Source of the DNA: a virus
DNA length: 26,797 bases
Virus record (IMG/VR): IMGVR_UViG_3300020156_000073
Span: 1 to 26,797 of that record
Direction: 5' to 3' (one strand)
The notes beneath the pieces were generated by a model, which saw nothing but the letters and a program-made list of their open reading frames with translations, ran no database searches and was not told the origin of the DNA. A program made the translations under genes and the position numbers. The stretch's first letter is position 1. Every line of letters begins with the position of its first letter. Positions 1 through 26,797 of the stretch are shown here, piece after piece.

Positions 1-1420
1 TGCGGTCCCCGAAGATGTCGTAGGCGGCTTCCAGGAAGTCCCCCCACTCCGCATCCGACGCCCCGAGCTGGACGCGGTTCTCCTGGGGGTCGAACCCACC
101 CGAGATCCCCGCCGCGCCCAGGATGCCGTCCACCACTTTCCGCCAAGTGGCGTAGGAGTCCGACCCCGGGGACGACCCCAGCACCTTCCCCTTGACGACC
201 CACGACCGGATCAGGACTCCCAGTGCGCTCAGGTACTCCGAGCGGTGCTCCCTGATCCAGTCCACCGGGTTGAAGTCGAACTCCCGAAGCTCGGGGTTCG
301 GCATCCCCGGATCGATGACGCACCGAAGGACGCGCCGGGCCATGTCACCATCGATCACGATGTTGTTACCAGTAGCAACCCACATGCGGTCGTTGGGGAG
401 CGTGATGTTCGCGTTCTTCCCCAGGAGCCTGGCCGACCACCGGGGGGTGGTGAGGAGGCCCGCCAGGACCGGGGACGAGACCTTCCCGTCCACGTTGTCG
501 AACACGACGACGCCCCCTTTCTCCTGGAGCACCGAGGTAACGGTCTTGCGCATCTCCGCATCCTCGGCGGGAAGCTCGGCGTGGACTTGGCCGCCGTGAA
601 GCTCCGCCAGCATCGCGGCAAGGAACGACTTACCGGACCCGGCCTGGTGCGCTTCGATCAGGCCCAGCTTGTAGGGCCCGGGGGAGATGAAGCGGAGCAT
701 CGGGGTAAGCGCCATGCCCACCCACGCGTTCCGGTCCGCGTCCGTCACGAACGGGAACTTCGCGATGGGCTCCAGGATCATCCGAACCGCCCGGTGAACG
801 TCCAGCTCGGTGGGCGCGTCCGGGACCGTGAACTCCAGTCCGGCGTCCGTGGCGAGTACGTACTTCGTGTCTTCGTCGTAGCCTTCGTCAGTCAACATCG
901 TGCCGTCCTTCCGGAACAGGGGGACCCCGCTCACGCCCGCCAGGTCCCGGATGTGCTCGCACAGGTGCGGACGCGATGCCAGGAGCTTGGCGACAGGCAG
1001 GGGGAAGAGGTCCACCACGGGTTCGTCTTTGCTGGTGCGCTTGACCGTGGTCATGCACTTTTCGATCTCAGCGGCCAGACCTTCGGCCGTGAGCGGGAAC
1101 GCGCCTTCGTCGTCCACGGTCACCATGACGCGGCCCTGGCGGTACAGATGCCCTAGAGCGCGCGATTCGTCACCCGCCAGTGCGGTCATGAGGTGGTACA
1201 GCTCCGCCCGGTTGTGGTAGGAGACCACCGGGAGCGTGAAGCCGGTTTCAGCGTCCACGTACTCCGCTCCGGCCGCCGCCATCTCCGAAGGGGTGGGGAC
1301 GGGCGGGAGGTCAGCGGGTGGGGCGTCGGGGTCGTTCTCTCCGTATCCTGCGGGAACGTCCATCTCCCCCAAGATCATCTTGCCGAAGTCCTGGTCATTC
1401 GGCGTGCTATTGTTTGACAT
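1..1420 (-). CDS. Helicase/primase-type AAA+ ATPase, C-terminus cut by window edge
   Basis: The reading frame is open from an ATG at 1420 to the window edge, giving 473 codons without a stop. A Walker A loop (AGSGKS) lies near residue 260, a Walker B-like VVVFDNVDG near 305 and a sensor-like WVATGNN near 348, followed by an arginine-rich RRVLRC segment. This order fits the P4/SF3-like helicase half of phage primase-helicases. The gene lies downstream of a separate prim-pol gene on the same strand, so the two probably act together in replication initiation or fork unwinding. The first 100 residues are acidic and proline-rich with no recognised domain. An in-frame ATG at 1426 is an alternative start; neither has a strong ribosome site. 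The ATPase class is fairly certain; helicase activity is inferred from family and context. Confidence 0.75.
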   Translation of the reverse strand, partial: MSNNSTPNDQDFGKMILGEMDVPAGYGENDPDAPPADLPPVPTPSEMAAAGAEYVDAETGFTLPVVSYHNRAELYHLMTALAGDESRALGHLYRQGRVMVTVDDEGAFPLTAEGLAAEIEKCMTTVKRTSKDEPVVDLFPLPVAKLLASRPHLCEHIRDLAGVSGVPLFRKDGTMLTDEGYDEDTKYVLATDAGLEFTVPDAPTELDVHRAVRMILEPIAKFPFVTDADRNAWVGMALTPMLRFISPGPYKLGLIEAHQAGSGKSFLAAMLAELHGGQVHAELPAEDAEMRKTVTSVLQEKGGVVVFDNVDGKVSSPVLAGLLTTPRWSARLLGKNANITLPNDRMWVATGNNIVIDGDMARRVLRCVIDPGMPNPELREFDFNPVDWIREHRSEYLSALGVLIRSWVVKGKVLGSSPGSDSYATWRKVVDGILGAAGISGGFDPQENRVQLGASDAEWGDFLEAAYDIFGDR

Positions 1421-1465
1421 ATACATCCCATCCCAGTTGTAGTTTCAGTTCGTTCGGGGTGTTAT

Positions 1466-1484
1466 GGGCGGTTTGCTCCCGCCC
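1466..1484. other. Hairpin in leader of the ATPase gene
   Basis: A perfect 6-bp stem (GGGCGG/CCGCCC) encloses a 7-base loop, 46-64 bases upstream of the minus-strand start at 1420. It could belong to the leader of that gene. No function can be read from sequence alone. Confidence 0.4.
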
Positions 1485-1497
1485 TGTAAGAGGGGAA

Positions 1498-1523
1498 AAG
1501 CCCCCGGCGCAAGCCGGGGGCTT
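1498..1523 (-). terminator. Rho-independent terminator after the prim-pol gene
   Basis: An 11-bp perfect stem (AAGCCCCCGGC/GCCGGGGGCTT) has a 4-base loop. Read on the minus strand it is followed by a TTTT run, and it sits 10 bases past the prim-pol stop. The downstream ATPase gene on the same strand would then depend on readthrough or its own promoter. Confidence 0.75.
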
Positions 1524-1532
1524 ACTCGTATC

Positions 1533-2396
1533 TTACGCCGTCCCCCGGCGGCTCACTCCGGCGTTCCAGCCGGATTCGAAGGTCCGGCGCTGGGCGGCTT
1601 CGTCGTCACCGGCCCCGATGTCGGCCATGATCCCACGGCATACTTCCCACGCCTCCGCATACAGGAGGACATCCGCCGCCGCCAGGCGGAAGGCGGTCTT
1701 ATTGAGGGTGTCGTTCCGCGAGCCTCCCGGAGCCTGGCGCAGCGTTTCCAGGGCTTGCCCGGTCTGGTACCGGGCCCAGGACGTGCCGGGCCGGGCCGCC
1801 CGCATGGCGTCCCCCTGGCGTTCGTACCGCCTTTTCTGGCACAGCTCCACGAGCCACGCCGGGGCGGTGGCGATGAACGTACGCCGCTCCCCTTCGTAGG
1901 CGATGACGTGGTACCCGCTCCATCCGGGGGCCCGCACGTACCCGCGCTCCCCCCGCACGTCAAGGCCCGGCCCCAGCCGGTTGGTGTTGCCCGTGGAGTT
2001 GGCGACGCCTTCGGACCACCGGAAGTACACGTGTGCGCCTCCCGAACGGGTCTGGACCATGAGCGTGTTCGGGATGCGGCCGTGCTTCAGGACCAGGTTC
2101 ACCCACGTGTCCAGCCCGTCCACGCCCTTCTTCACGTCGATGTCCACCACGAAGACGTTCGACTCCTCACCCGTGGCGATCCCGACGCCGAACCCCGCGA
2201 ACTCCCCAGTCCACCACTCCTGGATCACGTCGGGGTCGGTGGTGGCGAGATCGGGCCACGCCTTCACAGCGGGCGTGCCGGTGCCGGGAGTGAGCGGGAA
2301 GACCCGCAGACCCAGGCGCGAGGCGGCGTATGCCGCCGCTCCCGGGGTGGGGGCTTGGCCTCCCGCGCTGGTGTCTCCAAATTTCACCGTTGTCAC
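1533..2396 (-). CDS. Prim-pol domain DNA primase/polymerase
   Basis: This is a 287-residue protein of the bifunctional primase-polymerase (Prim-Pol, archaeo-eukaryotic primase-like) family. The catalytic acidic motif DID is at residues 85-87 (context VFVVDIDVKKG), and the SGGAHVYF motif at 118-125 supplies the usual serine/histidine. The start is taken as GTG at 2396 because GGAAGGA lies just upstream; longer ATG-less extensions lack such a site. The family normally fuses this domain to a helicase in one protein of 600 or more residues. Here the helicase-like half is a separate gene downstream on the same strand. It probably makes primers at the phage fork. Domain assignment is strong; specificity is unknown. 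Confidence 0.85.
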   Translation of the reverse strand: MTTVKFGDTSAGGQAPTPGAAAYAASRLGLRVFPLTPGTGTPAVKAWPDLATTDPDVIQEWWTGEFAGFGVGIATGEESNVFVVDIDVKKGVDGLDTWVNLVLKHGRIPNTLMVQTRSGGAHVYFRWSEGVANSTGNTNRLGPGLDVRGERGYVRAPGWSGYHVIAYEGERRTFIATAPAWLVELCQKRRYERQGDAMRAARPGTSWARYQTGQALETLRQAPGGSRNDTLNKTAFRLAAADVLLYAEAWEVCRGIMADIGAGDDEAAQRRTFESGWNAGVSRRGTA

Positions 2397-2488
2397 ATGC
2401 GTATCCTTCCGTCTTTGGTCGTCGGCCTCCAACACTACCCGGTGTGCTACCGTTATCGGAGCGGGGCCCGCCAACCACTAGTCACCAG

Positions 2489-2505
2489 ACAACTACTATC
2501 GTTGT
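2489..2505. promoter_or_regulatory. Inverted repeat in divergent intergenic region, possible operator
   Basis: ACAAC-N7-GTTGT is a perfect inverted repeat in the 186-base region between the divergent genes starting at 2396 and 2583. Its spacer contains TACTAT, which resembles a -10 element on the plus strand, but no matching -35 is seen. Promoters for the two genes must lie here, but I cannot place them with confidence. Confidence 0.3.
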
Positions 2506-2582
2506 TCGGGCCGGTTGCTGGACTCGACACGGGCCCCGCACACGCGATTGACGAACGATCGAAGATGAAGGAGACCACCACC

Positions 2583-3146
2583 ATGAACGAAGCAACACCC
2601 AAGACCCTTGACGTGCTCTCGGAGGAGTTCGCGGACTTCGCCCTGGACGAAATCGAAGAGTTCGACTCCTTGGCCGACCGCAGCGAAACCTTGATGGAAG
2701 CCGCCCACCAGAGCTTCAAAGCGCGGCTTCTGGGCTTCGGGTCCTCATTCAAGGACGGAGCCCACACGGGCCACATGCCCGGGACGGCCCCGGTTCGCGG
2801 GGAGCGGTGCCCGGCGTGCCGGTGGGCGGACGTGGCGATCATGCGCGTGGACACGTGCGAGGACAACCACACGTACGTCCTGGCGCTCATGGGCAAGTCC
2901 ATCGTGCCGGGCGAAGACCACCGCATCCGCACCGTGTGGACCGAAGACCCGATGGAAGTCCTTCGGAACCTGTTCGTGCCGACCCGGGGCCCGCGCGCCA
3001 ACGCGTCGGGCCGGAAGATCCCGTTCCCGAACGCCGTGGCCTTCCGCCACGCCGCGAAGGTGGACGAGCGGTTGGGGAAAGTGCTGGAAGAGCACGGCCA
3101 CCTCATTCCCGACCCCGAGCCGGAGGCTCCTTACCTGGAGTTTTAG
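2583..3146 (+). CDS. Hypothetical protein with a Cys-x2-Cys motif
   Basis: The 187-residue protein has an acidic N-terminal half (residues 8-40) and a basic, mixed C-terminal half. C76-P-A-C79, C92 and H96 could bind zinc, but the spacing matches no family I recognise. The start at 2583 is chosen because AAGGAGA lies 8 bases upstream; an in-frame ATG at 2565 overlaps that ribosome site and is less likely. The gene stands alone, divergent from prim-pol and followed by the promoter of the small-gene cassette. Its function is unknown. Confidence 0.8.
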   Translation: MNEATPKTLDVLSEEFADFALDEIEEFDSLADRSETLMEAAHQSFKARLLGFGSSFKDGAHTGHMPGTAPVRGERCPACRWADVAIMRVDTCEDNHTYVLALMGKSIVPGEDHRIRTVWTEDPMEVLRNLFVPTRGPRANASGRKIPFPNAVAFRHAAKVDERLGKVLEEHGHLIPDPEPEAPYLEF

Positions 3147-3163
3147 TGGAAACCGACCCCCAG

Positions 3164-3192
3164 TTGCGTGATACGGGACGCCGTGCTAGATT
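3164..3192 (+). promoter_or_regulatory. Sigma-70-type promoter for the small membrane-protein cassette
   Basis: TTGCGT and TAGATT are separated by 17 bases, and the -10 is preceded by TGC (extended -10). The -10 lies inside a small palindrome, CTAGATTCTAG. No other gene lies between it and the cassette start at 3346. Confidence 0.7.
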
Positions 3193-3198
3193 CTAGTG

Positions 3199-3345
3199 GT
3201 CTCTCCGAAGAGCGAAGCGAATTCACTCAGAGGATGCCGGTTGGGGGAACTCTCCGGTAAGGGGCCGCTCTGGTAGAGGGGTGGCAGGGCGGCCCGACAT
3301 CGAACTTCACTCCCAAGATCCAAGATCAACGACGAAAGGACGCGA
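3199..3345 (+). other. Long structured leader with a possible mini-ORF
   Basis: About 147 bases separate the expected transcript start from the first ATG. An ATG at 3234 with GAGG just before it opens an 8-codon frame ending with TAA at 3260. Directly after it, GGGCCGC (3262-3268) can pair with GCGGCCC (3289-3295), while CTCT/AGAG inside offers an alternative fold. This resembles a regulatory leader, but no known riboswitch is recognised. Confidence 0.4.
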
Positions 3346-3522
3346 ATGGAACTTTACGAACGAATGTATCTGGTCTTCGCAACCATCCTGTTCATCATGA
3401 ACATGGCGCTGGCCGTGCGGAACATGGTGGCCCCCGGCGCTAAGGCGTGGCTCGCCATCATCAATATGGCCGCCGCTTTCTTCGTGGGGATCAGCATCCT
3501 GAACATGGTGGTGGGCTCGTGA
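3346..3522 (+). CDS. Small membrane protein, 58 residues
   Basis: An ATG preceded by ACGAAAGGA opens a 58-residue frame. Two hydrophobic stretches, residues 8-24 and 35-57, are separated by a short RNMVAPGAKAW turn, so the protein probably forms a two-helix membrane hairpin. Its stop overlaps the GTG start of the lipoprotein gene (GTGA), which indicates translational coupling. No family is recognised. Small two-helix phage membrane proteins include holins and superinfection-exclusion proteins, but nothing here decides between them. Confidence 0.7.
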   Translation: MELYERMYLVFATILFIMNMALAVRNMVAPGAKAWLAIINMAAAFFVGISILNMVVGS

Positions 3523-3869
3523 AGACGCGCACCATCGCGGGCACAGCGGCCCTGTTCGGGGCCCTGGTCTTCAGTGCCGGATGCGTGGCCGAACCGGAGT
3601 CCGGGACGGTCACGGAGAAGGAGTACGAGGAGGCCCACAGCTCCACGACCCAGGATTGCCGAACCACCACGACCACGCGGAACGGCCGCACCACGTCCAC
3701 GACGAATTGCACGCCCCGGACGGTCTACTACCCCGAGTGCTACGAAATCGACTACGAAGACGAAGCCACGGGCGAGACCGGGGAGGATTGCGTCTCTGAG
3801 GAGCTGTACGAAGCTCTGGAAGTCGGGGACCACTACACCAAGGGAATGAAGGTGTCCGATGCTTCGTAG
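3519..3869 (+). CDS. Predicted phage lipoprotein
   Basis: The GTG start overlaps the previous stop by four bases and gives 116 residues. The N-terminus is a lipoprotein signal: KTR, a hydrophobic stretch, then LVFSAGC with the lipidated cysteine expected at residue 22. The mature part is about 95 residues, acidic at its ends. Its middle is threonine-rich (TTTTTRNGRTTSTTN) and it has several cysteines (at TQDCR, TNCTP, PECYE, EDCVS) that could form disulfides outside the cell. Phage lipoproteins are known to block infection by other phages (for example T5 Llp and some prophage proteins). That role is inferred here, not shown. Confidence 0.75.
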   Translation: MKTRTIAGTAALFGALVFSAGCVAEPESGTVTEKEYEEAHSSTTQDCRTTTTTRNGRTTSTTNCTPRTVYYPECYEIDYEDEATGETGEDCVSEELYEALEVGDHYTKGMKVSDAS

Positions 3870-4140
3870 CGTCTCCGAACGGTACGTGGAAGACCAGATC
3901 CGCCGGTACCCGAACCTGGACCGCGCGTACTTCATCAAGTCCGAGCGGACCGAACTCCTGGCCCTGGTGGCGCTGTACATCATCCTGTACGGGGCGGTCC
4001 TGTGGCTCCTGTGGGTGATCTCGGGGCCCGACTTCGCCACTGGAGCCGGGACCGCGTACCTCGGGTACACGGTCGCCACCGTGTGGGAGCGCCTGGGGCG
4101 GATCGCCGCTTTCAAGCGCTTGATGGGGGAGGACGACTAG
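3859..4140 (+). CDS. Small membrane protein, 93 residues
   Basis: The ATG lies 11 bases inside the lipoprotein gene, so the two are probably translated together. A basic, soluble N-terminal section (residues 1-32) is followed by hydrophobic segments at about 33-52 and 57-75 and a charged tail ending GEDD. This suggests two membrane helices with both ends inside the cell. No family is recognised. Confidence 0.75.
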   Translation: MLRSVSERYVEDQIRRYPNLDRAYFIKSERTELLALVALYIILYGAVLWLLWVISGPDFATGAGTAYLGYTVATVWERLGRIAAFKRLMGEDD

Positions 4141-4253
4141 TGGAAGAGTTCGTGGGTTGCATCGGCTCCATTGCGGGCCTGATCGTCTTCGGGCTCGTGG
4201 TCTGGGTCCTCATCGAATTGGGGACCTACCTCCACGGTCTGAACGGCTGGTGA
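4140..4253 (+). CDS. Single-helix membrane micro-protein, 37 residues
   Basis: The GTG overlaps the last base of the preceding stop codon (TAGTG). The 37 residues hold one membrane helix, residues 8-27 (IGSIAGLIVFGLVVWVLIEL), and a short polar tail ending NGW. The overlap with the upstream gene and the matching codon style make it a likely real gene despite its size. Function unknown. Confidence 0.6.
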   Translation: MEEFVGCIGSIAGLIVFGLVVWVLIELGTYLHGLNGW

Positions 4254-4256
4254 CGC

Positions 4257-4400
4257 GTGCCGCGTAGCCTCGCCATCCTCTCCATCGTGGCCGCCGCCGT
4301 GCTGGCCGCGCTCCAGCTCCCTGGATATGCCATCCTTCCGCTGGGCCTCACCATCATGGTGAACGGCCAGAAGTGGAACAAACCCAAGAAAGAGGACTGA
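4257..4400 (+). CDS. Membrane micro-protein, 47 residues
   Basis: The GTG start lies three bases after the previous stop. A helix of about residues 4-19, a short turn with proline and glycine, and a second hydrophobic stretch to residue 35 are followed by a strongly basic tail (GQKWNKPKKED). It is probably a small inner-membrane protein with its tail in the cytoplasm. No family is recognised, and the ribosome site is weak, so translation likely depends on coupling. Confidence 0.55.
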   Translation: MPRSLAILSIVAAAVLAALQLPGYAILPLGLTIMVNGQKWNKPKKED

Positions 4401-4402
4401 AG

Positions 4403-4552
4403 ATGCGAAAGTTCAGCAAGGAAGCGCGCGAGGACTGGCCCGTGGGTTGCGTGGTGGCGTTCTTCGTGTTCGCCATCCTGGTCAACCTCGGGTGGATCAG
4501 CCTCCTGGCGTGGCTGGTCATCGAAGTCATTCAGTGGATCGGACGCCACTAG
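4403..4552 (+). CDS. Membrane micro-protein, 49 residues
   Basis: The ATG lies two bases after the previous stop, and AAAGAGGA within the end of that gene serves as ribosome site. A charged head (RKFSKEARED) precedes a long hydrophobic run, residues 13-46, which could be one long helix or a helical hairpin, and a GRH tail. Its stop is followed at once by the GTG of the next gene. Function unknown. Confidence 0.6.
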   Translation: MRKFSKEAREDWPVGCVVAFFVFAILVNLGWISLLAWLVIEVIQWIGRH

Positions 4553-4795
4553 GTGGCCGACGAAACACCGAGTGAGCCGGGGGCGGTCCCTGCGGGGCCG
4601 TCTCCGGACGCGATGCGATTTGCGAGGGCCCTTGGTTTGACCCTCCTCATGATCCCCGTGGGGGGTCTCGTCCTCATGATCTCTGGTAACGCCTTCCTGT
4701 ACGGTTGGCTGGAGATCGTTCCGAAGATGTCGTACGGGCAAGCGTGCGGGGGTATGGCCCTCCTGTGGCTCGTCCGATTTTTCATGTACCGATAG
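4553..4795 (+). CDS. Small membrane protein, 80 residues
   Basis: A GTG directly after the previous stop opens 80 residues. The first 20 are proline-, glycine- and acid-rich. Hydrophobic segments follow at about residues 25-48 (RALGLTLLMIPVGGLVLMIS) and 62-78, giving a two-helix membrane protein with a disordered N-terminal tail. No family is recognised. Confidence 0.65.
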   Translation: MADETPSEPGAVPAGPSPDAMRFARALGLTLLMIPVGGLVLMISGNAFLYGWLEIVPKMSYGQACGGMALLWLVRFFMYR

Positions 4796-4805
4796 GAGAC
4801 CGAAA

Positions 4806-5042
4806 ATGAACTTCAATGACGCGATGAAGAACCGTATCAGCGGTGAGCTGGTCCGCAAGCCCAAGGAAGCGCCGGTCCTCATGACCCCGGGCGAAGTCGC
4901 CAAGATCTTCCGCGTGGACCCCAAGACGGTCACGCGCTGGGCCCACGCCGGGAAGATCCGCTCCACCCGCACCCCGGGCGGCCACGTCCGCTTCTACCGT
5001 GAGGAGATCATGGAGATGGCGGAGGGCACCGGGAATGCTTAG
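4806..5042 (+). CDS. BldC-like MerR-type DNA-binding protein
   Basis: The 78-residue protein is one winged helix-turn-helix domain of MerR/BldC type. The stretch from residue 25 (LMTPGEVAKIFRVDPKTVTR) through WAHAGKIRSTRTPGGHVRFY is very close to the BldC signature of Streptomyces: LTP, EVA, FRVDPKTVTRWA, AGK and RT-GGH. BldC represses the move into development in that genus, binding DNA as a head-to-tail chain. No effector domain is present. GGAGACCGAAA precedes the ATG. The gene sits among small membrane genes, and its stop lies inside the next gene. Plausible roles are control of this cassette or interference with host BldC targets. An excisionase-like role is less likely given the closeness to BldC. 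Confidence 0.85.
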   Translation: MNFNDAMKNRISGELVRKPKEAPVLMTPGEVAKIFRVDPKTVTRWAHAGKIRSTRTPGGHVRFYREEIMEMAEGTGNA

Positions 5043-5217
5043 CCCGGAGAGCTGGTTCGTTATCAGCTCCCTGGTAGGCGGAATCTGTGCCGTCCTCTCC
5101 ATCGGGTGCGTGGTCTACGTGGTCCGGGCGGAGATGCGGAGGGTCAGAGAGGATGAAGAAGCACCGGAAACACCTCTTCGCGATGCGATGTCACGTGACG
5201 GGGAAACTGGGGTATAA
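5035..5217 (+). CDS. Single-helix membrane protein, 60 residues
   Basis: The ATG overlaps the end of the BldC-like gene by eight bases, with GAGGG upstream. Residues 8-29 (FVISSLVGGICAVLSIGCVV) form one membrane helix, followed by a charged cytoplasmic tail with many arginines and glutamates. Its last 65 bases overlap the next gene in another frame, so its true C-terminus is less certain. Function unknown. Confidence 0.55.
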   Translation: MLSPESWFVISSLVGGICAVLSIGCVVYVVRAEMRRVREDEEAPETPLRDAMSRDGETGV

Positions 5218-5404
5218 CACCCGCTCAGACGCTCGGGAAGCTCGGAGGTGGTCTCGCCTCATCAATGGGGAGAAAACCTCCGAGTGGAGCGTCTACCGAT
5301 GCCAAGGATGCAATTACTGGCACATCGGGCATAACTACAACTACCGGCAACACCTACACGAGAGGGACAACGATGAACTACAAGGACCGCCTGAAGCGGT
5401 ATGA
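5153..5404 (+). CDS. Small basic zinc-finger-like protein
   Basis: An ATG within the previous gene (overlap 65 bases) starts an 83-residue basic protein. It has a conserved-looking CHVTGK near the N-terminus and RCQGCNYWHIGH near residue 57, giving a C...C-x2-C...H pattern that could hold a zinc ion. Arginine-rich helix RSDAREARRWSR lies between. Such proteins are common in actinobacterial phages and may bind nucleic acid. GGAGGG upstream is a possible ribosome site. The function is not recognised. Confidence 0.6.
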   Translation: MKKHRKHLFAMRCHVTGKLGYNTRSDAREARRWSRLINGEKTSEWSVYRCQGCNYWHIGHNYNYRQHLHERDNDELQGPPEAV

Positions 5405-5672
5405 CGAAGAGCGCAAGCGACGCAACCGCCGCGAGAAGACCGCCGGAGGCTACACCTCCCCCCTGACCGATCCCACCAACCCGGCTTCGGTCTTCTACCA
5501 GCACCAGACGAACACCTTCTACGCGGACGGCTCCTACACCTCGGAGACCACCACGGACTCCGGCTACGCCTCGCGCTCGGACGCCTCCTACGGGTCCAGC
5601 TCCTACGACTCCGGCTCTTCGTCGTCTTCGTACGACTCGGGGTCGTCGTGCGGAGGTTCCTACGGTGAGTGA
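5373..5672 (+). CDS. Low-complexity Ser/Tyr/Gly-rich tail protein, 99 residues
   Basis: AGAGGGACA precedes the ATG. The N-terminal 30 residues are highly basic (DRLKRYDEERKRRNRREKTA). The last 45 are almost entirely Ser, Tyr, Gly and Asp, with repeats of the type SSYDSGSS. The two halves have opposite character: a basic head able to bind nucleic acid and a disordered, aromatic, low-complexity tail of the kind that self-associates. It overlaps both neighbours. No family is recognised. Confidence 0.6.
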   Translation: MNYKDRLKRYDEERKRRNRREKTAGGYTSPLTDPTNPASVFYQHQTNTFYADGSYTSETTTDSGYASRSDASYGSSSYDSGSSSSSYDSGSSCGGSYGE

Positions 5673-6066
5673 AGACACCAACACCGCTCGCGAGGAGATC
5701 AACGCGGGTTTTGACCCGCTGGAGCGCCGCATCCGGCGCGAAGGGCTCTGGGTCCCCCTGTTCACCTCGGTGGCTTGGACCGGTTCCCTGGGCCTGGTCA
5801 TCTGGAGCGGGTTCACCGGGGAAGGCTGGGACGTGCTGTCCCACGCCATCATCCTGGTGTTCGCCATCATGATGGTGTGGTTCTACTGGGACACCGAGTC
5901 CCGGCGTCGGATCGCGGCCATGAAGTATGACACCGCCGTGGGCCTCCTGGACCACCTGGCGAAGGAATACGGCTGGACGTGGGAGAAGACGGACGAAGCG
6001 GGGTCGGTGTCGCTCCACGCCCCCGAGTCCGAGGAGGACGACGAACCCGCCGACACCGAAAAGTAA
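5665..6066 (+). CDS. Two-helix membrane protein with acidic tail, 133 residues
   Basis: GTG start, overlapping the previous gene by eight bases. A soluble N-terminal part (residues 1-28) is followed by two hydrophobic segments, about 29-48 and 59-75, then an amphipathic stretch and a strongly acidic tail (ESEEDDEPADTEK). The N- and C-termini are both expected in the cytoplasm. It is the last gene before a terminator. Function unknown; a holin-like role cannot be excluded but there is no lysin gene nearby. Confidence 0.7.
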   Translation: MSEDTNTAREEINAGFDPLERRIRREGLWVPLFTSVAWTGSLGLVIWSGFTGEGWDVLSHAIILVFAIMMVWFYWDTESRRRIAAMKYDTAVGLLDHLAKEYGWTWEKTDEAGSVSLHAPESEEDDEPADTEK

Positions 6067-6078
6067 CGGCGATCACGC

Positions 6079-6109
6079 AAGGCCCGGCATCGATGGGGTG
6101 TCGGGCCTT
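6079..6109 (+). terminator. Terminator closing the small-gene cassette
   Basis: An 11-bp stem (AAGGCCCGGCA/TGTCGGGCCTT, one G-T pair) has a 9-base loop and lies 12 bases past the preceding stop. It lacks a long T-run, as is common in high-GC hosts. Confidence 0.65.
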
Positions 6110-6144
6110 CCGTATGATTAAAGTGCATCTTCCGCACGTTTCGC

Positions 6145-6150
6145 TAGGAT
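6145..6150 (+). promoter_or_regulatory. Possible -10 for a leaderless mRNA, or ribosome site
   Basis: TAGGAT ends six bases before the GTG at 6157. That is the spacing expected if transcription starts at the GTG (leaderless mRNA). The same bases contain AGGA at ribosome-site distance, and no good -35 is present, so the role is undecided. Confidence 0.3.
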
Positions 6151-6156
6151 TTCGCC

Positions 6157-6396
6157 GTGTCTCTCGTATTGCTCTTCGTGTTTGGTTATCTACTCGGTGC
6201 GATCGGATCGGGCGTCATCGTGTCCACTCCCATCCGGCGTGTCATGGGCTTCAACGACGCCCGCCACGCCGACCCCGAGACCGAAGGGGACGCCCTCCTG
6301 GTGCTCCTCGCGGTCATCGTGGGTGTGGCCGCCATGTGGCCCGTCGCCATCCCGCTGTACTACGCAAGCCGCTTCATGACCGCTCAGGTAGACTGA
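6157..6396 (+). CDS. Two-helix membrane protein, 79 residues
   Basis: A GTG start gives 79 residues with hydrophobic segments at about 2-24 (LVLLFVFGYLLGAIGSGVIV) and 46-70, separated by a charged loop containing the DARHADPETEGD stretch. It lies between two terminators and so is probably its own transcription unit. There is either no leader (a -10-like TAGGAT directly upstream) or an AGGA ribosome site. No family is recognised. Confidence 0.65.
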   Translation: MSLVLLFVFGYLLGAIGSGVIVSTPIRRVMGFNDARHADPETEGDALLVLLAVIVGVAAMWPVAIPLYYASRFMTAQVD

Positions 6397-6398
6397 CA

Positions 6399-6422
6399 GG
6401 CAGGCCCCTCCGGGGGCCTGCC
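6399..6422 (+). terminator. Terminator before the DNA polymerase gene
   Basis: A perfect 10-bp stem (GGCAGGCCCC/GGGGCCTGCC) with a TCCG tetraloop starts three bases after the preceding stop. It lies 24 bases before the polymerase start. Confidence 0.7.
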
Positions 6423-6445
6423 AGACGAAGGAAGGACTAAAGACC

Positions 6446-8263
6446 GTGCTCAAAGACGTTTCCCTCCACCTAGTCGAGACATACGAGGACGTGACCGCGT
6501 GCCTGGAATGGCTCTCCACGACCCAGAGTGACCGGCTGGGGTTCGACACCGAATCCACGGGCCTGAGCCCCGAGACGGACACGGTACGGCTCGTCCAGTT
6601 CGGCGACGCCTTCCACGGGTGGGCCTTCGAACTTCACCGCTGGTTCGGACTCGCCGAAGAGGTCATCCGGCGTTGGATCGCCTCCGGCCGCCGGTTCGTC
6701 GGCCACAACGCCCGCTATGACGTGGCGATGCTGCGCAAGCACGGTATCCACGTTCCCGTACACCTGGTGGACGACACCATGATGATGGCCCACATCGCCA
6801 ACCCCACGGTCTCCATCGGCCTGAAGCAACAGTCTTCGCGCCACGTGGACCCCCGAGCCGCCGCGATGCAAGGCCAGTTGGATGCGGTTATGCGCTCGGG
6901 GAACTGGGGTTGGGCGACGGTTCCCGTGGCTACCACGGGGCCGGTGGCCGCGTACTGGATTTACGCCGCTCTGGACCCGGTGCTGACCGTCCGTTTGTGG
7001 AACCACCACGCCCCGTCCGTCCTCTCCGAATCTCCGCGCGCCTACGACCTGGAGGTGTCGGTGGGCTGGATCGCGGACCGCATGGAACGCGCTGGCCTCC
7101 TCCTGGACCGCTCCTACACCCTGAACCAGGGGGAGGAGTTCGCCAAGATGTACGACGACCTCACGGCGCAGTGCTACAACGACCACGGCGTGAACCCCGG
7201 CTCCAAGGAGGAGATCGTCCGGGCCTTCCTGGAAGACGGCGTGGACCTGTGGAAGCTCACCCCCACCGGGGACTACTCCCTGGACAAGGACGTAATCCGG
7301 GGCGTGAACCACCCGCTCGCGCGCCTCATCGAACAGCGCCGGAAGGTGGAGAAGCTGAAGTCCACGTACCTCCGGCGGTTCCTGGAGTACTCCCAGCATG
7401 ACGGACGACTCCACCCGAGTATCAACACGTTGGGCTTCGCTGAGCAGTCGGCCGGGGCCTTCGGGGTGGTCACCTCGCGTATGTCGATGTCCCACCCCAA
7501 CCTCCAACAACTCCCCCGAGGTAAAGACCCGCTGTCGCGAGTGATCCGTAACTGTGTGATCGCCGAAGAGGGGAAGACGCTCCTCATGGTGGACTTTGAC
7601 CAGGTGGAGTTGCGCATCATGGCCCACCTGTCGGCGGACCCGGGGCTAGCCGCCGCCTTCGCCACGGAGGACGACTTCTTCACGACGCTGACCAGGGGTA
7701 TCTACAAGGACCCCCGGATCACCAAGGAGGACCCGAAGCGCCAGCTCACGAAGTCGTACGTGTACGCCACGTTGTACGGGGCCGGGAACGATAAGCTCGC
7801 CACGACCACGGGCGTTCCGCTCGCCGAGATCGAAAAGCTGTCGGCCGACTTCGCCGCGTCCTACTCGGGGGTTCCCGCGTTCCAGCGCGAAGTCCAGCGC
7901 CGGGCCAAGGAGCGCGCCCAGACCGAAGGATTCCCGTACTCGCGGTCCCCGCTCACGAACCGGCGTTTCATGGGCGAAGAGGGCAAGGAATACAAACTGG
8001 TCAACTTCACCATTCAGGGAATGGCCGCCGAGATCCTGAAGATGAAACTCCTGGAGCTGGACGCGGCGGGGCTCGGGGACGTGCTCCGGCTCCCGGTCCA
8101 TGACGAAGTGATCGTGGAAGTGCCTCACGAGGACGTGGCCGAAGCCGTCCACATCATGAACAGCGTGATGAACGACGACAAGCTGTTGTCCATCCCGCTC
8201 ACGGCGGGCGTGTCCATCGGCGAGCGATGGGGAGAGAAGAAGGATTATGTCGAAGCCGCGTGA
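6446..8263 (+). CDS. Family A DNA polymerase with 3'-5' exonuclease domain
   Basis: This 605-residue polymerase resembles DNA polymerase I without the 5' nuclease. In the N-terminal exonuclease domain the DxE motif is intact (FDTESTGL, residues 33-40), as are GHNARYD (N88, D92) and a YAALD near residue 175, so proofreading should be active. The polymerase motifs follow: motif A MVDFDQVELRIMAHL near 380, motif B with KSYVYATLYGAG near 440, and motif C LPVHDEVIVEV near 550. The GTG start is set by GAAGGAAGGA just upstream. It is the phage replicative polymerase and opens the replication operon; its end overlaps the RuvC-like gene by 17 bases. Strong assignment. Confidence 0.95.
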   Translation: MLKDVSLHLVETYEDVTACLEWLSTTQSDRLGFDTESTGLSPETDTVRLVQFGDAFHGWAFELHRWFGLAEEVIRRWIASGRRFVGHNARYDVAMLRKHGIHVPVHLVDDTMMMAHIANPTVSIGLKQQSSRHVDPRAAAMQGQLDAVMRSGNWGWATVPVATTGPVAAYWIYAALDPVLTVRLWNHHAPSVLSESPRAYDLEVSVGWIADRMERAGLLLDRSYTLNQGEEFAKMYDDLTAQCYNDHGVNPGSKEEIVRAFLEDGVDLWKLTPTGDYSLDKDVIRGVNHPLARLIEQRRKVEKLKSTYLRRFLEYSQHDGRLHPSINTLGFAEQSAGAFGVVTSRMSMSHPNLQQLPRGKDPLSRVIRNCVIAEEGKTLLMVDFDQVELRIMAHLSADPGLAAAFATEDDFFTTLTRGIYKDPRITKEDPKRQLTKSYVYATLYGAGNDKLATTTGVPLAEIEKLSADFAASYSGVPAFQREVQRRAKERAQTEGFPYSRSPLTNRRFMGEEGKEYKLVNFTIQGMAAEILKMKLLELDAAGLGDVLRLPVHDEVIVEVPHEDVAEAVHIMNSVMNDDKLLSIPLTAGVSIGERWGEKKDYVEAA

Positions 8264-8753
8264 TGAGTACGTGCTGATCGGGTTCGACCCCGGGGCGACT
8301 ACGGGGGTCTTCGTGTACTTCGAAGACGGCATTCGCGACGCCTGCCAGTACCCCCGGGAGGAGATCGCCACACATACGGCGGACTGCCTGAAGCGGTGGT
8401 CCCGGGAGTACGGACCCCACAACCTCCACATCGCCGTGGAGAAGTACATCATCACCCCGAACACCGCGAAGCTGACACAGCAAACGGACGCCCTGGAGGT
8501 CACCGGGATGGTGAAGGGGTTTGCCCAGATCAACGGGATTGCGGACGTGCGCCAGTACGCGAAGTCCAATCTCAAGTTCGCCAACGACCGGATGTTGGAC
8601 ACCGCCGCGTGGCGGGTCCCGGGCCTCCCCCATTCCTGGGATGCCGCGCGCCAAGTGTTCGCGCTGTTGAAAGACCTGGACTACCCCCGGTGGTCAAAGA
8701 TCGTGGCGGATGCTAGGCTGGACTCCGAAGACGAAGGAAGGAAGACGCCATGA
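8247..8753 (+). CDS. RuvC-like Holliday junction resolvase
   Basis: The 168-residue protein has the RNase H/RuvC fold pattern: FDPGATTG near residue 14 carries the first catalytic aspartate, AVEKY near 64 the glutamate, and an acidic pair lies in NDRMLDTAA/HSWDAARQ near 115-132. RuvC-like resolvases of about this length occur next to polymerase and recombination genes in many actinobacteriophages and cut four-way junctions before packaging. The ATG lies inside the polymerase gene, and its stop overlaps the next ATG (ATGATGA), so all three genes are coupled. Confidence 0.8.
   Translation: MSKPRDEYVLIGFDPGATTGVFVYFEDGIRDACQYPREEIATHTADCLKRWSREYGPHNLHIAVEKYIITPNTAKLTQQTDALEVTGMVKGFAQINGIADVRQYAKSNLKFANDRMLDTAAWRVPGLPHSWDAARQVFALLKDLDYPRWSKIVADARLDSEDEGRKTP
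8691..8719 (+). promoter_or_regulatory. Possible internal promoter for the helicase gene
   Basis: TGGTCA and TAGGCT are spaced by 17 bases, with TGC before the -10 (extended -10). The element lies inside the RuvC-like gene 31 bases ahead of the helicase start. The match is only moderate. Confidence 0.3.
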
Positions 8754-10690
8754 TGAAGATCGTTGCCGACGTTCACCCGCTGGACTCCACTAAGATCGTG
8801 CTCCACGCGCTGTCCCCGGCGGGGAACCTGGAACAGACCCTTTGGAACGACTCCTACCCCATCAAGGAGATCCCCGGCAAGCGCTGGGACAAGGAGACAG
8901 ACCGCTGGACCCTTCCTTTGTCGTGGGCATCGTGCGTCGTCCTTCGGTCCCAGTTCGGGGAACGGCTCGTGGTGGGGAAGGCGCTGGGGGAATGGTCCCG
9001 TGGCCTTCGGTACCGCCGTGAAACCGCGCTGAGCCTTCGTGAAGCCATGGCTCCCGCCGACGACTACAGCCCGGTGAACGACCACGACGAAAAGCTGTAT
9101 CCCTTCCAGATTCCCGGCGCTGACTTCCTGGTGACCGCTCGGAACGCGGTCCTCGGGGACGAGATGGGCTCGGGGAAGACCTTCCAGACGATCGCGGCCC
9201 TTCGTCGCGTGGACATGATGTCCGGCGTCGTGGAGGAGGGCTCGGAGGCATACCCCGCGTTGATCGTCTGCCCGAACACCCTGAAGCGCAACTGGGAACG
9301 CGAGATCCGCCAGTGGCTCCCCGAGGCGAACCCGTTCGTGATCCACGGTTCCGCCGCCAAGCGCCGGAAGCAACTGGCCGAAGCCGTGAAGTCCCCGAAC
9401 GCGGTCATCATCATGAACATGGAGGCTATGCGCCTCCACTCGCGCCTGTCCGCCTACGGGAAAACCCGGCTGAAGAAGTGCCAGGAGTGTGACCCCAAGG
9501 CGGGGACCCCGGGTCTGAAGGTCTCGGCGTGCGAGACCCACCCCAAGGAGCTGAACGCCATTCCGTTCCGCGTGTGCGTGCTGGACGAAGCCCACCGCGT
9601 GAAAGACCCCAACGCCCTCCAGACGCGCGCCATCTGGAACGTGTTCCACGGCTCCACGGTGAAGTACCGCTGGGCGCTGACCGGGACGCCCGTGGCGAAC
9701 CACCCCGGGGACCTGTGGAGCATCCTCCACACCGTGAGCCCCCAGGAGTTCCCCGCGAAGTCGGCGTTCCTGGAGCGGTACGCGCTCCTTCAGTTCAACC
9801 CTTTCGGGGGGATGGACATCATCGGGCTGAAGCCGGAGCGCAAGGAGGAATTCTTCTCCCTAGTGGACCCGATGTTCCGGCGCATGATTAAGGCCGAAGT
9901 CCTCTCCCAGCTCCCGGACAAGGTGTACATCCGCCGGGATGTGGAGATGGGCGTGGGCCAGAAGAAGGCGTACGAGGACATCGCGGACAACCTGGTCACG
10001 ATCCTGGAGGACGGAACGGTTCTCGTGGCGAACGGGAACCTTGCCGGGGCTACCCGCCTCCTCCAGTTCGCTTCGGCGTACTGCGAGGTGGACAAGGGCG
10101 AGACCCCCGAGGACCCCGCCACGTGGAAGGTGACGCTCACGGACCCGTCCCCGAAGATCGATGAGCTTATGGAGATCATCGCGGACAACCCCGGCAAGCC
10201 GCTTGCCATCGCGGCGGAACACCGCCAGCTCATCGACTTGGCCGCGAAGCGGCTCACGGAGAAGGGTATTGAGTTCGCGACGATCACCGGCGGCGTGTCG
10301 GCGGACGAGCGGGACGAAGCGGTCCAGGCGTTCCAGGCCGGAAAGCTCGATTACATCCTGTTCACGTACAAAGCCGGTGGCGTGGGCCTGAACCTCACGC
10401 GGGCGGACACCCTGGTCCGGCTTCAGCGGGGCTGGTCCCTGGTGGAGCTGAAGCAAGGCGAAGACCGAATCCACCGCATCGGCTCCGAGGTCCACGACTC
10501 CGTGACGATCATCGACTTGGTGACCGCCGGGACGATCGAAGAGACCCAGATTGAACGGCTTCGTGCGAAGTCCGAGCGCCTGGAGGAGATCGTCCGGGAC
10601 CGGGTTAAGCTTCGGAGGCTCGGCAAGTCCACCGCCGAGCTGGACGCGGAAGCCACGCGTCTGGAAGCCACCGGATTGATGGGGGACTGA
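8750..10690 (+). CDS. SNF2-family DEAD/DEAH-box helicase
   Basis: A 646-residue SF2 ATPase of SWI2/SNF2 type. Walker A is GDEMGSGKT near residue 140, and the Walker B/DEAH box is LDEAH near 280. Motif III is LTGTPVANHPGDLW, and the C-terminal half has GVGLNLTRAD and QGEDRIHRIG (motifs V and VI). Between motifs I and II an insertion carries CQEC and CETH, a possible zinc knuckle. Such phage helicases are thought to remodel protein-DNA complexes or drive branch migration in recombination-linked replication. The start codon may be either of two adjacent ATGs (8750, 8753) after GAAGGAAGGA. In the same frame the sequence stays open for 57 codons after the TGA stop. Confidence 0.9.
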   Translation: MMKIVADVHPLDSTKIVLHALSPAGNLEQTLWNDSYPIKEIPGKRWDKETDRWTLPLSWASCVVLRSQFGERLVVGKALGEWSRGLRYRRETALSLREAMAPADDYSPVNDHDEKLYPFQIPGADFLVTARNAVLGDEMGSGKTFQTIAALRRVDMMSGVVEEGSEAYPALIVCPNTLKRNWEREIRQWLPEANPFVIHGSAAKRRKQLAEAVKSPNAVIIMNMEAMRLHSRLSAYGKTRLKKCQECDPKAGTPGLKVSACETHPKELNAIPFRVCVLDEAHRVKDPNALQTRAIWNVFHGSTVKYRWALTGTPVANHPGDLWSILHTVSPQEFPAKSAFLERYALLQFNPFGGMDIIGLKPERKEEFFSLVDPMFRRMIKAEVLSQLPDKVYIRRDVEMGVGQKKAYEDIADNLVTILEDGTVLVANGNLAGATRLLQFASAYCEVDKGETPEDPATWKVTLTDPSPKIDELMEIIADNPGKPLAIAAEHRQLIDLAAKRLTEKGIEFATITGGVSADERDEAVQAFQAGKLDYILFTYKAGGVGLNLTRADTLVRLQRGWSLVELKQGEDRIHRIGSEVHDSVTIIDLVTAGTIEETQIERLRAKSERLEEIVRDRVKLRRLGKSTAELDAEATRLEATGLMGD

Positions 10691-10693
10691 CCG

Positions 10694-10861
10694 ATAGGCG
10701 GTCTACGCTACGACGACCCACGGGCCACTCCCGAGTACATCGTTCGGGAGCGGGCCCGTAAACGACTCGTCAACAGGGATGAGTGGGTACGGAAGATGTG
10801 GCCTCGCATTGAGGCCGAAGTGAAAGGAAGAGAAGATGCCAAGGAAGAGCAACGACCCTAA
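10694..10861 (+). CDS. In-frame ORF after the helicase stop, start codon unclear
   Basis: Directly after the helicase TGA the same frame stays open until TAA at 10859-10861. It encodes an arginine-rich protein-like sequence (LRYDDPRATPEYIVRERARK near its start). No ATG, GTG or TTG lies near the beginning. The only start at proper distance from a ribosome site is ATA at 10694, seven bases after GGGGGA. Alternatives are TGA readthrough (the stop is followed by C), which would extend the helicase, or a shorter product from ATG at 10796. It could also be a degraded gene. It overlaps the next gene by 26 bases. Confidence 0.35.
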   Translation: MGGLRYDDPRATPEYIVRERARKRLVNRDEWVRKMWPRIEAEVKGREDAKEEQRP

Positions 10862-11006
10862 CCACCCCGACAACAACGGGCCGATCCAGGACGACGGAAC
10901 CCTGATCGGGTACTACCTGGAGCGTCAGCGCCGCTCCCGAATCCGCAACCCCGAACGGAGCGCGGGGGACACCCCGTCAAAGAAGAAGGACAAGGACCAG
11001 AAGTGA
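10836..11006 (+). CDS. Small hydrophilic protein, 56 residues
   Basis: The ATG is preceded by AAAGGAAGAGA. The 56 residues are very polar: an Asn/Asp/Pro-rich start, DGTLIGYYLERQRRSR in the middle and a lysine-rich end (SKKKDKDQK). It is probably disordered and may bind nucleic acid. Its stop overlaps the GTG of the nuclease gene (GTGA). Function unknown. Confidence 0.6.
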   Translation: MPRKSNDPNHPDNNGPIQDDGTLIGYYLERQRRSRIRNPERSAGDTPSKKKDKDQK

Positions 11007-11986
11007 GCGACATCCGCAGGATCTCCCAATCGGAGATGAAGACCTTCCTCCGGTGCCGCCGGAAGTGGTACCTCTCGGAGTTCCGACGCCTTGCGCCGAA
11101 GGGCAACGACCCCACCGGCCCGCTGAAGTCCGGGTCCCGGGTCCACGTCGGGCTGGAGGCGTTCTACACCCCGGGCCAAGACGCCCTGGACGAGCTGAAG
11201 AAGGCTCAGGACCACGACTGGGGGCTGTACGCCGCGTACATGGCGATGACCGGGGACGCCCCGGACCAGGGCACCGCTGAAGCCTTCGCGAAGGATTGCG
11301 AGCTGGAGCGGGCCATGGTGGAGGGGTACGAGGAGTGGATAGCCGACTCCGGCGCGGACGCGGACCTGGAGTTCATCGCTACGGAGGAGATCGTCTCGGT
11401 TCCCGGTGACCGGGTGTTCCCGGTGCTGGCGCGTCGGTATGAAAAGCCGTTCGAAATCGTCGGCAAGCTGGACGCCAGGGTCCGCCGGAAGATGGACGGG
11501 AAGCGGCTCTTCGTGGACCACAAGACCGCCCAGTCCATCACGATGGCGCTCCCGATGCTCCAGCAAGACCCGCAGATGCTCCACTATCACTGGCTAGAGT
11601 CCTGGACCCAGGACGGAGCCTGGACGGACGGGGCTCTGTACAACGTCCTGAAGAAGGTGAAGCGGACGAAGGCCGCGAAGCCACCCTTCTATGCGCGATA
11701 CGAGATCCACCACAACAACGCCGAGATCGGCTCGTACGAGACCCGGCTTCACGAGATCATCTCGGACATCTTCCGCATGGAAGCGGTCCTGGAGCACGCC
11801 TCTTCGGAGTCGGCCGGTCGGATCGCCTACCCGAACCCGACCCGGGACTGTTCCTGGGACTGCCCGTTCTTCACGGTGTGCCCGATGTTCGATGACGGCT
11901 CGCGCGTAGAACACGCGCTCCGTGATGGCTTCCGCGAGCGTGACCCGCTCGCACGCTACCAGGACCCGCCCCGGAAGGGTGTCTGA
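11003..11986 (+). CDS. Cas4/RecB-like PD-(D/E)XK nuclease with iron-sulfur cysteines
   Basis: This 327-residue protein belongs to the PD-(D/E)XK exonuclease group. Residues near 8-24 (SQSEMKTFLRCRRKWYLSEF) are the usual RecB/Cas4 start, with C18. GKLDARV followed by FVDHKTAQ holds the catalytic D...D-x-K. C283, C287 and C293 near the C-terminus (CSWDCPFFTVC) complete the four-cysteine 4Fe-4S pattern of Cas4 and AddB. It probably resects DNA ends to make 3' single strands for the Sak4-like and SSB-like proteins encoded next. No CRISPR genes or repeats are present, so the role is recombination and not spacer uptake. The GTG overlaps the previous stop. Confidence 0.85.
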   Translation: MSDIRRISQSEMKTFLRCRRKWYLSEFRRLAPKGNDPTGPLKSGSRVHVGLEAFYTPGQDALDELKKAQDHDWGLYAAYMAMTGDAPDQGTAEAFAKDCELERAMVEGYEEWIADSGADADLEFIATEEIVSVPGDRVFPVLARRYEKPFEIVGKLDARVRRKMDGKRLFVDHKTAQSITMALPMLQQDPQMLHYHWLESWTQDGAWTDGALYNVLKKVKRTKAAKPPFYARYEIHHNNAEIGSYETRLHEIISDIFRMEAVLEHASSESAGRIAYPNPTRDCSWDCPFFTVCPMFDDGSRVEHALRDGFRERDPLARYQDPPRKGV

Positions 11987-11992
11987 TAGAAT
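11984..11992 (+). promoter_or_regulatory. Extended -10 element before the Sak4-like gene
   Basis: TGATAGAAT is a near-consensus extended -10 and overlaps the nuclease stop codon; no clear -35 is seen. It lies about 34 bases before the ATG at 12026, with GGGGAAAGGA between as ribosome site. Confidence 0.4.
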
Positions 11993-12025
11993 TAAGGACC
12001 GAAAGACGAATGGGGAAAGGACACG

Positions 12026-12814
12026 ATGACCGAACGAAACCCGAGGCACAACGCTTCGTTTCTCCTGTACGGGAAGACGAAGGTAGGTAAGTCCTCACTT
12101 GCGGCAACAGCTCCAGGTCCGATCCTGGCGCTGGACGCCGAAGGGTCGTGGAACGCCTTCGATGGGAGGCGCAACCCCAACAACCCAGAACAGCCGTACC
12201 GGGTCATCTGGTGGGAGAACCCCGCCGAAGCCCCGCCGAAGGCGGACGGCACCTGGGATATCTGCGTGGTGGATATCCACCAGTGGGGCACGGTTGACCA
12301 GGTAATCAACTGGGTGATCCAGGCGGACCACCCGTTCCAGTCGATTGTCATGGACTCCGTGACCGAAGTCCAGAACCGGTGCAAGAAGGCGATTCAGCCG
12401 GACATGACCGGGCTTCAGCAACAGGATTGGGGAAAGCTCCTCGCGCACATGTCCGACCGCATCAAGCGGTTCCGCGACATCGTGAAGGACCCCAGGAACC
12501 CGGCGCGTTGCGTCGTGTTCACCTCGGAAGGCAAGCTCCAGCAAGACGGGAGCTATGTCCCGCACATGGAAGGCCAGCTTCGCAACGGCATCGCCTATTG
12601 GATGAACACCACGGCGTGTCTTCGCGTAGCCCAGCTCCCGAACGCGGACGGCATCGTGACGGATAACAGCCCGACCGTACGCCGCCTCCTGGTGAAGCCC
12701 CACCCGCTCTTCATCACGGGGAGCCACTTCGAAGACCGCTTCGAATCCAACACCATCGACAACCCGAACATCACGGAGATCATGGGGAACGTCTTCCCCG
12801 GTTTCCAACCGTAA
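12026..12814 (+). CDS. Sak4-like RecA-fold ATPase (recombinase)
   Basis: The 262-residue protein has a Walker A GKTKVGKSS near residue 16, a short strand ending LALDAEG near 36, and Walker B-like IVMDSVTEV near 112. There is no RecA C-terminal domain. Size and motif order match phage Sak4 proteins, RAD51-like ATPases that promote single-strand annealing and usually sit next to an SSB-like gene, as here. It is expected to load on the resected strands made by the nuclease encoded upstream. Confidence 0.75.
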   Translation: MTERNPRHNASFLLYGKTKVGKSSLAATAPGPILALDAEGSWNAFDGRRNPNNPEQPYRVIWWENPAEAPPKADGTWDICVVDIHQWGTVDQVINWVIQADHPFQSIVMDSVTEVQNRCKKAIQPDMTGLQQQDWGKLLAHMSDRIKRFRDIVKDPRNPARCVVFTSEGKLQQDGSYVPHMEGQLRNGIAYWMNTTACLRVAQLPNADGIVTDNSPTVRRLLVKPHPLFITGSHFEDRFESNTIDNPNITEIMGNVFPGFQP

Positions 12815-12829
12815 CGAAAGGATCACAAC

Positions 12830-13333
12830 ATGGCTGATCTCCCCTGGGACGAGATCGTTGCCGAAGCCGGGGACCGCTTCAACGTCCCCCCGGTCGGCAA
12901 GTACACGGCCCTGATCGAAGAGGCGGAGGCCACGGTCTCCAAGAGCACCGGCAACCCCATGATCGTGGTGAAGCTGAAAATCTCGGAGGGCCCGCACGCG
13001 GGCAAGCGTCCGAAGAAGGTGTACGTCACCAAGTCGGCCAAAGCCGCCGGGATGCTCATGGGCCACCTGAAGGCGGTGGGTATCGATGCGGAGACGCTGA
13101 AGAAGCACAAGCCCACCATGGCCCAGATCGCGGCCGTCATGGTCGGTAAGCGCGTCAACGTGGAGATCGTCCACGACGAATACCGGGGCGAGACCCAGGC
13201 GGTAGTCCAGTACTCCATGCGCCAGCCGGAAGGCGGGGCCGTTGCGGTTACCTCCTTCCCGGCGGTGGCGGAGCCGACTCCCGCCGCTGCGGGAGCCCCT
13301 GCCCAGGGCTTCACCGAGGACCCGGGCTTCTAA
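12830..13333 (+). CDS. SSB-like single-stranded DNA-binding protein
   Basis: ACGAAAGGATCACAAC precedes the ATG. The 167 residues begin with a beta-rich domain (PVGKYTALIEEAEATVSKST, NPMIVVKLKI) typical of phage DUF669-like single-strand binding proteins. A flexible proline/alanine stretch follows, and the end is acidic with a terminal aromatic (FTEDPGF), resembling the SSB tail that recruits partner proteins. Pairing with a Sak4-like gene supports the call. Fold assignment is by resemblance and context. Confidence 0.65.
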   Translation: MADLPWDEIVAEAGDRFNVPPVGKYTALIEEAEATVSKSTGNPMIVVKLKISEGPHAGKRPKKVYVTKSAKAAGMLMGHLKAVGIDAETLKKHKPTMAQIAAVMVGKRVNVEIVHDEYRGETQAVVQYSMRQPEGGAVAVTSFPAVAEPTPAAAGAPAQGFTEDPGF

Positions 13334-13341
13334 CCAACTCG

Positions 13342-13363
13342 CGGGGGCCCTTCGGGGCCCCCG
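13342..13363 (+). terminator. Terminator after the SSB-like gene
   Basis: A perfect 9-bp GC stem (CGGGGGCCC/GGGCCCCCG) with a TTCG tetraloop starts nine bases past the stop. GTCTTCG follows. It separates the recombination genes from the next two genes. Confidence 0.75.
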
Positions 13364-13382
13364 TCTTCGCGAAGGGCTACCG

Positions 13383-13745
13383 ATGCCGAAGAAAGAAGTC
13401 CTCATACCGTACGAGCGTGACGGATCGATCCCCTGGGAACACCCGTGGAACGAATACCACTGGGACCTGGAGGCCGACGACTACGTACTGAAGCCGGACA
13501 CCAAGTACGACTGGCGCAAGCCTGAGCACTTCCGGGCCCGGCTCCAGTTCCACGAGATCATCACCATCCGCAGCGGCTACACCGTGCGGATGAAGAACGC
13601 CGACACCGGGGCTATCTACCCCATGAAGGGGGAACAGTTCCTCAAGCTGATCCCGGACATGGTGTACGGCGTCCTTCCGGTCATGGTCTGGGAGCCGTAC
13701 AGGGTGGGGAGCAACTACAACATCCGCCGGGTGACCACCGGCTAG
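13383..13745 (+). CDS. Hypothetical protein, 120 residues
   Basis: GAAGGG precedes the ATG. The protein is rich in Trp, Tyr and charged residues (for example WEHPWNEYHWDLEADDY near residue 19), with no membrane segment, signal or familiar motif. The C-terminal half looks like a small beta domain. It lies after a terminator and 12 bases before the winged-helix gene, with which it is probably cotranscribed. Function unknown. Confidence 0.75.
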   Translation: MPKKEVLIPYERDGSIPWEHPWNEYHWDLEADDYVLKPDTKYDWRKPEHFRARLQFHEIITIRSGYTVRMKNADTGAIYPMKGEQFLKLIPDMVYGVLPVMVWEPYRVGSNYNIRRVTTG

Positions 13746-13757
13746 GAAGGAACCACC

Positions 13758-14294
13758 ATGTCATTCTGGGTAGCGAAGAACCGCCAGAAGGCCCCCGAAG
13801 AGAACGCCTTCGCCAAGCGGGCCCGCCGCAACCGGACGCGCAACCCCAACCCCGAGCCGGAGACGGCCCCAGAGCCGATCTCCGAGCCGGAGACGACGCC
13901 GGAGCCATCGGCGGTAGCGGACGCGATGCCGGACCTTCAGGCGCTCCGTGAGGCGGCGGAGAAGGCCGCTGCGCTGATCCACGCTGATGAGGTGAAGGCG
14001 GCGGACGAGCTGTCCGCGCTGGGCCAGGAGATCCAGGGCGAACCGGAGCCGGAGCCGGAGCCGGAGACCTCGCGCCGGGGCCGCAAGCCAGACCCGGCCG
14101 TGGCGGAGCGCACGGCCAAGATCCTGGAGGAGGTCCGCCAGGCCGGAGCCTCGGGGATCTCCAAGCCGGACCTTGCGGAGAAGGTCCAGGAGAAGGAGCA
14201 ACAGGTTTACACGTCGCTCCGTCAGCTACAGAAGGACGGGAAGGTGGAGTCCAAGTACCTGGATGGGCTGGGGTACCGCTGGGTTGCCCTGTAA
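13758..14294 (+). CDS. Winged-helix protein with Pro-Glu repeats
   Basis: A 178-residue protein in three parts. A basic head (residues 1-32) leads into a Pro-Glu-rich linker with repeats such as EPETAPEP. An alpha-helical section near residues 55-95 follows, then a second EPEPEPEPE stretch. The last 60 residues form a winged helix: AERTAKILEEVRQAG, SKPDLAEKV and VYTSLRQLQKDGKVESKYLD match helix-turn-helix then wing. AAGGAACCACC precedes the ATG. It may be a transcription regulator or DNA tether; the extended linker would let the two ends act apart. Its gene ends just before the promoter of the tRNA array. Confidence 0.7.
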   Translation: MSFWVAKNRQKAPEENAFAKRARRNRTRNPNPEPETAPEPISEPETTPEPSAVADAMPDLQALREAAEKAAALIHADEVKAADELSALGQEIQGEPEPEPEPETSRRGRKPDPAVAERTAKILEEVRQAGASGISKPDLAEKVQEKEQQVYTSLRQLQKDGKVESKYLDGLGYRWVAL

Positions 14295-14317
14295 GCTGGG
14301 GAAACACCGAAGGGGGA

Positions 14318-14340
14318 CCCCCGGGTTGACAGCCCGGGGG
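14318..14340 (+). terminator. Hairpin whose loop is the -35 box of the next promoter
   Basis: A perfect 8-bp stem (CCCCCGGG/CCCGGGGG) closes on a 7-base loop, TTGACAG. The loop contains the whole consensus -35 of the promoter for the tRNA array. It follows the winged-helix gene by 23 bases and probably ends its transcript. Confidence 0.65.
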
Positions 14341-14354
14341 GACTCTGATAGATT
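14326..14354 (+). promoter_or_regulatory. Strong sigma-70-type promoter for the tRNA array
   Basis: TTGACA and TAGATT are 17 bases apart, and TGA precedes the -10 (extended -10). This is the best promoter match in the window. It drives the 22-codon leader ORF at 14394 and probably the tRNAs beyond. Confidence 0.85.
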
Positions 14355-14393
14355 ACTCCCATCGACGCAAGACGGAACGACGAAAGGACGCAC

Positions 14394-14462
14394 ATGTCTG
14401 ACAAGCCCTGGGATGACCTGGACTGGGAAAACGGGCAAGACATCGACGTTGACTTAAGGTAA
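14394..14462 (+). CDS. 22-residue leader peptide ahead of the tRNA array
   Basis: ACGAAAGGA precedes an ATG that opens 22 codons. The peptide is acidic with two tryptophans (DKPWDDLDWENGQDIDVD), then ends with TTA and AGG codons before TAA. TTA is very rare in Streptomyces and is read there by the developmentally controlled bldA tRNA; AGG is also rare. The array downstream encodes an Arg(CCT) tRNA that reads AGG and starts with a Trp tRNA. Its position between a strong promoter and the tRNAs suggests a sensing or coupling role (inference). It may also simply be a small protein. Confidence 0.55.
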   Translation: MSDKPWDDLDWENGQDIDVDLR

Positions 14463-14489
14463 GCTGAAGTCCCGGCTACGGTCGAGCAT

Positions 14490-14560
14490 GGGAGCATGGT
14501 CTAGTGGTATGACATCCGCCTCCAAAGCGGAAGACTGGGGTTCGATTCCCTGTGGTCCTG
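14490..14560 (+). tRNA. tRNA-Trp(CCA)
   Basis: The anticodon arm TCCGC-CTCCAAA-GCGGA gives anticodon CCA, with a short D arm (GTC/GAC) and a TTCGATT T-loop. The acceptor stem has one mismatch and a G-T end pair. No 3' CCA is encoded. First tRNA of the array. Confidence 0.85.
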
Positions 14561-14570
14561 CGGTGTGTTG

Positions 14571-14620
14571 GTCCGTACATCACTGAAGTGGTACCTAGCG
14601 CAATGCCAAGCGCAACGGAC
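14571..14620 (+). other. Structured non-tRNA element A in the tRNA array
   Basis: GTCCGT (14571-14576) pairs with ACGGAC (14615-14620), enclosing at least one inner hairpin (GCGC/GCGC, 14598-14613). Two more hairpins follow before the next tRNA: CGAGC/GCTCG with a 7-base loop at 14629-14645, and CCCCC/GGGGG with a 7-base loop at 14658-14674. No T-loop motif is present. Confidence 0.4.
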
Positions 14621-14676
14621 ACGACCCGCGAGCCTAGCTAGCTCGGCGGGAAAAGGGCCCCCGGTGGCAGGGGGTT

Positions 14677-14741
14677 GACGCGGTAGCTCAGTGGCAGAGC
14701 ACCCCTTGGGGAGGACCCGGGTTCGAATCCCGGTCGCGTTA
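14677..14741 (+). pseudogene. Malformed tRNA, Pro(GGG)-like, about 7 bases short
   Basis: Acceptor stem, D arm (GCTC/GAGC) and T arm (CCGGG-TTCGAAT-CCCGG) are normal. Only 16 bases lie between the D and T arms, against the usual 22-23. The anticodon region reads ACCCCTTGGGGAGGAC, which cannot form a 5-bp stem with a 7-base loop; TTGGGGA resembles a proline loop. Acceptor and D arms resemble the tRNA-Ile(GAT) at 17095. It is probably a damaged tRNA or a tRNA-like RNA. Confidence 0.6.
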
Positions 14742-14859
14742 CAGATGCGGTACCGGCTCTGAAGCGGGTGCGTGAGGGTGTCGGCCATGATCGGGCGACG
14801 GACACCTGAACCGACACTGACGGCTTCTGACTGGACCTCGGGACGTGACTCCCCGGGGT

Positions 14860-14892
14860 GCCCGCGCTGATCGTCACGGATCAGGCGCGGGC
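14860..14892 (+). other. Strong hairpin directly upstream of tRNA-Met
   Basis: A 13-bp stem with one bulge (GCCCGCGCTGATC with GATCAGGCGCGGGC) and a 6-base loop ends five bases before tRNA-Met. It may guide RNA processing or fold the spacer. The spacer upstream (14742-14859) also folds, for example GGTGTCG/CGAC-GACACC near 14777. Confidence 0.5.
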
Positions 14893-14897
14893 CACGT

Positions 14898-14969
14898 AGC
14901 GGGACGGCGCGACGGTCGCGCATCGGCCTCATAAGCCGACGTTCACGGGTTCGACTCCCGTTCCCGCCA
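14898..14969 (+). tRNA. tRNA-Met(CAT), initiator-like acceptor
   Basis: The anticodon arm TCGGC-CTCATAA-GCCGA gives CAT. Six acceptor pairs form, but position 1 is A opposite C72, an unpaired end as in initiator tRNAs (which usually have C1/A72). Only part of the initiator G-C anticodon stem signature is present. It could be elongator, initiator or a lysidine-modified Ile tRNA. Confidence 0.8.
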
Positions 14970-14972
14970 CTA

Positions 14973-15034
14973 GGACGAGCCGCCTACTTTTCATGTCGTA
15001 GGGGGTACGACGGGGCCAAGCTGGAGGCTCGTCC
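14973..15034 (+). other. Structured non-tRNA element B
   Basis: A 9-bp closing stem (GGACGAGCC, 14973-14981, with GGCTCGTCC, 15026-15034) encloses a hairpin GTCGTA-GGGGG-TACGAC (14995-15011). The 62-base unit fits the size of a small processed RNA but has no T-loop, anticodon arm or D arm. Confidence 0.5.
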
Positions 15035-15037
15035 GTT

Positions 15038-15119
15038 GGAAGGTGCGGAGCTGGGCACTCCGCCCCGGTTGCTAACCGGGTAGCCTGAAAGGGCTGTGGT
15101 TCGATTCCACCACCTTCCG
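15038..15119 (+). tRNA. tRNA-Ser(GCT)
   Basis: A class II tRNA with a long variable arm (AGCCTGAAAGGGCT). Acceptor GGAAGGT/ACCTTCC is perfect, and loop TTGCTAA gives anticodon GCT. Reads AGC and AGT. Confidence 0.9.
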
Positions 15120-15123
15120 CTTG

Positions 15124-15205
15124 GGTAGGGAAGTCCAGTGGTGGACACCTGGTTTCGAAAGCCGGGGCATCCGAGAGGGTGGGGGTTCGACTCCTCTTCC
15201 TACCG
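15124..15205 (+). tRNA. tRNA-Ser(CGA)
   Basis: A class II tRNA with a long variable arm. Loop TTCGAAA gives anticodon CGA, and the acceptor GGTAGGG/TCCTACC has one G-T pair. Reads TCG. Confidence 0.85.
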
Positions 15206-15310
15206 CGTACACAACTTCACACAACGCGCTTTCTAGCGGGGGTGTTTCGATCCTTTCTGACCCGCAAGCGCATGGGCTCCAGGCGTCTCGCTAACGCCGT
15301 CCGAGTCCAG

Positions 15311-15335
15311 GGGTGGGCTCCTCCACAGCCCGCCC
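15311..15335 (+). other. Strong hairpin upstream of tRNA-Tyr
   Basis: A 9-bp stem (GGGTGGGCT/AGCCCGCCC, one T-G pair) with a 7-base loop ends five bases before tRNA-Tyr. The spacing to the next tRNA matches the hairpin before tRNA-Met. Confidence 0.5.
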
Positions 15336-15340
15336 CGAAT

Positions 15341-15419
15341 CCCCGTCAGCCACAGGTGTGGCAGGGTGCCTGTAAAGCACTCGTCGTTGACATGGGAGGT
15401 TCGATACCTTCGGCGGGGA
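15341..15419 (+). tRNA. tRNA-Tyr(GTA)
   Basis: Acceptor CCCCGTC pairs with GGCGGGG (one T-G). The anticodon arm GGTGC-CTGTAAA-GCACT gives GTA, and a long variable arm (GTC-GTT-GAC) is typical of bacterial Tyr tRNA. The D arm is unusually small: CCAC/GTGG closes only four bases. Confidence 0.75.
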
Positions 15420-15421
15420 CG

Positions 15422-15476
15422 GGTTCACACCGCAGACAGCACCCCGGGACAGTCCCGGGTCACTGACTGGTGAACC
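15422..15476 (+). other. Structured non-tRNA element C
   Basis: GGTTCAC (15422-15428) pairs with GTGAACC (15470-15476) around an inner hairpin CCCGGGA-CAG-TCCCGGG (15443-15459). It starts two bases after tRNA-Tyr. No tRNA features are present. Confidence 0.45.
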
Positions 15477-15491
15477 TAGCGTAAACATTCC

Positions 15492-15519
15492 GGGGCTCGG
15501 AAGTAGTGAGCCGAGCCCC
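15492..15519 (+). other. Hairpin before tRNA-Glu(CTC)
   Basis: A perfect 9-bp stem (GGGGCTCGG/CCGAGCCCC) with a 10-base loop ends four bases before tRNA-Glu(CTC). It is the third strong hairpin placed 4-5 bases ahead of a tRNA. It could also act as a terminator, but the array continues. Confidence 0.5.
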
Positions 15520-15523
15520 ACCC

Positions 15524-15595
15524 GCCGCGTTGGTCTAGTGGACTGGATACCGGATTCTCATTCCGGGGGTACGGGTTCGATCCCCGTACGCGGTA
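15524..15595 (+). tRNA. tRNA-Glu(CTC)
   Basis: The anticodon arm CCGGA-TTCTCAT-TCCGG gives CTC, the T arm is ACGGG-TTCGATC-CCCGT, and the acceptor GCCGCGT/ACGCGGT has a G-T end pair. Confidence 0.9.
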
Positions 15596-15603
15596 CGGCG
15601 ACA

Positions 15604-15672
15604 GGACGCGACAGAAGGAAGGTCGTCAACTAGCTGAGCCATCGGCTAGCGGGCTGGGGCGTCCACCAGCCC
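15604..15672 (+). other. Structured non-tRNA element D
   Basis: GGACGC (15604-15609) can pair with GCGTCC (15659-15664) around a hairpin CTAGC/GCTAG (15630-15649). A competing 7-bp hairpin GGGCTGG/CCAGCCC (15651-15672) would break the closing stem, so two folds are possible. Confidence 0.35.
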
Positions 15673-15682
15673 GAATAATAAT

Positions 15683-15753
15683 CGGTTGTGGTGCAACTGG
15701 AAGCACGCTAAGCTTTGACCTTAGAGGTTCCTGGTTCGAACCCAGGCAACCGA
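15683..15753 (+). tRNA. tRNA-Gln(TTG)
   Basis: Acceptor CGGTTGT/GCAACCG and anticodon arm CTAAG-CTTTGAC-CTTAG give anticodon TTG. Confidence 0.9.
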
Positions 15754-15759
15754 GCGTGA

Positions 15760-15831
15760 TCCTGGGTAGCTCAGCGGCAGAGCGGACGATTGTTAATCGT
15801 TTGGTCGGTGGTTCGATCCCACCCCTGGGAG
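15760..15831 (+). tRNA. tRNA-Asn(GTT)
   Basis: D arm GCTC/GAGC, loop TTGTTAA with anticodon GTT, and T arm GGTGG-TTCGATC-CCACC. Acceptor TCCTGGG/CCTGGGA has two G-T pairs; discriminator G fits Asn. Confidence 0.9.
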
Positions 15832-15845
15832 CTGTACAACTTCAT

Positions 15846-15918
15846 TGATCGGTAGTTCAACTGGAAGAACGCCCGGCTCTGACCCGGGAAGTTGTAGGTT
15901 CGAATCCTCCCCGGTCAG
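15846..15918 (+). tRNA. tRNA-Gln(CTG)
   Basis: The anticodon arm CCCGG-CTCTGAC-CCGGG gives CTG. Acceptor TGATCGG/CCGGTCA has one T-G pair, and the T stem has one mismatch. The second glutamine acceptor of the array. Confidence 0.9.
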
Positions 15919-15922
15919 CCAA

Positions 15923-15994
15923 GCTCCGGTCGTCTATGGGTTAAGATCCGAGATTTTCACTCTCGGGTACAGGGTTCGAGTCCCTGTCGGAGTA
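15923..15994 (+). tRNA. tRNA-Glu(TTC)
   Basis: The anticodon arm CGAGA-TTTTCAC-TCTCG gives TTC. Acceptor GCTCCGG/TCGGAGT has G-T end pairs. Confidence 0.88.
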
Positions 15995-16009
15995 CGCAAG
16001 TAACTACAT

Positions 16010-16081
16010 GCTGTGTTAGCTCAGGGGTAGAGCATCGGCTTGTCACGCCGAAGGTCACGGGTTCGATACCCGTACATAGCG
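16010..16081 (+). tRNA. tRNA-Asp(GTC)
   Basis: Acceptor GCTGTGT/ACATAGC, anticodon arm TCGGC-TTGTCAC-GCCGA giving GTC, discriminator G as expected for Asp. Confidence 0.92.
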
Positions 16082-16118
16082 CAAGGTCCCGACCGCGACA
16101 GGACGGCCGGGCCCGTAA

Positions 16119-16190
16119 CGAGATGTGGCCCAATGGTAGGGCACCTGATTTGGGATCAGGGGGCCGAAGGTTCGATTCCTTCCATCTCGA
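16119..16190 (+). tRNA. tRNA-Pro(TGG)
   Basis: Perfect acceptor CGAGATG/CATCTCG and anticodon arm CCTGA-TTTGGGA-TCAGG giving TGG. It supplies the proline decoding that the malformed gene at 14677 probably cannot. Confidence 0.92.
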
Positions 16191-16192
16191 CT

Positions 16193-16264
16193 GTGGCTGT
16201 AGCTCAGTGGTAGAGCGCCTGAATGTGACTCAGGATGCCGTGGGTTCAACTCCCACCAGTCACC
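16193..16264 (+). tRNA. tRNA-His(GTG)
   Basis: The anticodon arm CCTGA-ATGTGAC-TCAGG gives GTG, and discriminator C73 fits His. The base before G1 is T, so the extra G-1 that histidyl-tRNA synthetase uses is not encoded. Confidence 0.88.
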
Positions 16265-16266
16265 CC

Positions 16267-16339
16267 GCCCGGGTAACTCAGGGGATAGAGTGCCAGGTTC
16301 CGAACCTGGTGGACGAAGGTTCGAATCCTTCCTTGGGCA
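16267..16339 (+). tRNA. tRNA-Arg(CCG)
   Basis: The anticodon arm CCAGG-TTCCGAA-CCTGG gives CCG. Acceptor GCCCGGG/CTTGGGC has two G-T pairs. Reads CGG. Confidence 0.9.
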
Positions 16340-16358
16340 CGCAAGTACAACTGGACAT

Positions 16359-16442
16359 GCTCCGATGGCGGAACTGGAAGACGCCCCAGGCTCAGACCCT
16401 GGTGTCCGTAAGGGCGTGAGAGTTCGAATCTCTCTCGGAGTA
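16359..16442 (+). tRNA. tRNA-Leu(CAG)
   Basis: A class II tRNA with a long variable arm (TGTCCGTAAGGGCGT). The anticodon arm CCAGG-CTCAGAC-CCTGG gives CAG. The only leucine tRNA in the array, reading CTG. Confidence 0.9.
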
Positions 16443-16446
16443 CTAC

Positions 16447-16519
16447 GCCCTGGTAGCTCAGCGGATAGAGCGACGGTCTACGAAGCCGGAGGTCGGTGGT
16501 TCGAATCCACCTTGGGGCA
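16447..16519 (+). tRNA. tRNA-Arg(ACG)
   Basis: Loop CTACGAA gives anticodon ACG, which needs host A-to-I editing to read CGC. The anticodon stem has one A-G mismatch at its outer pair. Confidence 0.88.
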
Positions 16520-16593
16520 CAACGGCAGTACCGGCCGTCAAGAACCGCTCAGAGAAGTTCGACAACAGGTGCCCCACGATGTGCGATGGGGTT

Positions 16594-16630
16594 ACGGAGG
16601 ACAGTAGGGACGCACTCCCTGGACCTCCGT
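16594..16630 (+). other. Structured hairpin before tRNA-Gly
   Basis: An outer stem ACGGAGG/CCTCCGT encloses an inner stem AGGGA-CGCAC-TCCCT. It ends five bases before tRNA-Gly, the same spacing as the hairpins before Met, Tyr and Glu. The spacer upstream also holds CCCCA/TGGGG near 16573. Confidence 0.5.
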
Positions 16631-16635
16631 CACAT

Positions 16636-16706
16636 GCGGTAGTAGCTTAGTGGCAAAGCATCCGGCTTCCACCCGGATCACGGGAGTTCGATTCTCCCCT
16701 ACCGTT
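16636..16706 (+). tRNA. tRNA-Gly(TCC)
   Basis: The anticodon arm TCCGG-CTTCCAC-CCGGA gives TCC; discriminator T fits Gly. Confidence 0.9.
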
Positions 16707-16707
16707 C

Positions 16708-16780
16708 GCCAGCGTAGCTCAGGGGACAGAGCGGCCGTTTCGTAATCGGCTGGTCCGGGGTTCGAATCCTCGCGTTGGCT
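16708..16780 (+). tRNA. tRNA-Thr(CGT)
   Basis: Loop TTCGTAA gives anticodon CGT, with a T-T mismatch closing the anticodon stem. Discriminator T is followed by CCA, so the 3' CCA appears encoded (16781-16783). Confidence 0.88.
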
Positions 16781-16784
16781 CCAG

Positions 16785-16856
16785 GTCTCGTTAGCTCAGT
16801 TGGTAGAGCTTCGGAGTGAAGTCCCGAGCGCGGCGGTTCGATCCCGTCACGAGACA
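16785..16856 (+). tRNA. tRNA-Phe(GAA)
   Basis: Perfect acceptor GTCTCGT/ACGAGAC; loop GTGAAGT gives GAA. The closing anticodon-stem pair is an A-C mismatch. Confidence 0.87.
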
Positions 16857-16873
16857 CGTAACAACTTCATCAC

Positions 16874-16944
16874 GCACCGCTAGCTGAGGGGATTAGCACC
16901 TGGCTCTTAACCAGGGGACCTTGGTTCGATTCCAAGGCGGTGTA
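16874..16944 (+). tRNA. tRNA-Lys(CTT)
   Basis: The anticodon arm CCTGG-CTCTTAA-CCAGG gives CTT, and the acceptor is GCACCGC/GCGGTGT. Reads AAG. Confidence 0.9.
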
Positions 16945-16948
16945 CTTC

Positions 16949-17019
16949 GCGCCGTTAGCTGAGTGGCTTAGCACCCGACTTTTAATCGGGGGACCGGGGT
17001 TCGATACCCTGACGGCGTA
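16949..17019 (+). tRNA. tRNA-Lys(TTT)
   Basis: The anticodon arm CCCGA-CTTTTAA-TCGGG gives TTT. It is closely similar to the preceding Lys(CTT) gene, so a tandem duplication with anticodon change is likely. Confidence 0.9.
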
Positions 17020-17020
17020 C

Positions 17021-17093
17021 ACGTCCCTAGCTCAGCGGACAGAGCTGGAGCCTCCTACGCTCCGAGTCCCGGGTTCGAATCCCGGGGGACGTA
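17021..17093 (+). tRNA. tRNA-Arg(CCT)
   Basis: Perfect acceptor ACGTCCC/GGGACGT and anticodon arm GGAGC-CTCCTAC-GCTCC giving CCT. Reads the rare AGG codon, which is also the last sense codon of the leader ORF at 14394. Confidence 0.92.
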
Positions 17094-17094
17094 C

Positions 17095-17167
17095 AACGCG
17101 GTAGCTCAGTGGTCAGAGCGCTATCCTGATACGATAGTGGTCCGGGGTTCAAATCCCTGTCGCGTTA
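17095..17167 (+). tRNA. tRNA-Ile(GAT)
   Basis: Acceptor AACGCGG/TCGCGTT and anticodon arm CTATC-CTGATAC-GATAG giving GAT. It resembles the malformed gene at 14677 outside the anticodon arm. Confidence 0.92.
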
Positions 17168-17168
17168 C

Positions 17169-17240
17169 GCACCGATAGCACAACGGAAGTGCATCTGTCC
17201 TACAAACAGAGGGTTGGGGGTTCGAATCCCTCTCGGTGTA
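17169..17240 (+). tRNA. tRNA-Val(TAC) with C33
   Basis: Anticodon stem TCTGT/ACAGA is perfect and the 7-base loop is CCTACAA, giving anticodon TAC with C in place of the almost invariant U33. Acceptor GCACCGA/TCGGTGT and T arm are normal. Confidence 0.85.
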
Positions 17241-17344
17241 CGCAGAGTCAACCTACACCGGTTAAGGGTTGCCTGTGAGGGAAGTCGGCTAGGGATAGCG
17301 CCTCGGGTCGATGGATCGTGTCTGGTGGGTTGGCACGGTCGCAA

Positions 17345-17418
17345 GGGCTGTTAGCTCCAATTGGTAGAGCGTCTGTTTTGCAAACAGAGGGTTGTCGGTT
17401 CGAATCCGTCACGGTCCA
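17345..17418 (+). tRNA. tRNA-Ala(TGC)
   Basis: The anticodon arm TCTGT-TTTGCAA-ACAGA gives TGC. Acceptor GGGCTGT/ACGGTCC has wobble pairs, and the T stem has one mismatch. The 104-base spacer before it (17241-17344) holds a CAACC/GGTTG hairpin but no tRNA. Confidence 0.87.
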
Positions 17419-17424
17419 CGGTAA

Positions 17425-17451
17425 GGCTCGGGAGTTCTAGACTCCCCCGGG
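17425..17451 (+). other. Anticodon-arm-like hairpin with CTA in the loop
   Basis: GGGAG-TTCTAGA-CTCCC is a 5-bp stem with a 7-base loop of tRNA anticodon form, and position 34-36 would be CTA (amber-reading). It is extended by CGGG-type pairs, but no D arm, T arm or acceptor surrounds it, so it is not called a tRNA. Confidence 0.35.
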
Positions 17452-17539
17452 CCTCCCGCCGGAGCCGTCAGAGCCCCGAACCTCGGAGGGTGGCCGCCCG
17501 TTGAAGAGGGACATGGGGAACACTGCCTACCGGCGTTAT

Positions 17540-17613
17540 GGCGTGATGACCGAGCGGTTAGGTGCTGGACTGCAAATCCAGTCAGGTGGGTTCGACTCCC
17601 GCTCGCGCCTCCA
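17540..17613 (+). tRNA. tRNA-Cys(GCA)
   Basis: The anticodon arm CTGGA-CTGCAAA-TCCAG gives GCA, with T arm GTGGG-TTCGACT-CCCGC. The discriminator T is followed by an encoded CCA. Last tRNA; the phosphatase gene starts 23 bases later. Confidence 0.9.
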
Positions 17614-17636
17614 AGCAACAACGACGAAAGGATGAC

Positions 17637-18140
17637 ATGACGTACGAAGAGTACGAACCAGACCACTACCTCCAGCCCATCACGCTGGAACAGGAAACGT
17701 ACCTGTGCGACATTGACGGGACACTGACCTGGAGGCACCCGGACAACCTGGAGTTTTCCAACACTCGGGGTATCCACGAGTACCACCGGGTCAGTGAGGA
17801 CATGTACCACCCCGACGTGTTCAACACGGTGGGGGCCCTCCAGCAAGCCGGAGCAAAGATCATCTTCGTGTCCGGTCGGCCGGAGTCGTGCCGCAAGGAC
17901 ACCGAAGCGTGGATCAACGCGCCGGAGATCCTGAAGACGGACCGGGACAACCCGCTGTACATGCGGACCACCGGGGACCGAAGGCCGGACACGATCGTCA
18001 AGCGCGAGCTGTTCGACAAGTTCATTCGGCCCCAGAACCTCTACATCCTGGGCGTCTTCGATGATCGGAACCGCGTCGTGAAGATGTGGCGCGAACAGCT
18101 CGGCCTGACCGTCTTCCACGTCGCGGACCACGACTTCTAG
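17637..18140 (+). CDS. Polynucleotide 3'-phosphatase (T4 Pnkp C-terminal type, HAD fold)
   Basis: A 167-residue HAD-superfamily phosphatase. CDIDGTLTW (D25, D27) is the catalytic motif, IFVSGRPE near residue 81 is motif II, and VFDDRNRVVKMWR near 141 is motif III. The DDR-V--MWR pattern is the mark of the T4 polynucleotide kinase 3'-phosphatase domain. The 5'-kinase P-loop domain is absent. T4 Pnkp with RNA ligase repairs tRNA cut by host anticodon nucleases. Here the gene lies 23 bases after the last tRNA with its own AAAGGA site, so it is probably cotranscribed with the array. An ATG at 17632 runs into a stop at once, so 17637 is the start. An RNA ligase is not in this window. Confidence 0.85.
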   Translation: MTYEEYEPDHYLQPITLEQETYLCDIDGTLTWRHPDNLEFSNTRGIHEYHRVSEDMYHPDVFNTVGALQQAGAKIIFVSGRPESCRKDTEAWINAPEILKTDRDNPLYMRTTGDRRPDTIVKRELFDKFIRPQNLYILGVFDDRNRVVKMWREQLGLTVFHVADHDF

Positions 18141-18143
18141 CAC

Positions 18144-18173
18144 TTGACGGGGGCCGTTCCCACAAGTTATCTT
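18144..18173 (+). promoter_or_regulatory. Promoter after the phosphatase gene
   Basis: TTGACG lies three bases after the stop, with TATCTT 18 bases downstream. GACGAAGGACG and an ATG at 18216 follow at normal distance. Confidence 0.65.
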
Positions 18174-18188
18174 GGCGGGGACGGTCCC
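18150..18188 (+). terminator. Hairpin with the -10 box in its loop
   Basis: A 12-pair stem (GGGGCCGTTCCC with GGGGACGGTCCC, two wobble pairs) has a 15-base loop that contains the -10 box of the promoter at 18144. It begins ten bases past the phosphatase stop and probably ends that transcript. Confidence 0.5.
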
Positions 18189-18215
18189 TGTACCCACAAG
18201 ACGAAGGACGACACG

Positions 18216-18308
18216 ATGGTACTCATGATCTTCACGTTCACGCTCACGCTGTACACGGCCCTGGCCGTCTCGGTGTATCGCTGGATCAACGGCGGGGGTG
18301 AGTGGTGA
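18216..18308 (+). CDS. Single-helix membrane micro-protein, 30 residues
   Basis: ACGAAGGACGACACG precedes the ATG. Residues 2-20 (VLMIFTFTLTLYTALAVSV) form one membrane helix, followed by YRWINGGGEW. The stop overlaps the next GTG (GTGA). Promoter, ribosome site and coupling all support a real gene. Function unknown. Confidence 0.6.
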   Translation: MVLMIFTFTLTLYTALAVSVYRWINGGGEW

Positions 18309-18571
18309 ACTGGTATCGGTTCAAAATTGAACTATTCGCCTGGGTCTCCACCACGGCGCTGGCAGTGCTCACCACGATCACGGCTATAGCTGTCCTGTAC
18401 CCGCCCCAGGGCCCCGGTTGGATGCGAAGTTACCCGGTGTCCATGCGGTTGGTGGCGGAACACGAGTACATCGTGCCGTACGCCTTGGTGGTCCTCGTGA
18501 TCCTCCTGTGGCTGTGCCGTTGGAAGGCGCTTCGGATTGTGCGCTCAGACCGGCGGTACGGGACACGATAG
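18305..18571 (+). CDS. Two-helix membrane protein, 88 residues
   Basis: The GTG at 18305 overlaps the previous stop by four bases and lies six bases after GGGGG; a GTG at 18302 is the alternative. Hydrophobic segments lie at about residues 12-34 (WVSTTALAVLTTITAIAVLY) and 57-72 (PYALVVLVILLWL), with an arginine-rich tail. The stop is inside the next hairpin. No family is recognised. Confidence 0.65.
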   Translation: MNWYRFKIELFAWVSTTALAVLTTITAIAVLYPPQGPGWMRSYPVSMRLVAEHEYIVPYALVVLVILLWLCRWKALRIVRSDRRYGTR

Positions 18572-18595
18572 GGACCCCCCTTGCGGAGGTCCCTA
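18569..18595 (+). terminator. Hairpin with the -35 box in its loop
   Basis: A perfect 8-bp stem (TAGGGACC/GGTCCCTA) has an 11-base loop that includes TTGCGG, the -35 of the next promoter. The left arm includes the stop codon of the upstream gene. Confidence 0.6.
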
Positions 18596-18610
18596 GACGT
18601 GCTGTATGGT
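18581..18610 (+). promoter_or_regulatory. Promoter for the DUF6011-like and WhiB-like genes
   Basis: TTGCGG and TATGGT are 18 bases apart. ACGGAAGGACAGCACC and an ATG follow at 18647. Confidence 0.6.
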
Positions 18611-18646
18611 GGTTTCTACAAAGACGAACGACGGAAGGACAGCACC

Positions 18647-19153
18647 ATGTACACCCAGGACACGCCGATGGCGATCACGAACCCCGCGAGCGAAGCTCAG
18701 ATCAACTACATCCGCGTTCTGGTGGACAAGAAGTACCCCACCGCTGAGCGCGCCCAGTACATCGATTTCCTGGACAACGCCGTGATCTCCAAGGCCCGCG
18801 CCTCCGAGATCATCACCCTTCTGAAGACCCTTCCGAACGTCTTCGTCCAGGAGGAGACCACCGAGGAACTGGACCTGGGCATGTACCAGGTTGACGGCGT
18901 GATCTACAAGGTTCAGCGCGCCGTCCACGGCTCCGGCTTCCTGTACGCGAAGCGCTGGGACGAAGAGTCCCAGAGCTTCGAAAAGGAGACGGGGGCCATC
19001 CGCAAGATCCGCGCCAGCCACCGCATGACCCTGGAAGAGGCGGCCCGCTTCGGCCAGATCACGGGGACCTGCGGTCACTGCGGCCGGACGCTGACCGATG
19101 AGGACAGCATCGCGGCCGGTATCGGCCCTGTCTGCGCCGGTAAGTACAACTAA
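18647..19153 (+). CDS. DUF6011-like zinc-motif protein
   Basis: The 168-residue protein ends in a motif common in actinobacterial phage proteins of the DUF6011 type: CGHCGRTLTDEDSIAAGIGP followed by VCAGKY, with three cysteines and a histidine likely to bind zinc. The N-terminal third has SEAQINYIRVLVDKKYP, a helical segment seen with such domains, and the middle is a small beta-rich region. The start follows a good ribosome site; a TTG-started longer frame would include the promoter and is rejected. The biochemical role of the family is not known to me. Twelve bases separate it from the frame of the WhiB-like gene start region, so they form one unit. Confidence 0.75.
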   Translation: MYTQDTPMAITNPASEAQINYIRVLVDKKYPTAERAQYIDFLDNAVISKARASEIITLLKTLPNVFVQEETTEELDLGMYQVDGVIYKVQRAVHGSGFLYAKRWDEESQSFEKETGAIRKIRASHRMTLEEAARFGQITGTCGHCGRTLTDEDSIAAGIGPVCAGKYN

Positions 19154-19161
19154 GGAGACCG

Positions 19162-19599
19162 ATGTCCCGACCCGGTGACAAAACCGAGGCCCCTCGCGCG
19201 AGCGGGGGGCTTCGTGCCGACTGGAGGACCAGGGCGGCTTGCCGTGGCTATGCGAACGCCTCCGGTGACCCCTGGGACGCTGACCCGAATGTGGGGGTGG
19301 TGAACTCCACCGCCAAGGCGTTCTGTTCCACATGCCCGGTCAAGCGCGAATGCCTCTTGGAGGGACTGAGGAGTGACCGCCTGAACGGAGGAGACGCCTT
19401 CGGGATCTGGGGCAACACCGCGCCGAAGCAACGCCGGGCCATGGTCCGGCTTCGCTACCGTCTCGGGTGCCCCGTGTGCCATGGGAAGCTGGTCATCACC
19501 TCGGAGGGCGAAGAGTGGCAGGCGTGCGCATCCTGCGGGATCACCTGGCGGTGCCGCAAACGCGAAGTGTTTACGGACGGTAGTGGGCAACCCAGTTGA
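19162..19599 (+). CDS. WhiB-like regulator with extra C-terminal zinc ribbon
   Basis: The 145-residue protein carries the WhiB set: C27, then C55-x2-C58-x5-C64 (FCSTCPVKREC), and the GIWG turn at 81-84 followed by basic residues (KQRR). WhiB proteins hold a 4Fe-4S cluster and work with the major sigma factor in actinobacteria; phages such as TM4 carry them and alter host gene expression. Beyond residue 100 two CxxC pairs (C103/C106 and C122/C125) form a likely zinc ribbon, which ordinary short WhiB proteins lack. AAGGAGACC precedes the ATG. A GC hairpin lies within the first 20 codons. The last 29 bases overlap the convergent fibre gene. Confidence 0.85.
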   Translation: MSRPGDKTEAPRASGGLRADWRTRAACRGYANASGDPWDADPNVGVVNSTAKAFCSTCPVKRECLLEGLRSDRLNGGDAFGIWGNTAPKQRRAMVRLRYRLGCPVCHGKLVITSEGEEWQACASCGITWRCRKREVFTDGSGQPS

Positions 19600-20053
19600 C
19601 CGGGATGTCTACCCACGTGGACGTGTCCGACGACGCGCTGAAGACGAACATCGTAAACCCGGTGGTCGTCGGGTTGATCGGCCGGGCGATCCAGCGGGCC
19701 GTCACCCCCGAGCCGGAGTCGATGTTCCCGAAGACCTTCGGGACCGCCGGGAAGGTGAAGCCGAAGTTCACCGGGACCGTGGTGGAGTTGACACTAGTCA
19801 AGCTGATATTGACCGTGCCAGTCCTGGTCCAGTTCGTCAGGTTGGTGATGCTCGTCTGGTTTGCCGTGATGCTGGCCTGATTCGCTGCGATCGAAGATGC
19901 CTGGTCCGTCACGGTGTTGTTCAGAGCGGCCAGAGCCGCGTCTACCTGGATAGCCAGAATGGGCATCGTCGTTGTCGGACCGCCGGTTAGTGTCGTCCCT
20001 GGGAGGGACGTAGGCGATTCGTAGTCGAATCCGTAGTTACTCGTGTTCGGCAT
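19571..20053 (-). CDS. Tail fibre-like protein 2, 160 residues
   Basis: The N-terminus (NYGFDYESPTSLPGTTLTGG then PILAIQVDAALAALN) matches that of the neighbouring fibre-like protein. A heptad-like stretch follows (ASSIAANQASITANQTSITN), which may form a trimeric coiled coil, and then a beta-rich C-terminal domain from about residue 70. That layout is usual for short phage fibres or host-binding proteins attached to the tail tip. It is the last gene of the tail group and ends 29 bases inside the WhiB-like gene on the other strand. Confidence 0.7.
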   Translation of the reverse strand: MPNTSNYGFDYESPTSLPGTTLTGGPTTTMPILAIQVDAALAALNNTVTDQASSIAANQASITANQTSITNLTNWTRTGTVNISLTSVNSTTVPVNFGFTFPAVPKVFGNIDSGSGVTARWIARPINPTTTGFTMFVFSASSDTSTWVDIPVNWVAHYRP

Positions 20054-20061
20054 CGGGTCCC

Positions 20062-20613
20062 CTAGTTGAACGTGGCGGAGAAGTGCGTACTCGAAATGCG
20101 AACCACGTCATCCGTGGAGATCACGGAGTTGGAATGCATGTCCGCGATGACCACGGTCCCGTTCGTGTTCATGAGCGCGGAACCGGAGGTGACGCTACAC
20201 TGGATCGCCGTGTACGTCTGGAGCACCGGCCGGGCGGCCGTGGTGTTGATCGTACACAGCGTGGTGTCCGTGACGTTACCGGCGGAGTTGGCGGGGAAGT
20301 TACCCCCCGTCCTGGTCAGCACGATGACGACGGAGACGACCGGCCCCCAGTGCCGATATTGGCTCGTGGTCACGGTGTAGCCGCCAGCGGGAGCCACGCT
20401 GAGAGCAATCCAGCCCGTGTCCGAAGGCGTGGCCGTCTGAATGGTGCTGATATCCCCTTCAGCGGCGGCTAGGCGCGCGTCGATACCCGCTAGAGCCGTC
20501 TCCACCTGTTCGGCCAGGATAGGGGACGAGCCGTCCGAGTCCCCCGTCAGGGTGATTCCCGGCTTCGTCAGCGGGGTTTCGTATTCGAAGCCGTACGTCG
20601 GCGTCATAGGCAT
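20062..20613 (-). CDS. Tail fibre-like protein 1, 183 residues
   Basis: Starts with TYGFEYETPLTKPGITLTGD and PILAEQVETALAGIDARLA, the same attachment-type N-terminus as the next gene, followed by a short helix and a beta-rich C-terminal domain of about 125 residues with no recognised family. The ATG overlaps the preceding stop by one base (TAATG). It is likely a receptor-binding or tail-tip decoration protein. Confidence 0.7.
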   Translation of the reverse strand: MPMTPTYGFEYETPLTKPGITLTGDSDGSSPILAEQVETALAGIDARLAAAEGDISTIQTATPSDTGWIALSVAPAGGYTVTTSQYRHWGPVVSVVIVLTRTGGNFPANSAGNVTDTTLCTINTTAARPVLQTYTAIQCSVTSGSALMNTNGTVVIADMHSNSVISTDDVVRISSTHFSATFN

Positions 20614-21725
20614 TAGAGGACTCCCACGTGAATGATGGTGGACTGGCGGGTGGCAATGTTGATCGGGGAGTCAACATCAAGAGGAATCGACACGCGGTCA
20701 ACAATGTGTACCTCTCGGGTACCGTCATTGTAAACCACCCGAAGCACATCGTAAGGACGCACAGCCGGGTTCGGCACCGCCGACAGGCCCACGTCGTACG
20801 GGGCTCCGAGCGACTGGCGGAGGAGGTTCACGGCCGCGTTCTCCGCCTGGGGTTCAGTAGTGATGAACGAAGACGAGTAGAAGCGCGGCACCCGACCGAA
20901 GGGCCCACCGAAGAACGTGGGGCTGGACTCCTGGGCGTTGATCGCCACCGCCCGCACGGGGTTCAGGTCGTCGGCACCTTCACCTGTCACAACCACGGCG
21001 TTGTACACGCCGTCCCGCGAGATGGATCGGTTGGCCTGGACCATAACCCCGTCCCGCCCGGCCTTCACACTCCAGATGATGTCCGTCTCCGAAGGGATCG
21101 TACGGAAGACCAGACGCCCGATCTCGTCCCAATAGAAGATCTTCCCCAGTCCGTCCGCCAGGGTCTTGATGACCTCCAGGCGGGATTCCTCAGCGATCAG
21201 GGAGCGGCCTAGCTGCGACTCGTCCGAGTCGTCATCCCAGACGATCACAGCATTGGGGTAGACCTCCTGAACCACTTCATTGATGATGTCGCCCACGAGC
21301 GTCCCTGTGAGCCACTGGCGCGGGGACATGAACCGTGAATCAATGATCGTCGCCATGCGGTCGTCAAGGTCCAGCGCCAGGGGGCCCCGGGCCGCATCGG
21401 ACTGGGCGGTCTTGCTGATCCGGTAGTAACCCAGAGGGGCCCAGAGCGTGCCACCCGCTCCAGTCTCCACCCCACGGGCTAGGAAGACCTCCGATCCGTA
21501 CGGAGCGAAGCGGAGGTCCCGAGCGTTCGGCCAGTCCTGGGCCACGGTCACGCCGCCCGTGGATCGGATATCGGCGGTGGCGTCGTACTCGACTTCACCG
21601 CCGATCACGCGCATGGCGAGTCCGAACGGGTCGCTTCCGGTCTGGAAGCCTTCCACGAGCGTGGCGCGGAAGCGCGCCGTATGCGATCCTGCGATGAGCT
21701 GGGCGAAGTCGGCGGCGGTAACCAC
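20613..21725 (-). CDS. Minor tail protein, baseplate-hub-like
   Basis: The 370-residue protein has the pattern of actinophage minor tail proteins related to tail hub (gp27-like) proteins: an N-terminal domain with VEYDATADIRSTGGVTV, a middle region (YYRISKTAQSD, LDLDDRMATI) and long beta-rich C-terminal parts with VYNAVVVTGEG. Position after the tape measure and other minor tail genes fits a tail-tip hub. The GTG start overlaps the previous stop (TAAGTG). Confidence is good for tail role, moderate for hub identity. Confidence 0.7.
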   Translation of the reverse strand: MVTAADFAQLIAGSHTARFRATLVEGFQTGSDPFGLAMRVIGGEVEYDATADIRSTGGVTVAQDWPNARDLRFAPYGSEVFLARGVETGAGGTLWAPLGYYRISKTAQSDAARGPLALDLDDRMATIIDSRFMSPRQWLTGTLVGDIINEVVQEVYPNAVIVWDDDSDESQLGRSLIAEESRLEVIKTLADGLGKIFYWDEIGRLVFRTIPSETDIIWSVKAGRDGVMVQANRSISRDGVYNAVVVTGEGADDLNPVRAVAINAQESSPTFFGGPFGRVPRFYSSSFITTEPQAENAAVNLLRQSLGAPYDVGLSAVPNPAVRPYDVLRVVYNDGTREVHIVDRVSIPLDVDSPINIATRQSTIIHVGVL

Positions 21726-22688
21726 TTAGCTCTGCCTTCCGTACAGTCGGTCCAGCCCGATATGGGTAGTCCCGCCGCTGGTGTTGCGTGCCTCCAGTTG
21801 GAATTCCACTTGGCCGCCGGGGGTGAACGTAGTTCCGAACGTCGGCACATCGAAGATGCCGGACGCGGTGCCGGTACCACTCGCGCCGGTGAAGTCACCC
21901 GATCCGGGGTTGACGCGGATACGCCACTCCGGGGAGCCGGTGGCCGTCACGACCACCCCGTACGCCACTCGGGGGTGGTACACGGGGTTGAAGCCGCGCC
22001 AGATCGGGGTAAAGCTGGCCGACGTGGTGGCAGGAAGGAAGGTGGTTCCGAGCTGTTGGGCGTTCGTGGTGGGGAACATGTTGTATGGAATCCAGGGGTC
22101 GGCCATGCCCACGCCCCCCGTCGCACCGTTGGAGGCGAAGAGGTCGTTACCTGCCTGATCTTTGATCTGGATCGTCTGGGAGCCGGGGGTTCCTGTCGTG
22201 ATAATCGACGTGGAGCCGTTGGCGTAGTTCATGTCCAGGGTATCGGTGTTGAAGATCTGAATTGCCCTGGTGCTGGCGGGGTCCCCGTAGAACAGGATCG
22301 TCAGCGGCTCGCCTTCGGTGTCGGACCCGAAGTACACCTGGTCATACTCGCCGTTCTGGGTGCGGAACCGTACCTGGCCCAGGTAGAAGGTTAGGTCCGC
22401 GATGAACTCGCCTGGATTCGACAGCTTGCCGATGATCCACCAGGTACCCACACCCTTGGCGTTCTCCGGGGCCCAGCCCATGAGGCCGACGACATCGCCC
22501 GGCTTAAGAACCAGGTTGTTCAGCCCTTCGATCATGGGCACGTCAGTGATCGTGATCCCGCGCCATTCGATGGTGTTCCGGAGGTTGATCCGGTCCCACG
22601 TCAGGATCTTCCCCTGACTGAACTGGACGCCCTTAGACGGCGCTGGGGTCAGCAACGCCGCTAGGTCGTTATTCGCACGGTCGCTCAC
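21726..22688 (-). CDS. Minor tail protein, 320 residues
   Basis: Starts with GTG overlapping the previous stop by four bases. An N-terminal barrel-like region (LKPGDVVGLMGWAPENAKGV) leads to a middle section of short beta repeats and a C-terminal domain from about residue 215 with FTPIWRGFNPVYHP and a sandwich-type end (GGQVEFQLEARNTSGG). This is the general build of tail-tip or fibre-base proteins in actinobacterial siphophages. The exact position in the tail is unknown. Confidence 0.7.
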   Translation of the reverse strand: MSDRANNDLAALLTPAPSKGVQFSQGKILTWDRINLRNTIEWRGITITDVPMIEGLNNLVLKPGDVVGLMGWAPENAKGVGTWWIIGKLSNPGEFIADLTFYLGQVRFRTQNGEYDQVYFGSDTEGEPLTILFYGDPASTRAIQIFNTDTLDMNYANGSTSIITTGTPGSQTIQIKDQAGNDLFASNGATGGVGMADPWIPYNMFPTTNAQQLGTTFLPATTSASFTPIWRGFNPVYHPRVAYGVVVTATGSPEWRIRVNPGSGDFTGASGTGTASGIFDVPTFGTTFTPGGQVEFQLEARNTSGGTTHIGLDRLYGRQS

Positions 22689-24805
22689 AGTACTTCACCT
22701 CCGAATGAACTTGCGTTCCCCTCCTCTAGCCAGAGGTCTTGCCAGGTCGGCCATGTGGCCCAGACCGTTTCCCACGTACCTTCGGGCCCGATCATGTCCC
22801 AGAGCATTTGCCACGTCATCGTGGTGGGGATGACGCCCGCCTGGTCCACGGCGGCCACCCGAGTGAATCCGACAGTCCATCCCCGGATGTTCGTTCCTCG
22901 GAGTGAGTGCCGCTCTTCGTGGCCGTCCCACATTACATAGCCGTCCGGGATGCCGGAGTAATCGGTGGGGCAGTCCTCTTCCGTGTCACCCGGGGGCTGA
23001 AGGTACAGGATGCCGCCGTACGTCAGGAGGGACCGCACCCCGCGAAGGGTGTCTTCGTCTTCCGTCACGAACGTGAGCGTGAAGGAGCCGGACGAGCCCA
23101 CGTCGGCAATCGCCAGGATCTCGTGGCGTCCCTTGATGTCGAAGAACCCGGCGCGGGAGTCGCGGTTCAACGCGTCCCAGTCCACGCAATCCAGCTCCCG
23201 GTTCAGGAGGGGGTACGTGATGGACTTCAGGAAGGTTTCCGCCTGGGTGGGGGTAACCGTGGCCGTGTCACCCACGGTTGGCGGGATCGTGTGCGCCTCC
23301 ATGGGGCCGAACCACTGTTCGAAGGCGGCACCGCTCCCCTTGAAAGACCGCATGTTGACGGCGGTACCTGCGACGATAGACGTATCGGTCACGAAGAGTG
23401 ACCAGTTCGTTGGTTCGTCGTCACCTTCCTGCCACGCCTTGGCCGCCAGGCTCGTCCCCTGAACCCGAAAACGGACATGCCAGGGGATACCAGGGGTCCA
23501 CGTCCCCAAGGTGGTGGTTCCTAGCTGGGTGTACGAATCGGCAATGAACTTCCCGATCCGTAGCTCAACATCGAAGTCATTCCCTTCAGGGCGGAATCGG
23601 ATGTTCGATTCATACATGTTGTTGAAGTCGGTGGACCGGAGGCCCACGCCCCACTCCACTGACTGGTCCATGGAGTCATGGGACCCCGGGAAGATCGCGG
23701 ACCAGGTGATATCCCCGTCCGTCAGTCCCGGGATGGCGTCGGTCAGTTGCTCAGCGATCCGTCCAGCGGGTTGCGTGCTGCGGACCACGCCCACGCCGTT
23801 GTTCACCCAGGCATTGAAGCCGGACGACGTAGAGCCCACGTTCCAGTCCTGGCCCGTGTCGGCGGTTCCCCAGTCCACGCCGGGCACAGGGGAAATCGTG
23901 ATGATCGAAGCGCCGGACTGGACAGTCCAAGTACGTCCGGCGGAATCCACGAAGTTAGTAGTACCTGCGGCTTGATTCTGGAAGAAGGGGTTCGCGACAA
24001 TCGTTCCGAGAATCCCGTTACGAACGCGGGCGGCGTGGACCTGCCCGGTAAGCTTGGCGCTTCCGCCGTTGTTCCAGGAGCCGACTTCCAGGACCGATGA
24101 TCCAGCGAAGATGCTTGTGGTTCCGGTCGCGGTACGGGGGTCACCCAGTTGGGTCCAAGGACCCGCCAGGCTCGTCCCCCCCGGAGCGGTGTAGAAGGTG
24201 GCAGTCCTCCCCCCCGAACCGTTGTTCACGTCCAGGGTGGCGCGTACCGCCAGACGGCCCGTGGAGATGGGGACCGCGACGTTGGAGGTCAGCGAAAGGA
24301 CGGTCCCGTTGGTGCCATCCGTGGACCACCACAGACGAAGACGGCCCGTGGACTCCAGACTGAGGAGGTAGGACCGGTTATTGCTGGCCGTGTCCCACTT
24401 CGCCACCAGGCCCCGTTGGGTGCTGACCCACTGTTCAATGGTGACATCGATGGCAATATCGATGTCACCCGTGATGTCCAGGGCCGCCGCGTCAGGAGTG
24501 CTGGCGTAGCTGTTGACGGCTCCAGTCAGCTCCAGCGTGCCCGCGCTCGGGTATGCGCGGTTGAAGGAGTCGTAGAAGACCGGCTCAATGATGCGGTACT
24601 GGTTCTCCCGGTTGGGCGCATACTCGTAGTCGTCCACGACCGTGACGCCCTGGGTTCCCATGCCGGAGCCCCCGCGCACGTCCACCCACGTGGTTCCGCC
24701 GTCCGTGGACCGTTGGAGCCGGTAGCGGACATTCGTCGTGGGGCTCCCGAGCGTGAGCCGGACACGCCCCAGGGTCGGGAGGTACTGCGCCGTCAGCGTA
24801 GCCAT
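22685..24805 (-). CDS. Large minor tail protein with lectin-like domain
   Basis: A 706-residue protein directly after the tape measure, with AGGAGG before its ATG. The N-terminus has a fibronectin-like strand pattern (VRYRLQRSTDGGTTWVDV). About residues 95-260 look like a concanavalin/LamG-type lectin sandwich, with DIAIDVTIEQWVSTQRGLVA and RLRLWWSTDGT. A second sandwich-like region spans about 315-480. The last 190 residues resemble a distal-tail-type end (YPLLNRELDCVDWDALNRDS; WTVGFTRVAAVD). It may bind cell-wall sugars. Domain limits are estimates. Confidence 0.7.
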   Translation of the reverse strand: MATLTAQYLPTLGRVRLTLGSPTTNVRYRLQRSTDGGTTWVDVRGGSGMGTQGVTVVDDYEYAPNRENQYRIIEPVFYDSFNRAYPSAGTLELTGAVNSYASTPDAAALDITGDIDIAIDVTIEQWVSTQRGLVAKWDTASNNRSYLLSLESTGRLRLWWSTDGTNGTVLSLTSNVAVPISTGRLAVRATLDVNNGSGGRTATFYTAPGGTSLAGPWTQLGDPRTATGTTSIFAGSSVLEVGSWNNGGSAKLTGQVHAARVRNGILGTIVANPFFQNQAAGTTNFVDSAGRTWTVQSGASIITISPVPGVDWGTADTGQDWNVGSTSSGFNAWVNNGVGVVRSTQPAGRIAEQLTDAIPGLTDGDITWSAIFPGSHDSMDQSVEWGVGLRSTDFNNMYESNIRFRPEGNDFDVELRIGKFIADSYTQLGTTTLGTWTPGIPWHVRFRVQGTSLAAKAWQEGDDEPTNWSLFVTDTSIVAGTAVNMRSFKGSGAAFEQWFGPMEAHTIPPTVGDTATVTPTQAETFLKSITYPLLNRELDCVDWDALNRDSRAGFFDIKGRHEILAIADVGSSGSFTLTFVTEDEDTLRGVRSLLTYGGILYLQPPGDTEEDCPTDYSGIPDGYVMWDGHEERHSLRGTNIRGWTVGFTRVAAVDQAGVIPTTMTWQMLWDMIGPEGTWETVWATWPTWQDLWLEEGNASSFGGEVL

Positions 24806-26797
24806 TTAGTGATTCCTCCTGGTGCCCGACCGTGCGCGTCGCAACATCTGTTGATTCATTTCGTTTTGCTTCTCCACCACGATATCAGTTAGCTCACGCT
24901 CGCCGATCCGCACGATGAAGTAATTGTCTCCAGTCTGGCCCATGGCCGTGACCGTGCCGCTGTCGGCTCCGGCTGTAGCCTGTCCGCTCACTCCGGCACG
25001 GCTCAGCGCAGACGCCAGTACGTCCGTGACCCGGCTGTCCTCCAGGGGAAGCACCGCCTCCGTACCGGCTTCACCCACCATGGCGAGCGTTGGGCCCGTG
25101 ACCAGACCACCGCGCGCCAGGTACGGGATGTTCGGCGTGGAGACCGTGACGCCAGGCGTAGAGCCCAGGGGGCCCAGGTCCACGGACGGCACCGAGAATG
25201 ACAGGTTGTTCCAGCCGGAGATGATGGAGTTGATAGCCGACTTGAAACCGTCCCAAAGCGGACTAAAGATACCGCTTAGGGCACCGCTGATCTTGCCGGG
25301 AATTCCCTTGACAAAATTGACAAAGGTGTTGAAACCGGTCTTGATGTTGTCAATTTGGGTCACAGCGGCATTCTTCAGGGCATTGAACCCATTTTTCACA
25401 GGCGTGAAGACCTGGTTATTGAGGATCGTCCATCCGGCTTTGAAGAGCGTCACCAGGGCGTCCCATCCGGTGGTGATCTCCTCCACCCGCTGGACGATCA
25501 GATCCTTGATGAAGTTCCAGACGATTTCGATCCCGGCACCCGCGAGCTGGAATTGCTGGACGAGCCACTGGATAGCCGAGCCCAGGAGCGTGACCAGGAT
25601 GTCCGCCAGAAGTTCGATGATCGGGACGACGAACGGCACGATGACGTTCTCTACCAGCCACAGGAGGATGTCTCCGAGCACCTGGATAATTGGCGCGAGG
25701 ACGGCTCCGATCAGGTCCGCCACCACCCCGAACAGTTCGATCAGGGGCGTCAGGGCTTCGATGATGGGGGCCAGGGCATCGAACAGGACCGTGAAGATGG
25801 GAGCTACCGCTTCTAGGACAGAAGCTACCAATTCCAGGGCAACCCCCAGATTGTTAGCCAAAAGGTCCACAAGTAGCTCAATTAGGGGCATAACGGCATC
25901 AAGCGCCTCAACTAGGATTCCTCCCAGTAGCTCAATGATTGTCGTCAATGGGGGGATTAGGGGGGAAATGGCCGAAGCCACTACCATGAGAATTGGCGCG
26001 AGTGCGGAGAGTACGGACCCCACCAGCTCGGACAGAGGACCCAGGAGGGGAGAAACTACACCAAGGATGTTCGCCAGCCCGGAGATGATGGGAGGCAGGG
26101 CGGGAGCGATGCCCGCGAGGACATCGCCGAAGGCGGCCCCCACGTTGTTGAGGGCTTCGAAGATGGTAACCAGTACCTCTTGGCCCTGGGCGGACGCGAG
26201 GAATTCGTCAAAGACCCCCAGCACCTCCCCGAACACTCCGAGGATGTTGCCACCCGTGGCCGATGCCGCCGCGCCGATGGACCCGAGGATGCCGACGATC
26301 GGGGACAGGATGTCCCCGATGGCGGAGAAGACCGCTAGGGCGTCGTGAACCCATTGCGTGGCCTGCCCGGTGGCCGCCGCCTGGTCTAGGAACTGGGCGA
26401 ACCGGAGGATCAGGTCCGCGAGTCCAGCTCCGGCGTCGGGGCCGAAGGCTTCGTTAATGGCCGTGCCGACGTTCAGGAGCGAACCGAAAAGGATCATGAG
26501 CGGTTCGCTGATACTCTCGATGACCTGGGCCATGATCGCGAACGACTGGGTTACGAAGTCCACGCCCTCCTGGGAGGTGGCGACGATCGCAAGATTCTGG
26601 ATCACGCCGTTCATGGCGGACGCTACGGAGGTCATGCCCTCCGAGACGGGACCCATCAAGGTGTCCGCCAGGCTGGTCAGTACGTCGTCAAAGTCCTGGA
26701 AGAAGGCGTCCTGTACCCGGTCGCGGAGCGCGTCCAGTTGGGGAGCCATGTCCCGGAGCGCCTGAGCCGCCGCCTGGACGTTGGGGGCCAGCCACTC
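24806..26797 (-). CDS. Tape measure protein, N-terminus outside the window
   Basis: The frame is open to the right edge, giving 663 visible codons; the ATG at 26749 is internal. The sequence is a long run of hydrophobic repeats such as LAPIIEALTPLIELFGVV and PLIPPLTTIIELLGGILVEA, with several possible membrane-spanning stretches. It ends in the usual tape-measure C-terminus (YLARGGLVTGPTLAMVGEAG, TEAVLPLEDSRV). The protein sets tail length and probably helps DNA cross the host membrane. No lysozyme-like domain is seen in the visible part. Confidence 0.9.
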   Translation of the reverse strand, partial: EWLAPNVQAAAQALRDMAPQLDALRDRVQDAFFQDFDDVLTSLADTLMGPVSEGMTSVASAMNGVIQNLAIVATSQEGVDFVTQSFAIMAQVIESISEPLMILFGSLLNVGTAINEAFGPDAGAGLADLILRFAQFLDQAAATGQATQWVHDALAVFSAIGDILSPIVGILGSIGAAASATGGNILGVFGEVLGVFDEFLASAQGQEVLVTIFEALNNVGAAFGDVLAGIAPALPPIISGLANILGVVSPLLGPLSELVGSVLSALAPILMVVASAISPLIPPLTTIIELLGGILVEALDAVMPLIELLVDLLANNLGVALELVASVLEAVAPIFTVLFDALAPIIEALTPLIELFGVVADLIGAVLAPIIQVLGDILLWLVENVIVPFVVPIIELLADILVTLLGSAIQWLVQQFQLAGAGIEIVWNFIKDLIVQRVEEITTGWDALVTLFKAGWTILNNQVFTPVKNGFNALKNAAVTQIDNIKTGFNTFVNFVKGIPGKISGALSGIFSPLWDGFKSAINSIISGWNNLSFSVPSVDLGPLGSTPGVTVSTPNIPYLARGGLVTGPTLAMVGEAGTEAVLPLEDSRVTDVLASALSRAGVSGQATAGADSGTVTAMGQTGDNYFIVRIGERELTDIVVEKQNEMNQQMLRRARSGTRRNH

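Follow-up and report, generated by a model that had tools for sequence, protein, structure and literature searches.

A stand-alone PNKP-type 3'-phosphatase at the end of a phage tRNA array and its possible role in RNA clearance

Introduction

Phage-encoded phosphatases of the Pnkp type are by default read as agents of tRNA repair, and their genes are annotated 'polynucleotide kinase'. Repair of the T4 type requires a 5'-kinase and a ligase. The DNA analysed here (the window), a genome fragment of 26.8 kb from a virus record, has a GC content of 63% and contains a phosphatase gene that directly follows a tRNA array, and the question that this locus raises is what the phosphatase does there. The sequence-only reading had suggested that a full replacement tRNA set and an end-healing enzyme, made from one transcript, replace and repair tRNAs cut by host defences. 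The enzyme family, phage tRNAs, phage Pnkp and ligase, and phage Ro proteins are all known already; apparently new, within what was searched, are a stand-alone form fixed as the last gene of a tRNA array and the lack of RNA ligase throughout the records with the stand-alone form.

The window and its relatives

The array is flanked by genes of the following kinds, those on the left forming an operon for DNA replication and recombination.

Left part, upstream of the array, + strand: genes for a family A DNA polymerase, an SNF2 helicase, a PD-(D/E)XK nuclease, and AAA_24 and DUF669 proteins
17637-18140, + strand: gene for a stand-alone PNKP-type HAD 3'-phosphatase of 167 amino acids, ATG start (identified by Pfam, PHROG, phmmer and a structural model)
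3' of the phosphatase gene: genes for DUF6011 and WhiB proteins, then DUF5047 and tape-measure genes on the - strand

The host is probably an actinobacterium, because the close phage matches of the window proteins come from actinobacterial hosts; no cultured phage near the window phage was found. Two relatives, L001 and L002, share the layout, with the phosphatase (77% protein identity) at the same place after tRNA-Cys. A syntenic relative, G001, comprises 62,169 bases without end repeats and carries portal, major head, tape-measure, lysis-type and replication genes, its terminase not being specifically identified; the genome looks nearly complete.

The phosphatase gene and its protein

The protein matches Pfam HAD_PNKP (PF25109) over residues 20-167 and profile positions 2-143 of 143 (6.6e-37), with a score of 127.3 bits against a curated cut-off of 27.6. 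A match to PHROG 505 (8.8e-40) covers profile positions 155-295, the C-terminal half only, which in a complete Pnkp is the phosphatase part, and phmmer against PDB sequences aligned just the phosphatase halves of bacterial Pnkp1 (2.9e-15) and T4 Pnkp (1.6e-10). The P-loop domain that makes up the N-terminal 5'-kinase of T4-type Pnkp is absent from the 167 residues, and tRNA-Cys lies directly upstream; the description of the gene as a Pnkp-type 3'-phosphatase without its kinase half was correct. An AlphaFold model built on 61 aligned sequences (pLDDT 90.3, pTM 0.87) has as its best fold matches Pnkp1 (4xru, 4xrp), T4 Pnkp (1ltq) and the isolated T4 phosphatase domain (5uj0, target TM 0.87). The catalytic motifs are placed as follows.

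17709-17723, + strand: HAD motif I, D25-I-D27-G-T, invariant in alignments A2, A7 and A8
17871-17879, + strand: HAD motif II region, S79-G80-R81, with R81 invariant and G80 above 90%
18000-18002, + strand: HAD motif III lysine, K122, invariant
18060-18068, + strand: HAD motif IV, D142-D143-R144, with D143 and R144 invariant and D142 above 90%

Residues D25, D27, R81, K122, D143 and R144 are invariant across 62 relatives, and the predicted active site is compatible with the healing of RNA 3' ends. Third-position GC of the reading frame is 0.87, and dN/dS against L001 is about 0.40, which falls within the range of clearly functional neighbour genes (0.17-0.45) and argues that the gene is maintained. 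Judged on its sequence, 17637-18140 is thus an intact, maintained gene for a predicted 3'-phosphatase without a kinase. A genome scan for host or prophage copies gave only distant matches in Bdellovibrio-like MAGs. Stand-alone PNKP phosphatases are grouped in PHROGs 505 and 415, both named 'polynucleotide kinase', and many phosphatase-only genes of phages may on this account be mis-named kinases.

The tRNA array and its transcription

The array and the signals around it are these, all on the + strand.

14326-14354: probable promoter, TTGACA-17-TAGATT, its second hexamer preceded by TG (10/12 consensus)
14490-17613: tRNA array, 26 ARAGORN tRNAs for 20 amino acids and one truncated tRNA-like element
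17540-17613: tRNA-Cys(gca), the last tRNA of the array (ARAGORN)
17626-17632: GAAAGGA, ribosome-binding site of the phosphatase gene, located after tRNA-Cys and before the ATG (from sequence)
18144-18173: promoter-like site of the next unit, TTGACG-18-TATCTT (9/12 consensus), overlapping the hairpin below
18147-18191: strong hairpin immediately following the stop codon of the phosphatase gene (-34.2 kcal/mol, z -5.2)

The 23-nt gap between tRNA-Cys and the ATG at 17637, pointed out in the sequence-only reading, is real; in L001 and L002 the gene keeps its place after tRNA-Cys, and the CGACGAAAGGA block at the ribosome-binding site is conserved in both. The probable array promoter sits in a block that is identical in L001, no terminator-like site was found within the window's array, and the hairpin, which probably marks the end of the tRNA/phosphatase unit or an operator, is conserved in L001 with its pairing kept (z -4.6). 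The promoter-like site of the next unit is also found in L001, there with a 17-nt spacer. With a conserved promoter before the array and a strong hairpin after the stop codon, the tRNAs and the phosphatase are likely to share one transcript that ends at the phosphatase; the proposal of a single transcript is in this way made probable by sequence signals.

At the level of amino acids the claim of a full replacement set is borne out, all 20 being represented. A codon-complete set was considered and rejected: by standard wobble the tRNAs read 40 of 61 codons, or 72% of phage codon use, and superwobble (four-way reading by U34) would raise this to 48 codons, with ACC, CTC and TCC still uncovered.

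The array of L001 agrees with that of the window in order and content, apart from a different Arg anticodon (cct/tct) and a swap of two Lys genes. It has one weaker promoter-like site inside it, and an HNH endonuclease gene (7017-7400 of L001, + strand) is inserted within it, a gene that the window's array does not have. The truncated tRNA-like element of the window (14677-14741, + strand; RF00005, 52.1 bits) was missed by ARAGORN, seems to lack a normal anticodon loop, its anticodon arm being some 10 nt long, and has no counterpart at the matching position of L001. A 22-codon reading frame between the array promoter and tRNA-Trp (14394-14462, + strand) is not conserved in L001. A ACAACTTCA-like spacer motif, noticed by eye between tRNAs at 15210-15220, 15835-15845 and 16858-16870, is a possible processing site.

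No kinase or ligase found alongside the phosphatase

The sequence-only reading had suggested that the rest of the genome be searched for RNA ligase and kinase, and such a search, for Rnl1 in the window and its relatives and for Rnl2, RtcB and AAA_33 in 50 records, found none in the window lineage: Rnl1, Rnl2, RtcB, AAA_33 polynucleotide kinase and DNA ligase are missing from G001, Rnl1 was not found in the window, and neither kinase nor ligase was recognised among the larger window reading frames. This absence is that of one relative and of a 26.8-kb fragment, so that a kinase or ligase could sit in the part of the genome beyond the window.

When viral contigs were scanned with the family alignment, 80 loci were obtained, about half of them phosphatase alone, and the lack of the kinase half is accordingly not rare in itself. 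PNKP-type HADs are described as usually kinase-fused (PMC7824862). Among 50 surveyed viral records that carry the PNKP phosphatase domain, 32 have the kinase-fused and 18 the stand-alone form, and RNA ligase occurs in 28 of the former versus none of the latter (Fisher p 4e-10, a value made too small by relatedness among the records, which may also be fragments; the phylogeny-corrected test of fusion against ligase has only one independent pair on well-supported branches). The phosphatase tree needs about nine changes between the fused and stand-alone states, and the direction is uniform across the survey, the stand-alone form occurring without RNA ligase. This suggests that a large class of phage Pnkp phosphatases is accompanied by no kinase and no RNA ligase and must serve another purpose.

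A link between stand-alone phosphatases and tRNAs as a general rule was rejected: by permutation in nine other tRNA-bearing genomes with the stand-alone form, the gene lies no nearer to a tRNA than chance would place it (combined p 0.16), and four stand-alone genomes have no tRNA at all; attachment to the array characterises the window's clade.

Known systems offer several points of comparison. The T4 enzyme Pnkp (PseT), which with Rnl1 repairs tRNA-Lys cut by PrrC, resembles the window protein in phosphatase fold and catalytic motifs, whereas the window protein has no kinase domain, its relative has no ligase and its gene stands last in a tRNA array. The bacterial Pnkp1-Rnl-Hen1 RNA repair complex (4xru, 4xrp) provides the best structural match, but no kinase or ligase partner was found for the window phosphatase. 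Comparable in setting are the Samistivirus phages of Streptomyces, which carry many tRNAs, an RNA ligase and a full Pnkp (Samisti12 also a Ro protein), and another virus, L065/G038, both tRNA-rich and with a PNKP phosphatase domain like the window phage; in both, however, Pnkp is kinase-fused and RNA ligase is close by, while the window lineage has the phosphatase only. In L065 (4479-6429, + strand) the genes for RNA ligase and kinase-fused Pnkp share an 8-nt overlap and lie within an array of 20 tRNAs, and this locus is a complete replace-and-repair unit. The unit that had been proposed for the window therefore exists, but in another virus; the window lineage is without its ligating half.

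A proposed ligation-independent clearance of RNA

With neither kinase nor ligase in the window fragment or its near-complete relative, it is more likely that the phosphatase helps to clear RNA fragments than that it mends tRNAs. The best explanation, which we put forward tentatively and with somewhat less than even confidence, is that it acts as a ligation-independent opener of 3' ends in the clearance of debris, made from the end of the tRNA-array transcript. The observations behind it are the family and motifs of the protein, the purifying selection on its gene, its attachment to the array and the missing kinase and ligase of the relative. The product would be a free-standing polynucleotide 3'-phosphatase, probably also active on 2',3'-cyclic phosphates. 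RNases would leave tRNA halves and mRNA pieces with 2',3'-cyclic or 3'-phosphate ends, the enzyme would turn these RNA ends into 3'-OH, and the fragments would then be open to host PNPase, CCA-adding or other 3'-enzymes. Phage tRNAs would meanwhile substitute for those lost, as the debris is cleared and recycled, and any benefit against tRNA-cutting defences would presumably come from this combination.

There is a precedent in T4, where the pseT1 mutant, lacking the phosphatase activity of Pnkp only, showed that the phosphatase contributes to 3' RNA decay, a role ascribed presumably to the need of PNPase for a 3'-OH (PMC3014915). If RNA clearance is the true function, the lone phosphatase becomes a candidate enzyme for making tRNA halves with cyclic phosphates accessible to degradation by PNPase, and clearance would give phages a second means of coexisting with anticodon nucleases.

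Alternative functions

PNKP phosphatases accept DNA ends as well as RNA ends, and yeast Tpp1 and plant ZDP are stand-alone DNA 3'-phosphatases, PNKP-type without a kinase. This keeps in play a role in which the enzyme takes 3'-phosphates off DNA breaks so that the phage DNA polymerase can prime, a role in keeping with the replication and recombination operon upstream and with the stand-alone forms of phages without tRNA. The window gene differs from Tpp1 and ZDP in being tied to a tRNA array, without a DNA-end context. In all three members of the window clade the gene closes the tRNA unit and not the replication unit, and just 1 of the 18 stand-alone records carries a DNA ligase, an enzyme that G001 does not encode; we regard cleaning of DNA ends as rather unlikely.

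Repair in the manner of T4, with the phosphatase healing 3' ends and the remaining steps falling to a kinase and a ligase of the host or to undetected ones of the phage, draws on membership in the same enzyme family as T4 Pnkp, on the attachment to the array and on the full repair units with tRNAs of other phages such as L065 and Samisti12. The repair reading fares poorly against the missing kinase, Rnl1, Rnl2 and RtcB of G001 and the ligase-free stand-alone records. RtcB joins RNA 3'-phosphate or cyclic ends, so that removal of the phosphate would hinder joining by this route, and repair at this locus is improbable.

We give about the same low credence to a role in removing signals, in which 2',3'-cyclic-phosphate tRNA fragments or small 3'-phosphate nucleotides read by a host sensor would be destroyed. 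Such a role would suit a lone phosphatase without ligase, and host signals of the tRNA-fragment or nucleotide kind, with phage counter-enzymes, have been proposed for jumbo phages (PMC7824862); on the other hand, the host, itself deduced from phage matches, is not known to use any specific signal, and PADLOC gave no defence-family match. That the gene is a functionless remnant, the left-over half of a former Pnkp hitchhiking with the array, is very improbable, for although the window clade is placed among fused Pnkp forms in the tree (with weak support), its frame and motifs are intact, it has its own conserved ribosome-binding site, and the selection acting on it contradicts a dead gene.

A Ro60-type protein and Y-RNA-like elements in a relative

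Clearance of RNA by the phosphatase gains a possible partner in G001, which carries a locus of the following composition; the locus is known from G001 only, the window fragment not spanning the matching region.

L151:124-1785, - strand: gene for a TROVE/Ro60-type protein
L151:1845-1954 and 2132-2199, - strand (the same strand): YrlA-like RNAs directly upstream of the Ro gene

The two elements score 40.9 bits (E 6.8e-7) and 32.8 bits, both under the Rfam cut-off of 69; their T-arm, acceptor and D-arm follow in the permuted order, and long stems close them. Earlier work lists TROVE proteins that have tRNA-like partners (PMC7824862), and in Deinococcus Rsr (Ro) and Y RNA tether PNPase for the decay of structured RNA (PMC6181284). 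G001 likewise has a TROVE protein with YrlA-like RNAs upstream, but unlike this RYPER assembly the locus is phage-encoded, its Y RNA scores lie below threshold and its link to PNPase is presumed. In G001, a phage Ro60/Y-RNA particle could help to pass structured fragments to PNPase.

From these parts a coherent reading can be assembled, in which replacement and clearance possibly displace replacement and repair. An amino-acid-complete array and a phosphatase on one transcript, together with the Ro60/Y-RNA particle, would answer tRNA-cutting defence, the cleaved halves being handed to host PNPase, or silenced as signals, and not ligated. The conversion to 3'-OH must come from other enzymes according to PMC7790460, and under replacement and clearance the phosphatase would provide that step. 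As a complete defence answer we consider this unlikely.

Of the five surveyed records with TROVE, four have the kinase-fused Pnkp, so that Ro does not mark the stand-alone form specifically. No YrlA was found near the Ro genes of L100-L102 in the sequence stretches searched. A Y RNA in the window's own array was rejected, the YrlA matches at 16126-16250 and 16417-16471 overlapping tRNA genes and being due to the tRNA mimicry of YrlA. In G001 there are possibly more related hairpins further upstream of the YrlA-like elements, and the ACAACTTCA-like motif of the tRNA spacers is found, again by eye, upstream of the Ro gene as well.
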